From Lentisphaera araneosa HTCC2155 (GTDB taxonomy: Bacteria; Verrucomicrobiota; Lentisphaeria; Lentisphaerales; Lentisphaeraceae): 64,000 bases of DNA. The first letter of the stretch is position 1. Every line of letters begins with the position of its first letter. Positions 1-64,000 of this stretch are shown here, piece by piece. The notes under the pieces were generated by a model. That model made no database searches and had not been told where the DNA came from. It saw nothing but the letters and a program-made list of their open reading frames with translations. Both the position numbers and the translations under genes were made by a program. The stretch covers positions 1-64,000 of the forward strand of contig NZ_ABCK01000001.1 of NCBI RefSeq assembly GCF_000170755.1. Reading direction: 5' to 3'.

Positions 1-75
1 TTTTTGTTTTTAGTCAATCATCTTTTTATGATATTTTCATCTTTTTGTTAAAATCCTTTTCAAAATGATTTTTAA

Positions 76-113
76 ACAAAAAAAGGCTCAGATCAAAAAT
101 GATCTGAGCCTTT
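76..113 (-). terminator. Rho-independent terminator of tRNA-Leu
   Basis: A 13-bp perfect inverted repeat (82-94 with 101-113, core GGCTCAGATC/GATCTGAGCC, 6-nt loop) is followed on the minus strand by a run of T. It lies directly downstream of the tRNA gene, so it should end that transcript. Confidence 0.85.
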
Positions 114-116
114 GAG

Positions 117-198
117 TACTCGGAGTGGGAGTCGAACCCACACGGATTTCTCCACACGGCCCTCAACCGTGCGCGTCTGCCAATTCCGCCACCCGAGC
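117..198 (-). tRNA. tRNA-Leu, anticodon GAG
   Basis: Read on the minus strand the sequence folds as a type II (long variable arm) tRNA. The acceptor stem is GCTCGGG/TCCGAGT with two G-U pairs, and the D arm begins GCGGAATTGG. The anticodon stem is CACGG/CCGTG around the loop TTGAGGG, giving anticodon GAG. The T arm is GTGGG-TTCGACT-CCCAC. The discriminator is A, and the 3' CCA is not encoded (CTC follows), so it must be added post-transcriptionally. GAG reads CUU/CUC leucine codons. Confidence 0.95.
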
Positions 199-445
199 AG
201 GGTGATAAAAGGGCAAAACCTTTTGGTGCGCTTAGAATAAATCGGCTTCCTTTTTAGTCAAAGTCCATTTTGGAAAAAAATGTAAATTTCTTCTGTAGGA
301 GCTGAACTCAAGCCTTTAGCCATAAGCTACCGTGTTTTTATCTATATAAATTGGAGGTTTTTTTTACATATTGTCAGCGTGTCGTTGATTCGAATTGAAA
401 ACTACATACATTATATAGTATTAGAAAATTTAAAGAGACTGGTAT

Positions 446-2596
446 ATGAACTTAAAACACTTAAGCGCCTTATTATTATTTTTTACTTCCTTTAGCACCT
501 TCGCCGAGGAAGATTTTATTGCCTCTGAGAAAGAGCGCCAAGTGACTCGGGTTGTGGCTCAGTTAATGACTCACCTGCATTATGAGAAAAAACCTCTTGA
601 TGATGAAATGAGTAAGGCGGTTTTTGATGAGTTTTTCAAACGCCTCGATTATAGCAAGCGCATTTTTCTTAAATCTGATTACGATCAATTCTCCAAGTAC
701 CGCCCTTTTTTAGATGATATGTACCTCCAAGGCGATTTAACTTTTGCCGAACTCTTCTTTAAACGCTTCAAACAACGCGTTCAAGAAAGACTCGATTATG
801 CCGAAAAGCGTTTGGCTGCAGGCATGGACCTTAAACATGGCGGTGCCTTAAGCTTAGATAGAGAAAATGCCGAGTGGAAAGAAAGCCCTGAAGAACTCAA
901 TGACCTCTGGGATCGCTATATTGAGAACGAAATCATCAATATGCACATCGGTAACTTAGCCAAGCAAATGAAAAAAGATGATGATGAAAAGAAAACAGAA
1001 GAGGAGGAGGCTGCTTTAAACGAAGATAATGGTTCAACTGAAGAGCAGGTACGCAGAAGAATTGTTTTCCGCTTAAAGAACCTCCTAGAAATGGAGAGAG
1101 ATAAGTTTTTCGAGATGGCCATCTCGATGATGACAGGATGTTTTGATCCTCATTCAACTTACTTTGGCCCTAAGAGCATGGAAGAATTCGAGATCATGAT
1201 GAAGCTTTCATTGAACGGTATCGGCGCCACTCTTACCAACAGCGACGGTTACACGAAAGTGGTTCGTATTATTTCTGGTGGTCCCGCAGATAAAGCCAAG
1301 CAATTGAAAAAAGGCGACCGAATCATTGAAGTTCAGCAAGCGGGTGAAGAGCCAGTGAATGTCATTGATATGCCACTTTCAAAAACAATTAGCATGATTC
1401 GTGGGCCTAAAGGCAAAGTCGTCACACTCCATGTTTTACGTGGGGGCATTAATGGTGTTCGTCATGTCTTGAGCATTAAACGCGATAAGATTGATATCTC
1501 AGAATCTGCCGCAGCAAGAAGTAAGTTATTCGAATTAGAAAGAGATGGAGCCATGCAAAAAGTTGGCGTCATTTATCTTCCTTCTTTTTACTTTCACCCC
1601 CAATCAAAGAAGAGTTGTGCGAACGACGTGAAAGCTGAAGTTCTAAAGTTAAAAGAACAGGGTATGCAATCACTTGTTTTTGACTTGCGTGACAATGGTG
1701 GTGGTAGCTTGAGTGAAGTGATCAAGATGACGGGCTTCTTTATCAAAGAAGGTCCGGTAGTTCAAGTGAAAGATTATCGCGGTGAAATTGATGTTCAGAA
1801 AGACCGTTCAGATGATGTGGTTTACGGTGGACCTCTTACAGTTTTAGTGAATCAACACTCGGCTTCAGCCTCTGAAATCTTTGCTGCGGCTATCCAAGAC
1901 TATGAGCGTGGTGTTGTCATTGGCAGTGCTGATCGAACTCACGGTAAAGGCACAGTTCAACAAGTCTATGACTTAGAGCGAATTCAGCAAATGAAAGAAT
2001 TAGCTAAGAATGGTTTTAAACCTGGCGAACTCAAATTTACGATTGCTAAATTCTACCGCATCAATGGTGGTTCAACTCAGAAAATGGGTGTAATCCCAGA
2101 CATTATCCTCCCTCACTTCTACGATAAAGAAAATGGTGGTGAAGCCTCCTTACGTCACTCATTAAAGTACGACACAATTCCTAGAGCACGCGTAAATAAA
2201 GAAGTTTCTGTGAATTCAGCTTTAGATAAATTAAGAAATAATTCAGATAAACGCGTCGGGAAAAGTGATGATTTTGCAGAGCTTCAAAAAGAACTTGATT
2301 ACTACAGAGATCGTTATGAAGATAAAGAGATTTCTCTCAATCAAGATGAGCGAATTTCTGAATTCAAAATGCATTATCAAAGAAGCCAAGACCGTAAAGA
2401 AGTACTACGTCGTATTTCGGGCCGTAAGCCAAAAGCTGAGGAAGAAGAGGATGACGAAGTTGAAGGTCTAGGTGCTTTCTCTCAAGATGGACGTGAAGAA
2501 GTTCTCTTGGATGTCTACTTAAAAGAGGCGGTCGAAATCTCAATAGATCTTCAGATTATGGCTCAAGATAAAAATTCTAACTTGGTGATTCGTTAA
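446..2596 (+). CDS. prc: Carboxy-terminal (tail-specific) processing protease, S41 family
   Basis: 716-aa exported serine protease that degrades or processes envelope proteins from their C-termini. Residues 1-20 are a signal peptide ending TFA. An N-terminal Tsp-type helical domain (about 30-190) is followed by a PDZ domain (about 240-340, with the GIGATL loop), the S41 catalytic core (about 360-560) and a C-terminal DUF3340-like tail (about 560-690). The core carries SASASEIFAAA and GKGTVQQ. By alignment with E. coli Prc, Ser474 and Lys501 form the catalytic dyad, with two extra residues between them. Length is close to E. coli Prc (682). It lies 5 bp upstream of cobC, so it appears to lead the following operon. 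Confidence 0.93.
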   Translation: MNLKHLSALLLFFTSFSTFAEEDFIASEKERQVTRVVAQLMTHLHYEKKPLDDEMSKAVFDEFFKRLDYSKRIFLKSDYDQFSKYRPFLDDMYLQGDLTFAELFFKRFKQRVQERLDYAEKRLAAGMDLKHGGALSLDRENAEWKESPEELNDLWDRYIENEIINMHIGNLAKQMKKDDDEKKTEEEEAALNEDNGSTEEQVRRRIVFRLKNLLEMERDKFFEMAISMMTGCFDPHSTYFGPKSMEEFEIMMKLSLNGIGATLTNSDGYTKVVRIISGGPADKAKQLKKGDRIIEVQQAGEEPVNVIDMPLSKTISMIRGPKGKVVTLHVLRGGINGVRHVLSIKRDKIDISESAAARSKLFELERDGAMQKVGVIYLPSFYFHPQSKKSCANDVKAEVLKLKEQGMQSLVFDLRDNGGGSLSEVIKMTGFFIKEGPVVQVKDYRGEIDVQKDRSDDVVYGGPLTVLVNQHSASASEIFAAAIQDYERGVVIGSADRTHGKGTVQQVYDLERIQQMKELAKNGFKPGELKFTIAKFYRINGGSTQKMGVIPDIILPHFYDKENGGEASLRHSLKYDTIPRARVNKEVSVNSALDKLRNNSDKRVGKSDDFAELQKELDYYRDRYEDKEISLNQDERISEFKMHYQRSQDRKEVLRRISGRKPKAEEEEDDEVEGLGAFSQDGREEVLLDVYLKEAVEISIDLQIMAQDKNSNLVIR

Positions 2597-2601
2597 AAGA
2601 A

Positions 2602-3183
2602 ATGCAAGTTCACCTTTTTCGCCACTTTGCTCATCAAGGCAAAGCTGGCGCTTTTTATGGTAGTACCAATCTCGAGCTCAAAAATAAGACTCACCTAGCA
2701 ATTACTCTTAAGCAGGGCACGAAAGTATTTTCGAGCCCTCTTTTGCGATGTACGCAAAGTTTAGATCGTTTGCAGCTCAATAGTGAACTTAATTTGCAAG
2801 AAGCTAAGGAAGTGGATTTTGGCTCTTGGGAAGGACTCACTTACGCAGAAATAGAGAAAGAGTTCCCAATAGAAGTAAAAGCTTGGCAAGAAAACGAGAA
2901 CTTTCATTTTCCTCAGGGCGAAAAAATCAAAGACTTTCAGAAGCGAATTGAGCATTTGGCTAAATTCATCGCGACACAAAAAGAAGATGTTTTTTTGATG
3001 ACTCACGGCGGAGTGATACGTCACTTAATTTGCCATTACTTAGGGATAAGCTACGATAAGAGCTTGGCATTTCAGGTCGATACAGGATCGCTTTCATCCA
3101 TCGAGCTATTCTCAGGTGGCCTAGGTGTTTTAAAGGCTTTAAATCTAAAAGAAGTGGAATCATGGCAAGCATTACTTTCATAA
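2602..3183 (+). CDS. cobC: Histidine phosphatase, probable alpha-ribazole phosphatase CobC
   Basis: 193-aa cytosolic histidine-phosphatase-superfamily protein. It has the N-terminal phosphohistidine motif LFRHFAH (His8), Arg49 in SSPLLRC, the acidic EVDFGSWEG segment (70-77) and the second catalytic histidine in THGGVIRH (His135). The superfamily is broad, so the alpha-ribazole-phosphate phosphatase assignment (nucleotide-loop assembly of cobalamin) rests on the neighbours cobU, cobT and cobS, with which it overlaps or nearly abuts. The first motif is RHFAH rather than the commoner RHGET/RHGQT. It starts 5 bp after prc and overlaps cobU by 22 bp. No strong ribosome binding site is visible, so translation may be coupled to prc. 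Confidence 0.8.
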   Translation: MQVHLFRHFAHQGKAGAFYGSTNLELKNKTHLAITLKQGTKVFSSPLLRCTQSLDRLQLNSELNLQEAKEVDFGSWEGLTYAEIEKEFPIEVKAWQENENFHFPQGEKIKDFQKRIEHLAKFIATQKEDVFLMTHGGVIRHLICHYLGISYDKSLAFQVDTGSLSSIELFSGGLGVLKALNLKEVESWQALLS

Positions 3184-3701
3184 CAGGCGGTTGCCGATCA
3201 GGAAAAAGTTCAAAAGCAGAGGAACTCTGTTTAAATTCACCACCTCCTCATCACTACCTCGCCACGGCTACCGCATTTGATGGTGAAATGAGCAAGCGTA
3301 TCGAAGCTCATAAAATCCAAAGAGCTGCTGCCCATTGGAATAATGTTGAAGAGCCTTTAGAGATTTTAGAAAAGATTAAAGATTTTAAAGAAGGCAGTGT
3401 GCTACTCGAATGTGTGACTTTGTGGATTAGTAATTTGATGTGGCAGTCCGAACAAGATAATGCTGAAATTAATGAAAGCCTTATCATAGAGAAAACCGAA
3501 GCGCTTATTGAAGCGATGAAAGTGAGTCCTTGTCATTTCTTTATCGTCTCTAATGAAACTGGCTTAGGGATCATGCCGATGAATGCTCAAGCACGTTTAT
3601 TCGGTGACTTGGCAGGGCGTTGTAATCAGCTTTTGGCGAAGGCCGCAGATCGTGCGATTTTTATGGTGAGTGGTCTGCCGATGGAACTTAAAAATGTTTA
3701 A
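3162..3701 (+). CDS. cobU: Adenosylcobinamide kinase / adenosylcobinamide-phosphate guanylyltransferase
   Basis: 179-aa bifunctional enzyme that phosphorylates adenosylcobinamide and transfers GMP to it to make AdoCbi-GDP. The P-loop GGCRSGKSS is at residues 9-17. The segment KRIEAHKIQR (about 45-54) holds the conserved histidine (His50) that is guanylylated in the family. The SNETGLGIMP segment near residue 130 is also typical. Length matches the family (about 180). The start lies inside the end of cobC and the stop overlaps the cobT start, so the four cob genes read as one tightly coupled unit. Confidence 0.93.
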   Translation: MASITFITGGCRSGKSSKAEELCLNSPPPHHYLATATAFDGEMSKRIEAHKIQRAAAHWNNVEEPLEILEKIKDFKEGSVLLECVTLWISNLMWQSEQDNAEINESLIIEKTEALIEAMKVSPCHFFIVSNETGLGIMPMNAQARLFGDLAGRCNQLLAKAADRAIFMVSGLPMELKNV

Positions 3702-4731
3702 AGTCCCCCGTATTGACCGAGTCGATCAAAGTTTTGCGACAAAAGCAAAGAATAAACTCGATTCATTAGCTATTCCTCAAGGTGCACTCGGTGACTTGGG
3801 GGCTTTAGCTGAGACATTAATGACTTTCCAAAAATCACTCACACCCAGTTTTAAGAAGCGCGAACTCTTCCTTTGTGCAGCGGACCATGGCATTGCAGTA
3901 AAAGGAGTGAGTCAATACCCACAAATCACAGATAAAATTTTAACTTGTGCGAGTTATCAAGGAGCAGTGATTAATGCACTTTGCAAAACTCACGATTGTC
4001 ATTTATTTCTTATTGACTGCGGCTTGATTAATGATGTTAAACAGAGCTCTTTATCCATAATTAGCCAAGTACTTGATAATGGGACTAAAGATTTTTCGGT
4101 AGAAGCGGCCATGAGCTCCACGCAGTGCGAAAAGGCACTTAATAACGGGATTTACTTAGCCACTCAGAGTGAGGCGCAATTAATTCTTTTAGGAGAAATG
4201 GGCATCGGCAATACCAGTTCAGCCGCTGCGATGTTCGCAAAGCTTTACAATTTAGAAGCTGAGCAATGCGTTGGAGCTGGAACGGGCTTAGATAAAGAAG
4301 GTATAAAACATAAAGCGCAAATCATTCAGCAGGGCTTAGATCGCTTCTCTATCGAAGAGCTCGAAGGAGAAGAAAAGGCTTTTGAAATCCTAAGGCAATT
4401 GGGCGGTTTTGAACTCGCCACACTCGTGGGCATTTGTCTAGGTGCCGCTCAACAAGGTAAGCTAATCCTACTTGATGGTTTCTTATCAGCAGTGGTTGCG
4501 CTTATCGCAAAAGAATTTAATCCCGCAGTTCTCGACTATATGCTCGCGAGTCATGTCAGTCACGAACAAGCTCATAAACATGCTTTAGAACTTCTGGGTA
4601 AACAAGCTCTCCTAGACTTGAAAATGCGTTTAGGAGAGGGCAGTGGTGCCGTTTTAGCTTTACCCTTAATTGATAGTGTTTGTGCTATACTTGAGAGCAC
4701 CATGACGCTAGATGAGGCACTCAGTGTTTAA
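3694..4731 (+). CDS. cobT: Nicotinate-nucleotide--dimethylbenzimidazole phosphoribosyltransferase
   Basis: 345-aa enzyme that makes alpha-ribazole phosphate from dimethylbenzimidazole and nicotinate mononucleotide, the lower-ligand branch of cobalamin synthesis. Conserved family segments include AADHGIAVKGVSQYP, GEMGIGNTSSAAA and the C-terminal RLGEGSGA, in which Glu315 matches the catalytic glutamate (Glu317 of Salmonella CobT). I chose the ATG at 3694, which overlaps the cobU stop by 8 bp and has GGAA upstream. An in-frame ATG at 3670 would add eight residues that do not resemble the family N-terminus. No cobalamin-lid or corrin-ring genes are present, suggesting salvage/assembly only, as far as this window shows. 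Confidence 0.92.
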   Translation: MFKVPRIDRVDQSFATKAKNKLDSLAIPQGALGDLGALAETLMTFQKSLTPSFKKRELFLCAADHGIAVKGVSQYPQITDKILTCASYQGAVINALCKTHDCHLFLIDCGLINDVKQSSLSIISQVLDNGTKDFSVEAAMSSTQCEKALNNGIYLATQSEAQLILLGEMGIGNTSSAAAMFAKLYNLEAEQCVGAGTGLDKEGIKHKAQIIQQGLDRFSIEELEGEEKAFEILRQLGGFELATLVGICLGAAQQGKLILLDGFLSAVVALIAKEFNPAVLDYMLASHVSHEQAHKHALELLGKQALLDLKMRLGEGSGAVLALPLIDSVCAILESTMTLDEALSV

Positions 4732-5488
4732 AAGTTTTTTAATGGCCTTGTCGACCTTAACGATTTTTCCTATCCCCTATAAACTCTATGAAAATGGCGA
4801 TACTAAGCAGAGTGCACATTTTTTTCCTATCATTGGCTTACTTGTGGGGCTTGTTTTAGCTTTAGTTGCCTCCGCTATTCATGGCTTATTTAGCCCACAG
4901 TTTAATGCTTTACTCATCCTCTTTTTATCAGTCGCTGTATCAAGAGCGTTTCATCTAGATGGTTTTGCGGATTGCGCAGATGCCTTTTGGTCGAGTCGTC
5001 ATCAGGAAAAGAAACTGGAGATCATGAAGGATAGCCGAATCGGAGTCATGGGTGTCTTAGCACTCATTTTCCTTTTAGGGGCTAAATACATCTATTTAGA
5101 ACGCCTTATGCATTTGGATATAAGCGTGGTCTTTGTCACAGTTTTTTCGATGGTTTTAGCAGGTCGCTGCTCGATGAATTTCCACATGTGGCTTATTAAG
5201 CCAAAAGACTCCGGTTTAGGCAAGGCCTTTTGGAATGCTAAGTCAGCCTTCACGGCTTTAATTGTTTTGGCACTCGGCTTGTTTTGTACCCTTCCATTAA
5301 TTTCTGCTTTTAGTTTATTAATCATAATCTTGTTGAGTAGCGTCTTATGGTGTATGTACGTCAAAAAAAATATTGGCTGTGGGACTGGTGATACACTTGG
5401 CGCATCTTGCGAAATATCCGAGCTACTAGTTTTGCTGGCTAGTTTCGAATTCCTTCCACTCATTCTCAAATTAGTAGGTAATCAATGA
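4712..5488 (+). CDS. cobS: Adenosylcobinamide-GDP ribazoletransferase (cobalamin-5'-phosphate synthase)
   Basis: 258-aa integral membrane enzyme joining AdoCbi-GDP and alpha-ribazole(-phosphate) in the last step of nucleotide-loop assembly. The family signature HLDGFADCADAFWSS, followed by KKLEIMKDSRIGVMG (about 80-115), carries the conserved acidic and basic residues. Several hydrophobic segments (about 35-60, 65-78, 110-125, 145-160, 180-215, 235-250) fit a polytopic membrane protein. The start overlaps the cobT end by 20 bp and the stop overlaps the next gene by ATGA. Confidence 0.92.
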   Translation: MRHSVFKSFLMALSTLTIFPIPYKLYENGDTKQSAHFFPIIGLLVGLVLALVASAIHGLFSPQFNALLILFLSVAVSRAFHLDGFADCADAFWSSRHQEKKLEIMKDSRIGVMGVLALIFLLGAKYIYLERLMHLDISVVFVTVFSMVLAGRCSMNFHMWLIKPKDSGLGKAFWNAKSAFTALIVLALGLFCTLPLISAFSLLIIILLSSVLWCMYVKKNIGCGTGDTLGASCEISELLVLLASFEFLPLILKLVGNQ

Positions 5489-6567
5489 AGTTTTTAAGAT
5501 CACTTTTTATGCGTTTGATGAAATCAATTATTAGTATCATTGTTCTTCTGCTTATGTCTTTAGCAGGTATTTGGTGCTTTTTACATAAGCCCTGGCTCGA
5601 AGCTGCCGACAAGCAAGTGCCTCAAGTTAAAGTTGACCCAGAGCGCATGAAAGAAATTGTTAAACTTTTTTCAGTGCGTTTTCACCCTCGATCCTATCGA
5701 GATCACGTTGCCTTACTTGCAACGGGCAAGACAATCCAAAGGCGTTTTGAAACGACTAAAGGTAAAGTTGAGATGCAGAAGTTTTCTGTCAATATTCCAG
5801 ACAAGGGAGAAACGGTTTCTAAAGAATACTTCAATGTTTCTTGTCTTTTTGGTGAAGGAAAAGGCCCGCTCATCATTATTGGGGCTCATTACGACTCACA
5901 CGACATGACACCTGGTGCCGATGATAATGCTTCAGGCCTTGCAGGCTTATTAGAACTTGCTTATTTATTGGATGCCGAGAAAAAACTCAACTGTGAAATT
6001 GAACTGGTAGCTTACAGCTTGGAAGAACCTCCTTTTTTTGCGACAGATGATATGGGCAGTGCCCATCATGCCAATAAACTCGAAAAAGAAGGTGTAGAAG
6101 TGCGTGCTGTCTTGATCTTAGAGATGATTGGTTATTTTACTGAAGAAGCCAACTCTCAAGATTATCCTACGCCTTTGTTTAAATTGCTTTACCCAAGTGT
6201 GGGCAATTTTATTGCTATAGTGGGCAAACTAGATCAAGGTAAATTCACCGGTGAAGTGAAGTCGGCCTTTATGTCGGTGCAAGGTTTAGGCGTACAATCT
6301 ATAAATGCACCCGTTGAAATTCCTGGGATAGATTTTTCGGATCACCGCAATTACTGGGCCAAAGGTCATCAGGCAGTGATGATTACAGATACTGCCTTTT
6401 ATCGTAATAAGGCTTATCATACTGAAAATGATACCTGGGATCGTCTCAACTATGAAAAAATGGCTCTAGTAGTCGAGGGTACTTTTAATGCGGTTATGAA
6501 ACTCTCCAAGAAAGAGCCAAAAGTAGAGCTTAATAAGGAAGTGAAAGAAACTCCCACAAAAGAATAA
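5485..6567 (+). CDS. M28-family zinc peptidase, membrane-anchored
   Basis: 360-aa M28 (aminopeptidase-like) protein. A hydrophobic segment at about 15-33 is probably an uncleaved anchor, placing the catalytic domain outside the cytoplasm. Zinc-ligand motifs are visible: GAHYDSH (His135), GADDNASG (Asp147), YSLEEPPF (catalytic Glu180/181), EMIGYF (Glu213) and a C-terminal AYHTENDTWD histidine. It overlaps cobS by 4 bp (ATGA), so it belongs to the same transcription unit although no role in cobalamin metabolism is known for this family. The substrate cannot be told from sequence. Confidence 0.85.
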   Translation: MKFLRSLFMRLMKSIISIIVLLLMSLAGIWCFLHKPWLEAADKQVPQVKVDPERMKEIVKLFSVRFHPRSYRDHVALLATGKTIQRRFETTKGKVEMQKFSVNIPDKGETVSKEYFNVSCLFGEGKGPLIIIGAHYDSHDMTPGADDNASGLAGLLELAYLLDAEKKLNCEIELVAYSLEEPPFFATDDMGSAHHANKLEKEGVEVRAVLILEMIGYFTEEANSQDYPTPLFKLLYPSVGNFIAIVGKLDQGKFTGEVKSAFMSVQGLGVQSINAPVEIPGIDFSDHRNYWAKGHQAVMITDTAFYRNKAYHTENDTWDRLNYEKMALVVEGTFNAVMKLSKKEPKVELNKEVKETPTKE

Positions 6568-6568
6568 T

Positions 6569-7051
6569 TTAATCTTCGTGCAGCTCAGTCATTCGACTAT
6601 TAGGATCTAGCCAAATCTGAAAAAAAGTTCTTGCAAAAATACGTCCTTTAATTTCGCCGATGAATTTTTTGTTATGAAAAAAATGGGTTGAGTCCTTGGA
6701 GAAGAAGGCCATAAGTTCATCGTCTTTTTTTATATTGGGCCAAATTTTTTTTAATTGTTCAGCCCACTTTATAGCATGCTCTTCTTTGCAAAGCTGTAAG
6801 CGTTCCCATTCTTGCATTGTTGTTTTTATTAAATCATCATTATCAACATTACGATTGTAAGTGTATTGAAATATATGATCTTGTTTATAATCGACTTTTT
6901 GAGAATTTTTAGTGAGTATTTTGAGATCATAGATTTTAAAAAAGAAATATTTATAGGGCTTATTTTTATAGACTCTAAACTGATCAAAGTTAGGAACTTC
7001 ATTGGCTATAACTAAACTCGATAAAAATATTAATATCATAAATCTATTCAT
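6569..7051 (-). CDS. Secreted chalcone isomerase-like family protein
   Basis: 160-aa protein with a signal peptide (MNRFMILIFLSSLVIANE). The C-terminal part (KIW..IKKDDEL ... FFHNKKFIGEIKG ... FARTFFQIWLDP) matches the bacterial chalcone-isomerase-like fold, whose members often bind lipids or fatty acids and lack isomerase activity. I chose the ATG at 7051, which overlaps the stop of the upstream DUF2878 gene by 8 bp. A TTG at 7063 would add four residues. It lacks the usual LLG ending of the family. It converges on the M28 gene with only 1 bp between stops and no visible terminator. Confidence 0.65.
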   Translation of the reverse strand: MNRFMILIFLSSLVIANEVPNFDQFRVYKNKPYKYFFFKIYDLKILTKNSQKVDYKQDHIFQYTYNRNVDNDDLIKTTMQEWERLQLCKEEHAIKWAEQLKKIWPNIKKDDELMAFFSKDSTHFFHNKKFIGEIKGRIFARTFFQIWLDPNSRMTELHED

Positions 7052-7547
7052 GGTCAGCACCAATTTTCATGTTCATTCTATAGAAGAAAGTCATCAAAGA
7101 TACATAAGTAAACATATGAATAGCTATTGAATATATAATTGGTTCTGAGTATTTAACAACGCCTATTTTCTGAGCGAAAAAATATGATGCAGGTGCGAGT
7201 ACACCCAAACTTATTGCGCGTACATAAGTTTTAAAAATAAATGAGAAAGATGATCTTAAAGTACAAGCAAAAACAAACCAGATTATAGCAAGATATAAAC
7301 TAGAGTTACTTTTTGCGGATGTATTAAGAATATTAATATAGTCCATTAATTGATCCATAGAATACCCGCAAATACCAGCTATGAGAATAATAATTAACTC
7401 TCGTAATTTTTCGCTTTTGAACGATAGATGTAAGCCAACTGTTAAAAAGGCAGCAATGAAAGCATAAAATCTATCTGGGTAAAATATACAAAGAAACCAA
7501 GTTATTTGATAAAAAATGCCGTTAAGTATGTATTCAAATTTTTTCAT
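7044..7547 (-). CDS. DUF2878-like integral membrane protein
   Basis: 167-aa protein with about five hydrophobic segments (roughly 10-40, 48-66, 83-100, 108-125, 132-155). The N-terminus (NGIFYQITWFLCIF), the GYSMDQLMDY segment and LYLAIIWFVFACTLRSS match the DUF2878 pattern. In proteobacteria this family commonly neighbours chalcone-isomerase-like and fatty-acid-modifying genes, and the 8-bp overlap with the chalcone-like gene here repeats that association. Function is unknown; a link to membrane lipid modification is inference only. Confidence 0.6.
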   Translation of the reverse strand: MKKFEYILNGIFYQITWFLCIFYPDRFYAFIAAFLTVGLHLSFKSEKLRELIIILIAGICGYSMDQLMDYINILNTSAKSNSSLYLAIIWFVFACTLRSSFSFIFKTYVRAISLGVLAPASYFFAQKIGVVKYSEPIIYSIAIHMFTYVSLMTFFYRMNMKIGADHE

Positions 7548-7655
7548 ACATTAACTTTATTAGTTTCATTACTAAAAACAAATCAAAACGTTCAAAACGT
7601 TCACCTTAGCTTATTTTATTTTAAATATTATGAACTTATCACCTAAGCCGAGCAC

Positions 7656-7688
7656 AAAAAAGCCCCTGAATTAAATCCAGAGGCTTTT
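7656..7688 (-). terminator. Rho-independent terminator of the nfu-serC operon
   Basis: On the minus strand an 11-bp stem (AAAAGCCTCTG/CAGGGGCTTTT, one G-U pair, 9-nt loop; 7678-7688 with 7658-7668) ends in a T run. It lies about 20 bp after the serC stop. Confidence 0.8.
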
Positions 7689-7706
7689 GATCACTAGGAA
7701 CTAAAT

Positions 7707-8822
7707 TTACTTAACTTCCTTGTAAGCCCATTCTAACCAAGGCATGAGAGCTTCGAGGTCAGATGTTTCAACTGTCGCTCCACACCAGATACGAAGGCCT
7801 GATGGAGCATCGCGGTAAGCGCCGATATCGTAAGCAGCATCTTCGTCAGCGAGAAGCTTAATGAGTGCTTTGACTTGATCACCTTCGAGCTTAAGAGTCA
7901 AGCAAACTGAAGTTGTGGAGTTGATGTCGTCAGATTTAGCTAGGAAATCAATCCAGTCATGCTTAGCAACAAAATCAGCAATAACCCCTGCGTTAGCTTC
8001 AGAACGTTTAATCAGACCAGCAACGCCGCCTTCGCTTTCAGCCCATTCAAGAGCATCAACGTAGTCCGCTACAGCAAGCATAGAAGGAGTATTGATCGTT
8101 GCACCCGTGAAAATACCTTCGATGAGTGCACCACCTTTGGTCATGCGGAAGATTTTTGGAAGTGGACGACCCGCGTCGAAGTTTTCGAGACGCTCAACAG
8201 CACGTGGGCTCAAGATGATCACACCGTGACCGCCTTCACCACCGAGTACTTTCTGCCAAGAGTAAGTGACAACGTCGAGTTTTTCCCAAGGTAATTCCAT
8301 TGCAAAACACGCAGAAGTCGCATCACAAATAGTCAAACCTTTGCGATCGTCAGAAATCCAGTCAGCGTTAGCAACGCGAACGCCAGAAGTTGTACCATTC
8401 CATGTGAAAACAATGTCGTGATCAGGATTAGTTTGTGAGAGGTCAGGAAGCTCACCGTATTCAGCTTTGAACTGAGTCACGTTTTCGAGTTTGAGTTGTT
8501 TAACGATGTCAGTCATCCAACCTTGACCAAATGATTCCCAGAAACATACGTCTACTGGACGCTCACCGAGAGCTGACCAGAGAAACATTTCAACCGCACC
8601 TGTGTCAGATGCCGGAACGATACCGAGGCGGTAATCTTCAGGGAGACCTAAGATTTCTTTTGACTTATCAATAGCTTTTTTGAGAGTGCTTTTACCCACT
8701 GCAGAGCGGTGTGAACGACCAAGTGTGTCGAGAGTGAGTTTGTCTACAGAATAACCGGGGTGCTTAGCACAAGGACCGGAAGAAAAATTAGGGCAGGCTG
8801 GTTTTGCTGCTGGTTTACTCAT
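7707..8822 (-). CDS. serC: Phosphoserine aminotransferase (SerC, archaeal/alphaproteobacterial-type)
   Basis: 371-aa PLP-dependent aminotransferase converting 3-phosphohydroxypyruvate to phosphoserine. The PLP lysine lies in [14 protein letters not shown] (Lys191). [14 protein letters not shown] at the N-terminus, [10 protein letters not shown] and [10 protein letters not shown] are typical of the TIGR01365-type subgroup rather than the E. coli type. A clear ribosome site (AGGAAG, 5-nt spacing) precedes the ATG at 8822. The gene starts 17 bp after nfu and shares its transcript, ending at the terminator at 7656-7688. Confidence 0.93.
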
Positions 8823-8839
8823 AAGTACTTCCTTTAGTA

Positions 8840-9397
8840 TTAATATGTATGATTTGCAATTTGAACTGTGATACGAGGATCGAACTGTTCTTGAAGAATA
8901 TTTTCGATGGCCATAAGTGTGCCAGTCGTTGAGCTAGGGCAAGAGCCACAAGCACCTTGATAACGAACGCTGAGAACCATTTCGTCAGAGAGATCAATGA
9001 TATCGACACCACCGCCATCCATGGCTAAACCTGGACGGATAGTCTCATCTAAAATGTCGTCGATTTCAAAAACCAAAGTTTGTTTTTCACCGAAGTTGAT
9101 TTCCGGAACGGCTTGAGCTTTGAATTCAATCGCTTCGACGCGATTATTGATTTCGTCCTTGATCGTCATCTCGATTTCAAACCAGTCGGCTGAATCGTTC
9201 TTAGTAATCGTGATGTAATTGTCGCGGTAAAAGATGCTCACGACACCTTCAACAGCAAAACAAGCGCGAGCTAAATCGTCTGTAGCTTCTTCTGCTGCGG
9301 AGAATTGACAGATACCATCTTCGAGTATGGTTTCGTTTAAAACGTACTTCAAGGCATTGGGATTCGGCGTTGTTTCCATGTGGGTGACAAAAATCAT
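8840..9397 (-). CDS. NFU-type iron-sulfur cluster scaffold/carrier
   Basis: 185-aa protein with an N-terminal Nfu_N domain ([15 protein letters not shown] onward, about 7-90) and a C-terminal NifU-like domain. The latter holds the cluster-binding CxxC in [14 protein letters not shown]. This layout is that of mitochondrial NFU1 and many bacterial Nfu proteins, which deliver 4Fe-4S clusters to target enzymes. The ATG at 9397 has AGGAAC seven bases upstream. It is the first gene of a two-gene unit with serC. Confidence 0.85.
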
Positions 9398-9532
9398 GAT
9401 TTGTTCCTAAAATAAAAATTCACATAAAATACACGAAATCCTATAAATAAAAGCTTATATAAGAAGAGAAATCATTAGAAAATGTGACAGTTTGATTAGA
9501 CTAGCGCAAAATCAAGGATGAATTATTGAGGG

Positions 9533-9700
9533 CTAGCAGTCTGTTGGACTTTGAGCTTCGTAAGGAAAAACTGAGTGAATAAAGCCGGTTTTTGTCCGAA
9601 ATGAGACGAATATTGGACATATTTAACGATTTTCGGGCAGGAACTCGGTGAAATTCAGCTGTTTTGCAGTCTAAGGGAGAGAAGTCTGAAAGGCTGCTAG
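9533..9700. repeat. 168-bp MITE-like element with imperfect terminal inverted repeats
   Basis: The ends are inverted copies of each other: the left end starts CTAGCAGTCTG and the reverse complement of the right end starts CTAGCAGCCTT. They share 15 of the first 19 positions. No reading frame of note lies inside. The right end contains the stop codon of the EamA gene (9697-9699). No target-site duplication is obvious, so this could be a decayed element or a chance-looking palindromic spacer. It fills most of the 9398-9696 gap. Confidence 0.45.
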
Positions 9701-10563
9701 GACTTTCGATTACAAATGATTAAACCTAAAATCGTCAGCACTAAAGCCATAGCAATATTGATTGTGAAATCTTCTTTGAGGAAAATGACACCTAGAAAAG
9801 TTCCTATTAAAGGAACTAAGTAATTGCTGAATGAAGTAAAGGTGGGGCCTGCAATTCTAACGGACTGAATGTAAAAGAGGTAGACAATTCCCGAAGCAAA
9901 CATGCCTAAAATAAATAAACTTAGCCAAGCTTGTGTATCTGTGGGTAGTTGAAAACCTTCCACATAAAGCCAGTAAGCTAAAAAGGGAATCGAATAAATC
10001 ATTAAAATAAAACGCGAAGCGTGCAGGGCGGAAATGCGACTGGGGATACGATCCATGAACATAAATGCCCAAGCAAAACAAAAGGCCGCGCCTAGAATCG
10101 CAGCATAGCCCGAGAAAGAACCCGAAAAGCTGTCAGCACTCGGATCGATCAAGATATAGAGCCCAACAAAGGCGACGGCCATACCGACGTATTCCCATTT
10201 TCCTGACTTCTTGCCTTTGCCGACTAAGTTTTGCAAAATAGCGGTAAAAACCGGAATGATGCCCAGGATAATTGCCACCACTGCAGAATCTAATTGTGTT
10301 TGACCATAGCCAATAAGGTAGAAGGGGATGGCGGCATCTGTGGCCCCTAAGGCAATGAAAAGCACGAGGAGTTTTTTATCTAACTTAACTTTTTTCTTGC
10401 GTTCTTTGGGAAGAATAAAAATTAAAACACTCAGGGTAATGAAACCAAAAAACATGCGTAAGGCTGCGAGACCAAGAGGCGAGAATGACTTGAGAATCAT
10501 ATCATTCAGCAAGAATTGAGACCCCCAAATCAAGCCGATGCATAGCATTAAAATATATTTCAT
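9697..10563 (-). CDS. EamA/DMT-superfamily transporter
   Basis: 288-aa inner-membrane permease with ten predicted hydrophobic segments arranged as two EamA repeats (about 1-140 and 145-285). LIWGSQFLLNDMIL at the N-terminus and ILGIIPVFTAILQNLVGKGK near the end of repeat one are characteristic. I chose the ATG at 10563, preceded by GAGGAG with 5-nt spacing. An upstream in-frame ATG (10584) would add MILTRSA without a ribosome site. Substrate unknown; drug or metabolite export is common in the family. The stop lies inside the MITE-like repeat. Confidence 0.85.
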   Translation of the reverse strand: MKYILMLCIGLIWGSQFLLNDMILKSFSPLGLAALRMFFGFITLSVLIFILPKERKKKVKLDKKLLVLFIALGATDAAIPFYLIGYGQTQLDSAVVAIILGIIPVFTAILQNLVGKGKKSGKWEYVGMAVAFVGLYILIDPSADSFSGSFSGYAAILGAAFCFAWAFMFMDRIPSRISALHASRFILMIYSIPFLAYWLYVEGFQLPTDTQAWLSLFILGMFASGIVYLFYIQSVRIAGPTFTSFSNYLVPLIGTFLGVIFLKEDFTINIAMALVLTILGLIICNRKS

Positions 10564-10726
10564 GGCGCTCCTCGTTAAAATCATTTTAAATTAACCCCAT
10601 GCGTAAATTATTCATTGGCTAAATTCATTTAGCCTCTTAAAGCTAGTTTAGGCTGCATTAAAGCATGCCATAAACGCTTAATTTCAATAAACTTGCAAAA
10701 TAAATCATATAAGCACTTTAAAAAAT

Positions 10727-10755
10727 TTGCTTCTGAATTTCTTTCCACATACATT
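10727..10755 (+). promoter_or_regulatory. Possible sigma70-type promoter of a small RNA/leader
   Basis: TTGCTT (10727-10732) and TACATT (10750-10755) are spaced by exactly 17 bp, placing a start near 10762. That is the first base of a tetraloop hairpin followed by a terminator. Confidence 0.4.
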
Positions 10756-10761
10756 AAGAAT

Positions 10762-10833
10762 GCGTAACGAAAGTTATGCAATCTTGCGTTTGTACTTAGT
10801 GTGGGTCCCCAGCGGTGGCTGGGGACTTTTTTT
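10762..10833 (+). ncRNA. Candidate small RNA or attenuator leader upstream of glyS
   Basis: About 72 nt bounded by a plausible promoter and a strong terminator. It begins with a 7-bp hairpin capped by a GAAA tetraloop (10762-10779, GCGTAAC/GTTATGC). A 25-nt linker leads to the terminator hairpin at 10805-10826 and a T run. No open reading frame fits. It could be a free small RNA, or a leader whose terminator controls read-through into glyS 139 bp downstream. No T-box sequence is present. Confidence 0.4.
10805..10833 (+). terminator. Rho-independent terminator upstream of glyS
   Basis: Perfect 9-bp GC-rich stem GTCCCCAGC/GCTGGGGAC with a GGTG loop, followed by seven T residues on the plus strand. 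No plus-strand protein gene lies immediately upstream, so it belongs to the candidate small RNA or leader. Confidence 0.85.
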
Positions 10834-10972
10834 GTGCTCAAATCACCTCCCATCATTCCTGCTCACTTAAGCGGAAGAAAAATTGCTCCTCAACAATGAA
10901 ATGATTATGTAAAACTGGATTTCAGTGCTCTATTGTCGAGTTTTTTATTTTAATAATTCATAGGATCAATTT

Positions 10973-12430
10973 ATGTCTTCTCAAGTTACCTTGGAAAAGA
11001 TTACAAATTTATGTAAACGTCGTGGTTTAATTTTTCAGAGTTCTGAACTCTATGGAGGCTTCAATGGCTTCTGGGATTACGGCCCTTATGGCACAGCCAT
11101 GCGCCGTGCAGTTGAAGCGACTTGGTGGGATTACATGGTCGAGCAACGCGAAAATGTTGTCGGTCAGGACTCCACAATCATTTGTCACCCACAAGTTTGG
11201 AAAGCTTCTGGTCACGTCGATCAGTTTGCCGACATCATGGTGGACAATAAAGATAGTAAAAAACGTTACAGAATCGATAACCTGCTCGAGCAACAAAGTG
11301 AAGAGATTTTAGCGAAAGTCGCAGAACTCATGGGTTCAACTTCTGATATCGGTAAACTCGAAGCTGCTTTTGAAACAAAACTTCAAGAAGGTGAAAACAT
11401 TGATTCAGTTCTTGCTGATGCAAAAGTTGTTGATCCTTCTACAGACAAAGTTGGTGACTGGACTCCTCCACGTCAATTCAACTTGATGATGCAAACTTAT
11501 GTTGGTCCGGTTTTCAGTGAAGAAAACAAAGCTTACTTACGAGCCGAAACTTGTCAGCCAATTTTTGTGAACTTCCAAACCATTTGTAATTCAACACGCC
11601 AAAAGCTTCCCTTTGGTATTGCTCAAACGGGTAAAGCTTTCCGTAACGAAATTAACCCTCGTAACTTCACTTTCCGTTCACGTGAATTCAATCAAATGGA
11701 AATGGAATTCTTCTGCCATTCAGATGACTCAATGGATTGGTACAACTTCTGGCGCGATCAGCGTTTAGCTTTCTACTCAGATGTACTTAAGTTCAAACCT
11801 GAGAGCATGAGAACTCACGATCACGATAAGCTTGCGCATTACGCAAAAGCTGCAATGGACATTGAATTTGAATTCCCCTTCGGCTGGGGTGAGCTCGAAG
11901 GTATTCACCACCGCGGCACTTGGGATTTAAGCCAACACGCTGAATTCTCTGGTCAAAAACAAGAGTACTTCGACCAAGGTCGCAACGAAAAGTATATTCC
12001 AACAGTAGTAGAAACTTCTGTGGGTCTCGATCGTCTCATGCTCGCACTCCTTTGTGAAGCTTACGACGAAGACGAAGCTGAAACAGCTAAAGACGGAAAA
12101 GAAGTTGAAGGTCGCGTTGTGATGCGTTTTCCAGCTATTATTGCTCCTGTTCAAGTAGCGATTCTCCCACTCTCGAAAAAGCTTGGCGAAGGTGCACGTG
12201 AACTTCATGCCAAACTCAAACCTTTCTTCCGTTCTGAATATGACGAAGCTCAAAGTATTGGTAAGCGCTACAGACGCCAAGATGAAATTGGTACACCTTT
12301 CTGCTTAACATTTGACTTTGATTCACTCGAAGATAACTGTGTAACAGTTCGTGAACGTGATACCATGAGTCAAGAACGCGTGGCCATTGATCAATTGGCC
12401 AACTACCTCATGGATAAAATTAGAGGCTAA
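10973..12430 (+). CDS. glyS: Glycyl-tRNA synthetase (single-chain, alpha2 type)
   Basis: 485-aa class II aminoacyl-tRNA synthetase charging tRNA-Gly, of the single-polypeptide type (GlyQS/eukaryote-archaeal-like) rather than the two-subunit GlyQ+GlyS type. Seen features: GFWDYGPYGTAMR near the N-terminus, motif 2 region GIAQTGKAFRNEINPRN and REFNQMEMEFF. The C-terminal anticodon-binding domain starts near residue 385 (APVQVAILPLS) and ends with the EIGTPFCLTFD and DTMSQERV segments. It begins a four-gene cluster in which spacings are 2 bp or overlaps, apparently one transcript. Confidence 0.95.
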   Translation: MSSQVTLEKITNLCKRRGLIFQSSELYGGFNGFWDYGPYGTAMRRAVEATWWDYMVEQRENVVGQDSTIICHPQVWKASGHVDQFADIMVDNKDSKKRYRIDNLLEQQSEEILAKVAELMGSTSDIGKLEAAFETKLQEGENIDSVLADAKVVDPSTDKVGDWTPPRQFNLMMQTYVGPVFSEENKAYLRAETCQPIFVNFQTICNSTRQKLPFGIAQTGKAFRNEINPRNFTFRSREFNQMEMEFFCHSDDSMDWYNFWRDQRLAFYSDVLKFKPESMRTHDHDKLAHYAKAAMDIEFEFPFGWGELEGIHHRGTWDLSQHAEFSGQKQEYFDQGRNEKYIPTVVETSVGLDRLMLALLCEAYDEDEAETAKDGKEVEGRVVMRFPAIIAPVQVAILPLSKKLGEGARELHAKLKPFFRSEYDEAQSIGKRYRRQDEIGTPFCLTFDFDSLEDNCVTVRERDTMSQERVAIDQLANYLMDKIRG

Positions 12431-12432
12431 TT

Positions 12433-13011
12433 ATGTTAGTAATGATCGACAATTACGATTCCTTTACTTGGAATCTTGTTCAATACTTCGGTGAATTAGG
12501 ACACCTTCCTAAAGTCATCCGCAATGACAAAGTGAGCATCGCCGAGTTGGATGAACTCAATCCTCAGGCATTGATTATTTCACCTGGTCCTTGCTCGCCA
12601 AAAGAAGCGGGAATTTCCTGTGAAGCCATTGAACATTTTGCCGTAAAAGGCGTACCTGTCTTTGGTGTTTGCCTTGGTATGCAGTCGATCGTTGAAGTCT
12701 ATGGTGGAACGGTAGGTCGTGCTCCTATGTTGATGCACGGAAAAACTTCTCCCATAGAACATACAGGGCAATCAGTTTTTACTGATATTCCGTCCCCTTA
12801 TGATGCCACACGTTATCATTCACTCTGTGCTTTAGGTGAACTTCCCGATTGCCTAGAAATTACGGCAAAAAGTGATGATGGTGTCGTGCAGGGCGTTATG
12901 CATAAAACACTACCAGTTCATGGTGTACAGTTTCACCCTGAATCTATTTTGACTGAACATGGTCATGACTTGCTCAATAACTTTTTGAAAATTGCGGGGA
13001 TCGTCAATTGA
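12433..13011 (+). CDS. Class I glutamine amidotransferase, anthranilate/aminodeoxychorismate synthase component II
   Basis: 192-aa glutaminase subunit supplying ammonia for anthranilate or 4-amino-4-deoxychorismate synthesis. The triad is visible: nucleophile Cys80 in GVCLGMQ, His168 and Glu170 in FHPESI. MIDNYDSFTWNLVQYFGELG at the N-terminus is typical of TrpG/PabA. No trp or pab partner is next to it, so TrpG, PabA or a shared amphibolic subunit cannot be separated. It sits 2 bp after glyS and overlaps hisC by 4 bp. Confidence 0.9.
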   Translation: MLVMIDNYDSFTWNLVQYFGELGHLPKVIRNDKVSIAELDELNPQALIISPGPCSPKEAGISCEAIEHFAVKGVPVFGVCLGMQSIVEVYGGTVGRAPMLMHGKTSPIEHTGQSVFTDIPSPYDATRYHSLCALGELPDCLEITAKSDDGVVQGVMHKTLPVHGVQFHPESILTEHGHDLLNNFLKIAGIVN

Positions 13012-14063
13012 GTTATTTCCGCCCCGACATTGAGGCCATGGAAGGTTACGTTCCGGGTGAACAACCAAAAGGACGTGTGCTCACCAAACTCAATACCAAT
13101 GAAAATCCTTTTCCGCCTTCTCCTAAGGTTGTGGAAGCGATTCGCAATTTCCCTTTTGAAGAACTCAGAAAGTACCCAGCCCCATATTCTGATCCCGTCC
13201 GAGAAGCCGCCTCAAAGGTTTACGATATTCCTGCGGATCAAATTATCGCAGGCAATGGTTCTGACGATATATTAACGATCCTTTTTCGTTCTTTCGTAGG
13301 TGAAGGTCACACAGTTGGCTGGCTGAATCCTTCTTATTCGCTTTATCCTGTGCTCGCTAATATCCAGGGCGGTGAACATCTCACTGTAGACTTAAAAGAC
13401 AATTTTGGCTTGCCGGATAATTTAGCTGAGAAAGCTAAGTCTTCGAAACTCTTCTTTATTACGCGTCCCAATGCTCCAACGGGTAACGCTTTTGAAAAAG
13501 ATCGCCTTAGAGAGTTCATAGCTAATTACCATGGTATCGTCGTGATTGATGAGGCTTATGCCGACTTCTGCGAAGATAATTGTTTTGATATGATTGATGA
13601 GTTTCCCAATGTGATTATTACTCGAACTCTATCGAAAAGTTATTCTTTAGCGGGTATTCGTGCAGGCTTAGCATTCTCTAATAAAAATATCATTATGGGT
13701 ATGCACAAAGTGCGCGACTCCTATAACGTCAATGGCTTAACTCAAGCAGCTGCAGCTGCAGCACTTCTCGATCAGGACTACTTCCTCAAAAACACTCAGA
13801 TCGTCATTGATACTCGCAAGAAAACCGCCAAGCGTTTACAAGAACTCGGTTTTGATGTCAAACCTTCAGAAGCTAACTTCCTTTTCTGTATTCCTCCTAT
13901 AAATGCGGAAGAATTCACGCATAAAGTGAAAGAGGGCGGCTTCTTAATCCGTTACTTTAATACCAAAGGGATTGATAATTATGTACGTATCTCTATTGGC
14001 AGTCAGCAAGAAATGAACGAATTCCTTGCTCTCACTGAATCAATCCTTCAGGATAATAAATGA
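13008..14063 (+). CDS. hisC: Histidinol-phosphate aminotransferase
   Basis: 351-aa class I/II PLP aminotransferase acting in histidine synthesis. The PLP lysine is Lys210 in TRTLSKSYSLAGIRAG; NENPFPPSP, FITRPNAPTGN and VIDEAYADF are standard HisC segments. The start is TTG at 13008, overlapping the upstream stop (TTGA). It is preferred over ATG 13038 because FRPDIEAMEGYVPGEQP is a conserved N-terminus in the family. The gene overlaps rluB by ATGA. No other his genes are in view. Confidence 0.9.
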   Translation: MSYFRPDIEAMEGYVPGEQPKGRVLTKLNTNENPFPPSPKVVEAIRNFPFEELRKYPAPYSDPVREAASKVYDIPADQIIAGNGSDDILTILFRSFVGEGHTVGWLNPSYSLYPVLANIQGGEHLTVDLKDNFGLPDNLAEKAKSSKLFFITRPNAPTGNAFEKDRLREFIANYHGIVVIDEAYADFCEDNCFDMIDEFPNVIITRTLSKSYSLAGIRAGLAFSNKNIIMGMHKVRDSYNVNGLTQAAAAAALLDQDYFLKNTQIVIDTRKKTAKRLQELGFDVKPSEANFLFCIPPINAEEFTHKVKEGGFLIRYFNTKGIDNYVRISIGSQQEMNEFLALTESILQDNK

Positions 14064-14770
14064 GAATAGCTAAATTTATTGCCGCATGTGGTGTTTGCTC
14101 ACGACGCAAAGCGGAAGAACTAGTTAATGAAGGTCACATCACCATTAACAATCATCGTGTCACTGAATTATCCACACAAGTTGATGTGGATAACGACGAA
14201 GTTCGCTACCGCAGAAAACCTTTAGTTCTAGAGAAAAAACTCTACTACTTACTCAACAAGCCCGTTGGTTATGTTTGTACAAATGATGATCCCTTCGCGG
14301 AAAAAAAAGCTATTGATCTGCTTCCAGATAAGGGGCGTCTCTATACAGTAGGGCGCTTAGATAAACCTTCAGAGGGACTCATTGTTTTAACGAATGATGG
14401 CGATCTGGCAAAAATCATGACTCATCCATCTTTTGAGCTGGAGAAAAAATATCGCGTCACCGTTAAAGGTCGAGTGAGTCAGAAAAAACTCGATTATCTT
14501 GTTCGCGATGGACTGACTTTTGAAGGTGTTAATTACCGCGTACTCGATGCCAGAATCAAAAAGCAGGTTCCTGGTGGATACATGATTAACTTTACTTTAA
14601 ATGAAGGCAAGAATCGCGAGATTCGCAAAATCTGTCAATCACTCGACCTACAAGTGAAACGCTTGCGTCGTTACGAGATCGCAGGCATTGCCTTAGGTAA
14701 GTTACCCCCTGGCGCCTGGCGCCCCATGACTCAATCAGAAGTCCGCTTCTTAAAGTCATTAGGTAATTAA
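14060..14770 (+). CDS. rluB: RsuA/RluB-family rRNA pseudouridine synthase
   Basis: 236-aa enzyme with an N-terminal S4 RNA-binding domain (about 1-60, RIAKFIAACGVCSRRKAEELV) and a pseudouridine synthase domain. The catalytic motif is GRLDKPSEGLIVLTNDG, Asp101 being the nucleophile. NEGKNREIRKICQSLDLQVKRLRR near residues 180-205 is the family C-terminal signature. The RluB assignment (23S rRNA helix 80 region) is likely but RluE/RluF-like specificity cannot be excluded by sequence alone. It is the last gene before the terminator at 14773. Confidence 0.88.
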   Translation: MRIAKFIAACGVCSRRKAEELVNEGHITINNHRVTELSTQVDVDNDEVRYRRKPLVLEKKLYYLLNKPVGYVCTNDDPFAEKKAIDLLPDKGRLYTVGRLDKPSEGLIVLTNDGDLAKIMTHPSFELEKKYRVTVKGRVSQKKLDYLVRDGLTFEGVNYRVLDARIKKQVPGGYMINFTLNEGKNREIRKICQSLDLQVKRLRRYEIAGIALGKLPPGAWRPMTQSEVRFLKSLGN

Positions 14771-14772
14771 AC

Positions 14773-14811
14773 AAAAAAAGCCACGCTAATTTGCTTTGCG
14801 CGGCTTTTTTT
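14773..14811. terminator. Bidirectional terminator between rluB and the oxidoreductase gene
   Basis: AAAAAAAGCC and GGCTTTTTTT arms flank a CGC/GCG inner stem, giving T runs on both strands. The genes on either side converge, so it can serve both. Confidence 0.85.
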
Positions 14812-14828
14812 ATGATGGCTTTTGAATC

Positions 14829-15788
14829 TTACTTTTTAGCGCAAGCAAAAATATCTTCTACCAAACGCGCGCGCTGTAAACTGTGAGAATGAGTCATGAT
14901 GGGATTTTCAATCAAACCTTTTTCCCATGTTTCAGCAAAAGATACGAGCTCGTAGTGAAGCCCAATACCAGGGTGCTCAAAGTTGAGAATCTCTTTATCT
15001 CCATTTGCAAAAGTTATTTCCAACTTGTGCGGATGCCAGAAATTTTGTGGAATACGAATACTTCCTTGTGATCCGTAAATTCGAGCTTCGTTAGACCCCA
15101 TTGCTTGGAGGCCAAAAGCACCTTGGTAGAAACTGCCATCACTATAAGTGAAAGTGAAGGAACCCTGTTCATCCACATCACTTGCTCCATGTATGAGTTC
15201 ACTCGTAATCTTATCTGGATATTGTGCGCCATATACGAATTGACTAATAACGATTGGATAAACACCGAGGTCGAGTAGGGCACCACCACCAAGTTCGGGA
15301 TTAAAGAGGCGGTGATTGGAGTCAAATTCTAAGAAGAACTGGAAATCAGCCTGAGCATTGCGAATGTCGCCAATTTTACCATCTTTAATGATTTCCTGCA
15401 ATTTGATGATAGCTGGAAAGAAAGCTGTCCACATCGCTTCCATCAATAAGACACCATGCTTTTTGGCAAAGGCATATAGATCTTCAGAATCTTTGAGGTT
15501 CATTGTTAAAGGTTTTTCGCAAAGAACGGCTTTACCAGCTAAAATTGCTCTCTCAGCGGTTTCTTTATGCATCGGATGAGGGCTCGCAATATAGACTGCG
15601 TCGGCACCTTCCATAGCTTCATCTAAATCAGTAAAAGCTTTTGCGAGGGGGGCATATTGATCACAGAAACTTTGAGCACTTTCCATTGTTCGTGAAACAA
15701 CACCATGTAACTGGCAGTTGGGGGCATGTTTCATGTCTTCCGCAAATAACTTGGAAATGAAGCCCGTACCTATCATGACTAAACGCAT
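14829..15788 (-). CDS. Gfo/Idh/MocA-family oxidoreductase
   Basis: 319-aa NAD(P)-dependent oxidoreductase. An N-terminal Rossmann domain (MRLVMIGTGFISKLFAEDM, about 1-120) carries the family motif VLCEKPLTMN (the conserved lysine near residue 92). The C-terminal alpha/beta domain (about 125-319) contains GGALLDLGVYPI. These enzymes oxidise sugars, polyols or dihydrodiols, and the substrate is not readable here. A single-gene unit transcribed toward rluB. TTTTCTCC upstream on the plus strand gives a GGAGAA ribosome site. Confidence 0.85.
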   Translation of the reverse strand: MRLVMIGTGFISKLFAEDMKHAPNCQLHGVVSRTMESAQSFCDQYAPLAKAFTDLDEAMEGADAVYIASPHPMHKETAERAILAGKAVLCEKPLTMNLKDSEDLYAFAKKHGVLLMEAMWTAFFPAIIKLQEIIKDGKIGDIRNAQADFQFFLEFDSNHRLFNPELGGGALLDLGVYPIVISQFVYGAQYPDKITSELIHGASDVDEQGSFTFTYSDGSFYQGAFGLQAMGSNEARIYGSQGSIRIPQNFWHPHKLEITFANGDKEILNFEHPGIGLHYELVSFAETWEKGLIENPIMTHSHSLQRARLVEDIFACAKK

Positions 15789-16006
15789 TTTTTCTCCTTA
15801 GTTTTTAAATGTTTGCCTCATAATACACGTTCACTATCATTTTCTACAGAGCGTTCATAGCAAATTAATTAAAATTGAAGAAAATTGCACTCAGTACTGA
15901 AGATTTAACTTATTTTGATATAAAGTGTATATTATTACAAAATAATCATCAAAGCTTGTCAGACTGTATTGTGAGGCGAAGTAATGAGCAAGAAAAAGGA
16001 AGTGAA

Positions 16007-16744
16007 ATGAATAAAAAGTTTTCCCTGATCGAGCTTTTAGTTGTCATTGCGATTATTGGCATATTAGCTTCTTTAATACTGCCCTCATTAGCACAAGCAA
16101 GAAAAACCGCTCGATCTTCCATTTGCCTCAATAATCAAAAACAAATTTATACTGCAGAATTGATGTGGGCCGGTGATAATGAAGGCCTCATTATTTATTG
16201 TTATAACGGAGAAGATTGGAACGCTCGAAGTTACGATGACATGTTGGGAGAATACATGGGACGCGAATTAAGTGGAACGATTAAAAGAAAAAACGGCATG
16301 GAAGTCGGAGATAGCACTTCTAAAGTTAATGATGTTTTTCAATGCCCAGAAGATACCTTGGAAAACCACTGGGATAATTTTATACGACGAACTTATTCAA
16401 GGAACTCAGGTCCAAATTTTTGGGATGGAGTATCCTTTGGCTCTGAAGATGAAGTTTGGTTAGAATCAATTCAACTCAAATTTTCTGAGATAGATGACGC
16501 CAGTAGAGTCATGCTCACCTCAGAAAAAGCTATCAATTTTAATAGTCTAGGCCGTAAAGGTCAATCACGTTTATTTCGACCAACTGATCAATACGAAGGT
16601 GAACAATTCGACTTACATGGTTCTTATAAGTACAATTACACCTTTGTAGACGGCAGTACTAAAACCATGAGTATCTTCGCAGGGATCGGTGATGGCGACA
16701 TCAATAACCCCTTAGGTATCTGGACACGCGTCAGCGGCGATTAG
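16007..16744 (+). CDS. Prepilin-like protein with N-terminal methylation motif (DUF1559/H-X-DG type)
   Basis: 245-aa secreted protein of the type II secretion/pseudopilin-like class abundant in Lentisphaerota and Planctomycetota. MNKK is followed by [20 protein letters not shown], the class III signal and its hydrophobic helix. The C-terminus has LHG(x)8FVDG, a variant of the H-X9-DG motif with ten residues between H and D. The usual Gly before the cleavage-site Phe is replaced by Lys. The start at 16007 is preferred over 15875 because AGGAAG lies directly upstream and the methylation motif begins there. Role unknown; extracellular or surface assembly is assumed. Confidence 0.8.
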
Positions 16745-16876
16745 TTAGGGTAAAGCCAAATTCCATAAACCTATGGACAGTAATAGACGATTCAAATTAT
16801 TATACTAAAACATAATTGACCTTGTCCACGTGGGTGAGTGCATGAATTTGAACTTAAAATCAGTTGGAAAACATGG

Positions 16877-16940
16877 CTTAGGTAGCGCTTCGCTTAGGTG
16901 GCGCTTCGCTTAGGTAGCGCTTCGCTTAGGTAGCGTTTCG
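16877..16940. repeat. Tandem 16-bp repeat, four copies
   Basis: Four head-to-tail copies of CTTAGGTAGCGCTTCG (copies 2 and 4 carry one change each) followed by a partial fifth. The reverse complement reads CTACCTAAG spacers between short GCGAAGC palindromes, the same design as the array at 21131-21221. No gene lies in 16745-17081. Confidence 0.85.
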
Positions 16941-16998
16941 CTTAAGGTTTTAGGAATCAGATGACAGGAAAATAGAGTGGCTCCTGCGGCAGCAACCC

Positions 16999-17037
16999 GG
17001 GAGCGCCGATTGCTAATCGACATTCAAACTGCGGAAC
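16999..17037 (+). repeat. REP-like palindromic repeat, family A
   Basis: GGGAGCGCCGATT, then GC, then the imperfect arm TAATCGAC, then an ACTGCGG tail. It belongs to the same family as 18617-18655, 18761-18796 and 21296-21323. Confidence 0.7.
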
Positions 17038-17105
17038 TAAAATTTCATCCGCCCCTACGGCAGTAGCTGGGCTTTTCTGAGTGCACTTACAACTAGAATA
17101 CGAGA

Positions 17106-18365
17106 TTAATTAACGAATTTCTGAAACCATGCAGGTCGCCTTCGCTCCAATACTTCCAGATAGGTCTTTTCATTATATGGAGTTCTCGTTTTCCAGCAGC
17201 GATACATGATACGAATCCATTTGTATGCCAAAGCTCTAAGTATAGTGAAATGAGGTATGTTAAGAGCTTTCTTATGATAATAAAATTCATGTGCCCATAT
17301 TGACGATCTTATGGAATTATTTGCGAACTCCACAAAACTAAGTTGAGTGAACCTATCACATAAAAAACGTCTTCGGACAATATTCATTTTTCCACTCTGA
17401 ATTGTCACAGGAGCTATTTCACTGATTTTAAGAACCTCATTTACAGACTTAAATTTATCTCGATCGTCCCCAAAGAAAGCCATAAGACGTGGGCCGATAC
17501 TAGGGCCTGCTCCTGGGAAAGATTGAAACATTTCATAGTCTTCATTACTGCGATATGCTTGCTCAATTTTTTCGTCATAAGCTTTAATGACCTTATTTAA
17601 ACTCCTGATTCTGTGGCAGAATTGTTGTATCTCAAATATGTAGTAATCCAACTCACCTTCATCATTAACAACAATTACGGAGGAGCGTAATATTTGAACT
17701 CTCTCTTTTGTTTTACTATGATTGGTACTGCGTTTGTTAAAGAATTTGGTAATGCCGATTTGATGAGCATTAATAACATCCTGCGGGCTTGGATATTTGT
17801 CTAAAAAGTCTAGAAACATATCTGCATATAAATGATTGCCCACGACTTTGAGGGCGTTTGGGTAATAAATCTTCAATAACGCAATTAATTGATTAGTTAA
17901 ACGAGTTCTATCATCTACTAAATCACGCCTTTTTATATTAAGTCGCTTCAGTTTCCCCTTTGAAAAAGATGAGTCTACTTTTTGAACTTTATCAGGATGT
18001 TTTAAATACAGTTCAAGTAATGATTTAGTATCTGCTCGGTCACTTTTAGCACCACTCAAATGAAATGTTTTAGCAAACTTTGAAGCAGTCGTAGGATGAA
18101 CCACATAGATATCAAACTCTGTGAATGATATTAATAAATTCATCAGTGCAGATTGACAGCTCTCGATGACAATGGCAATGGAACCATTAACAGTTTCAAG
18201 TATGAGTGTATCAAAGAAGTTTTTGAGAGTAAGTAAATCGCTACTGATAACTTTACATTCTTCTTCACAATCCTTAAGAATTCGTAGGTCATGTTTTTGA
18301 TCCGCCCAGTCGATCGCAATAATAACTTGATATTCAGATGGATTTTTAGTTCTTGTATTATACAT
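17106..18365 (-). CDS. IS110-family transposase (DEDD)
   Basis: 419-aa recombinase. The N-terminal RuvC-like DEDD domain shows IIAIDWADQKHD (first Asp, residue 19), IVIESCQ (Glu) and KSDRADTKSLLELY (Asp pair). A coiled central helix region follows. The C-terminal Tnp_20 domain begins at FQSFPGAGPSIGPRLMAFFGD and holds the serine expected to act in strand transfer. I chose the ATG at 18365 with AGGAG upstream; an in-frame start at 18404 lacks one. The gene is intact. Confidence 0.9.
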   Translation of the reverse strand: MYNTRTKNPSEYQVIIAIDWADQKHDLRILKDCEEECKVISSDLLTLKNFFDTLILETVNGSIAIVIESCQSALMNLLISFTEFDIYVVHPTTASKFAKTFHLSGAKSDRADTKSLLELYLKHPDKVQKVDSSFSKGKLKRLNIKRRDLVDDRTRLTNQLIALLKIYYPNALKVVGNHLYADMFLDFLDKYPSPQDVINAHQIGITKFFNKRSTNHSKTKERVQILRSSVIVVNDEGELDYYIFEIQQFCHRIRSLNKVIKAYDEKIEQAYRSNEDYEMFQSFPGAGPSIGPRLMAFFGDDRDKFKSVNEVLKISEIAPVTIQSGKMNIVRRRFLCDRFTQLSFVEFANNSIRSSIWAHEFYYHKKALNIPHFTILRALAYKWIRIMYRCWKTRTPYNEKTYLEVLERRRPAWFQKFVN

Positions 18366-18389
18366 TTTTACTCCTAGGGAATATATAGA

Positions 18390-18530
18390 TTTAAAAAACA
18401 GCATGCGAAATTCCTATAGCATTCGTGCCTGAAGCTTTCTGAGTATTCGTCCCGCTCGTAAACATTCCCGGTCGAAATGCCCAGAAAGTCTTTAAAAGAC
18501 AGGAGCGCCGATTCGTACCGAGAATGATTA
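18390..18530 (-). ncRNA. Candidate IS110 bridge RNA
   Basis: On the minus strand a 10-bp stem (CATTCTCGGT at 18526-18517 with ACCGGGAATG at 18472-18463, one G-U) encloses an internal loop. Its 5' strand holds AATCGGCGCTCCT and its 3' strand CTTTCTGGG, separated by the hairpin GTCTT-TTA-AAGAC. The first strand is identical over 13 nt to the left insertion flank plus core. The second pairs with the right flank CTCAGAAA (one G-U). Further 3', CTATAG (18414-18419) matches the element's own end. This is the two-loop target/donor layout known for bridge RNAs. Exact ends are not visible. Confidence 0.65.
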
Positions 18531-18616
18531 AATTTATATGTTCCTTTTTTAATTCTAAAATTTCTCCCCCAGACCCCCTCATTATTTTTATCTATTTAAT
18601 TACTTGTATTACTATA

Positions 18617-18655
18617 GGAGCGCCGATTGTTAATCGGCATTAAACTGGGGAGTTC
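18617..18655 (+). repeat. REP-like palindromic repeat, family A (split by the IS110 element)
   Basis: GGAGCGCCGATT-GTT-AATCGGC forms a 7-bp perfect stem, followed by ATTAAACTGGGGAG. Its 5' flank is the IS110 boundary, so the element used this palindrome as its target. Confidence 0.75.
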
Positions 18656-18680
18656 AATTGATAATGGATAATTATTGAGT

Positions 18681-18742
18681 CTGCAGCGAACGAAATGAGC
18701 GATCTGCAGTGAGCTTGCGAACGATCTGCAGCGAAGCGATCT
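18681..18742. repeat. Degenerate tandem repeat around CTGCAG(C/T)GA
   Basis: Three unequal units each begin CTGCAG and end GCGAT or ACGAT (starts near 18681, 18704 and 18727). Short inverted pieces such as GCGAAGC recur. No coding potential. Confidence 0.6.
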
Positions 18743-18760
18743 TAAAACTTTTTTGTACCT

Positions 18761-18796
18761 GGGAGCCCCGCATTCCAATGCGGTATTGAACTGCGA
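18761..18796 (+). repeat. REP-like palindromic repeat, family A, with compensatory stem change
   Basis: GGGAGCCCCGCATT-CC-AATGCGG, followed by TATTGAACTGCG. The stem sequence differs from other copies (CCGCATT/AATGCGG instead of GCCGATT/AATCGGC) yet pairing is kept. Confidence 0.7.
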
Positions 18797-19026
18797 ATAA
18801 AAATCTAAAAACACCTCATCCACAGATTGCCCAGATTAGCACAGATTAGCACAGATTAATTTATTTGAATCTTGCTTATTTTAACGAAGAATAGGCTTCC
18901 CATTTCTGTGAGGTTTGGTGGTTTTTCGTGCTAAAATCACCTAGTGTCACTTCTTTAATCTCCAAAAAGGATGAACCACTAAAGAGCACAGAAAAGCACA
19001 AGAATCCTAATGAATTTACATAAGTA
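18797..19026. other. Noncoding repeat-bearing spacer
   Basis: No gene seen. It holds two tandem copies of AGATTAGCAC (18834-18853) in a phrase of the form CACAGATTAGCACAGATTA; the reverse-oriented relative TTAATCCGTGTTAATCTG lies at 21235-21252. A second phrase resembles the AACCACxAAxGxxCACAG spacers seen near 18971. Confidence 0.5.
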
Positions 19027-19061
19027 ATACGAGTGCCTAATTAACAATGTTTTATGATATA
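19027..19061 (+). repeat. Structured repeat family B, copy 1, left part
   Basis: Matches the left end of the intact copy at 31711 (shared GAGTGC, AATTAAC and TTATGAT blocks). It is separated from its right part (20971-21060) by the group II intron. Confidence 0.65.
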
Positions 19062-19103
19062 ATAAGGGTAGGGAAGACTCCTTGCGGAGTCTCCCCTCCT
19101 TCC

Positions 19104-19136
19104 GAACCGTACGTGCGGTTCTCCCGCATACGGCTC
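19104..19136 (-). ncRNA. Group II intron domain V
   Basis: On the minus strand, GAGCCGTATGCGG, a GAGA tetraloop region and CCGCACGTACGGTTC form the conserved catalytic hairpin, with the AGC triad near its base. It lies 5 nt after the maturase stop codon. Confidence 0.9.
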
Positions 19137-19141
19137 TCCAG

Positions 19142-20482
19142 TCAGTGCTTACTCCGAAGAGACTGAAATTCCAGTTTCCAGGCTTCCTCCAGTGAAAAGA
19201 AGCCTAGATCTGTAAAGTAGGCTTTATTGTATTTACGAGTATCAATCATGCGATGAGAACCTTTCTTGCGATTATATTTGGCTATAATGCTGCGCAGTCT
19301 TCTGCGTGTAAATTCATCTATACCTCGCATTGCATACACAGTGGAGTGCTTGAAGTATTGATACCATCCGAGAAGATTTGGCCGAAGGTAAGCAATTATG
19401 TCCTCTATTGAGTCCTTATTGCTTCTCCTCGTTTTCTTGCGTATGGCATCTTTGCATTTCTTCAGGCTCTGCTTCCTTGGCCAACGTTTAATGCGATGTG
19501 TATTTCGCGTTCTCTCGAAATGGTATCCGAGAAACTCGAAGTACTCGCACTTCTCTGTCATGTCGGCAATTCGCGTTTTTTCTGGATGAAGTTTCAGCCC
19601 ATTGGCTTTCATCCACCTTCGCGTTTTGCGCAATGCCCTTTTGGCTGATTCTTTACTTTTACACATGATCAGGAAATCGTCTGCATAGCGCACTATCTCG
19701 AATCCAGCCTCGGTCATCTTGTGATCAAAGGGATCAAGATAGATATTTGCTAACAGAGGACTGATAATTCCTCCCTGCGGTGTACCTTCTTCAGGTTCCC
19801 AATGTTTGAGTCCATCAAAGATATTGGCTTTGAGGAATTGTTCGATCAGATCAAGAATTTTACCATCAATGATCTTTTCCTTGACTCGACTCATGAGTTT
19901 CTCATGTGGTATAGTATCGAAGTAGCTTTGGATGTCGGCATCCATAACATAGAGATAGCCCTGCTTTAACAATTCATTCACTCGTCTAAGTGCATCCTTG
20001 CAACCCAGCTTTGGACGAAATCCAAAACTGTAGGGCGAGAAGTCGATATCGAATATCGGCTCTATCACATGTTTCAGAGCTGTTTGAACTACTCGATCAC
20101 GCACTGTGGGTATTCCCAGAGGTCTGGTCTTTCGACCATCACCTTTTGGGATTTCCACTCGGCGCACTGCACTGGGATCATACCTTCCATCTTGCAGTTC
20201 TTCGAGAAGCTTAGCATTATTATACTCCAGCTCTGATTCGTAGCGCTCGATTGATACCATGTCCACTCCATGTTTGCCCTTATTTGAACACACTTTCTCC
20301 CAAGCCTCCATAATATTATTCTTACGCATCAGCTTATCTGATAAGCTGTACCACTTGCCTCTTTCAACTCCTCTATGAAGAGTTTTCAGCATCTGATCCG
20401 TCCAGACAGAAGGTGACGCCCACGCTTGTATTTCCACAAAGCGTTCATCTCGTCCTAATATTTGTTTAGCCATTTCTGACAT
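19142..20482 (-). CDS. ltrA: Group II intron reverse transcriptase/maturase
   Basis: 446-aa intron-encoded protein that reverse-transcribes and helps splice its host intron. The reverse transcriptase domain spans about 50-330: RT blocks include RPLGIPTVRDRVVQ, YVMDADIQSYFD, GTPQGGIISPLLANIYLD and the active site RYADDFLIM (YADD at 266-269). A maturase (GIIM) domain follows (about 340-420). The protein ends at RSKH with no HNH endonuclease module, so mobility would be endonuclease-independent. A ribosome site AAGGAA lies 8 nt upstream. The frame is intact. Confidence 0.95.
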   Translation of the reverse strand: MSEMAKQILGRDERFVEIQAWASPSVWTDQMLKTLHRGVERGKWYSLSDKLMRKNNIMEAWEKVCSNKGKHGVDMVSIERYESELEYNNAKLLEELQDGRYDPSAVRRVEIPKGDGRKTRPLGIPTVRDRVVQTALKHVIEPIFDIDFSPYSFGFRPKLGCKDALRRVNELLKQGYLYVMDADIQSYFDTIPHEKLMSRVKEKIIDGKILDLIEQFLKANIFDGLKHWEPEEGTPQGGIISPLLANIYLDPFDHKMTEAGFEIVRYADDFLIMCKSKESAKRALRKTRRWMKANGLKLHPEKTRIADMTEKCEYFEFLGYHFERTRNTHRIKRWPRKQSLKKCKDAIRKKTRRSNKDSIEDIIAYLRPNLLGWYQYFKHSTVYAMRGIDEFTRRRLRSIIAKYNRKKGSHRMIDTRKYNKAYFTDLGFFSLEEAWKLEFQSLRSKH

Positions 20483-20970
20483 TCTTATATTCCTTCTATT
20501 CTTTTCTTCTCAGTTTCACCTTCCTGCCCCCCTTTGCTCCAGTGACTTTCACCACCTTCATCGCTACTATGAGGGCTCTGACTCCTGCGTGGCGGATTAA
20601 TCCGTACTGACCACACAGGTCTCCCTACTTAATCCACAACATCTTCATACCATTCCGTCACCAAACACCTGTCAGCGTCTATACACCGCTTTTCTTTCCG
20701 CCTTTCTTCAGCGTGTATAACTTGAGCAGTTGGCTTACTTCGCCCTCAGGCTACGCAGCTCTTCCTCCCACTCTCTGGTCTTCGCCATGACACAGCAGGC
20801 TCGACACCCTGACCGGCCGAAACATGTTCGTCATCCTACGGACTGGTATTTCGTCTAGGCCCTACTACCCACCCCGTTTCACAACGACGCAGTTGGCTTC
20901 GACTACAGGGCTGACGGCCAACCCTGACGAGGTCTTTCACCTCGCTGTTGTTGTGTACGCATAGGCGTAC

Positions 20971-21060
20971 TGCGCCGTTCCTTCAGAACGGGATGGGCCT
21001 TAAATGTAAGGTCCTATGGTTAAAAACCATAGGCTGCATTATGCTTTGTGCCTTTGGCAC
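20971..21060 (+). repeat. Structured repeat family B, copy 1, right part
   Basis: Three hairpins in order: CCGTTC-CTTCA-GAACGG, CCTATGGTT-AAA-AACCATAGG, and GTGCC-TTT-GGCAC. The first differs from the copy at 31711 by a compensatory pair change. The left neighbour is the group II intron. Confidence 0.8.
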
Positions 21061-21130
21061 AATTACATTTGAAAGCTTTAGGTTTGAATAAAAATAATTG
21101 CCAAAATGCTTTTTTTTTTTGTGAAACCTT

Positions 21131-21221
21131 GAGTGAAGCGATCGCTAAGAACGTAGTTCGCTACCTAAGCACGAAGTGCGCTTCCTAAGGCAACTTGTTG
21201 CCGCTACCTTGAGCGTAGCGG
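21131..21221. repeat. Array of small hairpins separated by CTACCTAAG-like spacers
   Basis: Successive short palindromes GAAC-GTA-GTTC, GCAC-GAA-GTGC, GCAAC-TT-GTTGC and CGCTACCTTGAGCG are joined by CTACCTAA/CTTCCTAAG/CTACCTTG. Arm sequences change between units but remain complementary. The rest of 21061-21463 holds a stretch related to the TTAATCCGTGTTAATCTG phrase, one family-A repeat and no gene. Confidence 0.65.
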
Positions 21222-21295
21222 TTCCTCTCTGTATTAATCCGTGTTAATCTGTAATTAAATTTAATTCGATAAAAATACCTTTGCAGAGTCCGCTA

Positions 21296-21323
21296 AATGA
21301 TACCGCATTGGAATTCGGAGCTC
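21296..21323 (-). repeat. REP-like palindromic repeat, family A, partial
   Basis: On the minus strand GAGCTCCGAATTCCAATGCGG, the CCAATGCGGTAT part matching the copy at 18761-18796; the left arm is degraded (CCGAATT for CCGCATT). Confidence 0.55.
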
Positions 21324-21463
21324 ACAGCGTTTTCCAAAATGGAAAAAGTTGTTATATGAGGATTATGACTCTAAAATTAAGGTTCTAGCAGTAAATAAGC
21401 ATGCTTGAATTATATTATTTAATATGGGCCCGTTTTAAGTCGTTATAAATTATAGGTAGATAA

Positions 21464-22360
21464 ATGAAGAAAGTAATGATCATAGGTGGCTCGGGTTGCG
21501 TTGGAGAGGAGACGGCGAAGGCTTTGCTGAAGTCGCAAAATTGTGAAGTCATTGCGGTGTCGCGGGGGAAAGCTGCGCACGACGCCATTGAGGGGGTGAT
21601 TTATGAGCAGGGAGATATTTTGGATAAGGAATCTATTCTGCGCTTGTTGCAAAAATATGCTGTGACTCATCTTCTTCACACAGCGGCTTTGCGGACCTCG
21701 CAATGCAAAGCTAATCCTGAGCAGGCCGTACAAGTCAATATTATTGGGACAGCGAATGTCTTGGAAGCGATTCGCGAATACGCTAAGTTAGAACACGTTG
21801 TTTTTATTAGTACGGCTGCGGTCTATAAAGTACCAAAAGACGGAACCCGCCCCGATGAAAATTCCCCTGTAGAGGCTTTGAATCTCTATACCTCAACAAA
21901 GCTTGCGGGTGAAGCCTTAGTTGAATCTTACGCTCATTCTTATGGGCTGCAATGCTCGGTGCTAAGACCGCAAATTATTTATGGTCCAAGTCGCGGAGAA
22001 GAGGGCTCCACGGCAGGTGTCAGCCTCGCCTTAAAAGAAGCCAGAGCGGGTAGGGCCTACACCATACCTTTCAGCGGTCAGTACGCCTTTACCTATAGCG
22101 AAGATATAGGAGCCTTTTGCAAAGAAGTGCTGCTCGATTCAAAGAGCAACTCGGCTTTTGAACTTTATAATTTGCCTGGAGAGAGCCTAGATATTGATGA
22201 CGTGGTGAAAGAGATTAACTCCCAAAGCGGAAAAGATTTGATTAGCTACCTTCCTAATCAGTACCCATTTGCTAAAGGAGTTTTAAGTGAGAAATTTCTC
22301 AAACGCTTCCCTTCATGTGATATGAGTAAATTCAAGAAAGTTGTAGCAACATATTTCTAG
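21464..22360 (+). CDS. NAD(P)-dependent epimerase/dehydratase (extended SDR)
   Basis: 298-aa cytosolic Rossmann-fold enzyme. Nucleotide-binding GGSGCVGEETAKAL is at 8-21. The catalytic Ser-Thr/Tyr/Lys are seen as FISTAAVY and the YTSTKLAGE stretch (YxxxK). SVLRPQIIYGPSRGEE is a sugar-epimerase-type C-terminal segment. Substrate unknown, probably a sugar nucleotide or sugar lactone. It stands alone between the repeat zone and a convergent SMP-30 gene. AGGTAG precedes the ATG. Confidence 0.82.
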   Translation: MKKVMIIGGSGCVGEETAKALLKSQNCEVIAVSRGKAAHDAIEGVIYEQGDILDKESILRLLQKYAVTHLLHTAALRTSQCKANPEQAVQVNIIGTANVLEAIREYAKLEHVVFISTAAVYKVPKDGTRPDENSPVEALNLYTSTKLAGEALVESYAHSYGLQCSVLRPQIIYGPSRGEEGSTAGVSLALKEARAGRAYTIPFSGQYAFTYSEDIGAFCKEVLLDSKSNSAFELYNLPGESLDIDDVVKEINSQSGKDLISYLPNQYPFAKGVLSEKFLKRFPSCDMSKFKKVVATYF

Positions 22361-22391
22361 AAATTTATTGAGTTTAAATGCCTAATATGAA

Positions 22392-23285
22392 TTACTTAAA
22401 GTGAGCTCCTGGGCCACGGACTTTCATTTTGAGTGAGTAGAAGTTTTTCTGCTGGGTAATGAAAAGTGTTTTCATTTCTTTGCCACCAAAGCAGATGTTG
22501 GCCGTCCAACCTTTGATATCAATATGGTGTAGTTTTTTCCCTTCGGGGCTGAAGATGTGCACGCCTTTGCCCGTGAGGTAGATGTTGCCTTTTTCATCAA
22601 TCGTCATGCCATCCGAACCCATATTACAGAAGAGTTGTTTATTGCTGAGTGAACCATTGGGCTCGATGTCGTAGGAGTAGGTTTTTTTATCTCCGATATC
22701 AGCAATGTAAAGCTTTTTGCCATCGGGAGTGCCAACAAGGCCATTTGCTTTGACTAAGTCAGCATCGGCAATGATCACTTTCTTTGTTCCTGGAGCAATA
22801 TAATAAACGCCCTGCATTTCTTGACGGAGACTTTTGTCTTGCCACCAAGGGCGTTTGTAGTGGGGGTTGGAAAAGTAGATGCCGCCATTTGGGGCGATCC
22901 AAGCGTCGTTGGGGCCATTGAGTTTTTTGCCATTGCCCGAATCGAGGATGATTGTTTTTTCTTTGGTCTTTGGTTCGATGAGCCAGAGTTCATTTTTTTC
23001 GTCGGCACAAGCAATCAGTTTACCCTCGGCAGTAAAATAGAGTCCGTTGGAACGACCAGCGGGCTGCATAAAGATTTCGAGCTCAGCACTTGTTTTATAC
23101 AGCATGATGCGGTTATTGGGTTGGTCAGTGAAATAAACGTTTCCGTCTTTGTCAGCTATGGGGCCTTCGGTGAATTTAAATTCGGAGGAAATAAGTTGAA
23201 GTTGCGCTCGGTCTTGCACAAGTGAGTCTGCGAGTGCGAGAGGAACTAAGAAGAGTGCGAGGACAAGAGATGTAAGTTTTTTCAT
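22392..23285 (-). CDS. SMP-30/gluconolactonase family protein, secreted
   Basis: 297-aa beta-propeller with a signal peptide (about 1-19, ending LALA). Segments EGPIADKDGNVYFTDQPNNRI, GPNDAWIAPNGGIYFSNPHY and ANGLVGTPDGKKLYIAD carry the metal-binding Glu, Asn and Asp of the SMP-30 family. These enzymes hydrolyse sugar lactones. It is divergent from the sialate O-acetylesterase gene, with which it shares a 199-bp intergenic region. Confidence 0.85.
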   Translation of the reverse strand: MKKLTSLVLALFLVPLALADSLVQDRAQLQLISSEFKFTEGPIADKDGNVYFTDQPNNRIMLYKTSAELEIFMQPAGRSNGLYFTAEGKLIACADEKNELWLIEPKTKEKTIILDSGNGKKLNGPNDAWIAPNGGIYFSNPHYKRPWWQDKSLRQEMQGVYYIAPGTKKVIIADADLVKANGLVGTPDGKKLYIADIGDKKTYSYDIEPNGSLSNKQLFCNMGSDGMTIDEKGNIYLTGKGVHIFSPEGKKLHHIDIKGWTANICFGGKEMKTLFITQQKNFYSLKMKVRGPGAHFK

Positions 23286-23484
23286 GTGGGATCCAGAGAT
23301 AAGTTCTTAATATTCATCAAATAAAGTAAGAGTTCTTGAGAGTTTGAAACAGGAGACCTTTTGTTTAGTTTATTAAAAAATAGAGTTTTTTGTCGTTTTC
23401 AGACAGTTCTTTGTCGTATTTTGCCATTTTAGAAACGTACCAAGCGTTAATATTCATGATAGTTAATTAAACCCAGGAGACAAA

Positions 23485-25053
23485 ATGAATTTCAAGAAAG
23501 CCATAAGCAGTATAATTTTATTCAGTTCACTAGCTACGCAAGCCGATATAAAACCGGTTAAGCTCTTTCAGAGCGATATGGTTATTCAACGAGATACTCA
23601 AGCACCCATTTGGGGTAAAGCCGACCCAGGTGAATCAGTCGCTGTGAAGGCGAGTTGGGGCGCCGAAACGAGTACCATGGCAGGCAATGATGGTAAATGG
23701 TCAGTGAAGTTAAAGACTCCAAAGGCAGGCGGACCCCACACTATTACTCTCAAAGGTAAGAATGAAATCGTTCTGAAAAATGTTCTATCGGGTGACGTAT
23801 GGCTTTGTTCGGGTCAGTCGAATATGGAATGGACAGTGAACAACTCAATGAATAAAGACCAAGAAATCGCCAGTGCAAATAATCCGATGATTAGACATTT
23901 CAAGGCCAACCATGCAATGAATGAGAGGCCAGCTGATGACAATGGAGCTCAATGGAGAATCTGTACACCACAGAATGCCGCTCATTTTACTGCCGTCGGG
24001 TACTATTTTGCCAGAGAGATTTACAAAAATGAGAAAGTACCCATGGGTATACTTTCGGTCAATTGGGGCGGAACAAGAGTGGAACCTTGGGTTACTCCAG
24101 AGGGATTCCATATGGTTCCTGAACTCAAAAACCTAGCCATGAAGATTGATGCGGTCAACCCTAAAAAGCCAAGTGGAAATGCAGCATATAAGAAATATAT
24201 CCAAGAGATGAAAGCCTGGATTGCGAAATCTGAATCGGCGCTTATTAAAATGGAGGGATTAACAGCGGCTCCTAAACGTCCGTCTTTAGGGACCTCTCAT
24301 CAGTCTCCGACTTATCTGTATAATGCGATGATCAATCCGATTGCTCCGGCAGCTCTCAAGGGGATATTGTGGTACCAAGGTGAATCCAATGGCAATGAAG
24401 GCGACTCATATTATCATAAAAAGCAAGCATTAATTAAGGGCTGGAGAAAACTTTTCAATCAGCCGGACTTACCCTTTTATTATGTTCAGCTCGCTAATTT
24501 TCAGAAATCGAACCCCAATCACGCTCTAGGAGGTGATGGCTGGGCTCGCCTTCGTCAGGCGCAACTGGATACTTTGCAAGTGGAAAATACGGGCATGGCA
24601 TTGGCCACCGATATTGGTGAAGCCAAAGATATTCATCCCCGCAATAAGCAGGACGTGGGTAAGCGTTTAGCTTACTGGGCACTCGCTAAAGATTATGGCC
24701 ATAGCGATTTAGTTTGCAGTGGTCCGCTGTTTAAGGAAATGAAAGTGCAAGGCAATAAAGCCATAGTCAGCTTTGATTACGTAGGCAGTGGTTTGATGCT
24801 CGCTAAAAAAACGGGACTTGAATTCCCAAGTAAAATTACTGGCAATCAAGTTAATTGGGTTTCGATAAAGGGGGCAGATAATCAGTGGCACAAAGCCGAG
24901 GCGGTGATTCAAGGCAATGCAGTGGTGTTCACGAGTGATAAAGTAAAATCACCCAAAGGTGTTCGCTATGCTTATTACATGAACCCTGAGGGTATGAACC
25001 TCTACAATAAAGAAGGTCTTCCAGCGAGTCCCTTTACTTTTGAAGTGAAGTAA
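23485..25053 (+). CDS. Sialate O-acetylesterase-like (SASA domain) secreted esterase
   Basis: 522-aa exported carbohydrate esterase. A signal peptide (1-20) is followed by a beta-sandwich (about 22-100), then the SGNH-type catalytic domain with nucleophile Ser112 in LCSGQSNMEW. WYQGESNGN and the C-terminal DIGEAKDIHPRNKQ (Asp/His) complete the site. Family members remove O-acetyl groups from sugars including sialic acid; the actual substrate here is not known. A strong ribosome site (CCAGGAGAC) precedes the ATG. It is followed after 3 bp by an esterase gene, so the two form an operon. Confidence 0.88.
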   Translation: MNFKKAISSIILFSSLATQADIKPVKLFQSDMVIQRDTQAPIWGKADPGESVAVKASWGAETSTMAGNDGKWSVKLKTPKAGGPHTITLKGKNEIVLKNVLSGDVWLCSGQSNMEWTVNNSMNKDQEIASANNPMIRHFKANHAMNERPADDNGAQWRICTPQNAAHFTAVGYYFAREIYKNEKVPMGILSVNWGGTRVEPWVTPEGFHMVPELKNLAMKIDAVNPKKPSGNAAYKKYIQEMKAWIAKSESALIKMEGLTAAPKRPSLGTSHQSPTYLYNAMINPIAPAALKGILWYQGESNGNEGDSYYHKKQALIKGWRKLFNQPDLPFYYVQLANFQKSNPNHALGGDGWARLRQAQLDTLQVENTGMALATDIGEAKDIHPRNKQDVGKRLAYWALAKDYGHSDLVCSGPLFKEMKVQGNKAIVSFDYVGSGLMLAKKTGLEFPSKITGNQVNWVSIKGADNQWHKAEAVIQGNAVVFTSDKVKSPKGVRYAYYMNPEGMNLYNKEGLPASPFTFEVK

Positions 25054-25056
25054 GCC

Positions 25057-25992
25057 ATGAAACTTATTAGCCTTTTTATTTTCTTTCTTATCTCGCTCAC
25101 AAGTTTTGCGGATCTCGCAATTGATCGAGTTAAATTCAATTGGCTAAATAAAGTCGAAAAATCCGCTCACGGAGCCGTGCATCACACTTTGTTTTCGAAA
25201 GCTAACAATGCTGAAGTGGGTTTTTACGTTTATCTTCCCGATCATTATGAAAACAATCCTCAGGCACATTATCCCGTGATTTATTCTCTCCATGGAGGGG
25301 GTGGTGACGAAAGCAAGAACTTAGGGCGAATTCACATACTCAAAAAGGCGATGGAACTCAAACTGATCCCACCAAGCATCATGGTATTTCCCAATGGCGC
25401 CAAATCATCGGCTTACCTGGATTCCCATGATGGAAGCCTCAAAATCAAAACCATGATTCTCAAGGAAATCATTCCCTACGTGGATGATAAATTTAGAACA
25501 ATCCCCGAAGCTCGAGCAAGGGCTGTTCATGGTTTTTCCATGGGAGGCACGGGTTCATGCTATTTGGCCTTCACTCATCCGGAAATGTTTAGTTCGATGA
25601 CTAATTTTGCCGGATCAGGAAATATGCGCGTCAATTTTGACCCCGCAGCAAAAGATGCCCATACAAAAGTTCGCTATTTTAGTAACAAAAAAAATATGCT
25701 TGGAAATGATGCGCAGTTTTGGAAAGAAAATGCCGGTTACTATGCCATAGAAAAGCGTCAGGATTATATTAGGAAGAAGTTAGGTGTTCGCATCGTCTTT
25801 GGTAAAAAAGACAAAGGAATAAAAGGCGCGGAGCAACTCAGTGCTTTTTTGAAATCTCTCAATATTCCCCATGATTTTGTTCTTCACGAAGGCGGTCACA
25901 ATTGGGGCACAGAGCAAAATGGCCTGGATACCATGAAGTTTCATTCAAAACACTTTATGCTAAGTGATCAGGAAAAAGCCTTGTTAACATAG
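25057..25992 (+). CDS. Secreted alpha/beta-hydrolase esterase (esterase D/feruloyl esterase-like)
   Basis: 311-aa exported serine esterase. A signal peptide (1-18) precedes the hydrolase fold with SLHGGGGDESKN (oxyanion region, about 78), nucleophile Ser161 in VHGFSMGGTGS, and a C-terminal histidine in HEGGHNWG. Similar proteins act on feruloyl- or acetyl-substituted polysaccharides. It is translationally close to the sialate O-acetylesterase gene. The last ~125 bp of this gene recur downstream at 29793-29921. Confidence 0.82.
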   Translation: MKLISLFIFFLISLTSFADLAIDRVKFNWLNKVEKSAHGAVHHTLFSKANNAEVGFYVYLPDHYENNPQAHYPVIYSLHGGGGDESKNLGRIHILKKAMELKLIPPSIMVFPNGAKSSAYLDSHDGSLKIKTMILKEIIPYVDDKFRTIPEARARAVHGFSMGGTGSCYLAFTHPEMFSSMTNFAGSGNMRVNFDPAAKDAHTKVRYFSNKKNMLGNDAQFWKENAGYYAIEKRQDYIRKKLGVRIVFGKKDKGIKGAEQLSAFLKSLNIPHDFVLHEGGHNWGTEQNGLDTMKFHSKHFMLSDQEKALLT

Positions 25993-26163
25993 TCAAACTT
26001 GTTCTTTAAAATTTAGAAAATTCTATTCAAATCAATGATATTGTTATATGTTTTAGACAAATTAAACAAATTCCTTGTGTTTTTTTAAGGCCCTTGGTCT
26101 TTAATGATGAGGTTTTTTAATTTAACATAAATATAAACATAAATATAAAGTAATGGTCTGTAT

Positions 26164-26859
26164 ATGATTATGATAAAAAAGAGAGCCAGTTTTTCATTGA
26201 TCGAAATTTTAGTCGTTGTGGCGATTATAGGTATTTTGTCATCATTGCTTTTACCCGTCTTGAGCAAAACTCGTAAAAAAGCAAAGACAGTACTTTGTAA
26301 GAATAATTTAAAAACAATGCATTTAGCATCGGCTCTATATGCGGATGATAATGACGAGTACTTTACGCCTTATGTAACGGGAATAAATGTTACTTGGGAT
26401 GACTTATATAGTGATTATGACGGGCGTAATTTATCGCAAGATCAAAGGGAAAAGGTAAGGTTGCAATCAACTGTTAGTGCGGATGTGAAAAAAACGAATG
26501 AATTATATAAGTGTCCCTCCGATAGTATTGAACGAGATTCACGTTTTTTTACTCGTTCTTACGTGATCAATAGAAGTATAGGTGGTGGTGGGACATCAAT
26601 CAGTCGTTCCGACTTAACACAAGCGACAATAACACCATTTCACACTACAAAAATTCGCGTTTATAATCGTTTAGGAGAAGGGAATAATAGTTATGCAGAT
26701 GCTTTTGGTGACGTAATTCTCCAATCTGCTGATAATACCTCAACTTTATATCCGGGTTTACACGGCACTTGGAGTTTCAACTATCTTTTTTGTGATGGTC
26801 ATGTGGAAACGAGAGTTTATTCTGCTTTTGATGTTTCTGACTGGGACCCTACACATTAA
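26164..26859 (+). CDS. Prepilin-like protein with N-terminal methylation motif
   Basis: 231-aa pseudopilin-like secreted protein. MIMIKKRAS is followed by FSLIEILVVVAIIGILSSLL. The C-terminus has LHG(x)8FCDGHV (ten residues between H and D). The residue before the cleavage-site Phe is Ser rather than Gly. The stop (TAA) abuts the ATG of the next gene, so the two are transcribed together. No clear Shine-Dalgarno precedes the start. Confidence 0.78.
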   Translation: MIMIKKRASFSLIEILVVVAIIGILSSLLLPVLSKTRKKAKTVLCKNNLKTMHLASALYADDNDEYFTPYVTGINVTWDDLYSDYDGRNLSQDQREKVRLQSTVSADVKKTNELYKCPSDSIERDSRFFTRSYVINRSIGGGGTSISRSDLTQATITPFHTTKIRVYNRLGEGNNSYADAFGDVILQSADNTSTLYPGLHGTWSFNYLFCDGHVETRVYSAFDVSDWDPTH

Positions 26860-29751
26860 ATGCATAACTTTTTGATATTCCTGTCTCTCCTTAGTTTCTT
26901 GTGTCAATTTAGCTTAGCTAAGCAAGATCTTGGCACAAAAGAAATTAATCCTTTAGAATTAGTCGAACAGGACCAGAGTCATGAAGCTCTGAGTTCGTCA
27001 GATATTTTTAATAGAAACATATTGATGGGAAGCCTGTTAGAGTACACCCATTGCTCTTCGTATAAACCGGGAGCCTTTGCGTGGTACGCCCATGATGGGA
27101 ATGAGAAAACAGGCTGGCTGCTCGACCATCAGAACAATACGGGTTATCTGGAAGTGTCTTGGGGTTTAGCGTCAGTAGTTGATGAAATTTACCTCTTAGA
27201 GAAAAGCAACAAAATCATTTCATACAAAGTCAATTTATACGATGGGGAAAAATGGCTTGAAATTGCTGCTGGGAATAAACTTGGGCGCAAAAAAATAAGT
27301 TTTAACCCTACCAAGGCGAGTGCCTTGAGGATCGAGATTACTACGAGTGCTAAGAATGGCGGCATCGCAGAAGTAGAAGTTTATAATTCAAAAGTCAAAA
27401 CTTTAGCTAAATATGGTTCCGAAGCGCTGATTGCGGCCATGAAAAAATCTAATGTTCAAGTTTTCTACAAAGGGAGTCCTTATGTATTTAGTTCTTATGG
27501 CTTAAAATTAATTGATCCACGTAAACGTGATGCATTATATGCGGATTCGTGGTCAGGAAATGTTCTTAAATCACTTCAAGCTCACTTCAAGCTTGATTCT
27601 CAGATGACATTTAAGGGGGCATTTAAACAGAAAATTAAAACTTTATGTGAATCTAATAACTTAGATTATTTAGAACACAATTCATTAGTTTTGATTGGGA
27701 AAAATACTGAGGTATTAAATTCAGTCCTTGGCGAATTAGAACAGACTCTTTCTCAAAACCCCTACATGATCAAAAATAAATCTCAAATCGATGGTGTGAT
27801 AAAGCCAAGTTTAGAAAAAGTCGGCAAGACCTATGAATGGGCAGGGCTTCGTTCTTCACATATTTTGGGCACTAACTCAGATGCTTGGTTAAAGTATTCA
27901 CAAATAAAATCTGTTCGTACTTGGGCAGGTGCGCCTAGGTATATGAATAGCTATATTAGGCCCGTGAATAAGATCAAGGATTCAGGTGAGTTTGAAATAG
28001 CGAAAACAAAAATACGCTCAAAACCCGAAGAGAATAAATATGTTTCTTGGAGCCCATTTATGAATAAATATCATAAAGATCTAAAAGAAGAATTCTCTGT
28101 GTATGAGAAATTGGGCATTAAGGTCATTAATGAAACAGGGCCCAAAGATTGGCCGGACACAATACATGATGATTTTATTCAATGGGCGTCGACTTATGCT
28201 TTTACTTATTATTTGGCGAAAAATTTTAATGTGGCCGTACATCAATACGGGAATGAGCCTGATTGGTACTTTAATAAATCCACTGAGCAACAAGTAGCGA
28301 GACGGTTAACTCTTATTGCCGATGCAGTTCATTGTGCCATTGATGATGTAAATCGCGATTATGGCAAAAATTTAGAGTCGATTTTCACTGCACCCGTTTT
28401 GGCTGGTGTTTCTAATGGTCGATCAGCTCGAATCATGATGCGAAACCTCTACACTCGCTACGATGGCACCAAAAGTGAAAGAAAGCTCTTTCAGTTATTT
28501 AATCGCCATCGCTATAGTGGACGCCCCCATCAAAATGATTTAGAAGTCGCACAAGTTAAAGAAATGATGAAAGACGAAGCGGGGGAAATTCTACCTCAGA
28601 TCTTCACTGAACTCAATTATTCAACAGGCCGTCATTGGGCGCGACCAAAAACGACTTTCACCAATGATTCACCTCGTGTTTATACTTCCATCGCAAATAT
28701 CTGGGGAGAGATGATGGAAGAGCAGGGTGTGTACGGGATTTTTGTTTTTAAATTAAATGATAAGGATGTGTTTTTTCGAGATGATATCGGCCCTTTTTCC
28801 AACACGATTACATACTCTATCCCAGCTGAGCATGATCTAGATGGCAAGCTTAAGGAGCATAATCAAATTGCGTATGGGACGAAGAACTTTGAAGTTTGTC
28901 GTTTGTTCTCAAAAGGCTTTCATGGCAGTCGACCACTTTTAAAAACAACAAATACTTGTTCCGATTATCAATACAAAGCTTGGACAAGTTATGATGAGAA
29001 AAACCAGCGCTATTACATTTGGTCAGTACAAAATAACAAAAATGAAACTTATAATTTAGAATTTGATTTAAGTGAAATTGATGTCACAGAAGGAGCCTTA
29101 GTGACAGTCGAGACAGTCAGCCCAATAAGACATGGAGAAATGACGCAATTGCTTCATTTAGGCAAGGATAAAAAAATATCTTTGCAGCAGGGATCTTACA
29201 GTTCAGTCCTTTTGACTATTCATCAAGAAAAAATGAAGGAGGAAAAGATTTTTGCGCAACACGCAAAAACGATTTTGAATGGAAGAGAAGTTAGCGATAA
29301 ATCACAACTTGAGGTCTCTCGACAAAAAGGGCAAAATAATATTTCTATCCTGGAGTTTTCTTTGCCTAAAGTCGAGATTAAAAGAGCTGTACTGCAATTT
29401 AATGCTAAGGCAGAAAGTTCTTTTGACTACGACGATGGTTTTATTTTTCGCCTCTATAAAATAGATCCTGACAAAAAAATCGAGGATGTGTTATGCAAAG
29501 ATGTTTCCGCACTAAAAAATATCGACCTAAAGAATTATCCGATCGGGCATTTGACTTGTTTTAAAGATCTCAGGAAATTAAGTGTTGATGCTACCGAGGC
29601 GATAAATGAATCTATTCGTCTGAAGCAAGAAAAAATAAAGTTTGTTCTGATCAGAGAATTATATTGGCCGGATGAATCTACGGATCATATAAAATCTTTT
29701 GTTGAATTGGGGAATGAACTCGCACCACAAATGCGCTTAGTCTTTGAATGA
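26860..29751 (+). CDS. Large secreted protein, probable clan GH-A-like glycoside hydrolase with an F5/8-type domain
   Basis: 963-aa exported protein (signal peptide 1-20, ending SLA). Residues about 45-190 look like a discoidin/F5-8 type carbohydrate-binding domain (NEKTGWLLDHQNNTGYLEVSWG). About 190-300 is an unassigned alpha/beta region. About 330-750 has a glycosidase look: VHQYGNEPDWYF is a good acid/base Asn-Glu candidate, QIFTELNYSTG a nucleophile candidate. The C-terminal 150 residues resemble a beta-sandwich with the DYDDGFIFRLYK segment. I do not recognise the family. It starts the base after the prepilin-like stop, without a ribosome site. Confidence 0.5.
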   Translation: MHNFLIFLSLLSFLCQFSLAKQDLGTKEINPLELVEQDQSHEALSSSDIFNRNILMGSLLEYTHCSSYKPGAFAWYAHDGNEKTGWLLDHQNNTGYLEVSWGLASVVDEIYLLEKSNKIISYKVNLYDGEKWLEIAAGNKLGRKKISFNPTKASALRIEITTSAKNGGIAEVEVYNSKVKTLAKYGSEALIAAMKKSNVQVFYKGSPYVFSSYGLKLIDPRKRDALYADSWSGNVLKSLQAHFKLDSQMTFKGAFKQKIKTLCESNNLDYLEHNSLVLIGKNTEVLNSVLGELEQTLSQNPYMIKNKSQIDGVIKPSLEKVGKTYEWAGLRSSHILGTNSDAWLKYSQIKSVRTWAGAPRYMNSYIRPVNKIKDSGEFEIAKTKIRSKPEENKYVSWSPFMNKYHKDLKEEFSVYEKLGIKVINETGPKDWPDTIHDDFIQWASTYAFTYYLAKNFNVAVHQYGNEPDWYFNKSTEQQVARRLTLIADAVHCAIDDVNRDYGKNLESIFTAPVLAGVSNGRSARIMMRNLYTRYDGTKSERKLFQLFNRHRYSGRPHQNDLEVAQVKEMMKDEAGEILPQIFTELNYSTGRHWARPKTTFTNDSPRVYTSIANIWGEMMEEQGVYGIFVFKLNDKDVFFRDDIGPFSNTITYSIPAEHDLDGKLKEHNQIAYGTKNFEVCRLFSKGFHGSRPLLKTTNTCSDYQYKAWTSYDEKNQRYYIWSVQNNKNETYNLEFDLSEIDVTEGALVTVETVSPIRHGEMTQLLHLGKDKKISLQQGSYSSVLLTIHQEKMKEEKIFAQHAKTILNGREVSDKSQLEVSRQKGQNNISILEFSLPKVEIKRAVLQFNAKAESSFDYDDGFIFRLYKIDPDKKIEDVLCKDVSALKNIDLKNYPIGHLTCFKDLRKLSVDATEAINESIRLKQEKIKFVLIRELYWPDESTDHIKSFVELGNELAPQMRLVFE

Positions 29752-29792
29752 TTTTTTTTTAATCACTTGCGCTATTTAAATAATATCATCAT

Positions 29793-29921
29793 ACTTCCCT
29801 TGATTTTGTTCTACATGAAGGCGGTCACAATTGGGGCACAGAGCAAAATGGTTTAGGTACCATGAAGTTTCATTCAAAACATTTTAAGCTAAGTGATCAG
29901 GAAAAAGCCTTATTAAAATAA
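29793..29921 (+). pseudogene. 3' remnant of a second esterase gene
   Basis: About 125 bp nearly identical to the end of the esterase gene at 25057-25992 (positions 25866-25992). It encodes HEGGHNWGTEQNG, FHSKHF and LSDQEKALLK with its own stop, but nothing of the upstream gene remains. The two copies are direct repeats bracketing the prepilin-like and 963-aa genes. Confidence 0.85.
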
Positions 29922-29939
29922 TTTAGGTGATATAATTTA

Positions 29940-30002
29940 TGCGCCGTTCCTTCAGCACGGAATAAGGGTAAAAACCCAAGATCCTATGCTTGAAACCATA
30001 GG
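29940..30002 (+). repeat. Structured repeat family B, copy 2, left part
   Basis: Contains the CCGTTCCTTCAGCACGG hairpin and the CCTATGCTTGAAACCATAGG hairpin. It is cut by the IS1111 element immediately after CCATAGG; the remainder is at 31505-31533. Confidence 0.8.
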
Positions 30003-30094
30003 CTTCCATGAGAAGGCATTTACAAGTTACGGTTTGCGTTAAAGTTATATATTATTTAGATAATTGAGAAAATCAGTTTTCAAATGTCGATAAA

Positions 30095-30245
30095 ATTTTG
30101 TCTTGCTTCCATTCGCACTCTTTTTTGTGGATCGCCAAATCCGGTGCATGATTGTATCCTATTTGATGCTGCTATCTGAGTTACGAACTTTAAAAAGATT
30201 TGGCTAAGCTCTTGTTCTACCTATGGTCCGCAGTCATCTAATAAG
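30095..30245 (-). ncRNA. Candidate IS1111 seekRNA/bridge RNA
   Basis: On the minus strand a stem GATG(A)CTGC/GCAGCATC (30238-30230 with 30172-30165) encloses an internal loop. The 5' strand contains ACCATAGG and the 3' strand AGATA, capped by the stem GAG(C)TTA/TAACTC. ACCATAGG is identical to the left insertion flank (29995-30002). GATAG is complementary to the right flank CTATC (31503-31507). Further 3', ATGGAAG (30112-30106) is complementary to the element's own end CTTCCAT (30003-30009), as a donor guide should be. Ends of the RNA are not visible. Confidence 0.65.
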
Positions 30246-30332
30246 ACATTTGTTAAACTTTTTTCTTTTTAAATTCTTTCCTTATTTGTGATTCAATAAA
30301 ATGGTGGGGAGGTTGGCTGGATTGGTGGATGA

Positions 30333-31412
30333 TTATGAAACTTTTTTAAAGGTTTTTTTATGTAAGGGATCATAGTTTTCTCCACTAATCCAAATTCGAT
30401 GCATCAGAATCCCGAGCTTCCTTGCAATTGCAACTACAGCCTTTTTCTTAGCTATTTTACCTCCGCGGCCAGTTATTCTAAGTCCATAGCTTTTTAGGTC
30501 AGAATCGGGTGAACGATCGCTTAATATAAATTGAGCCGATCCTACTAACAATGATCTCAGATAGCGATCTCCCTGTTTTGTAATACTCAGCTGTTTATCA
30601 CACTCTCCTGATTGATCTCTTTTTGGAGTAAGGCCAAGAAAAGGTCCTAGATCTCTACTTTTGTGAAAGCGTTTAGGGTCATCAATAGTTAAGACAAAAG
30701 ATAAAGCTGTAATGGGACCAACACCTGGTATTTGCTGAAGTTTTATAGCTTCTGGACATGACTCTTCACTTATTTGAAGAATCCGATCATCTAATCTATT
30801 GATTCGATCTGTTAAATCTTTACATTCTTCGAGAAGTTCTCCAAGAGTCGGAATTAACTCATCAGGAAGGTATTCAAACATTCTTTCGCCAAAACGATTT
30901 GATGCGCAACTAGGTAAATTGGTGGCACCAAGGCTTTTTAATAATCCACGCACACAGTTGATACATTTTGTACGAGCTACAACAAAGTGTTCACGGGCAC
31001 GAATCACGGAGAGCATTTGTTGAGCTGATATACTTCGATGTTTAATTCCGTGAAGCAGAGTTGGGTCCATTCGAGCTACACGCGCAATCTTTTCCGCATC
31101 TCTTTCATCGCATTTATTTGTGTCAGCCCAAATCATTCGTAGTTTGCGGGCATTGGCTATAATGACATGAAAACCCATATCCTTAAGCTTCGTAGAAATC
31201 CATAGTGAACTGGCACCAACCTCCATTGCGACGCGCACCTTTGAGCAAGCTTTATATTGTTCAAAATACTCTTCTAAGCAGACAATATTATTTTCAATTT
31301 TTGTTTGATCAATTTTCTCTCCAGCGGAATTCAAAACACAAATATCATGTTTTTTGTTTCCAAGATCAATTCCTATTGTGATTTCAGGTACTTCGATAGT
31401 AATTTTAGACAT
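30333..31412 (-). CDS. IS110-family transposase, IS1111 subgroup
   Basis: 359-aa recombinase. The DEDD domain begins ITIGIDLGNKKHDICVL (Asp16). Glu lies in VRVAMEVGASS and the later Asp pair in NKCDERDAEKIARV. The C-terminal Tnp_20 domain runs from LQQIPGVGPITALSFVLTIDD through GLTPKRDQSGECDKQ to TKQGDRYLRSLLVGSAQFIL. The gene is intact and differs strongly from the other IS110-family transposase in the window. A short 90-nt region separates its start from the element end. Confidence 0.92.
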   Translation of the reverse strand: MSKITIEVPEITIGIDLGNKKHDICVLNSAGEKIDQTKIENNIVCLEEYFEQYKACSKVRVAMEVGASSLWISTKLKDMGFHVIIANARKLRMIWADTNKCDERDAEKIARVARMDPTLLHGIKHRSISAQQMLSVIRAREHFVVARTKCINCVRGLLKSLGATNLPSCASNRFGERMFEYLPDELIPTLGELLEECKDLTDRINRLDDRILQISEESCPEAIKLQQIPGVGPITALSFVLTIDDPKRFHKSRDLGPFLGLTPKRDQSGECDKQLSITKQGDRYLRSLLVGSAQFILSDRSPDSDLKSYGLRITGRGGKIAKKKAVVAIARKLGILMHRIWISGENYDPLHKKTFKKVS

Positions 31413-31504
31413 GGCAGTTCTCCGTTAGTTTTTTCGTTAACTTAACTAATATCAGGCAAGGTCTGCTAGCAAGTGGACTTTGCCGAGGGCTGCCTTCTCA
31501 TACT

Positions 31505-31533
31505 ATCGGAATTATGCTATGTGCCTTCGGCAC
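31505..31533 (+). repeat. Structured repeat family B, copy 2, right part
   Basis: GAATTATGC followed by GTGCC-TTC-GGCAC hairpin, the third hairpin of the family, separated from its left part by the IS1111 element. The 31534-31710 spacer after it shows no gene. Confidence 0.75.
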
Positions 31534-31710
31534 GATTTCATATACAATCCAATTTTATGCGCTTGAGGGGGCATGCTGAAGAGGGCTTATATATGTTTAA
31601 AATGATGCGATGCTTGGTGCGACCCGTTCCATGCGGATATTACATTCTCTCTACCAAACCTATTATTATATTTAAGAGGGTTGATTACTTTATAGAGATT
31701 ATGTGGATTT

Positions 31711-31835
31711 ATATGAGTGCACAATTAACGAGGCATTATGATTTATGCGCCGTGCCTTCAGCACGGAATGAGGGCGAAAACCCAAGTCCTATGGTTGAAA
31801 CCATAGGCAGAATTATGCGAGGTACCTCGGTACGC
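31711..31835 (+). repeat. Structured repeat family B, copy 3 (uninterrupted)
   Basis: The reference copy: left block with GAGTGCACAATTAACG, then hairpins CCGTGC-CTTCA-GCACGG, CCTATGGTT-GA-AACCATAGG and GGTAC-CTC-GGTAC. Compared with copy 1 the first hairpin has a paired change (TTC/GAA to TGC/GCA). The 31836-32051 remainder of this 640-bp gap holds the DUF1549 gene's upstream region and nothing else I can name. Confidence 0.8.
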
Positions 31836-32051
31836 TTTCTTTCATGGTTCAAAAAATATTGATCTATTATCATACATAAAATTATTATTTATTCATACTT
31901 TTTGCCGAAATAGCACAAGAATATATTCTGAAAGGAGAAGAATGTAATGTATACTTTCAATGAATGAAATTAATTACTGATTTCTTGTCACAATTTCAAT
32001 TTAGCGGGCAAGTAATACAAGTATTAAATAAGAAATTTTATAAGGGAACAA

Positions 32052-34703
32052 ATGAAAAGATTAATTTTAAGTAGCTTATTTATCTTTACTTCAATCCAAG
32101 CTAAAGAAATAAATTTTAATCAGGATATACGGCCGATTTTATCGGATCGCTGTTTCCATTGTCATGGTCCAGATAAACATGATCGCAAGAAAAAATTAAG
32201 GCTCGACATAGCAGAAGGCGATGATGGCGCCTACCGAGTACGCCGCGGAAGATTTGGTATTGTCCCAGGTGATTTAGAAAAGAGTACCGTTTGGCAGCGT
32301 ATTATCACTGATGATGAAGACGATATCATGCCGCCCTTGGACTCTCATAAGAAGCAATTGACGGTTAAAGAAAAAGCACTCATTAAGCAATGGATTGAAG
32401 AGGGCGCTAAATACGAAGGTTTCTGGGCTTTTGAAGAGCCAAAGAAATCATCTTTGCCAAAAGAGACACCTTGGAGTAATCATCCCGTAGATTTATATGC
32501 TTTAGATAAAATGAAGCAGGAACAATTACAGCCCAATCAAGAAGCTGATAAAAGAACTCTCATTCGTCGTGTCAGTTTTGATTTAACGGGTTTGCCACCG
32601 ACAAATGAAGAAATTCATACTTTCATTAATGATAAGAGTCCCAAGGCCTACGAAAACTTAGTTGATCGTTTATTGCGTAAACCGCAATACGGTGAACACA
32701 TGAGCAAGTATTGGTTGGATTTAGTGCGTTTTGCCGATACTAACGGACGCCATCACGATCACTACCGCGATATGACTCCCTACCGCGACTGGGTTATTAA
32801 GTCATTTAACAAGAACCTTAATTACGCAGATTTTATGCGTTATCAGGTCGCAGGTGATCTTTATGAGAATCCAACAGAAGATCAGCTCGTGGCTTCGGGC
32901 TTTAATCGACTCCACCTCATCATTGATCAGGGGACTGCACCACCCGAGGAGAGTTACACGCGTAACGTGATTGATCGTGTGACGGCAGTGGGGACTGCTT
33001 TCATGGGACTAACCGTGCAATGCGCGCTTTGTCACGATCACAAATACGACCCCATCAGTCAAAAAGACTTTTTTGCGCTTTTCGCTTTCTTCAACAATTT
33101 TGATGGTGGACCGGAGACAGGCGGTAGAAAAGGGACTGACTTTAAACAGGGGTTACAGAAGCCTTATATTCGCTTAGGTGAAGAGCTTGCCAGAAAAGAA
33201 GTCAATCCCACATGGATTTGGAAAAAAGGAAAAGTCACTACAGAAAAAGCCAATTTTAAAAAGTCTTTTACACTGGAGAAAAAGCCTAGTCAAGCATTCT
33301 TGCAAGCAACATGTGATAATAGCTTCACAATCAAAATTAACGGTAAGCACCTGGGTCAGTCAAAGGAATGGCATAAGCCCCTCAAGAAAGATGTCGCGAA
33401 ATTCCTCAAGCTAGGTGAAAATCTCATTGAAGTCGAAGCTTCCAATATAGGTAATGCCGGTGGCTTTGTGGCATACCTCAAGGCTGGCGATGTGGATATT
33501 CTAAGTGATGCATCTTGGCAAGCCCAAGTACCGGGTCAAGAATGGCACGCTGCAGTGGAATTAAAAAAGCATGGTTCTGAACCATGGAAGCAGGTTTTAG
33601 ATATTAAAGGCGAAGATAACCGACGCGGAGCCATGGTGATGAAAGAGCGCAAAGACATAAAGCCAGCTCATATTCTCATCCGTGGTGAGTATGATAATCT
33701 AGGTGAAGTTGTGGAACGCAATACACCTGAGTTCTTACCTCCATTAAAGAAAGAAGGCGAGGTCGCCAGCCGTATGGATTTAGCCAATTGGTTGGTGAAT
33801 GATCATCCACTAACGGGACGTATTGCGGTTAATCGTTTTTGGCAGCAGCTCTTTGGAGTGGGTTTAGTGAAAACTTCAGAAGATTTTGGGGCTCAAGGTG
33901 AAGTTCCGAGTCATCCAGAATTATTGGATTATTTGACGGTCTATTTCCAAGAATCGAATTGGGATGTAAAGAAAATCATGAAGTTCATGGTGATGTCAAA
34001 AACCTACCGCCAATCCTCCAAAGCAAAAGAGAAATCTTATACGGAAGATCCAGAAAATAGATTATTAGCTCGTGGGTCGAGGTACCGTATGGATTCCGAG
34101 ATGATTCGCGATCAAATCTTAGCTCACAGTGGCTTGTTGTCCGATAAAATGTATGGCAAGAGCGTGAAGCCACCACAACCTGATGGTATGTGGAAAGCTG
34201 TAACTATGCCTTATTCTTACCCAAAAATTTATGAAGCTGATAGCGGCGAGGCTATATATCGCCGCAGTGTTTACACTTTCTGGAAGCGTGGCATGCCACC
34301 GCCCCAGATGAGCATCCTCAATGCTCCGGAGCGCGAAGCCTGTATTGCGCGTCGCGAACGGACCAATACTCCACTGCAGGCTTTACTGCTAATGAACGAA
34401 CCCGAGTTCCTCAAGGCTCAAGGTCACGTAGCTCGCCAAGTTGTCGCCAAGAAAAGTTTAAATGACGCCCAAAAGCTCAGCTATGTTTACGAGAAATTGA
34501 CATCTAGGGATATTAACAAAAAACAAGTTGGTCAATTAAAAACTCTACTGGAGCAATTACGTGATCACTACGCAAAAAATCCGTCAGACACCAAAGAACT
34601 TGCGAACTTATTAGAGCTCAAAAATAATCAGGCTGAGCTCGCAGCTTGGACCTTGTTGGTCAATTCGATTTACAATTTAGATATCATGAAGACAAGGGAG
34701 TAG
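32052..34703 (+). CDS. DUF1549/DUF1553 protein with PSCyt1 cytochrome c-like domain
   Basis: 883-aa exported protein typical of Planctomycetota/Lentisphaerota/Verrucomicrobiota. Signal peptide 1-17. A PSCyt1 domain has the heme motif CFHCH (34-38). DUF1549 (PSCyt2, about 150-350) holds YWLDLVRFADTNGRHHD and CALCHDHKYDP. DUF1553 (about 560-830) holds RIAVNRFWQQLFGVGLV and RERTNTPLQALLLMN. Between them (about 395-490) lies an inserted beta-sandwich-like stretch. These proteins pair with DUF1501 partners in polysaccharide loci; the biochemical role is unproven. It is first of a three-gene operon. Confidence 0.9.
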   Translation: MKRLILSSLFIFTSIQAKEINFNQDIRPILSDRCFHCHGPDKHDRKKKLRLDIAEGDDGAYRVRRGRFGIVPGDLEKSTVWQRIITDDEDDIMPPLDSHKKQLTVKEKALIKQWIEEGAKYEGFWAFEEPKKSSLPKETPWSNHPVDLYALDKMKQEQLQPNQEADKRTLIRRVSFDLTGLPPTNEEIHTFINDKSPKAYENLVDRLLRKPQYGEHMSKYWLDLVRFADTNGRHHDHYRDMTPYRDWVIKSFNKNLNYADFMRYQVAGDLYENPTEDQLVASGFNRLHLIIDQGTAPPEESYTRNVIDRVTAVGTAFMGLTVQCALCHDHKYDPISQKDFFALFAFFNNFDGGPETGGRKGTDFKQGLQKPYIRLGEELARKEVNPTWIWKKGKVTTEKANFKKSFTLEKKPSQAFLQATCDNSFTIKINGKHLGQSKEWHKPLKKDVAKFLKLGENLIEVEASNIGNAGGFVAYLKAGDVDILSDASWQAQVPGQEWHAAVELKKHGSEPWKQVLDIKGEDNRRGAMVMKERKDIKPAHILIRGEYDNLGEVVERNTPEFLPPLKKEGEVASRMDLANWLVNDHPLTGRIAVNRFWQQLFGVGLVKTSEDFGAQGEVPSHPELLDYLTVYFQESNWDVKKIMKFMVMSKTYRQSSKAKEKSYTEDPENRLLARGSRYRMDSEMIRDQILAHSGLLSDKMYGKSVKPPQPDGMWKAVTMPYSYPKIYEADSGEAIYRRSVYTFWKRGMPPPQMSILNAPEREACIARRERTNTPLQALLLMNEPEFLKAQGHVARQVVAKKSLNDAQKLSYVYEKLTSRDINKKQVGQLKTLLEQLRDHYAKNPSDTKELANLLELKNNQAELAAWTLLVNSIYNLDIMKTRE

Positions 34704-34706
34704 GCT

Positions 34707-36110
34707 ATGTTATCCAGAAGATCATTTTTACAAAATAGTGCCCTAGGCTTAGCTGCCTTAAATTCCAATCCTTTGCGAGCTGCGCAAAGTCCCTTGGGGC
34801 AGACACATCACAAAGCCAAAGCTAAACGCGTTATCTTTTTGTTCATGGCAGGAGGTCAGAGTCAGCTCGACCTCTTTGATCATAAACCAGAGCTACACAA
34901 ACTCTTTAATACTAAATTGCCTCCATCGGTGAGTAATGGTCAGCGTGTTACACAAATGACCAAAGGCAAAGAACAGTTAATTCAACCGTCAAAATACAAG
35001 TTTGCTCAGCATGGCCAGAGTGGCACTTGGATGAGTGAACTGATGCCTCATCTTGCTAAGAAGGTGGACGATATCTGCATGATTAAATCCATGAATACCA
35101 TTTCGATCAACCACGACCCAGGAAAAACTTTACTTTGTACGGGCGCCGAATTACCTGGACGTCCGAGCATTGGCTCATGGCTCAATTATGGTTTGGGTTC
35201 AGAGAATAAAAACTTACCTGGCAATATTGTCATGCCATCGGCTTTCTGGACGGGTGGTAAAGGAAATGTCCAAGCACTCTATAGCCGTTTATGGGGTAAT
35301 GGATTTCTACCCTCTAAGCATCAGGGTACAGCTCTGCAGGCAGCAGGTGATCCCGTTCTCTTTTTATCAGACCCCAAGGGTGTGAGTCGCTCGACGCGTA
35401 GAATGATGCTCAACTCAATTGGCAAACTCAATCAAGCGGACTTTCAATCCATTGGCGACCCCGAAATTAAAGCGACTATTGCTCAGCAGGAACTGGCTTA
35501 CCGCATGCAGGACTCGGTGCCTGAATTAGTCGATATCTCAAAAGAATCAAAAGCGACTTTGGATATGTATGGACCCGAAGTTCACAAGCAGGGCTCTTTT
35601 GCCCGCAACTGCTTATTAGCTCGTCGCATGGCGGAACGCGGTGTGCGCTTTATTCAGCTCTTCCACCGTGGCTGGGACCATCACAACACCTTACCTAAAA
35701 AGATTGAAGGTCAATGTTACGATGTGGATCAGGCCTCTGCAGCTTTAATTCAAGACCTCAAGCAACGCGGCATGTTGGAAGACACCATCGTAGTTTCCAT
35801 CGGTGAATTTGGTCGCACAGTTTATGGCCAGGGTAAGCTTAATCGCGATAATTATGGACGAGATCACCATCCACGCTGTTTCTCTGCTTGGTTAGCTGGG
35901 GGCGGTTTTAAACCGGGGCTTAGTTATGGTGAAACAGATGAGTTCTCTTATAATGTCGTTGACAAGCCTGTATCAGTTGCCGATTTGCATGCCACTATGC
36001 TGTGGCAATTGGGGATTGATCACCATAAACTCACTTTCCCTTTCCAAGGTCTGGATTTTAAATTGACGGGAGTCGACCCCTGTGATGTCGTTCAAGGCTT
36101 AGTCACTTGA
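34707..36110 (+). CDS. DUF1501 protein, Tat-exported sulfatase-like
   Basis: 467-aa protein with a twin-arginine signal ([18 protein letters not shown]), then a DUF1501 domain of alkaline phosphatase/sulfatase-like fold. Seen segments: [42 protein letters not shown] and [14 protein letters not shown] with [17 protein letters not shown]. It lies 3 bp after the DUF1549/DUF1553 gene, its invariant partner in PVC genomes. It overlaps the deacetylase gene by 4 bp. Function is not established. Confidence 0.9.
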
Positions 36111-36811
36111 GGCTGCTATTCTTATCGCTTTTCCTCCTACTTTTTAATTTAAAGGCAGAAAAAATCGTCGTTCTCACTTTTGACGATTCAGTCAAGAGTC
36201 ACTACACTTTTGTGGCGCCACTATTAAAAGAATATGGTTTTAATGCCACCTTTTTTATCACAGAGGGCTTTTCATTTCACAAGAGAAAAGACCTTTACAT
36301 GACTTGGGAAGAAGTTAAAAAACTGCATGATCAAGGCTTTGAGATTGGCAATCATACTAAGGCTCATCGCAATGTCAAAAAAATGACGAAAGATCAGTTA
36401 CGTCAATCGCTCGAGCATATAGAAAAACAATGTAAAAAGCATGGAATCCCCAAGCCGACGTCTTTTTGTTACCCTGGTTATGCCACGGATCCGAAAGCGC
36501 TAAGTGTGTTGAAAGATATGGGTTATAACTTAGCCCGTGCAGGTGGAAATAAAGCCAGCAAAGTGGGTAAGGAAGATTTACTGCTCTTGCCTCAAGCTTT
36601 TGATGCTAAGCCCAAAAGTACACTGGATCAGTTTAAAAAAGCCCTTGACCAAGCAGATGCTAAACACATTCCCATTTTAACCTTTCACGGGGTTCCCGAT
36701 ATTGAGCACCCCTGGGTAAATACTGATCCAGAAAAATTTAAAAGCTACATGAAGTACTTAAAAGATAATAATTTTAAGGTCATTGCACTGCGGGATTATC
36801 CACTAAACTAA
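36107..36811 (+). CDS. Secreted polysaccharide deacetylase (CE4/NodB-like)
   Basis: 234-aa exported enzyme. The TTG start at 36107 overlaps the upstream stop (TTGA) and gives a signal peptide [16 protein letters not shown]. NodB motifs are visible: [12 protein letters not shown] (catalytic and metal Asp), [12 protein letters not shown] (two metal-binding His), [11 protein letters not shown] and [10 protein letters not shown] with the C-terminal His. These enzymes remove N- or O-acetyl groups from polysaccharides. Third gene of the DUF1549-DUF1501 operon and followed by a terminator. Confidence 0.85.
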
Positions 36812-36876
36812 TGCCCCATAATTACTTAAGGGGATAGTGTTTAGCAAAATGTGAACGGACAATAATTTACTAATTT

Positions 36877-36897
36877 AGTCTCGCTCCGAGACTTTTT
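36877..36897 (+). terminator. Rho-independent terminator of the DUF1549-DUF1501-deacetylase operon
   Basis: Perfect 7-bp stem AGTCTCG-CTC-CGAGACT followed by TTTTT, 65 bp after the deacetylase stop. Confidence 0.8.
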
Positions 36898-37510
36898 AAC
36901 TTCTCTTAATGACACTTCTATTCACTAATGCGATAAAAAATTTAGGCGCTTTCGAGTATGATGTTTGAGTAGGAAGCTGTACCGCCGGTACGTATTAAAT
37001 AAATTCATCGTTCGACTAAAAACTTTATTGAAATTCACCTTTGGGATGGACCAGCCTAAACAGCACTTTCATCAAAGTCATATTGATCTAAGCTTGGAGC
37101 ATGGACAAGGATTTTTGGAGCACACCAAATGGCATTTACAAAAATGACCAGTTGCATACCCATCTTTTTGAAAAATGAGCCATGCACGGTAAGTTTGGGT
37201 CGAGCCAGTTGGCTACATTTCGTTTGCGGTTCTTGGCATAAGAGGTGAAAACATTGCTAAGCTTATAGTGAACTGTATTTTGGTCCGTCAAAATCACAGC
37301 TCTAATAGCTTAGCATAAAGGGCTGGCGACTGTAAATTGTCAAACTCAATAATTTGAGATGCCAACTTATCTAAAACGGTATTTTTTTTATACGAGTGGT
37401 CAAGGAGGAGAGATCACCCCAGCCCTATTCATTTTAGCAGATGATTAGGGCATTAGGTTTTACACCATCCTTGTTCAGTTGCAAAGTAACAGTTAGCAGG
37501 TATTTTCAAT
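36898..37510. other. Noncoding or degraded spacer
   Basis: No convincing gene. A minus-strand open stretch near 37140-37320 encodes VILTDQNTVHYKLSN and later NVANWLDPN but is cut by stops and has no start context. It may be a decayed gene. No inverted repeats or RNA structures were recognised. Confidence 0.35.
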
Positions 37511-38188
37511 TTATTCGAACACAAAACCGTCACCTCCTGACCAAGAAGGATTAGATGTGTCCCAGGCAACCCATTGGGGATTAGAAAGTAAAGTGGTCCA
37601 TTTTAAACTAGCAACATGGCCATCAGCAAATAATAAGTTAGTTTTTGTACCCACGTGCCTAATATTGAAGTTGTCGGAACGATACTGAACCATCCAGGAA
37701 GTTTCCACAGACTCTCCCACCATCGCCGTTTCTGCAGACGAAGTCAAGGCTGTAATTGATCGATTATTATCACCGCCTGAACCTTGCAGGTGCATATTAA
37801 ACATGTAGTTCTTAAAATATGAGAATACATTTTCTTGCTGTGAACTTTCTGTACATATAAATGTATCGTTGTTATTGATATAAAGGTCATCAATTTTGAC
37901 TTGATAATCGCCAAATACTTTTTCAGCAATTAATCCTGATGCATAGTAACTATAGCCATTGTATCCTTTCGTCCCTAAGTCATTATCGGTGTAATTAGGG
38001 ACAAAAAAATTCTTATTATCATCCAATTGCATATAAATGCCTTGACCTTGGCTTTTAAGGTTGATATTACATACCATAGCTTTTGATGTGCGTCGAGCTT
38101 TGCCCAGTACCGGTAACAATAATGATGCCAATATACCAATTATCGCAACCACAACCAATAACTCGATCAAAGTAAATCTTTTTTTCAT
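37511..38188 (-). CDS. Prepilin-like protein with H-X10-DG motif
   Basis: 225-aa pseudopilin-like secreted protein: MKKR followed by [24 protein letters not shown]. The C-terminal RHVGTKTNLLFADGHVASLKW is the H-X-DG motif, with ten residues between H and D. Arg, not Gly, precedes the cleavage-site Phe. AAAGG precedes the ATG. Its upstream region carries the 32-bp motif shared with the GH16-sulfatase operon, suggesting co-regulation with polysaccharide degradation. Confidence 0.82.
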   Translation of the reverse strand: MKKRFTLIELLVVVAIIGILASLLLPVLGKARRTSKAMVCNINLKSQGQGIYMQLDDNKNFFVPNYTDNDLGTKGYNGYSYYASGLIAEKVFGDYQVKIDDLYINNNDTFICTESSQQENVFSYFKNYMFNMHLQGSGGDNNRSITALTSSAETAMVGESVETSWMVQYRSDNFNIRHVGTKTNLLFADGHVASLKWTTLLSNPQWVAWDTSNPSWSGGDGFVFE

Positions 38189-38220
38189 TTCGCGTGCCTT
38201 TGTTTATGTTGATAACATAT

Positions 38221-38252
38221 AAACAACTGTGAATTTCACTTCTTTACATTGA
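38221..38252 (-). promoter_or_regulatory. Shared upstream motif B, copy 1
   Basis: The 32 bp match 45860-45891 at about 27 positions. On the minus strand the blocks are TCAATGTAAAGA, a variable 4 bp, then AAAT, one variable base, and CACAGTTGTTT. It lies 33-64 bp upstream of the prepilin-like gene start. Confidence 0.55.
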
Positions 38253-38348
38253 TATGAAAATGATTAGCTGAGTTTAAGTCGTTGATAAATAAGTGTTAGC
38301 AGAACAGGGAAGGTTTGGAGAAGCTTTTTTACCTTCTCTTTATTAAAA

Positions 38349-40346
38349 TTAGTGCTTCACGCTAAGGTTTATTTTACTTTTTAAAGTTGATAGAACCGCC
38401 GCTGAGTACTGAGATTTAAAAAGCTCTAACTCCTCCAAAGTTGAATTTTCATTAATAAGTTGAATAATTTGTGATTCGTCAGCTATTAATACATGGCTTA
38501 AAATTATTTTTTTTATTTCAAGCCCTCTTAAGAGAGAAAATGATTCGGCAGGTACTTTGTCATAGTAAAGGACATTTAATTTGGGGCCAATAAGTTTTAG
38601 TACTTTTGTTTGAGAATTATACTCAAAACCCTTATCGTCCCAGTTGGGGTTAAATGACTTAAGTAACTCTTTCACTACTTGCTCGTAGCCTGTGAGGTCT
38701 TTGCGTACCTCTAGGTCGTACATTAGCGTTCTATTGAGCATTGCAGGAGGCATATGACCATTTGTTTGAAGTCTGATTTGTCGAATAATTGAGATGAAAT
38801 CATTGATTGAGACATGTAAACTTTTCTTAGGGATAGAGTCTGTCGAAAAAGCACCTTGAATAATTTGGTACAAATAAAAATCTTTATGGTATTTACTTAG
38901 AGCCTGTTTTGCTTCAAGGTAACTTTGTCGAATAAACATGAGGTGACCTTTAGCTCTGAGAAGATCATTGTTATCAGGTTTTTTTTCTAGAGCATAACGA
39001 TTTGCCATCAACTCTTTATTTAGAGTGTGCCTTAAAGAAACGGTGTAATTTGTTGTCCCAAAAACTTTGTATTGTGAACTTAGGTCATCTAAGTATCTAT
39101 CCCGCATAAATTCACGACTTGCTGTTTCTTCTCTTAATAGACGCAAGGTTTTTTCAGTTTCATAACGTGCTGTTTCCGCTGCCATTCGTGCATGGTTTTC
39201 GGCTTTTCTACTCTCTGCCAAATGTGATACATAGAGAGATGTGGTAATTGTAATAGTTATTAAACTTAGCACAACAATTAAACATATAGTTGTGTTTCTC
39301 AAGACAAAACGCTTAAGCTCTTTGAAAAAACCGGATTTTTCCGAAGAAGTAGTATACCCTTGTTTATATTTGCGAAGGTCATCAATAAGTTCATCTACTG
39401 ATGAAAAACGTTTAGATGGTTCTCGTTGCACTGCTTTCATGATGATAGCTTCAAGGGAGTCTGATATTGTAAATTCCTTGGAGGGGGGGGAGATTATTGT
39501 TCCATCTATAGTTTCTTGTAGGACTGTTTTTAAAGAACTCCCTGTAAATGGTGGTTTTAAAGTAGAAATTTCATAGAGGATTATACCTAGCGCATATATG
39601 TCTGTTTGTTTTGTTTTTTCTTCGTTTAAAAGGCATTGCTCCGGTGCCATATAACCAGGAGTTCCACTGATTGAGTTTGAATTATTTTGGTTTATTACTA
39701 GATTTTCATTGTAGCGTTCATCCGCGACATCACTTAATTCAAGTTTTTTGAGTACTTTGGCTAAGCCCCAATCAAAAACAATGACTTCACCATGATCACC
39801 TACTTGAATATTTCCTGGTTTTAGGTCAAGATGAATGATGTCATGTGAATGAGCATACGAAACAGCATCACATATTTTAAGAAAAATTTCCAACATATAT
39901 AATCTTTGGGCCTGTACTAAAGCACCAGATTCTTTATTCACTTTCCTTAGTAAGCGATCCAGTGAAGTCCCAGATTTCAAATCCATTGTAAAATAAGGCC
40001 CCTGCTCAGGATCATGTCCAATATCATAAATTGTTACGATATTGGGATGATCCAAATGAGCTACCAAACGAGCTTCGTGCAAAAATGAATCAAGGGTATT
40101 TCCCGAGAAGTTTTCATTTACATGAGCTATAGCAACGTCACGACATGTAAAGTTGTCATATACACGAGAAATTTGTTTCATCATGCCTGAGCCAATAATC
40201 TCACGATGGCAATAACGATTATGTTTTTCTTCAAACAATAAAAAATTGGACTCATCTAGATCGTTTTCACGAGTAGTAAACATGGCTATATCGTATAATT
40301 TTATTTTCTCTTCAAAATTCACATTGTGAGCCATAGGGAGCACCAT
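38349..40346 (-). CDS. Membrane Ser/Thr protein kinase paired with an ECF sigma factor
   Basis: 665-aa protein: cytoplasmic kinase domain (about 45-335), one membrane segment (about 355-378) and an extracytoplasmic C-terminal region. The latter has helical repeats, then a leucine-rich-like end (LRGLEIKKIILSHVL ... LEELELFKS). The catalytic loop HLDLKPGN (Asp174) and DWGLAK (Asp192) are present, as is GTPGYMAPEQ. The beta-3 segment reads VAIAHV, with no lysine where VAxK is expected. ATG 40346 is 2 bp after the sigma gene; ATG 40334 is an alternative. Confidence 0.85.
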   Translation of the reverse strand: MVLPMAHNVNFEEKIKLYDIAMFTTRENDLDESNFLLFEEKHNRYCHREIIGSGMMKQISRVYDNFTCRDVAIAHVNENFSGNTLDSFLHEARLVAHLDHPNIVTIYDIGHDPEQGPYFTMDLKSGTSLDRLLRKVNKESGALVQAQRLYMLEIFLKICDAVSYAHSHDIIHLDLKPGNIQVGDHGEVIVFDWGLAKVLKKLELSDVADERYNENLVINQNNSNSISGTPGYMAPEQCLLNEEKTKQTDIYALGIILYEISTLKPPFTGSSLKTVLQETIDGTIISPPSKEFTISDSLEAIIMKAVQREPSKRFSSVDELIDDLRKYKQGYTTSSEKSGFFKELKRFVLRNTTICLIVVLSLITITITTSLYVSHLAESRKAENHARMAAETARYETEKTLRLLREETASREFMRDRYLDDLSSQYKVFGTTNYTVSLRHTLNKELMANRYALEKKPDNNDLLRAKGHLMFIRQSYLEAKQALSKYHKDFYLYQIIQGAFSTDSIPKKSLHVSINDFISIIRQIRLQTNGHMPPAMLNRTLMYDLEVRKDLTGYEQVVKELLKSFNPNWDDKGFEYNSQTKVLKLIGPKLNVLYYDKVPAESFSLLRGLEIKKIILSHVLIADESQIIQLINENSTLEELELFKSQYSAAVLSTLKSKINLSVKH

Positions 40347-40348
40347 TT

Positions 40349-40942
40349 TTAAAATTCTAACTCTTCGGTTAGTTGACGTATTTCAACTAACATTCGTGCT
40401 TTAATTCGGTTACGAATTATATAAACTGTCTCTTTTTTCACACCCAAGTATTCAGCGATCTCTTCTACCGGCTGGTTATTCAATGTCATTTCAAAGCATT
40501 TAATGGACTTCTCAGCAAAAATACTACGCATTCGCTCCATGGCACAATCCACTAAATATTGTTTCCATTGATTTTCTATAAGATCATCAATTTCTGCATT
40601 AGTATGAGTTTCAAACACTCCCAATGACTGGTGATACTTGTTAATATTTTTATCATAACGGCTCTGTTTAATGAGGTGGTTTTTGGCTGTGTTTCGAATC
40701 ACAGTTCCGAGCCAGGTTCTAAAGCGTGAGTTTTGCTTGATATACTTACGTATATTCTTATGTAAATTTAGGAGGATTTCTTGTACCACATCATCCCTGT
40801 CACTAAAGTCTACATTCACTTGTTTGAGCAAGAAATATATAAAGGGACGATAACAAGCTTCAAATTCTTCCCAAGCCTCATCATCGGTACCTAGCTGTAT
40901 CCTTTGAATGATAGACTCTCTAGTGTTCCAGTTTTCACTCAT
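40349..40942 (-). CDS. ECF-type RNA polymerase sigma factor
   Basis: 197-aa sigma-70 family protein. Region 2 (about 20-95) includes FEACYRPFIYFLLKQV, DDVVQEILLNLHKNI and FRTWLGTVIRNTAKNHL. Region 4 (about 135-190) contains the helix-turn-helix VEEIAEYLGVKKETVYIIRNRIKARM. GAGG precedes the ATG at 8 nt. The downstream gene is a transmembrane kinase starting 2 bp after its stop, so kinase and sigma factor probably form one signalling module. It is paralogous to the pair at 57988-60686. Confidence 0.9.
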   Translation of the reverse strand: MSENWNTRESIIQRIQLGTDDEAWEEFEACYRPFIYFLLKQVNVDFSDRDDVVQEILLNLHKNIRKYIKQNSRFRTWLGTVIRNTAKNHLIKQSRYDKNINKYHQSLGVFETHTNAEIDDLIENQWKQYLVDCAMERMRSIFAEKSIKCFEMTLNNQPVEEIAEYLGVKKETVYIIRNRIKARMLVEIRQLTEELEF

Positions 40943-41111
40943 ATATTTAGCCTCTATTATTCATATAAGATATATTAATGACTGGTTTTTAATTATCAAT
41001 TTCATACTGAACGCAGCTAAACAATAAAGATTTCAAGTCTTTTCACTCATTAGATGAAAATCACATCACTTACATCAAGCAATAATCATTACGTTTCTAC
41101 TTATTCAGCCC

Positions 41112-42218
41112 CTACTCATTATTTACTAATATGGTTATATTGCCACTTATATTTCTTTTTTTGTCAAAAACAGCTATGTAAACGGCAATAGGACTTCCCA
41201 TATTATTTGTTAATATAAAAGGTCGTTCGAAGCGACTTGGTTGCCAAGTTTTATGGTTACTTAAACTGAATTCTTTTTTAGAAAACAAAACCTGCCTAGC
41301 AGGTTGCCAAGAATAACTATCTTTGGACGAAAAGAGTCTCAGATCAGGTTTTTCCATAACATGGCAAGCCATATAAAAACGCTTTAGTTTTTTATCGTAC
41401 CATAGTCCTGCATCTTCTGTTTGAGCTTCGCTATAAACAGGCGTTTTTTGGAATACAAATGGACCTTGAGCCTTACTTGAATGGCCGACTAACTGAATCC
41501 TAAACCAGCCATCCTTATTTACATCATCTCCTTTCATGACCATAACGTACTTTCCGTCCAAGTAGGTGACAGCGGGATTAACGGCAATATTTTTAAAGTT
41601 GCCATGAGGTGTGACAACGGGTTCTTTTGATCTTATGAAGGGCCCTGAGGGAGAATCTGATAGTGCTACACCAATGCGTTGAGAATTCCGTACCTTGCTA
41701 CGATTATTCTTTAGCCATTTATCCGTGGGGTATACATTTTTTTCAGTGGTTTTGTATATATTTCGTAAGTCATTTGAAATATAATAAAGAGCTATTTTTC
41801 CATCAACGACACAAATGCTTGGATTATGAGCGTTATTAATATCCCAGCCGTTTAAATTCTTCCCCTCTATAACAGTATTCACATATTTAAAGGGCCCTTC
41901 GGGATTATCGGCAACAGCATGCGCAATTTCACAATGAGTCATCCAAGCACTAAAACCACGCTTTTTAGGCCAACGTGAGTAATAACTGTGATATTTACCA
42001 TCATTCCATTTAATTACAGCCATGCCCCAAATGAAATAATCAGGATCCACTAAAACATGGGGGTTTGTTTTTTGAGCATAAAAATCACTTTGTACATTTG
42101 CATCTAACTTGAAATATTTAATTTCTAATGAATCACCTGCTAGAGGATTCTCGATAGCGATAGTTGTACCACAAAGTAAAGTGATTAAAAAATAAAAGAT
42201 TAACTTAAAGCTATGCAT
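41112..42218 (-). CDS. Secreted GH43/GH117-like five-bladed beta-propeller glycosidase
   Basis: 368-aa exported protein (signal peptide about 1-22). VDPDYFIWGMAVIKWNDGKYHSYYSRW, NAHNPSICVVDGKIALYYIS and TEDAGLWYDKKLKRFYMACHV look like propeller blades of the GH32/43/62/117 fold, with acidic residues at blade starts. The exact family and substrate (arabinan, xylan, or agar/carrageenan oligosaccharides) cannot be fixed. It lies downstream of the sulfatase operon, after a 154-bp gap with no gene. Confidence 0.7.
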   Translation of the reverse strand: MHSFKLIFYFLITLLCGTTIAIENPLAGDSLEIKYFKLDANVQSDFYAQKTNPHVLVDPDYFIWGMAVIKWNDGKYHSYYSRWPKKRGFSAWMTHCEIAHAVADNPEGPFKYVNTVIEGKNLNGWDINNAHNPSICVVDGKIALYYISNDLRNIYKTTEKNVYPTDKWLKNNRSKVRNSQRIGVALSDSPSGPFIRSKEPVVTPHGNFKNIAVNPAVTYLDGKYVMVMKGDDVNKDGWFRIQLVGHSSKAQGPFVFQKTPVYSEAQTEDAGLWYDKKLKRFYMACHVMEKPDLRLFSSKDSYSWQPARQVLFSKKEFSLSNHKTWQPSRFERPFILTNNMGSPIAVYIAVFDKKRNISGNITILVNNE

Positions 42219-42372
42219 TATAGGTCCTTAGTATTATTTTTTATGAAATCTTTCTTAATAACTTTGATTTATATAATCAAATAAACCACAAGCTATTCTA
42301 ATTAAGCTTTGTATAAGGTGCTGTCAGCACAATGGGTCTTTTAGATTTCTTAACCATTGCGCCGATACTCAA

Positions 42373-42921
42373 TTAAATGTTAATGGTAGTATTAGGGATA
42401 TTATTTAATCCATTGAATCGTCTTTTATAATCCTTGCTTTCATTAACTAAAAGTTTATCAATTTGTATAAGGGTTACATTAAGTTTTGCACTAGATTCCT
42501 GATGCTCTTCAGTACCAAATTCCATATCTTTCAATTTTTTAGTTATGGGAGTAATATTTTTCCACATTTTTTGTATTTTTTTATTACGACTTTTTTTTAT
42601 GGCAACTAGGCGTTCATTCCATGGCATTAACTTTACCATAGTAACAGAGTTTATATTTTCTGGATTCTCGTCTACTAAGGCATGATCAATTTTTATCAAA
42701 AGTACTTTAACTTTTTCTTGTAAGATTACTTTTTCTGAAGAACCACTATCCAATTTTATTGATTTTTGATTCAATTGATAGGCATCAGCCCAAAGCTCTT
42801 TAATCATCTGTACCTTACTATTTTCAATAGCAGTTATACGATCTCTCCATTTATCTGATGCTTGTAATGCAAAGCTACTAAAAAATGTGATTAAAATTAA
42901 TGTTAAAATATGTTTTCTCAT
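42373..42921 (-). CDS. Secreted protein of two tandem helical repeats, unknown function
   Basis: 182-aa protein with a signal peptide (about 1-21, ending LQA). The mature part is an internal duplication. The unit starting KWRDRITAIENSKVQMIKEL and the unit starting PWNERLVAIKKSRNKKIQKM each run about 65 residues and end KIDHALVDE or QIDKLLVNE. Both are predicted helical and charged. I recognise no family. It is 24 bp after a sulfatase gene, so it is co-transcribed with the GH16-sulfatase genes. Confidence 0.7.
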   Translation of the reverse strand: MRKHILTLILITFFSSFALQASDKWRDRITAIENSKVQMIKELWADAYQLNQKSIKLDSGSSEKVILQEKVKVLLIKIDHALVDENPENINSVTMVKLMPWNERLVAIKKSRNKKIQKMWKNITPITKKLKDMEFGTEEHQESSAKLNVTLIQIDKLLVNESKDYKRRFNGLNNIPNTTINI

Positions 42922-42945
42922 TATTTCACCTTCTTGTTTAATTAG

Positions 42946-44391
42946 TTATTTTTGGGTAGAGCTTTTTGAAAAAATCCAGTTTTGTTCTTTTTCAAAATTG
43001 TAGTTTGGGTTAAATACAGGTAACTGAGCCCCTATCTTTTTTTTCCACGTTCTAAGATCGCCCATTAGTTCTGCTAATTTACGCTTTTCAGTCATTGCGA
43101 GGTTATTGCGTTCACTAATATCATTTCTTAAATTGTAGAGTTCAGCGTGACTTTCTTCGTATAAAAATATAAGTTTCCAGTCCCCTTTACGGATGGCACT
43201 ATAGGGTTTAGCACCTTCTAGGTGATAGTGTGGGTAATGCCAGTAAAGCGCATCTCGTTGGATTGTCTTTCCCTCCAGTAGTTCAGGTACAAGACTTATT
43301 CCGTCGATGTCTTGCTTTTTAGATACATCTATCTTACAAAGATCGAGTAAAGTAGGGTATATATCATGAGATATAACAGGACTGCTTGATGTTTGTCCTG
43401 CTTTTATTTTTCGACTCCATTTTATGATCATCGGCACACGAACACCACCTTCATACATATCACCTTTGCCTGAACGAAGTGGATAATTTGACGTTACTTT
43501 TTGGCGGTTATTTTCATAATTTCCGCGTAGCCCACCATTATCACTATTAAAGATTATAATTGTGTTATCTTCAATCCCGGCGTCTTTAACTGCTTGCATG
43601 ACAGTACCAACTGCATCATCCATGTGTTCCACCATTGCTGCGTAAACTGGATTCGTATGCTGGTATCCTTTCTGGATAAGTCTTGTGTACTTATCTATTT
43701 TCTCTTGGCGTGCTTGGAGCGGGGTATGAACATTATATAGCCAAAGATTCATAAAAAAGGGTTTCTTTAATTTGGCAGTAGACTGAATGTATTGACTCGC
43801 TTCTTGTGCTAATCGCTCAGTTAAATACTCACCTTTGGGACCATCCTTGAGCCGAGGATTATTATAAGGACTGAAATAACCTCCTCCACCGTGTGCACTT
43901 GGTGATCCGGCTCGGAATCCAGCTATATTTTCATCAAAACCTTGGTTTTCTGGCCAAGAGACTGATTCTTCCCCTAAGTGCCATTTGCCAATATGTACTG
44001 TTTTATAACCCGTAGCTTTAAAAGCTTCTGCTAAAGTTATTTCTTCGGCAGTTAAATGCATTTTCCAATTTGGTGACTTTAGTTTGGCGTATGGTTTTAC
44101 ATGTCCAGTTATCCAATCGGTAAGATTATTATTGGCAGGATTTTTTCCCGTCATAATGCTTGAACGCGTAGGTGAGCATACTGTGCAAGCGGAATAGGCA
44201 TCAGTAAATCGCATGCCTGTTCTTGAAAGTTCATCAACATTTGGTGTTTGATATAGGTCACTACCATAACAAGTTGTATCGGTCCAGCCTAGATCGTCAA
44301 CTAAAATCATAATCACATTAGGTTTTAGAGCATTTTCCTGCCCGTAACTAGTTAAGATTCCTATTGATAATATAAGGATTATTTTTAACAT
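42946..44391 (-). CDS. Secreted type I sulfatase
   Basis: 481-aa exported sulfatase. Signal peptide (about 1-17); N-terminal metal-binding VDDLGWTD. Formylglycine site CSPTRSSIMTG, with Cys72 to be oxidised by a maturase. Further metal/sulfate residues lie in GKWHLG and IIFNSDNGG. Type I sulfatases strip sulfate from polysaccharides such as carrageenan, agaran or ulvan, in keeping with the GH16 gene 1 bp upstream. No sulfatase-maturating enzyme is in this window. Confidence 0.92.
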   Translation of the reverse strand: MLKIILILSIGILTSYGQENALKPNVIMILVDDLGWTDTTCYGSDLYQTPNVDELSRTGMRFTDAYSACTVCSPTRSSIMTGKNPANNNLTDWITGHVKPYAKLKSPNWKMHLTAEEITLAEAFKATGYKTVHIGKWHLGEESVSWPENQGFDENIAGFRAGSPSAHGGGGYFSPYNNPRLKDGPKGEYLTERLAQEASQYIQSTAKLKKPFFMNLWLYNVHTPLQARQEKIDKYTRLIQKGYQHTNPVYAAMVEHMDDAVGTVMQAVKDAGIEDNTIIIFNSDNGGLRGNYENNRQKVTSNYPLRSGKGDMYEGGVRVPMIIKWSRKIKAGQTSSSPVISHDIYPTLLDLCKIDVSKKQDIDGISLVPELLEGKTIQRDALYWHYPHYHLEGAKPYSAIRKGDWKLIFLYEESHAELYNLRNDISERNNLAMTEKRKLAELMGDLRTWKKKIGAQLPVFNPNYNFEKEQNWIFSKSSTQK

Positions 44392-44392
44392 T

Positions 44393-45811
44393 TTAATGTC
44401 CTTTTATTTTAACTAAAGTATCGTTTCTAGGAGTCAATTCTGGAGATTTTTGTCCATCATAATGGAGTCCTTGGTATTCCCAAACACGTACATAATCAAC
44501 ATGCATTTCTGTAGGGAAGCCTCCTCCAGTTATTTTTGGGTATTTATTGTTTTTTGTTTTTCTATAGGGAGGACGTAGTCCCAAGGAAAGAAACATATGA
44601 TAGTTATGTGAATGATAAGCCTTACCATCGACTACATCTGAAGTCCCGACGAGTTTTCCATCGAAATAGAAATAGGCCATTTTTTCTGTAATGAGTGAGC
44701 CGTATACATGAAAGTCATCTCGCACATCGACTCCAACATCAACAGAAACGCGATCTAAAGCAGGAGGGAAATACAGCGGTTTTTCTTTGTAAAAAGTCTC
44801 AGACCAAGCCATAAAGAAAACATACTCATTTTCTTTGACGTTTGGTACTTGTTGCATTTCAACATAATCAATTTCTCTATGTTCTTTTAAAGTGCCTGCA
44901 CTTCCCCAAAAAGCAGGGCATACACCCATATGTAAACTGGCACCTTTAATTCTCGCTTCTACATAGGTGGTTCCGGGATATTCATACTTGGAGACTATGC
45001 CGCCTGAGCGATAATGAGTTTTTCGCTCCCCGAGTTCTTCAAATCCCGGGTTTTTAATTAAATTTACTGAGCTACCCACTGCGTTAAATTTAATATCATC
45101 TAAATATACTCGATCTCCGCCACTTCCTTCTCCAAAGAATCGAAGTTCAAGAATTTTAGAATCTGCACTTACTTCAAGATCACTAAAAATCATCTCAACC
45201 CATTCAGGGTTATAAGTAATTTTTTGTGATATAAGAACATGTGACTTTTTATCCCCACCGGCCTCTTGGAGAATCACTTTATTGTTTATCCATTTACTTG
45301 GATTTTTAACCCTAAACGACAAATTATAAACACCTGGCTTTAAATAAAGTCTTTGCTTTATTTCTCCAGAGGCTTTCTGAGTTTGTCTTTGCAAAGAAAT
45401 TCTAAGGCTCTTTTTACCGCTATATTGTTCATCTGAAACAGTCGTAAACATCATTTTTGGCATCGAATGATATCTTGTTTTCCATGAATATGCTCCTAGC
45501 ATTTCATTTTGTTTTTTTTCTTCGGTGTCTAGGTACTCCATTTTTAATTTCAATAAACCATTATTTAATTGGACATTGCCTTTAGAAACATCTCCCCATA
45601 GCCAATCTGTCGACCATGTTTGAGGGAAATCCCACTTTGTCGTATCTAAGTCATCGCTATTAAATTCATCCGAAACATGTTCCAGAAACTTCCATCCATT
45701 ACTAGATTTAATCTCGGGGATTATTTTTGGTTTGATATTATCTGTACTCTGAGAGCTTACAGTAAAATAAGCCATTAATAAACTTATAAACATAAATGAG
45801 TGCTTGATCAT
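44393..45811 (-). CDS. Secreted GH16 endo-galactanase-like enzyme with an internal carbohydrate-binding domain
   Basis: 472-aa exported enzyme. The ATG at 45811 starts a clean signal peptide (MIKHSFMFISLLMAYFTVSS); an in-frame start at 45928 adds 39 residues without one. The GH16 fold begins DEFNSDDLDTTKWDF. It is interrupted at about residues 115-275 by a galactose-binding-like CBM (RISLQRQTQKASGEIKQRL ... NLIKNPGFEELG). It then resumes at GTTYVEARIKGA with the catalytic EIDYVEM. This beta-bulge motif is shared by agarases and carrageenases. First gene of the GH16-sulfatase operon. Confidence 0.85.
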   Translation of the reverse strand: MIKHSFMFISLLMAYFTVSSQSTDNIKPKIIPEIKSSNGWKFLEHVSDEFNSDDLDTTKWDFPQTWSTDWLWGDVSKGNVQLNNGLLKLKMEYLDTEEKKQNEMLGAYSWKTRYHSMPKMMFTTVSDEQYSGKKSLRISLQRQTQKASGEIKQRLYLKPGVYNLSFRVKNPSKWINNKVILQEAGGDKKSHVLISQKITYNPEWVEMIFSDLEVSADSKILELRFFGEGSGGDRVYLDDIKFNAVGSSVNLIKNPGFEELGERKTHYRSGGIVSKYEYPGTTYVEARIKGASLHMGVCPAFWGSAGTLKEHREIDYVEMQQVPNVKENEYVFFMAWSETFYKEKPLYFPPALDRVSVDVGVDVRDDFHVYGSLITEKMAYFYFDGKLVGTSDVVDGKAYHSHNYHMFLSLGLRPPYRKTKNNKYPKITGGGFPTEMHVDYVRVWEYQGLHYDGQKSPELTPRNDTLVKIKGH

Positions 45812-45859
45812 AATTGTAGGATTCCTTGGGGTTTCATTTAAATATTCTCTGAATACTAC

Positions 45860-45891
45860 AAACAACTGTGGATTTATAGTCTTTACATTGA
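45860..45891 (-). promoter_or_regulatory. Shared upstream motif B, copy 2
   Basis: Counterpart of 38221-38252. It lies 49-80 bp upstream of the GH16 start. The rest of the 45812-46174 spacer shows nothing I can name. Confidence 0.55.
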
Positions 45892-46174
45892 ACCATAAAA
45901 AAAATCTTTTTATTTGAGAACAAGTCATCGTTTACACCCGTATGGATGAGCTTTATTATGAGTGAACGAAAGAAGCTGTAGCGAAACCTAATTATGGATT
46001 AAGTTCAAAAAAGCGGACTAGAATTGTATAAAATAAAATATTGAAAAATTTATTTTTTTTAAAAAAAACGAGCAGGGGGGAGGTGATCACGACTACATAG
46101 AAAATAGCCTTGTCAATTTCGCTAAAAAAAATTCAGTACTAGAGTTATCCTTTGTGTAATCACAATTTAGTGAG

Positions 46175-47571
46175 TTAGTTTTTGCTAGCTTTTAAGGTGA
46201 TAATAGTAATCGATACGCCAGGTAAATTTATTCCACTAACGAGCGTACCTTTAATGTTAGTGTTAACTTTTGTTACTTGCTCCCATTTTGGATCTATGTC
46301 ATTGGGGCCTTTTCCGCTGAAACGATAGATCTTATCAATACTGTAATTCATGGGAGAAGCAATGTTGAGTTCAAGTGGTTTTGTAAGTGCTTTGGGAGAT
46401 TTATTAATAATAAAGACGCTTAGATCCTTTGTCTTTGATGACTTGCTGGCAAATACTTTTGTTGTGGCCGTATCGGTCTTAATGTTCACCATGGTGTCGT
46501 GTACATAATTACCCCAAATGGCAACGGCACGACCTGATGGCGTTATTCATTTTTAGTACCAAGACCCCAAAAAAGGCTCTTACTGCCATCTTCTTCTTTT
46601 AAATATCGCGTTGTCCAAAGCATTGCCATGGCAACTCTTTTTTCTAAGAGTAGTTCGCCAAAGGTATGAAACGTAACAAGAGCGTGGCCAAGAGTATTCG
46701 TCGATGCCCAACCATTTGCAGAAAAATCTTGAGAATTCATTTCTGCAACAACAATTTCAATGCGATTTTTATGCTCCTGAGGTAATTGAGCCGTGATTCT
46801 CTTTACAACACCAATACCACCCACTAAGTCCAGTTTATTTGTATAATAGTAATCATAACTTTTCCAATTCCAGGTGTTGTAGGTACTCATGGATACAAAA
46901 TCAATATGTGGCGCTGCTTGAGGAATAAATTTCGACCACCAGTCCCAGGTATCTCCACTCGCACCTATTTTTATTGTGGGGTCAATCTTTTTCATGGCTT
47001 TCGAAAATTCAATTACACGAGTAGCTACTTCATCTATAGGGATTTTTCGATCGTTCCAGTTTTCATTTCCGATTTCCCAATATTTGACCTTATAGCGTTT
47101 CCTTTTCGCATAAGCCACCCAACTTGTCGCATTGTTTAGGTGTTTTTCTTTCTCTTCTTCACTCCATTTTACACTCGGGCAGGCAATTACGATATATGCA
47201 TGGGCGCCGGTTGCTTTGACGAGCTTCATATATTCATCAAAATTGAGTAGATTTTTACTCATGTTACCATACCAGATGGCCTGTGGTTTAGGAGATCTCC
47301 ATGGAGCCTTCGACCAAAAATGATAGTTTGATTTGTTACCACCAGGGTAGCGGAGGCAACCGGGCTTCATGTCCTGTAGTGCAACTCTTATTTTTCGCGC
47401 TCCTCTGGCGCGATTTTTGTCGTGGTCACGTATGTAGTTTAAGTTTATTCCGACAACTTTGTCACATCCCTCGCGAAGTACCTGTTGCGTGTCAACTTCG
47501 ATAGTCTGTGCAATTGCTTGTATCGTGACGAGTGTCAAGTAAGCAGCCATCCATAATTTAGCTAATTTCAT
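46175..47571 (-). pseudogene. Frameshifted GH51-like secreted glycosidase
   Basis: Two adjacent frames together encode one about 465-aa GH-A enzyme. Positions 47571-46543 encode a signal peptide and the TIM barrel with acid/base KYWEIGNENW and nucleophile IVVAEMNSQ, ending ...GLGTKNE. The second frame resumes at once with TPSGRAVAIWGNYV and finishes the C-terminal beta-sandwich (to 46175). A single missing base at about 46543-46548 (GAATAACG where GAA-N-TAACG would restore the frame) explains the break. It resembles alpha-L-arabinofuranosidases; specificity is not known. It could be a recent mutation or a read error. Confidence 0.85.
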
Positions 47572-47597
47572 GTTAGTTTTTTATTCATAGTTATTAG

Positions 47598-47700
47598 TTG
47601 AACCAAACGGCCTAATAAGATCGACTGGGATATTATGCTAGGGGTGAAAGAAAGTGTTTAATGGACTTGTGGCATTCTGCGTGGTAGTGCTCCGAGCCGC
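47598..47700 (-). pseudogene. C-terminal remnant of a beta-helix protein gene
   Basis: Similar to the end of the beta-helix gene (about 52240-52340). The minus strand encodes KSIKHFLSP matching NSIKYFLSP. After a frameshift and an in-frame TAG it encodes IPVDLIRPF matching IPVDLIGPY. Nothing upstream of the gene survives. Confidence 0.7.
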
Positions 47701-47771
47701 TTTTAACTTGCGAAAATAATCAACACTGACTTCTGAGTTAGCAAGATTGAAATACCAGGTTTTATTCATGG

Positions 47772-49400
47772 TTAATGGGTGAAAAGGTTACGAACGAATT
47801 CTGGAAGTCGTCTATCTTTTAATGGAATCATCTCAATCTTTTTATCGTTTTTTAATTTTGGCCCGGGAGTACTACGGCCATCAGCTATTTGTTTTTTAAA
47901 TAGATTTATCATTTTCTCCACTTGGCGAGGATTTTTAGACGCTAAGTTATTCTTTTCTTCTGGATCTTTTGCTAGATTAAAGAGTTGAACAAAAGGAGCT
48001 TTTAGTAGGTCTGTTTGGTGTGGTTTTCCTTTAAATTCTTCAAGAGCTTTCTTCCAAGCTGCATTTGGGGCAGGGTCGTTGCCTTTGCCGTTTTCACTAT
48101 TTGCAGGAATTCCACTGCCGGGACATAGACAGAGTTTCCATTCCCCATCCCTTATCGCAAATGATGTAACAGATTGCATAATAAGATCCTTTCTATCACC
48201 ATTACTACTTGGTTTAGTAAGGAGCCTTGCAAAACTGATGGAGTCTGGAGCCTCATCTTCTTGAAGCTTTATATTTGTTAATTCAGCAAAAGTTGCGAAT
48301 AGATCATTAAACCCTATCAGTTGATTACAAATTTGTCCCTTGGGAGTTTTGCCTGGCCAACTTGCAATGAATGGAACACGCAAGCCACCTTCATATATTG
48401 AGAATTTATATCCGCGATAAATACCCGCGGGATAGTGGCCTTGTTGCTCCAATAAAGAAATCTGATTCGGAGTAGCCTTTAGAATGTTTCCAGCATAGGG
48501 CGCAGGACCATGATCAGAGGAGAAAATTATTAAAGTGTTTTCATAAAGTCCTTTTTCTTTTAGGGCTTGTTTTACACGAGCAATTGAGTGGTCGACTTCC
48601 ATGACAAAGTCTCCATAAGGGCCCAACTCACTTTTGCCATTCCATTCCTCACCTGGACAGACAGGCGTATGTGGAGACGTCAGAGCAAGAAACAAAAAGA
48701 ATGGAGTGTCACTATTTTGTTTTTTTATAAATAATTCTGACTCTCTATAAAATGTCTCTACAACCTTGTTGCTTTCAAAACTTATTTCAGCGGCACCGAC
48801 GCGGTTGAAAGCACTCCAGCCTTTTAACGCACTTACGTCTCCTTGCCAGTCATTGTCTTTTATAAAAGCATATGGATACATATCAAGTGAACCGGGAAGT
48901 ATGAAACTATAGTCAAAGCCAAATTGCATCGGTCCATATACAAGGGGCTTTGTATAATCCACATTAGTTAAACCTTGTTTCTTCCCATCTTTAGTGACCA
49001 TTGTTGTACCAAGGTGCCACTTACCAATATAACCGGTATTATAGCCAGCTTTCTTAAGTACTTTTCCCAGTGTATATTTTTCTGTATTGGGCCTTGGACC
49101 ACAAAATCCCCACGGACCATTATTGACAGTTGCTCCGAACCTCCAGGGGTAACGACCTGTCATTAAAGCTCTTCGAGTAGGGCCACAAATAGAGGAATTT
49201 ACATGAAAGTCAGTGAAGCGTACACCTTCAGCAGCTAAGGCATCAATATTGGGAGTATTTATACGACACTTTTCGTCGCCGTAACAATTCGTATCTCCGA
49301 TCCCCATATCATCGGCTAAAATAAAAACAATATTGGGTTTGTCAGCAGCAAGAGAAAGTGTGACAATGGCGATATAGATTATAGTGAATAAATGTTTCAT
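47772..49400 (-). CDS. Secreted type I sulfatase
   Basis: 542-aa exported sulfatase (signal peptide 1-19). ILADDMGIGDTNCYGD gives the metal-binding aspartates, ICGPTRRALMTGR the formylglycine site (Cys72), GKWHLG and FSSDHGPAPYAG further active-site residues. It is closest in layout to arylsulfatase A-like enzymes. It follows another sulfatase gene by 21 bp in an operon with ThuA. Confidence 0.92.
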   Translation of the reverse strand: MKHLFTIIYIAIVTLSLAADKPNIVFILADDMGIGDTNCYGDEKCRINTPNIDALAAEGVRFTDFHVNSSICGPTRRALMTGRYPWRFGATVNNGPWGFCGPRPNTEKYTLGKVLKKAGYNTGYIGKWHLGTTMVTKDGKKQGLTNVDYTKPLVYGPMQFGFDYSFILPGSLDMYPYAFIKDNDWQGDVSALKGWSAFNRVGAAEISFESNKVVETFYRESELFIKKQNSDTPFFLFLALTSPHTPVCPGEEWNGKSELGPYGDFVMEVDHSIARVKQALKEKGLYENTLIIFSSDHGPAPYAGNILKATPNQISLLEQQGHYPAGIYRGYKFSIYEGGLRVPFIASWPGKTPKGQICNQLIGFNDLFATFAELTNIKLQEDEAPDSISFARLLTKPSSNGDRKDLIMQSVTSFAIRDGEWKLCLCPGSGIPANSENGKGNDPAPNAAWKKALEEFKGKPHQTDLLKAPFVQLFNLAKDPEEKNNLASKNPRQVEKMINLFKKQIADGRSTPGPKLKNDKKIEMIPLKDRRLPEFVRNLFTH

Positions 49401-49421
49401 AAGACAATTCCAGATAAATTT

Positions 49422-50978
49422 TTAATTGCGTTTTGGCGCACTGCGGCCAGAGGTTTTGAATTCTTCCAGTTTAGCTTTAAGCTGCTGTGCTATTTCGGGA
49501 TGCTGATAATATAAATTATTCACTTCTTTCGGGTCGGCTTTAAGATTGTACAGTTGTGCAGGTGCGTTGATTTTAGAATTAGTAAGGCCTAGTGCTTTTT
49601 TAATTCTTCCACCACTGTAGTTATTTCCTCCTGATCCTGAGTGGTCCAGATATTTCCAGTCTCCATGGCGAATTGAAAGATCAAGGCTGATTGTTTGGTG
49701 TAAGGTGAATTCACGTATCGCCTTAGTGGTTTGGCCTAATAATATTGGCAAAATATTAAAACTGTCTTCTGCTGCATTATTCGGTAGACTTGTGTTTACT
49801 ATTGATGCACACGTTGCCATGATATCCGTCAGGCAGACCGTTTGTTGGCTGACTGAGCTTGAACGTATTTTGCCTGGCCACCAAGCTATCATTGGTACCC
49901 TATGTCCACCTTCCCAATTATCTCTTTTGACTCCTCTCCATGGTCTCGCGCCATTGTGTTTATAGCGCTCTCTCATATTGATGGTTGTACCAACTTCCGG
50001 GCCATTGTCGCTGCTGATGATAACTAAAGTATTTTCTGCCATTCCAAGAGTTTTAAGTTTCTCTACTAACTTGCCTACAATATAATCAAACTGGTATATG
50101 AAATCACCATGAGGGCCAGCTTGTGTTTTTCCTTGAAACTCTTTGGCAGGAAAAGATGGAAGGTGTACAGCTTGCAAAGAATGGAATAAGAAGAATGGCT
50201 TAGCGGATTGTTTTTTATGGTGAGAATCCAGGAAGCTCAAGCTCTTTTCTAAAAAAACCATATCAACATTTTCATGTTTAAAATTTGGTGCAAGTAAACC
50301 GGCTCTACAATCAAAAGACCAAAAATGCTTCGGAAGTAATGCTTTATCTACTATTTTTGTAGGAGGTACCGGTATGCGGTCTCCATCTATATAGGCATAT
50401 AGCCAGTCTGAAGTAGGACAGCAAACCGTACCAAAGAAATGATCAAATCCTTGATTAAGGGGACCGTCAGGAATGGGCTTTGAGTAATCGACACGCTTAA
50501 TTGCTTCGAGTGCTATTTCCTGTTTCTTTAATTTAGGTGTTTTTCGAGGTGGCTCACTAACTTCAATTACATCCCCGTTTTTATCGAGGAAAGACATGCC
50601 TATATGCCATTTCCCGAACATTGCGGTTTCATAGCCATTGTTTCTTAGCATTTGAGGAAGAGTTAAGCGATCCTTTGTTATAAGGCATGGGCCACTTACA
50701 CCGGTAAAGACACCTTTGAAATTTAAGCGAAAAGCCATACGTCCGGTCATTATGCTGTAACGGGAAGGTGTACATACTGTAGATGGACTATGTGCATCGG
50801 TGAAGCGCATGCCTTCATTAGCCAATTGGTCTAAATTCGCCGTCTTCACTTTAGCTTCATCATTGTAGCAGGATAAATCACCATATCCCAAATCATCCGC
50901 TAATATAAAAAGAATATTAGGTTTTTTGTCAGCTAAAAGTGAAGTGCAAAAAATGAATATTAATAAAATTCGCCGCAT
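49422..50978 (-). CDS. Secreted type I sulfatase
   Basis: 518-aa exported sulfatase (signal peptide 1-16). Metal-binding ILADDLGYGD, formylglycine site VCTPSRYSIMTGR (Cys69), GKWHIG and ISSDNGPEVG. The start codon overlaps the ThuA stop by one base (TAATG), so the two are translationally coupled. Middle gene of the ThuA-sulfatase-sulfatase operon preceded by motif A. Confidence 0.92.
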   Translation of the reverse strand: MRRILLIFIFCTSLLADKKPNILFILADDLGYGDLSCYNDEAKVKTANLDQLANEGMRFTDAHSPSTVCTPSRYSIMTGRMAFRLNFKGVFTGVSGPCLITKDRLTLPQMLRNNGYETAMFGKWHIGMSFLDKNGDVIEVSEPPRKTPKLKKQEIALEAIKRVDYSKPIPDGPLNQGFDHFFGTVCCPTSDWLYAYIDGDRIPVPPTKIVDKALLPKHFWSFDCRAGLLAPNFKHENVDMVFLEKSLSFLDSHHKKQSAKPFFLFHSLQAVHLPSFPAKEFQGKTQAGPHGDFIYQFDYIVGKLVEKLKTLGMAENTLVIISSDNGPEVGTTINMRERYKHNGARPWRGVKRDNWEGGHRVPMIAWWPGKIRSSSVSQQTVCLTDIMATCASIVNTSLPNNAAEDSFNILPILLGQTTKAIREFTLHQTISLDLSIRHGDWKYLDHSGSGGNNYSGGRIKKALGLTNSKINAPAQLYNLKADPKEVNNLYYQHPEIAQQLKAKLEEFKTSGRSAPKRN

Positions 50979-51910
50979 TAGTATTTACTTTTTTGAGAAC
51001 CTAGCCAATGGCAGGCGTTTTCTATAATTTTAATAACATTTGGGTCTTTAAAAACAGGATATGTCTCATGGCCAGGCCTGAAGTAAAACACCTTTCCTTT
51101 TCCGACTTTCCATGTCATCCCAGATCTAAACCACTCTCCTTGTGAAAACTCTTCTTTAAAGATAACTTCATCTGGGCGGGGTACATGAAAAGGTTCATTG
51201 TACATTTCTGTAGAACTGAGTTTAAAGGTTTTAGGTAAGCCTTTAGCGATAGGGTGCTCAGGTAAAGTGACTGTCATTGTGCTGGGCTTACCATCTGGCC
51301 TATACGACGGGAAACAGCAATTCGGCAATGTAGTTACTACTTTGGCAAGATCTTTCCCGCGTTTCAACGCTAGAAAAGATGGCGTTATCGCTGAACCCTT
51401 CATAGGTGCACCTTTAAAGGGCATAGGAACAAACTCAAACTCAACAGTTCTTCCTCCTTTTGGCTGAGGAAACAAACGTCTTGCATCCTGCATTGTCCGT
51501 TCATTCATGCACTCCATAAATGGAGTCGCCCAATGTGCAGAATGAAGGGCAATGAGATGAAGCTTTCCTGTACGGATTCGCTTCATTAACTTTCTCTTGA
51601 CGGTTTCAGAACTGATTTCGCCCTGTCTGGCATGCCCCCACCAGATTAAGACCTTAGCCCAGTTTAAATTCTCGGGTGTAAGTCCTTGTTCCGGATCATC
51701 CAGTTTTACGGAACGAATCTCTAAATTATTTTTGTTAGTTTTTAATCTTGCGGCGATTTCATTTCCAAGGAAATTTTCGTAAGTTGGCTTTTGAGTCGGT
51801 TGCTGTTCATCCCATATTAGAACATTTATTTTTTGGCCCATTACTGGTAGGGTTGTCAACAATATTATAAGAAGCACAATAGTTTTTTTTAAACTTATTT
51901 GGTTCATCAC
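50978..51910 (-). CDS. Secreted ThuA-like (trehalose utilisation/glutamine amidotransferase-like) protein
   Basis: 310-aa exported protein (signal peptide about 1-25). NVLIWDEQQPTQKPTYE, VLIWWGHARQGEIS, LIALHSAHWATPF and VFYFRPGHETYP are ThuA-domain segments. The family has a flavodoxin-like/GATase fold and is widespread in PVC polysaccharide loci, role unproven. First gene of an operon with two sulfatases. Motif A lies 83-109 bp upstream. Confidence 0.8.
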   Translation of the reverse strand: MMNQISLKKTIVLLIILLTTLPVMGQKINVLIWDEQQPTQKPTYENFLGNEIAARLKTNKNNLEIRSVKLDDPEQGLTPENLNWAKVLIWWGHARQGEISSETVKRKLMKRIRTGKLHLIALHSAHWATPFMECMNERTMQDARRLFPQPKGGRTVEFEFVPMPFKGAPMKGSAITPSFLALKRGKDLAKVVTTLPNCCFPSYRPDGKPSTMTVTLPEHPIAKGLPKTFKLSSTEMYNEPFHVPRPDEVIFKEEFSQGEWFRSGMTWKVGKGKVFYFRPGHETYPVFKDPNVIKIIENACHWLGSQKSKY

Positions 51911-51992
51911 ACATCCTTGGTTTATATATATATATTGGTAAATGTATTTAAGAAATAATTGTTATTAACAATATGAATTTTTCTTTCTATCC

Positions 51993-52019
51993 ATATACAG
52001 GAAGAACTAAAGGATTGGA
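51993..52019 (-). promoter_or_regulatory. Motif A promoter element, copy 1 (ThuA-sulfatase operon)
   Basis: TCCAATCC-N11-CTGTATAT on the minus strand, upstream of the ThuA gene. Same spacing as three other copies. Confidence 0.65.
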
Positions 52020-52037
52020 TGAGTGAAATAAAAAATA

Positions 52038-52202
52038 TTAAAATGGTACCTGTTCCCGCTGTCCCATAGGGAGCTTATTTTCATGTGATGAGGTTGTCAT
52101 TTGAGCGGCACCTTCAATTCACTTAAGTTCCGCTCCTTTTACTGAAATAGGTAGAACGCTTAGAGACAATAGAAGTAATAATATTTGATATCTATTTATC
52201 AT
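52038..52202 (-). pseudogene. Remnant of a secreted protein gene
   Basis: A start codon 14 bp after the beta-helix stop opens a perfect signal peptide (MINRYQILLLLLSLSVLPIS) ending KGAELK-stop. The same frame continues after that stop for 26 codons, including SSHENKLPMGQREQVPF, to a TAA. It looks like the first and last pieces of a gene whose middle was deleted. The lost family is not recognised. Confidence 0.5.
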
Positions 52203-52216
52203 CTTCATCTTTTATA

Positions 52217-54484
52217 TTATTTTAATAGTGATCTTTCGTCATACGGTCCAATCAGATCGACGGGGATCTGATGCCAGGGTGAAAGGAAGTACTTAATTGA
52301 ATTCAAACTTTCACCGTGGAAGTCTTCCGGGCCGCGGATATTGGCCACGTTCATCGAGTTGGCAACACCATGCCAGTCACCGGTGCCAAACTGCTGGTTG
52401 TCGGCCAGGTAATTGCTGTGCCCCTCTCTATCCATAATATCGCGAACGCGTGGATACTTCTTCTGCCATGCCTCGGACTTCCAGTCTACGGCCTTCAACC
52501 TTTGCTGGGTATGCTTGTGATGCTTCATAGTATCCCACATCTCACGCACGCCGGTCCGGCCGCTGACTGCACGGGGCCAATCGATAATGATATTACCTTC
52601 GATATAGTTGTCCCAACCTTTGTTTATCTGTACCGCGCCAAAGAACATCCCATAACTTCCTTGACCGCCCATTCTGAAGATGTTCTCACTAATCATGAAA
52701 CCGCTGACATAATCATCTAGTCTGATGCCTGCGGCGCCCAGCTTATCCTGGTGTTCGGCGATAATGTCATCAAAGAGATTCCAGCGAATAATATTGCCTC
52801 GTGCAAGCGGGTTGGCATATATATCTATCGCTCCCTGATCACCAGATTCGTAGACACAGTTACGGAAGGTATTTAACTCTACGAGGGTATCACAAACCTG
52901 AAAACTGAGTGCGCTACTTGGAATATCTAAGAAAAGATTATGACGAACTTTGAATGCCATACCATTCAGATTTAAAGCGGGAGTATAGGTTCGATTGATG
53001 CGTGACATGCCACTGATTTGGCAATTTTCAATAATAGAATGGCCTGGAGTCAAACTTGTCGAGTCGCCCGACTTTACGATAAGCCCACCACAGCCCATAC
53101 TTGCTATTTTGCAGGAATGAATGAGTTGCTTAATTCCACCGATGCTCTTGAGTCCATATCCTGAGCAATGTTCAATATTGACTCCTTTGATCAATAGATT
53201 GTCACAATCGAGCATAATCATTGCATCACCACGAGTGTAATTGATGTTGAGGTCCCGTATCTGTAGATTGTCACAGTCTTTGGCGATGATTGGCGTGCCG
53301 AATGATGAAAGTACACATTGAGTCGGATCAAACCCAGAAGGAGGCAGGTAGTGGATAAGATTATTTTTGCTGTCAAAATGCCACTCTCCAGGTTGATCTA
53401 ACTCACATAGAGCATTGACTACTTGCCCATCTCCAAGCTTGAATCCAAACGGATGGTCTGGCGGCACAACCGTAATTTTTCCGTCTCGATGTACGCGCTC
53501 AAATTTCTGATAGGTATCAGCCCAATGAACACCAAAATAACCGTGTAGCCAAAGATCAGACTCATTGTTCCACCGCTTGAAGTAGGGGTTCGCCTTTTTA
53601 GGTTTTTTGTTGATGGGGAGCTTTGTTGTCTTGTCATTAGGCCAGCGTGCTAGGCCTTGTGCTTCACCCTTATAAAATAGTTCAGGGATAGCTAGACTGG
53701 TCGTAGTTTTTTGTGATTTGGATGTAACAACTGTACCGGGCCGTTTATCGAATACGCCGCCCATAAGCAGTTCGTGGATTTCATCAGCGCCGTTAGCTTT
53801 TATATCACAGGCTAAGACCTTAGTTTTACTTGACTCTGGTAATCTATTCAGTGCCGCTGGAGAAAGCTCCTTACTCCATTTCTTTAGCCTAAGGCCACCG
53901 CTTATTATGGCTGGATTTTGGGTGTCAGCGGAACGAATGATCAAGCCAGTATCCTGTTCATTCAACTCAAGAGTTTCTTTCTGAAGGTAAGTGCCTGATG
54001 CGAGAACGATCTCAACTGATTTTCCTTTAGACTTAGCTTTGCGTGCCGCAATTAGTGCATCGCCCAGATTATCAATTTTTCCATTGAGGGAAACATCAAT
54101 TGTTACATCAACCTTCGGTAACAACGGAATAGCAGTTCTCTGATGTCCATGGTTATTTTTCCCTTCAATTTCTGCAATCATCTCCTTAGCTGCCAGAGCG
54201 TGATGTTCCGGGACATAGGTTAGCTGATCTAAGTGTTTGAGAACTTTCATCCGGTCAGCCTGACGCGTTGTATAGGCCAATCGCAAAATTATCAAGGAAC
54301 GGAAAGGCTCATATTTTCCAGGAATTTGATCTAGTAAGTCACGGTAAGTTTCTTGAGCCTGATCTCTTGAGTTTGAGAAAAGAGCATCGGCAGCTTTAAG
54401 CTGATCTTTAAAATTATCATTCGCGGTGGCCAAGGAAATATTTCCGAATAATAATAGCAGGATTATAGAGATGTTTTTCTTCAT
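52217..54484 (-). CDS. Secreted right-handed parallel beta-helix protein (lyase-like)
   Basis: 755-aa exported protein. ATG 54484 begins a signal peptide (MKKNISIILLLLFGNISLATA); a longer frame from 54592 has none. A short helical N-terminal part (about 25-110) precedes the beta-helix domain. SLNGKIDNLGDALIAARKAK begins the fold, and repeats such as IIAKDCDNLQIRDLNI, MIMLDCDNLLIKGVNI and HSIIENCQISGM are successive coils (about 400-600). Such proteins include polysaccharide lyases and epimerases; the catalytic type is unknown. Motif A lies 121-147 bp upstream. Confidence 0.75.
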   Translation of the reverse strand: MKKNISIILLLLFGNISLATANDNFKDQLKAADALFSNSRDQAQETYRDLLDQIPGKYEPFRSLIILRLAYTTRQADRMKVLKHLDQLTYVPEHHALAAKEMIAEIEGKNNHGHQRTAIPLLPKVDVTIDVSLNGKIDNLGDALIAARKAKSKGKSVEIVLASGTYLQKETLELNEQDTGLIIRSADTQNPAIISGGLRLKKWSKELSPAALNRLPESSKTKVLACDIKANGADEIHELLMGGVFDKRPGTVVTSKSQKTTTSLAIPELFYKGEAQGLARWPNDKTTKLPINKKPKKANPYFKRWNNESDLWLHGYFGVHWADTYQKFERVHRDGKITVVPPDHPFGFKLGDGQVVNALCELDQPGEWHFDSKNNLIHYLPPSGFDPTQCVLSSFGTPIIAKDCDNLQIRDLNINYTRGDAMIMLDCDNLLIKGVNIEHCSGYGLKSIGGIKQLIHSCKIASMGCGGLIVKSGDSTSLTPGHSIIENCQISGMSRINRTYTPALNLNGMAFKVRHNLFLDIPSSALSFQVCDTLVELNTFRNCVYESGDQGAIDIYANPLARGNIIRWNLFDDIIAEHQDKLGAAGIRLDDYVSGFMISENIFRMGGQGSYGMFFGAVQINKGWDNYIEGNIIIDWPRAVSGRTGVREMWDTMKHHKHTQQRLKAVDWKSEAWQKKYPRVRDIMDREGHSNYLADNQQFGTGDWHGVANSMNVANIRGPEDFHGESLNSIKYFLSPWHQIPVDLIGPYDERSLLK

Positions 54485-54604
54485 GTTTTTCTGCTGTTTT
54501 AGAGGTTTAATATCAGTGAAATGAATCCAGCACTTTAGAAGTTTTGGGGTGAATTCAGTTAAAACTGGCTTCATTAATGATGAACACTTCAACTTTTAAT
54601 TCCC

Positions 54605-54631
54605 ATATACAGATAGAATTAAGGTATTGGA
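54605..54631 (-). promoter_or_regulatory. Motif A promoter element, copy 2 (beta-helix gene)
   Basis: TCCAATAC-N11-CTGTATAT on the minus strand. The adjoining upstream sequence (ATGAGTGAAATAAAAAA on the plus strand) is also shared with copy 1, so the two regions are related beyond the motif. Confidence 0.7.
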
Positions 54632-54800
54632 TGAGTGAAATAAAAAAATATAGAAGGTTATACTTCCCCTGTACTTGTTCCGAGTTGCTTTATTAGCGTA
54701 ACTTGATAAGGATTATTTTGTAAGCCAAGACATATTTAAAATATGTCAAGAAATGATTTTGAGTCATTAATGTTTTCTGCTTATATCAGAAATGGCGGTA

Positions 54801-54827
54801 TCCAATTCTATTTAAAAAACGGTATAT
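54801..54827 (+). promoter_or_regulatory. Motif A promoter element, copy 3 (serine hydrolase gene)
   Basis: TCCAATTC-N11-CGGTATAT followed by GGA, 45 bp upstream of the serine hydrolase start codon at 54872. It faces opposite to copy 2. Confidence 0.65.
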
Positions 54828-54871
54828 GGACATGATGACTAGAAATTTAATATAATTAAAGGAGTGCGTTT

Positions 54872-54913
54872 ATGAGATATAAAAAAATAAAAAATACGAG
54901 TTTAGCTTATTTA
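54872..54913 (+). pseudogene. 5' fragment of the interrupted serine hydrolase gene
   Basis: GGAG with 7-nt spacing precedes an ATG that encodes MRYKKIKNTSLAYL, the start of a signal peptide. The last 8 bases, CTTATTTA (54906-54913), recur at 56793-56800. The rest of the signal peptide (TLVSLGLSLSA) and the enzyme resume in the same frame at 56801, so the gene was split by an insertion. Confidence 0.85.
54906..54913. repeat. Direct repeat (target-site duplication), left copy
   Basis: CTTATTTA, identical to 56793-56800. Collapsing the two copies restores the serine hydrolase reading frame. Confidence 0.8.
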
Positions 54914-54920
54914 CGATTCA

Positions 54921-54932
54921 GTCATTTGTCCG
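54921..54932. repeat. Left terminal inverted repeat of the DUF1670 element
   Basis: GTCATTTGTCCG, the exact reverse complement of 56781-56792. Confidence 0.8.
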
Positions 54933-55015
54933 GTAAGTATCACTAGATACTAAAAAAGTGTAGTGTCCCCTTATAAATTGTTCTACCAAAAGCAAAAAAT
55001 AAGGAGCACTACACC

Positions 55016-55894
55016 ATGAGTATACAAATAGCGAACTCTCAAGAAAATCAAAGTCGTCGCCTGTCTTTAAAAACAATGAATCAGCAAATGAGTCACTTGG
55101 CGGTTCATGGAGCGGGCCTAAGTCCTTGGGAAGCCAAAGAACTGGTTCGCATGATAGATGAGGTCTATTTTTCCTACAGCCAAAAGGAACTGAAAGAAGG
55201 TCAACTCAAGTACAACTGCGTCTCGGCCAAGGAAGGTGCAGGTAAGGCACTCAAAGACTGTGAAATGATAAGCGTCACTCTAAGTGTATTCAGTGATTTT
55301 GACGAAGAAGAGTTGCCCAATAGAAAAAATAAACAACGGCAAGTTGTTCGCCGTCAGCGCAGATTAATACGTTTGAGCGAAGAGGCCCGCGATCAAGGAG
55401 GTCTATTAAGCCAGGAGGATTTGGCCAAGCTGTTGATGTGTGATACAAAAACGATCCGACGTGATGTCAAACACTTACAAGAGGAAGGTATTGTCATTCC
55501 GACGCGTGGCCAACAAAAAGATATTGGTCCTGGAGTTACACACCGTGAATTGGTCATTCGTCATTGGGTGGAAGGCAAAGAAGAAGTTGAAGTTGCGAGT
55601 GCTACAAAACATTCGATGGGCGCCGTTGAGAGTTACCTTCAAAAGTTTAAAGTTGCGGTTTACTTACGGGTAGGGAAGAGCTTCACTGACCATGAAATCG
55701 CGGTAGTTGCAGGAATCTCACAACGCGGCGTGAAGACATTCCTTAAGATTTACGACGAGTTTAAGAATAAAGATATGTTCAAACATCGTCTGGATGAAAT
55801 CCTGCTTACAGGAGATGAATACTATAAGGAAGTTGGCGAAAAAAAAGACTCACTACTGTCGAATCTATCAAATCCCGTATGGAGCAGAGCATGA
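55016..55894 (+). CDS. DUF1670 protein, first gene of the mobile element
   Basis: 292-aa cytosolic protein. The N-terminal third (MNQQMSHLAVHGAGLSPWEAKELVRMIDEVY) is family-specific. From about residue 125, LSEEARDQGGLLSQEDLAKLLMCDTKTIRRDVKHLQEEG is a clear helix-turn-helix. FTDHEIAVVAGISQRGVKTFL near 230 looks like a second. No DDE, HUH, Y- or S-recombinase motif is visible. AAGGAG precedes the ATG at 8 nt. Its stop overlaps the next start (ATGA). It is a distant paralogue of the next gene. Confidence 0.8.
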   Translation: MSIQIANSQENQSRRLSLKTMNQQMSHLAVHGAGLSPWEAKELVRMIDEVYFSYSQKELKEGQLKYNCVSAKEGAGKALKDCEMISVTLSVFSDFDEEELPNRKNKQRQVVRRQRRLIRLSEEARDQGGLLSQEDLAKLLMCDTKTIRRDVKHLQEEGIVIPTRGQQKDIGPGVTHRELVIRHWVEGKEEVEVASATKHSMGAVESYLQKFKVAVYLRVGKSFTDHEIAVVAGISQRGVKTFLKIYDEFKNKDMFKHRLDEILLTGDEYYKEVGEKKDSLLSNLSNPVWSRA

Positions 55895-56748
55895 AGACGC
55901 ATATTTCAGCGAATGAAGCAACTTACGGACCACAACAATATAAAACTTTTGCTGGAGCTTTAACAGCTTTTTTCTCTGAGGAGTGTCCGCAACTGGGAGG
56001 AATGAGGACTCGGCAAGTTTTGAGCTCAGCTATTATCTCTATGGTCAATAAATACTACCCTGAAACTTCTCATTTAAAACCGGGTCAGACGCCATGGGTG
56101 ACCACTGATAAAAATGCGACTAAATCATACGGAAAAAAGATCAGTCAAACACCTTTAGTGAGTATTATCCTAGATTTAGTACGAGCAGAAGATATTCAAG
56201 AGCGCAAAGACGGTAAGAAGCTCAGAGACATGAAAAAGGAAGCTGTTGCAAGGATGCTTAAACAAAGTTATGAGCAAGGTGGCTGTATGACCTCGGTTGA
56301 ATTAGCCATTCTTTTAAAGATCTCTCCACCAACTGTGGGTAAGTATATTAAAGAATGGGAACTGGAACACAATGAGGTTTTACCTAGAAGAGGTTCAATA
56401 CATGATATGGGGCCAACTCTCACGCACAAAAAAATCATAATAGAAAAACTTTTCATAAAGAAACTCAGCGTTCAACAAGTAAGTCGTGAGACTTATCATT
56501 CATTCCAGGCTATCCAGCGTTATATCAGCAAATTTAAACAGGTTCTTATCTGTTACAAAAAGGATATGAATATCAATGAAATCGCCAAAGTTGTTGGAAA
56601 CACGCCACGACTGATAAAAGAATACGAAGCCATTATTTTAGAGTACAAGGACCGCGGGTTTGTCTTAGAGCAAATCATCAATACGGACGCAAAGGTGGAC
56701 TCACAATACGAAACCATCATCAATGACTTGAACTCTCAGAAAAACTAA
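55891..56748 (+). CDS. DUF1670 protein, second gene of the mobile element
   Basis: 285-aa protein. I chose ATG 55891, which overlaps the upstream stop and has GGAG six bases before; ATG 55879 is an alternative. The N-terminal half (FAGALTAFFSEECPQLGGMRTRQVLSSAIISMV) is unlike the first protein. The second half aligns with it: EQGGCMTSVELAILLKISPPTVGKYIKEWE is the equivalent helix-turn-helix, MGPTLTHKK matches IGPGVTHRE, and MNINEIAKVVGNTPRLIKEY is a second one. Probably a heteromeric DNA-binding partner; catalytic residues are not recognisable. Confidence 0.8.
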   Translation: MKTHISANEATYGPQQYKTFAGALTAFFSEECPQLGGMRTRQVLSSAIISMVNKYYPETSHLKPGQTPWVTTDKNATKSYGKKISQTPLVSIILDLVRAEDIQERKDGKKLRDMKKEAVARMLKQSYEQGGCMTSVELAILLKISPPTVGKYIKEWELEHNEVLPRRGSIHDMGPTLTHKKIIIEKLFIKKLSVQQVSRETYHSFQAIQRYISKFKQVLICYKKDMNINEIAKVVGNTPRLIKEYEAIILEYKDRGFVLEQIINTDAKVDSQYETIINDLNSQKN

Positions 56749-56780
56749 ATATCTGTACGTAAGGGGACAATTACACCTCA

Positions 56781-56792
56781 CGGACAAATGAC
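56781..56792. repeat. Right terminal inverted repeat of the DUF1670 element
   Basis: CGGACAAATGAC, directly adjacent to the right direct repeat at 56793. Confidence 0.8.
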
Positions 56793-56800
56793 CTTATTTA
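56793..56800. repeat. Direct repeat (target-site duplication), right copy
   Basis: CTTATTTA, identical to 54906-54913. Confidence 0.8.
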
Positions 56801-57955
56801 ACATTAGTAAGCTTAGGACTCTCTCTTAGTGCAGTTGATGATGGTTTGGCACCTGAAGTTGTTGACCTTAATGCGAAAGATGTTTCAATGGAATGGGAGC
56901 AAAATATCCCTTACCTTGAGCACCCATATTTTAGTTCTCGGCCGATAAAAAAGGGGGATGATATTTTTGTTGGTGAACTGGGATTTGAAGGTGAGAATAA
57001 GCAGTTAATTGAATCATTTTCTAGAGCGATAGCCAAAGAATCATTTGCTGAGGGAAAGAGTAAAACCGATAGCTTGTTAATTAGTTATAAGGGGAAGCTG
57101 GTATTCGAGTCATACTATAGGCGTGGTCGTCAAAATGTGCCTCATTTTCAGATGTCGATAACCAAGTCTTATACCGCATTTGCACTTGGTCGTGCTATTC
57201 AGTTAGGCTATTTAAGTATGGATGACCTAAATAAGCCCGTAGTGAGTTTTTTAACAAAGCTTGATCCCCTAAAGTTATGTGCGGGTGCAGAGAAAATTAC
57301 TCTGGCAGAAGCTTTGAACATGACTTCAGGAATTAAACTTATAAATGATAAAATGAAGAACTATAAGACGCACCCAGAACGACTTAAAGGGCAACTGCAA
57401 GCACAGGCTTATTTGGCATGCAGTGAACAAATCCCTGCAGCCCCTAGGAAATTTTCCTATCAGCCTGCAGATCCTGCTTTAATTATGCAAGTTTTAGAAT
57501 CGGTCGTGCCAGGTACAGCCAAAGACTTTATCGAGCGAGAGCTAATGGGGAAGATGGGGATTATAAACTACTCATGGCAGTTAGATACGAGTGGTCTACC
57601 AAAATCTGCGGCTGGCTCCAGCTTTACTTCTCGTGATATGATAAAAGTAGGGACGATGGTGCTTCAAAACGGTAAATGGAAAGGAGAGCAATTGATTCCC
57701 AAAAAGTTTATTAAACGTGCTTTTAGTCCAATTACACTAAGTTATGGCTCAAATTTCTATGGCTATTTCTGTTGGTACCAAGATATTAGAGTAGGGGATC
57801 TAATTATCCCTTGTTTTCAGTTAAGAGGCGCTCTCGGGCAATATACTTTTATTTTCCCCAAACAAGAACTCGTGGTGGTCTCGACGGGACATGGAGCTAT
57901 GGGACCAATGTTGGGGGATATATCTCAAAAAATATTACCCGCTTTTATACAGTAA
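56801..57955 (+). pseudogene. Serine hydrolase (class C beta-lactamase-fold), 3' part, separated from its signal peptide
   Basis: 384 codons remain open to the stop, beginning TLVSLGLSLSAVDDG, the end of a signal peptide. Joined with 54872-54913 the gene would encode 398 aa. The active-site SxxK is in MSITKSYTAFALG; LAEALNMTSGI and the C-terminal LVVVSTGHGAMG (HxG-like) fit the beta-lactamase/6-aminohexanoate-dimer hydrolase family. A TTG at 56846 could restart translation, but without export. In this locus a secreted sugar or peptide esterase is plausible. Apart from the insertion the frame is undamaged, so the event looks recent. Confidence 0.82.
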
Positions 57956-57977
57956 GCAGAGCATAAAAGTCTATTTA

Positions 57978-58012
57978 GAAGTAAAAGTCAGTTCTGAATG
58001 ATTTTTACTTTT
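57978..58012. terminator. Possible bidirectional terminator between convergent genes
   Basis: AAGTAAAA and TTTTACTT arms (8 bp) around a 16-nt loop, A/T rich, spanning the end of the kinase gene. Weak stem, so only tentative. Confidence 0.3.
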
Positions 58013-60093
58013 GGGGGCACGCTTTCCAGAGCTTCTTTTGAGAATTGCCCTTTATGAATTACTAGTTCTTCTAATAAGTTAAGTTTATTCAATGGACTTA
58101 AGTATTGCACTGAGGTATGGCGAATGTTTAACTTAGTTAAACGTCTAGGGAGATTGCTAAGCTGGTTTACCGTTGTGTGGGATATATCAAGAGTATGAAT
58201 TTTTGATAGATATTCAAAGCCTACTTCAGTTAAGGCTGAATGACTGGCATCGACCTCTAGCAGAGGCATGCCTATAAATGAAGAAACATCAGATAGCTTG
58301 GTATGAGATATATTGATTCGAGTCGCGGGGAAGTTTCTTAGGCACTTAGCCCAGACCATTTCCTTATTATTAGAGATATCAAGATAAGTCTGCTCAGGAT
58401 TATAGTTAAAGTTTAATGCAGTCAATTTAGGGTTAAATATCTCGAGGAGTTTTTGAGTGTATTTTAATCGTAGTTTAAGTGGGCTATTTTTTTTGAAAAA
58501 AGAATAAGAAAAACCATCTAGAATAAAAGAATGATTTGAGTTGTACTTAGTATAAAGATTGCGGATTATCTCCAACTTAATATTATCAGTGAGTGATTCT
58601 TCCTGATTTAGGTGTGTATGGGCTATTTGGTAATACTTTTCAATAATACCATGACCCTTTAAACTACTGTCATTGAAACCCTGTTGCTGTAAAAAGCTCA
58701 ATGCATTAGTGAACTGAAATTGACTGACTAAAAGTCCTGCTTTAATTTCGATCGCTTGCATATTTTTAGGGTTAAGGATTAAGGCCATATTTATATTACT
58801 CTCAGCTGAATCAATCTCAGATTGATTCCACGCTTTAATACTTTTATTAATAAATTGAGGTGCAGAAGTTTTACCCCTGCGCTCACTTTCTATTTTTTCT
58901 AAACGGAACTTATCTGCCAAGTCGTGAGCTCTGCGCTCTGATTCATGTGCAGTGATGCTGGCATGTTCTGCTTTGTTTTTAGCGATATTAATATTTTTAA
59001 TAAAGAAGGAAGTTAATAAGATTAACAAAACTACAGAGCTTGCAAATATACTAGTTATTTTTTTATTTCTTTTGATAAGCAGCGTCAAGGCTTTTAAGAG
59101 AGTGGAGTCGTCGATACTAGTTAAGTAACCATCTTGATAAGCTTCTATGTCATTTTTAAGGGCATCTACACTAGAGTAGCGGTTCTTGGGATCTTTGTTC
59201 ATAGCTTTTAAACAGATGGCTTCAAGTCTTGGAGGGACAATGGTTATTTCTGATGGTTTTTTAAACTGCCCATTTGCAGTGTTTTTAAGAAGAGTTTTAA
59301 TTTCTCCTTTAAAAGGTATGTCTCCACAAAGAATGACATAGAGGGTGACTCCCAGTGAGTATATGTCAGTCCTGGTGCCATTATCAAAACAGGTAAGACC
59401 AGTCTGTTCTGGTGCCATAAAGCCTGGGGTTCCCTTTATCTTCCCATGAAGAGTCATGTTATTGAGTATATCTGAATCACTGATTGGATCCTTAGAGAAG
59501 CTTTGATCATCAATTATTTTACCAAGCCCCCAGTCGCAGACTATGACTTCACCAAATTCACCAACTTGAATATTGTCAGGCTTTAAATCTAGGTGAATTA
59601 CTCCTCTTGAATGAGCGTAAGCAACGGCGTCACAAACCTTTACGAAAATAACTAATAATTCAGCTAAACTAGACTGCTTTTTTTTAAGTTGAGAGCCAAG
59701 ATTTTCACCATTCTTTAAGTCCATGGTGAAGAAAGGCCTGCTAAATTCATTAAGGCCTATCTCATGGATTTTTATGATGTTTGGGTGATCTAATTTTGCT
59801 GTTAACCTTGCTTCTCTTAAAAAAGGCTCAAACATTTTTTTAGGTGCTGTATCATGTAATTTAGCCATTGCAATAATACGATCTGCATGTTGATCATAAA
59901 CAGAGTAAATAGTTTTCATGCCACCACGAGCTATTTCAGTAAAATCTTTATATTTAGAGGAGCACTCTAACTCATCATAGATTAATTCTGTATCGGGGAT
60001 ATTTTCTTTTTCGAAAAAAACTCTTAGTCTAGGGTCAGCATTTATGAGTGCTTTTTGAGCAGCATCTTGTGTTTCTTTTTGCGCCTTTCTCAT
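57988..60093 (-). CDS. Membrane Ser/Thr protein kinase with leucine-rich ectodomain, paired with an ECF sigma factor
   Basis: 701-aa protein: kinase domain (about 50-330) with IARGGMKTIYSVYD, IAMAKL (Lys78), catalytic HLDLKPDN (Asp169), CDWGLGK (Asp187) and GTPGFMAPEQ. One membrane segment (about 345-365) follows. The ectodomain has helical repeats, then leucine-rich-like strands (TYLDISNNKEMV, HTLDISHTTVNQL, TKLNIRHTSVQYL). The layout is the same as 38349-40346, so the two are paralogues. Starts 5 bp after the sigma gene. Likely senses an envelope signal and acts on the sigma factor (inference). Confidence 0.87.
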   Translation of the reverse strand: MRKAQKETQDAAQKALINADPRLRVFFEKENIPDTELIYDELECSSKYKDFTEIARGGMKTIYSVYDQHADRIIAMAKLHDTAPKKMFEPFLREARLTAKLDHPNIIKIHEIGLNEFSRPFFTMDLKNGENLGSQLKKKQSSLAELLVIFVKVCDAVAYAHSRGVIHLDLKPDNIQVGEFGEVIVCDWGLGKIIDDQSFSKDPISDSDILNNMTLHGKIKGTPGFMAPEQTGLTCFDNGTRTDIYSLGVTLYVILCGDIPFKGEIKTLLKNTANGQFKKPSEITIVPPRLEAICLKAMNKDPKNRYSSVDALKNDIEAYQDGYLTSIDDSTLLKALTLLIKRNKKITSIFASSVVLLILLTSFFIKNINIAKNKAEHASITAHESERRAHDLADKFRLEKIESERRGKTSAPQFINKSIKAWNQSEIDSAESNINMALILNPKNMQAIEIKAGLLVSQFQFTNALSFLQQQGFNDSSLKGHGIIEKYYQIAHTHLNQEESLTDNIKLEIIRNLYTKYNSNHSFILDGFSYSFFKKNSPLKLRLKYTQKLLEIFNPKLTALNFNYNPEQTYLDISNNKEMVWAKCLRNFPATRINISHTKLSDVSSFIGMPLLEVDASHSALTEVGFEYLSKIHTLDISHTTVNQLSNLPRRLTKLNIRHTSVQYLSPLNKLNLLEELVIHKGQFSKEALESVPPKVKIIQN

Positions 60094-60098
60094 TGTGA

Positions 60099-60686
60099 TT
60101 AAAACTCTGTTTGATTTCGAATGAAGTTTATTTCTTCATGTAATCGTTTTATGAAACGAGTTTTCATTTTGTAGACGCTATCAGTACTAATCTCCAATTT
60201 TTCAGAAATAACATCAACTGATATATTCTCAAGACTCATGCTAAAAACTTTAAATGCATTGTCTGAAAATAAAGGTTTTACTTTTTCCAGTGCCAAGGAG
60301 GATGCATAGGTTTCCCACTCGGCTTGAATATGTAATTCTAGATCGTTCTGTGAGTCTGTTTCAAGTAGTAGGCTACCTTCGGGAGCTAGCAATAGCTTTT
60401 TTCTATCACTCTTTTCTAAATGATTAATAACAGTATTACGAATAACTGTACTAAGCCATGTACGAAATTTAGCTTTTTTATGGTCATAGCTTTGTAGATT
60501 TTTCCATAATTTTATGAGGATATCTTGACGTAAATCATCACTCTCCCTTAAATCAAAAAGTAAACGATTAAGAACCATTTGAATGAAACTGTCATAATAG
60601 GTTACAAAATCTTCCCAAGCCTGCTCGTCATTTGGATCATTGGCCCTGAGTAGTAGCGTATGTCTAGTGTGATAATTATTTTTCAT
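60099..60686 (-). CDS. ECF-type RNA polymerase sigma factor
   Basis: 195-aa sigma-70 family protein. Region 2 contains FVTYYDSFIQMVLNRLL, DDLRQDILIKLWKNLQSY and FRTWLSTVIRNTVINHLEK. Region 4 contains VDVISEKLEISTDSVYKMKTRFIKRL. Paralogous to the sigma factor at 40349-40942, with the same order sigma-then-kinase. It is divergent from the GH2 gene, and the 138 bp between them hold motif A, so it may control that promoter. Confidence 0.9.
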   Translation of the reverse strand: MKNNYHTRHTLLLRANDPNDEQAWEDFVTYYDSFIQMVLNRLLFDLRESDDLRQDILIKLWKNLQSYDHKKAKFRTWLSTVIRNTVINHLEKSDRKKLLLAPEGSLLLETDSQNDLELHIQAEWETYASSLALEKVKPLFSDNAFKVFSMSLENISVDVISEKLEISTDSVYKMKTRFIKRLHEEINFIRNQTEF

Positions 60687-60762
60687 AAAAAAAACTATAA
60701 TGACCTAAGTCTAAATGCAAACTAAAAGTTAACTCAATGATAGCCTTTTGTGACACTAGGCG

Positions 60763-60789
60763 TCCAATACAAAAAAAATACCTGTATAT
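60763..60789 (+). promoter_or_regulatory. Motif A promoter element, copy 4 (GH2 gene)
   Basis: TCCAATAC-N11-CTGTATAT followed by AGA, 36 bp before the GH2 start codon, which is right for a promoter with a short leader. Confidence 0.7.
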
Positions 60790-60824
60790 AGAATTATAAC
60801 GTAACTAAAAAGAGAGATTAAAAT

Positions 60825-63080
60825 ATGAAAATCACTAATTACAGCTTGTTTCTCTTGGTGCTATTTAGTATTACTAGCTATGCAGGATGGAAGCCTGTAG
60901 AAGGTAGACTGATGACTGAATGGGCCAAGGAAGTGAATCCTAAGATGCCTTTGCCTGAATACCCAAGGCCACAAATGGTTAGAGAAAAATGGATAAATTT
61001 GAATGGGCTTTGGGATTATGCTATTACTAGTAAACAGCAAAAATCTATACCTAAAAAATTTGACGGGCAGATTTTAGTCCCTTTTTGTATAGAATCTGCA
61101 CTTTCTGGCGTCAAGAAAAAGTTTACGACTAATGACCGCCTTTGGTACTCACGTTCATTTGTGGCGCCTAAATTAAACGGTGAAAGACTTATTCTGAATT
61201 TTGGTGCTGTTGATTACGAAACAACTGTATATATCAACGGCAAGGAAATCGGTTATCATAAAGGTGGTTACGATGCGTTCTCTTTCGATATCACTGATGC
61301 TCTTAGCGAAAATGATAATAAGTTAATCGTATCTGTAACGGATGATATGTCTGGCCCGAAAGGCAAACAGAGTGTTAATGCTTTTGATGATCCAAAATTT
61401 ATTTTCTATACGGCGACTTCTGGGATATGGCAGACTGTTTGGTTAGAAAGTGTACCAGTAGAACACATATCAAAATTTAAAATCACCCCAGATATTGATA
61501 AGGGGACTGTCTCAGTAATTGTTCAGGGTTCTGAAGGGGAAGCTCGTATTAAGGTCTTAGATCAAGGTAAAGTAGTAAATAGCGTTGATGGTTTTATGGG
61601 AGAAGAAATAGTAATTAATATTGCAGATGTAAAACTTTGGTCACCCGACTCTCCATTTCTTTATGATCTTGAAATTACTTATGGAGATGATGTCGTAAAG
61701 AGTTATTTTGGGATGAGGAAGTTTTCCAAGGGAAAAGATGAGGAAGGTCACCTAAGACCGATGCTCAATAATAAACCTATCTTTATGAGTGGACCTCTTG
61801 ATCAAGGTTATTGGCCAGATGGCATTTATACTGCACCAACAGATGAAGCCTTGAAGTTTGACCTAGAAATTACCAAGAAACTTGGTTTTAATACAACTCG
61901 AAAGCACGTAAAGGTCGAGCCTGCTCGTTGGTATTATTGGGCAGATAAATTGGGGCTTCTTGTATGGCAGGATATGCCAAACGGTTCTGCGGGTGTAGAC
62001 GCGCGAGGTTTTAGAGATGGTGTAGCAAAGTCAAAAGTACTTGCCGATCAATTTGAATTAGAAATGATTGAAATGATTGATGAACATTATAATAATCCTT
62101 CAGTAGTAGTGTGGGTGATCTTCAATGAAGCTTGGGGACAATACGATACACCGCGTCTGACGGACTTAGCAAGGAAGCAAGATTCGACTCGCCTACTTGT
62201 TAGTGGTAGTGGGTGGTTTCTACCTAAAGACTGCGGAGATATTATTGATAGACACGCTTATAAAAAGGCAGTGCCTGTGTCTCCAGATAAAAATCGGATT
62301 GGAACTTTAGGCGAATTCGGGGGCCTTGGTTATGTAGTGCCAGGACATCTATGGATACCTAATCAAACGACATCATCTGTCTATGGTACATGTACTGATC
62401 AACGTCACTATGAAACACTCTATTTAGATCTATGGCGCGATGTTTTTAAAGCTGATAAACAAGTTGGTATGTCCGCCGCAATTTACACACAATTAACTGA
62501 CGTAGAGGCTGAAGTCAATGGCTTAATTACTTATGACCGGAAAATAATTAAATCGGATGTTGAGCTGTTTCGCAAAGCAGTACAGGAAAGGTCTCTTCCC
62601 TCCAAGCCAAAAGTGAATATGCTACTACCGACATCTAGAGATATGGCTCAAGAATGGTTTTACACAACAGATAAACCCAGCGAAGACTGGATTCTACCTG
62701 AGATGGACTTTACTATGTGGAAAAAAGGGAAGGGAGTTTTCGGTCATAAAGTCCATAGAAATCCCGCGATTGAAATAGGGACGGAATGGAAAAAGATGGA
62801 TCTTTGGGTCGCTAGAAAATTTGAATTAAATGAAAAGCTTCAAAGACCAGTTCTCCGTATTGCTTATGATGATAATGCAACAGTCTACATAAATGGAGTC
62901 AAAGCATTTGTACTTAAAAGTGGTAATAACACCAGGTATATAGATTTGCCATTTCCTGCTAATGCCATAGAGGCCTTGAAAGTAGGAAAGAATATTATTT
63001 CTATTCATGTGGATAATGCGAAAGGTAATTTCAGTCAATATATCGATGCTGGAATAGGTGATGAAACTCTTGAATGGTAA
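60825..63080 (+). CDS. Secreted GH2-family glycosidase (beta-galactosidase-like)
   Basis: 751-aa exported enzyme (signal peptide about 1-20). A sugar-binding domain (INLNGLWDYAI, VPFCIESALSGV, LWYSRSFVAP) is followed by an immunoglobulin-like domain (about 215-300). The TIM barrel has acid/base VVVWVIFNEAWGQYD and nucleophile candidate IGTLGEFGGLGY. A C-terminal beta-sandwich follows (about 600-751, PVLRIAYDDNATVYINGV). The specificity among beta-galactosidase, beta-glucuronidase or related activities is not known. Preceded by motif A; followed after 30 bp by a GH32 gene. Confidence 0.88.
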   Translation: MKITNYSLFLLVLFSITSYAGWKPVEGRLMTEWAKEVNPKMPLPEYPRPQMVREKWINLNGLWDYAITSKQQKSIPKKFDGQILVPFCIESALSGVKKKFTTNDRLWYSRSFVAPKLNGERLILNFGAVDYETTVYINGKEIGYHKGGYDAFSFDITDALSENDNKLIVSVTDDMSGPKGKQSVNAFDDPKFIFYTATSGIWQTVWLESVPVEHISKFKITPDIDKGTVSVIVQGSEGEARIKVLDQGKVVNSVDGFMGEEIVINIADVKLWSPDSPFLYDLEITYGDDVVKSYFGMRKFSKGKDEEGHLRPMLNNKPIFMSGPLDQGYWPDGIYTAPTDEALKFDLEITKKLGFNTTRKHVKVEPARWYYWADKLGLLVWQDMPNGSAGVDARGFRDGVAKSKVLADQFELEMIEMIDEHYNNPSVVVWVIFNEAWGQYDTPRLTDLARKQDSTRLLVSGSGWFLPKDCGDIIDRHAYKKAVPVSPDKNRIGTLGEFGGLGYVVPGHLWIPNQTTSSVYGTCTDQRHYETLYLDLWRDVFKADKQVGMSAAIYTQLTDVEAEVNGLITYDRKIIKSDVELFRKAVQERSLPSKPKVNMLLPTSRDMAQEWFYTTDKPSEDWILPEMDFTMWKKGKGVFGHKVHRNPAIEIGTEWKKMDLWVARKFELNEKLQRPVLRIAYDDNATVYINGVKAFVLKSGNNTRYIDLPFPANAIEALKVGKNIISIHVDNAKGNFSQYIDAGIGDETLEW

Positions 63081-63110
63081 AAACAGAACGATAAACAGGA
63101 TGGTTTTAAT

Positions 63111-64000
63111 ATGAAATTCAATCATTTTTTTGGAGCGCTATTATTTCTTTCTATGTCATGCTTTAGCTTATTTGGACAAGCACAGAAAAAGCTGCTGACT
63201 CAGGATGTTTTTGATTCAAAGTGGCGTACTTTTCAGTCTTATGAAGATACCGATTACAAGCAAAAAATGCGTCCTCAGTTTCATTTTACATCTAAGAAAA
63301 ATTGGCTTAATGACCCCAATGGCTTAGTCTACCTTGATGGTGAATGGCACATGTTTTTTCAACATAATTCATTGAGAAATGGTGATGGAGGGAAAGTATG
63401 GGGCCATGCAGTAAGTGAGGATTTGATTTCGTGGAGGCAACTCCCACATGCGATTTTACCTTATAAAAATACTAAAGGAAAATCTGGGGTTATTTGGTCT
63501 GGCAGTGCTGTGGTTGATCATAATAATAGCCTTAAGAAGCAAGTAGGTAAGACTCAAACTCTCGTCGCTTTTTTTACTCATACAACAAGTCCAATGCAAC
63601 AGTGTGCAGCTTATAGTACTGACAAAGGTAGAACTTTTACTTTAATTAATGGTGGTGATCCAGTTGTGCCTAACCAGGGGGTTTGGAAAGGAGAGAGAGA
63701 TCCTAAAGTTTTTTGGCATGAAAAAACTCAGAAATGGGTTATGGCCGTCATTATTGCAGGACCAGACAAATTAATACGCATATGGAATTCAGACAATTTA
63801 GTAAACTGGAAAAGAGTGGGGGATTTTAGCCGTGACTTTGTTGAATGCTTTGATATGTATGAGCTTGCCGTAGACGGGAATCCTCAAAAGAAAAAGTGGG
63901 TATGCAATGATGCCGCCTTCTACTACCAGATAGGAAGCTTTGATGGAACTAATTTCTCAAGTGATAATAAAATGCTCTCAGGAGACTGGGGCGGTCGACG
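63111..64000 (+). CDS. Secreted GH32-family enzyme (fructan/levan hydrolase-like), partial
   Basis: The first 296 residues are present; the gene runs off the window end. Signal peptide about 1-22, ending FGQA. The N-terminal five-bladed propeller carries the GH32 hallmarks: nucleophile in WLNDPNGLVY (Asp68), SGSAVVD, GERDPKVFWHE (transition-state Asp) and ECFDMYEL (acid/base Glu). Members hydrolyse levan, inulin or sucrose, but PVC bacteria have many divergent versions. AGGA lies 10 nt upstream. Probably co-transcribed with the GH2 gene. Confidence 0.88.
   Translation, partial: MKFNHFFGALLFLSMSCFSLFGQAQKKLLTQDVFDSKWRTFQSYEDTDYKQKMRPQFHFTSKKNWLNDPNGLVYLDGEWHMFFQHNSLRNGDGGKVWGHAVSEDLISWRQLPHAILPYKNTKGKSGVIWSGSAVVDHNNSLKKQVGKTQTLVAFFTHTTSPMQQCAAYSTDKGRTFTLINGGDPVVPNQGVWKGERDPKVFWHEKTQKWVMAVIIAGPDKLIRIWNSDNLVNWKRVGDFSRDFVECFDMYELAVDGNPQKKKWVCNDAAFYYQIGSFDGTNFSSDNKMLSGDWGGR

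Follow-up and report, generated by a model that had tools for sequence, protein, structure and literature searches.

Evidence that a DUF1670 gene pair with conserved ends is a mobile element in Lentisphaera araneosa HTCC2155

The window analyzed here is a stretch of 64,000 nucleotides from the genome of Lentisphaera araneosa HTCC2155, in which a gene for a secreted enzyme is split by an insert that carries two DUF1670 genes. This arrangement raises the question of whether a gene pair for a domain of unknown function forms a transposable element and, if so, by what kind of recombination the element moves. The features of the locus are as follows.

54872..54912, + strand: 5' segment of the split gene (product of serine hydrolase / beta-lactamase fold), from the joined ORF and a sister-genome orthologue without the interruption
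54913..56799, + strand: mobile element of 1,887 bp, with boundaries from eight full copies in the same genome and the identical C14 copy
54913..54932, + strand: left end, in which ACGATTCA precedes the left inverted-repeat arm GTCATTTGTCCG (54921-54932), invariant across copies
54958..55014, + strand: hairpin immediately upstream of the ORF1 start codon, with arms at 54958-54966 and 55006-55014 (RNA fold z = -7.05)
55016..55894, + strand: ORF1, DUF1670 protein of 292 aa (PF07900, E 2.8e-47)
55879..56748, + strand: ORF2, DUF1670 protein of 289 aa, paralogue of ORF1 (PF07900, E 6.9e-53)
56781..56799, + strand: right end, with inverted-repeat arm CGGACAAATGAC at 56781-56792 and then terminal CTTATTT at 56793-56799, invariant across copies
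56800..57955, + strand: 3' part of the interrupted gene, from a PF00144 match and the joined frame

The split gene described in the sequence-only reading was found in all its parts. Thus, MRYKKIKNTSLAYL was encoded from the ATG at 54872, the reading frame continued from 56801 with TLVSLGLSLSA and then a PF00144 (beta-lactamase family) protein, and cutting out the element gave the predicted 398-aa frame of this family. The insert was likewise real, with its exact limits corrected to 54913-56799, and contained, as claimed, only the two DUF1670 genes, which overlapped by 16 bp and were flanked by 103 nt of non-coding DNA on the left and 51 nt on the right. Comparison of ORF1 with ORF2 by hhalign (probability 100%, 23% identity) indicated that the two proteins are paralogues. 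The 12-bp inverted repeats noted near both ends were confirmed as GTCATTTGTCCG at 54921-54932 (+) and 56781-56792 (-), and 19 of the 20 occurrences of this sequence in the 6.0-Mb genome were element ends, as compared with a single occurrence of a reversed control pattern. An extra match at C21:30029 was located inside an unrelated ORF and was attributed to chance.

Recent movement of the element was evident from its copies in this genome (81 contigs). Those of the window type, referred to here as type A, numbered eight full copies, one (C17) broken by an IS3-like insertion and one (C25) at a contig end. The window copy and that on contig C14, which make up the pair A1/A2, did not differ at any position in 1,887 bp, and A3 through A6 were mutually identical and separated from the A1/A2 group by 53 positions. 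A second element with a DUF1670 pair, type B, was approximately 1,790 bp long and present in four copies of at least 99.5% identity; its inverted repeats were different but its outermost bases were those of type A. The flanks of the copies were unrelated to one another while the element ends were constant. The features of an insertion sequence, namely small size, genes for mobility only, near-identical copies, unrelated sites and defined ends, were thus all present, and mobility of the DUF1670 pair together with its ends, as the sequence-only reading had proposed, is close to certain. Neither a circle junction nor a tandem copy was seen in the genome assembly.

Empty sites, which had been suggested as a check, were indicated by both reading frames and orthologues. 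Exact removal of the element reopened the frame of six interrupted ORFs (A2, A4, A5, A6, A8 and BC10), the products of which included a Laminin_G_3 protein (A4), a prepilin-like protein (A6), a GH32 protein (A8) and a BD-FAE hydrolase (BC10); for A4, A8 and BC10, the named Pfam domain spanned the join. The sister genome G001 carried a whole GH32 orthologue, 60% identical over residues 12-710, and the tblastn alignment to it crossed the join and was gap-free there. The orthologue of the window gene was also uninterrupted in this genome, where it formed a 401-codon frame (62% identity) with a signal-like N-terminus of its own. Another genome (G295) had a palindromic repeat in which one arm was interrupted by the element at locus L081 and the other represented the intact target (TTAACCCGGATATTTCATGACTCTC, TTAACCCGGATATTT/CATGACTCTC).

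The 8-bp direct repeat that had been taken as the mark of transposition was present at the junctions, as CTTATTTA at 54906-54913 and 56793-56800, but its reading as a target-site duplication was dropped after comparison of all copies. Alignment of flanks indicated a left end that was constant from (A/C)CGAT inward and a right end that was constant through CTTATTT. The right-hand CTTATTT of the window copy is thus part of the element, the left-hand one (54906-54912) is the left half of the target at the end of the gene's 5' part, and the right half of the target is AACAT at the start of the 3' part. The final A of the repeat is element-derived at the left junction and target-derived at the right. 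Other copies, which the suggested check had sought together with flanking 8-bp repeats, were found, but the number of left-flank bases that matched CTTATTT was 7, 7, 4, 2, 6, 2, 4, 6, 5 and 7 for type A and 2, 3, 3 and 7 for type B. Since this match varied from 2 to 7 bp with no fixed length while the right end was constant, the 8-bp repeat is a good match between target and element end rather than a duplication. A target preference (ATTT|nnGWT) together with a TT core accounts for the bases that left flank and right end have in common.

The same end anatomy was noted in a comparison of 14 elements, of which 11 were bacterial (window and type B elements included) and three were from ANME-1 archaea. 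All 14 ended on the right in TTATTT or CTATTT and began on the left with NC(G/T)AT, a start that was kept in other phyla as well as in the archaea. Subterminal arms of 12-13 bp were symmetric in all 14 elements about base +1, i.e., the base next after TTATTT, such that a right offset of n was accompanied by a left offset of n+1 in every case. From 24 left and 22 right flanks, the target consensus was TnATTT|nAGWT, with TT at -2/-1 in all 24 sites, T at +5 in 19 of 22 right flanks (P ~1e-7) and G at +3 in 12 of 22 (P ~2e-4). Diverged or atypical core sequences were noted for L062, L121, L129 and L130. Joined element ends would read TTATTT|NCGATTA, or CTTATTT|ACGATTCAGTCATTTGTCCG for the window type, and would lie near the target consensus on either side, the pattern expected of a circle junction that recombines with a similar site.

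DUF1670 pairs occurred in metagenome-assembled genomes (MAGs) labeled Victivallales, Lentisphaerae, Chlamydiae, Chitinophagaceae, Hydrogenedentes and Methanophagales, although a MAG label may be wrong for an individual contig. Complete loci consisted of ORF1 followed by ORF2, with no third conserved gene. Among sampled genomes of the phylum of L. araneosa, 16 of 289 had DUF1670 matches. In the class to which the Methanophagales MAG G307 belongs, 27 of 58 genomes had them; these numbered up to 18 in one genome and often lay at the ends of contigs, as repeats would be expected to. At the sensitivity used, searches of viral contigs, plasmids and phages detected no relatives. The range of hosts, from Lentisphaeria to ANME-1 archaea, counts against a host-encoded recombinase.

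Searches of Pfam, NCBIfam, PHROGs and PADLOC with the DUF1670 proteins returned, beside DUF1670 itself, only helix-turn-helix similarity, and the PADLOC and PHROGs matches were weak. The Pfam search, which covered 18 proteins, gave no match to a DDE transposase domain, the DEDD/Ser recombinase domains PF01548/PF02371, the resolvase catalytic domain PF00239, an HUH domain or the tyrosine recombinase domain PF00589. AlphaFold models of moderate quality (pLDDT 76-77, pTM 0.42-0.45) comprised a helical N-terminus that carried a two-stranded sheet, together with one winged helix and two more helix-turn-helix-like units. These had no Foldseek match in the PDB at E <= 0.001, and sequence and fold searches of the PDB returned only matches that were short and weak or helix-turn-helix-like. 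In an alignment of 44 proteins (residues numbered as ORF1/ORF2), R119/125, H176/183 and Y207/215 were invariant in both paralogues; K77/86 (93%), R164/171 (93%) and H199/207 (98%) were conserved; and Q63/70, G76/85 and D169/176 were also invariant or nearly so. The last was the sole acidic residue near-invariant in both proteins, there being no conserved carboxylate triad, which argues against DDE or DEDD chemistry. That no catalytic domain was recognized in DUF1670 proteins counts against the pair as catalyst.

Taken together, positions 54913-56799 of the window rather likely represent a complete, recently active insertion sequence that moves as set out below and belongs to a family undescribed in the literature searched. 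No paper in the open literature, to which the search was confined (ISfinder and subscription literature lay outside it), named DUF1670 or PF07900, and none of the papers on new insertion sequences matched a DUF1670-pair family. Movement is probably by conservative recombination of the circle type, as judged from end anatomy. The DUF1670 pair is likely to be the catalyst. In the proposed mechanism, the two paralogous multi-helix-turn-helix proteins, always encoded as an adjacent pair, would act as the recombinase, probably as a heteromer, and would bind the 12-13-bp subterminal inverted repeats and draw the ends together. Joining of the ends would then give a circle with the junction arm-TTATTT|NCGATTA-arm, which would recombine with a look-alike target, TnATTT|nAGWT, by strand exchange at or beside TT, so that the target would be neither lost nor duplicated. 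The best candidate for a nucleophile would be the tyrosine Y207 of ORF1 or Y215 of ORF2. Speculatively, this invariant residue and the conserved arginine, lysine and histidine residues recall tyrosine recombinases, although the order of residues differs and homology is undetectable.

An unlikely alternative to catalysis by the DUF1670 pair is that these proteins are regulators or accessory factors only and that the element is mobilized by a recombinase of the host, such as one of the 25 tyrosine recombinase (PF00589) matches in this genome, much as IMEX elements are moved by Xer. The sole recognized domains of the pair, the abundance of such matches and an end anatomy that fits site-specific recombination are consistent with this explanation. 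The ends and the protein pair, however, remain associated in Lentisphaeria, Chlamydiae and ANME-1 archaea alike, with no third gene conserved, and the element core is unlike dif-like sites, which have a 6-bp spacer. A conventional DDE-type insertion sequence with target duplication, of either 8 bp or the 2-bp TT, is quite improbable. The direct repeat that flanks the window copy and weak helix-turn-helix similarity to IS630 and IS21 transposases agree with such an element, IS630 elements duplicate TA, and a 2-bp TT duplication would predict the same sequences as a common TT core. Ordinary DDE cut-and-paste nonetheless fits poorly with the absence of target duplication. The match of left flank to right end was 2-7 bp long with an invariable right end, the inverted repeats were not terminal but sat 6-8 bp inside, and D169/D176 as the only shared near-invariant acidic residue left no evident DDE triad. 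An IS200/IS605-like single-strand transposon, inserting 3' of a TTATTT-like motif without duplication and with CTTATTT as right cleavage site, would account for the fact that every insertion lies 3' of (A)TTT in an unduplicated target, for the target motif at the right end and for a hairpin near the left end, but is poorly compatible with the preference in the right flank (G at +3, T at +5), inverted-repeat arms that are symmetric on duplex DNA and the absence of an HUH domain from both proteins by Pfam, and is likewise quite improbable.

By analogy, the DUF1670 element appears to work like IS110/IS1111 or IS607 elements but belongs to neither group by domain tests. With IS110/IS1111, it shares subterminal inverted repeats of 11-13 bp, asymmetric extensions beyond them, a core-like target and the lack of a true duplication. 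The extensions of IS1111 are 7 bp on the left and 3 bp on the right (PMC11187229), as compared with approximately 7 and 6 bp here, and the 4-bp duplication once claimed for ISEc11 was later reassigned to the end of that insertion sequence (PMC11187229), a history parallel to that of the 8-bp repeat in the window. In contrast with the single DEDD/Ser recombinase of IS110/IS1111, two DUF1670 proteins are present, and non-coding DNA of approximately 100 and 50 nt leaves no room for a guide RNA of about 100-200 nt. One target consensus was common to diverged DUF1670 elements, which are thus, unlike IS110/IS1111, not visibly RNA-programmed. For IS607, a circular intermediate and a 2-bp overlap dinucleotide, without duplication beyond these two bases, have been proposed (PMC4058570); the same would hold for the DUF1670 element, which differs in the lack of a resolvase domain and of TnpB and in its preference for TnATTT|nAGWT where IS607 has little target preference. 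The core flanked by inverted arms resembles that of elements moved by tyrosine recombinases (Tn916-like, IMEX/Xer), and both DUF1670 proteins have conserved R, K, H and H as well as the invariant Y, but hhalign against 11 host tyrosine recombinases gave probabilities of only 0.2-2.5%, i.e., no detectable homology, in line with the Foldseek result. IS200/IS605 elements likewise insert 3' of a short, fixed motif and produce no duplication, but differ in their HUH Y1 transposase; symmetric arms and preference on both target sides set the DUF1670 element apart from them.

These findings would assign a role to a hitherto uncharacterized Pfam domain that is present in bacteria and archaea and would expose an insertion sequence family that annotation by transposase homology has overlooked. 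If the pair performs its own chemistry, it would be a compact recombinase of two proteins, each of about 290 aa, with a short fixed target and no duplication. Whether it represents a new class, i.e., a multi-helix-turn-helix heteromer of bacteria and ANME-1 archaea that lacks a known recombinase fold and acts by circle formation and TT-core exchange, possibly with a tyrosine nucleophile, can be suggested only tentatively; if so, it would not be clearly related to known recombinase classes and would be relevant to both recombination mechanism and genome tools. The rules for the ends (TTATTT, NCGAT and a dyad center at +1) make the mechanism directly testable.

The hairpin upstream of ORF1 ended one base before the start codon and included the Shine-Dalgarno sequence AAGGAG (55001-55006) in its 3' side. 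Known insertion sequences have hairpins that block translation of transcripts entering from outside, and by analogy the present one is likely to act in this way; alternatively, it could be a DNA operator. An Rfam scan gave no known RNA family above the gathering score, and sub-threshold matches of the hairpin to mir-154 and RNA-OUT were ascribed to chance or likeness of shape. By shuffle test, the hairpin was weak or absent in type B, L061, L062, L064, L065 and L066. Stems of 8-12 bp with loops of 36-46 nt and unlike sequences were noted at the equivalent position in L059, L063, L081, L082 and L083, for each of which no more than 10 of 200 shuffled sequences gave an equally good stem.

An asymmetry between left and right was noted in the ends of several DUF1670 elements. 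The arm motif GGnCAnATGCC, which belongs to the subterminal inverted repeat, was present as two direct copies, 17 bp apart, in the right ends of the elements at loci L059, L060, L064 and L082 whereas a single copy was present in the corresponding left ends, a difference that may allow the recombinase to distinguish the right end from the left. A hairpin was noted immediately 5' of the ORF1 start codon in the window element (54958-55014) and in the elements at L059, L063, L081, L082 and L083. The loop of this hairpin was 36-46 nt in length, its stem sequences differed from element to element, and it likely serves in translation control or as an operator.

In the host's own genome, a type A copy (L043, G000:C17:17000-24500) was interrupted by an IS3-like element that carried an rve-type ORF of 275 aa (3456-4283), with the same 8 bases on either side of the insertion point. 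A copy of type B, the second DUF1670-pair element (L038, G000:C5:36000-40500), appeared by eye to abut the end of a tRNA gene, its right flank being TAGTACCGAAGGTGGGACTTGAACCC.

Duplicated segments were noted at other loci. At L065, the C-terminal part of ORF2 was present again (5854-6159) as a partial second copy immediately 3' of the element, with no difference from ORF2 within the portion displayed. At L056/L064 (G048:C14), close to a gene for a 518-aa IS transposase, the element was flanked on both sides by a duplicated segment that extended into a tRNA-Pro-like gene, the upstream copy breaking off within the tRNA-like part. The element at L081 (G295, approximately 1250-3310) was located inside one arm of a palindromic repeat of approximately 180 bp. 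The ends of this palindrome, TTAACCCGGATATTTCATGACTCTCA, are 26 bp long, and it may be a MITE-like repeat in its own right.
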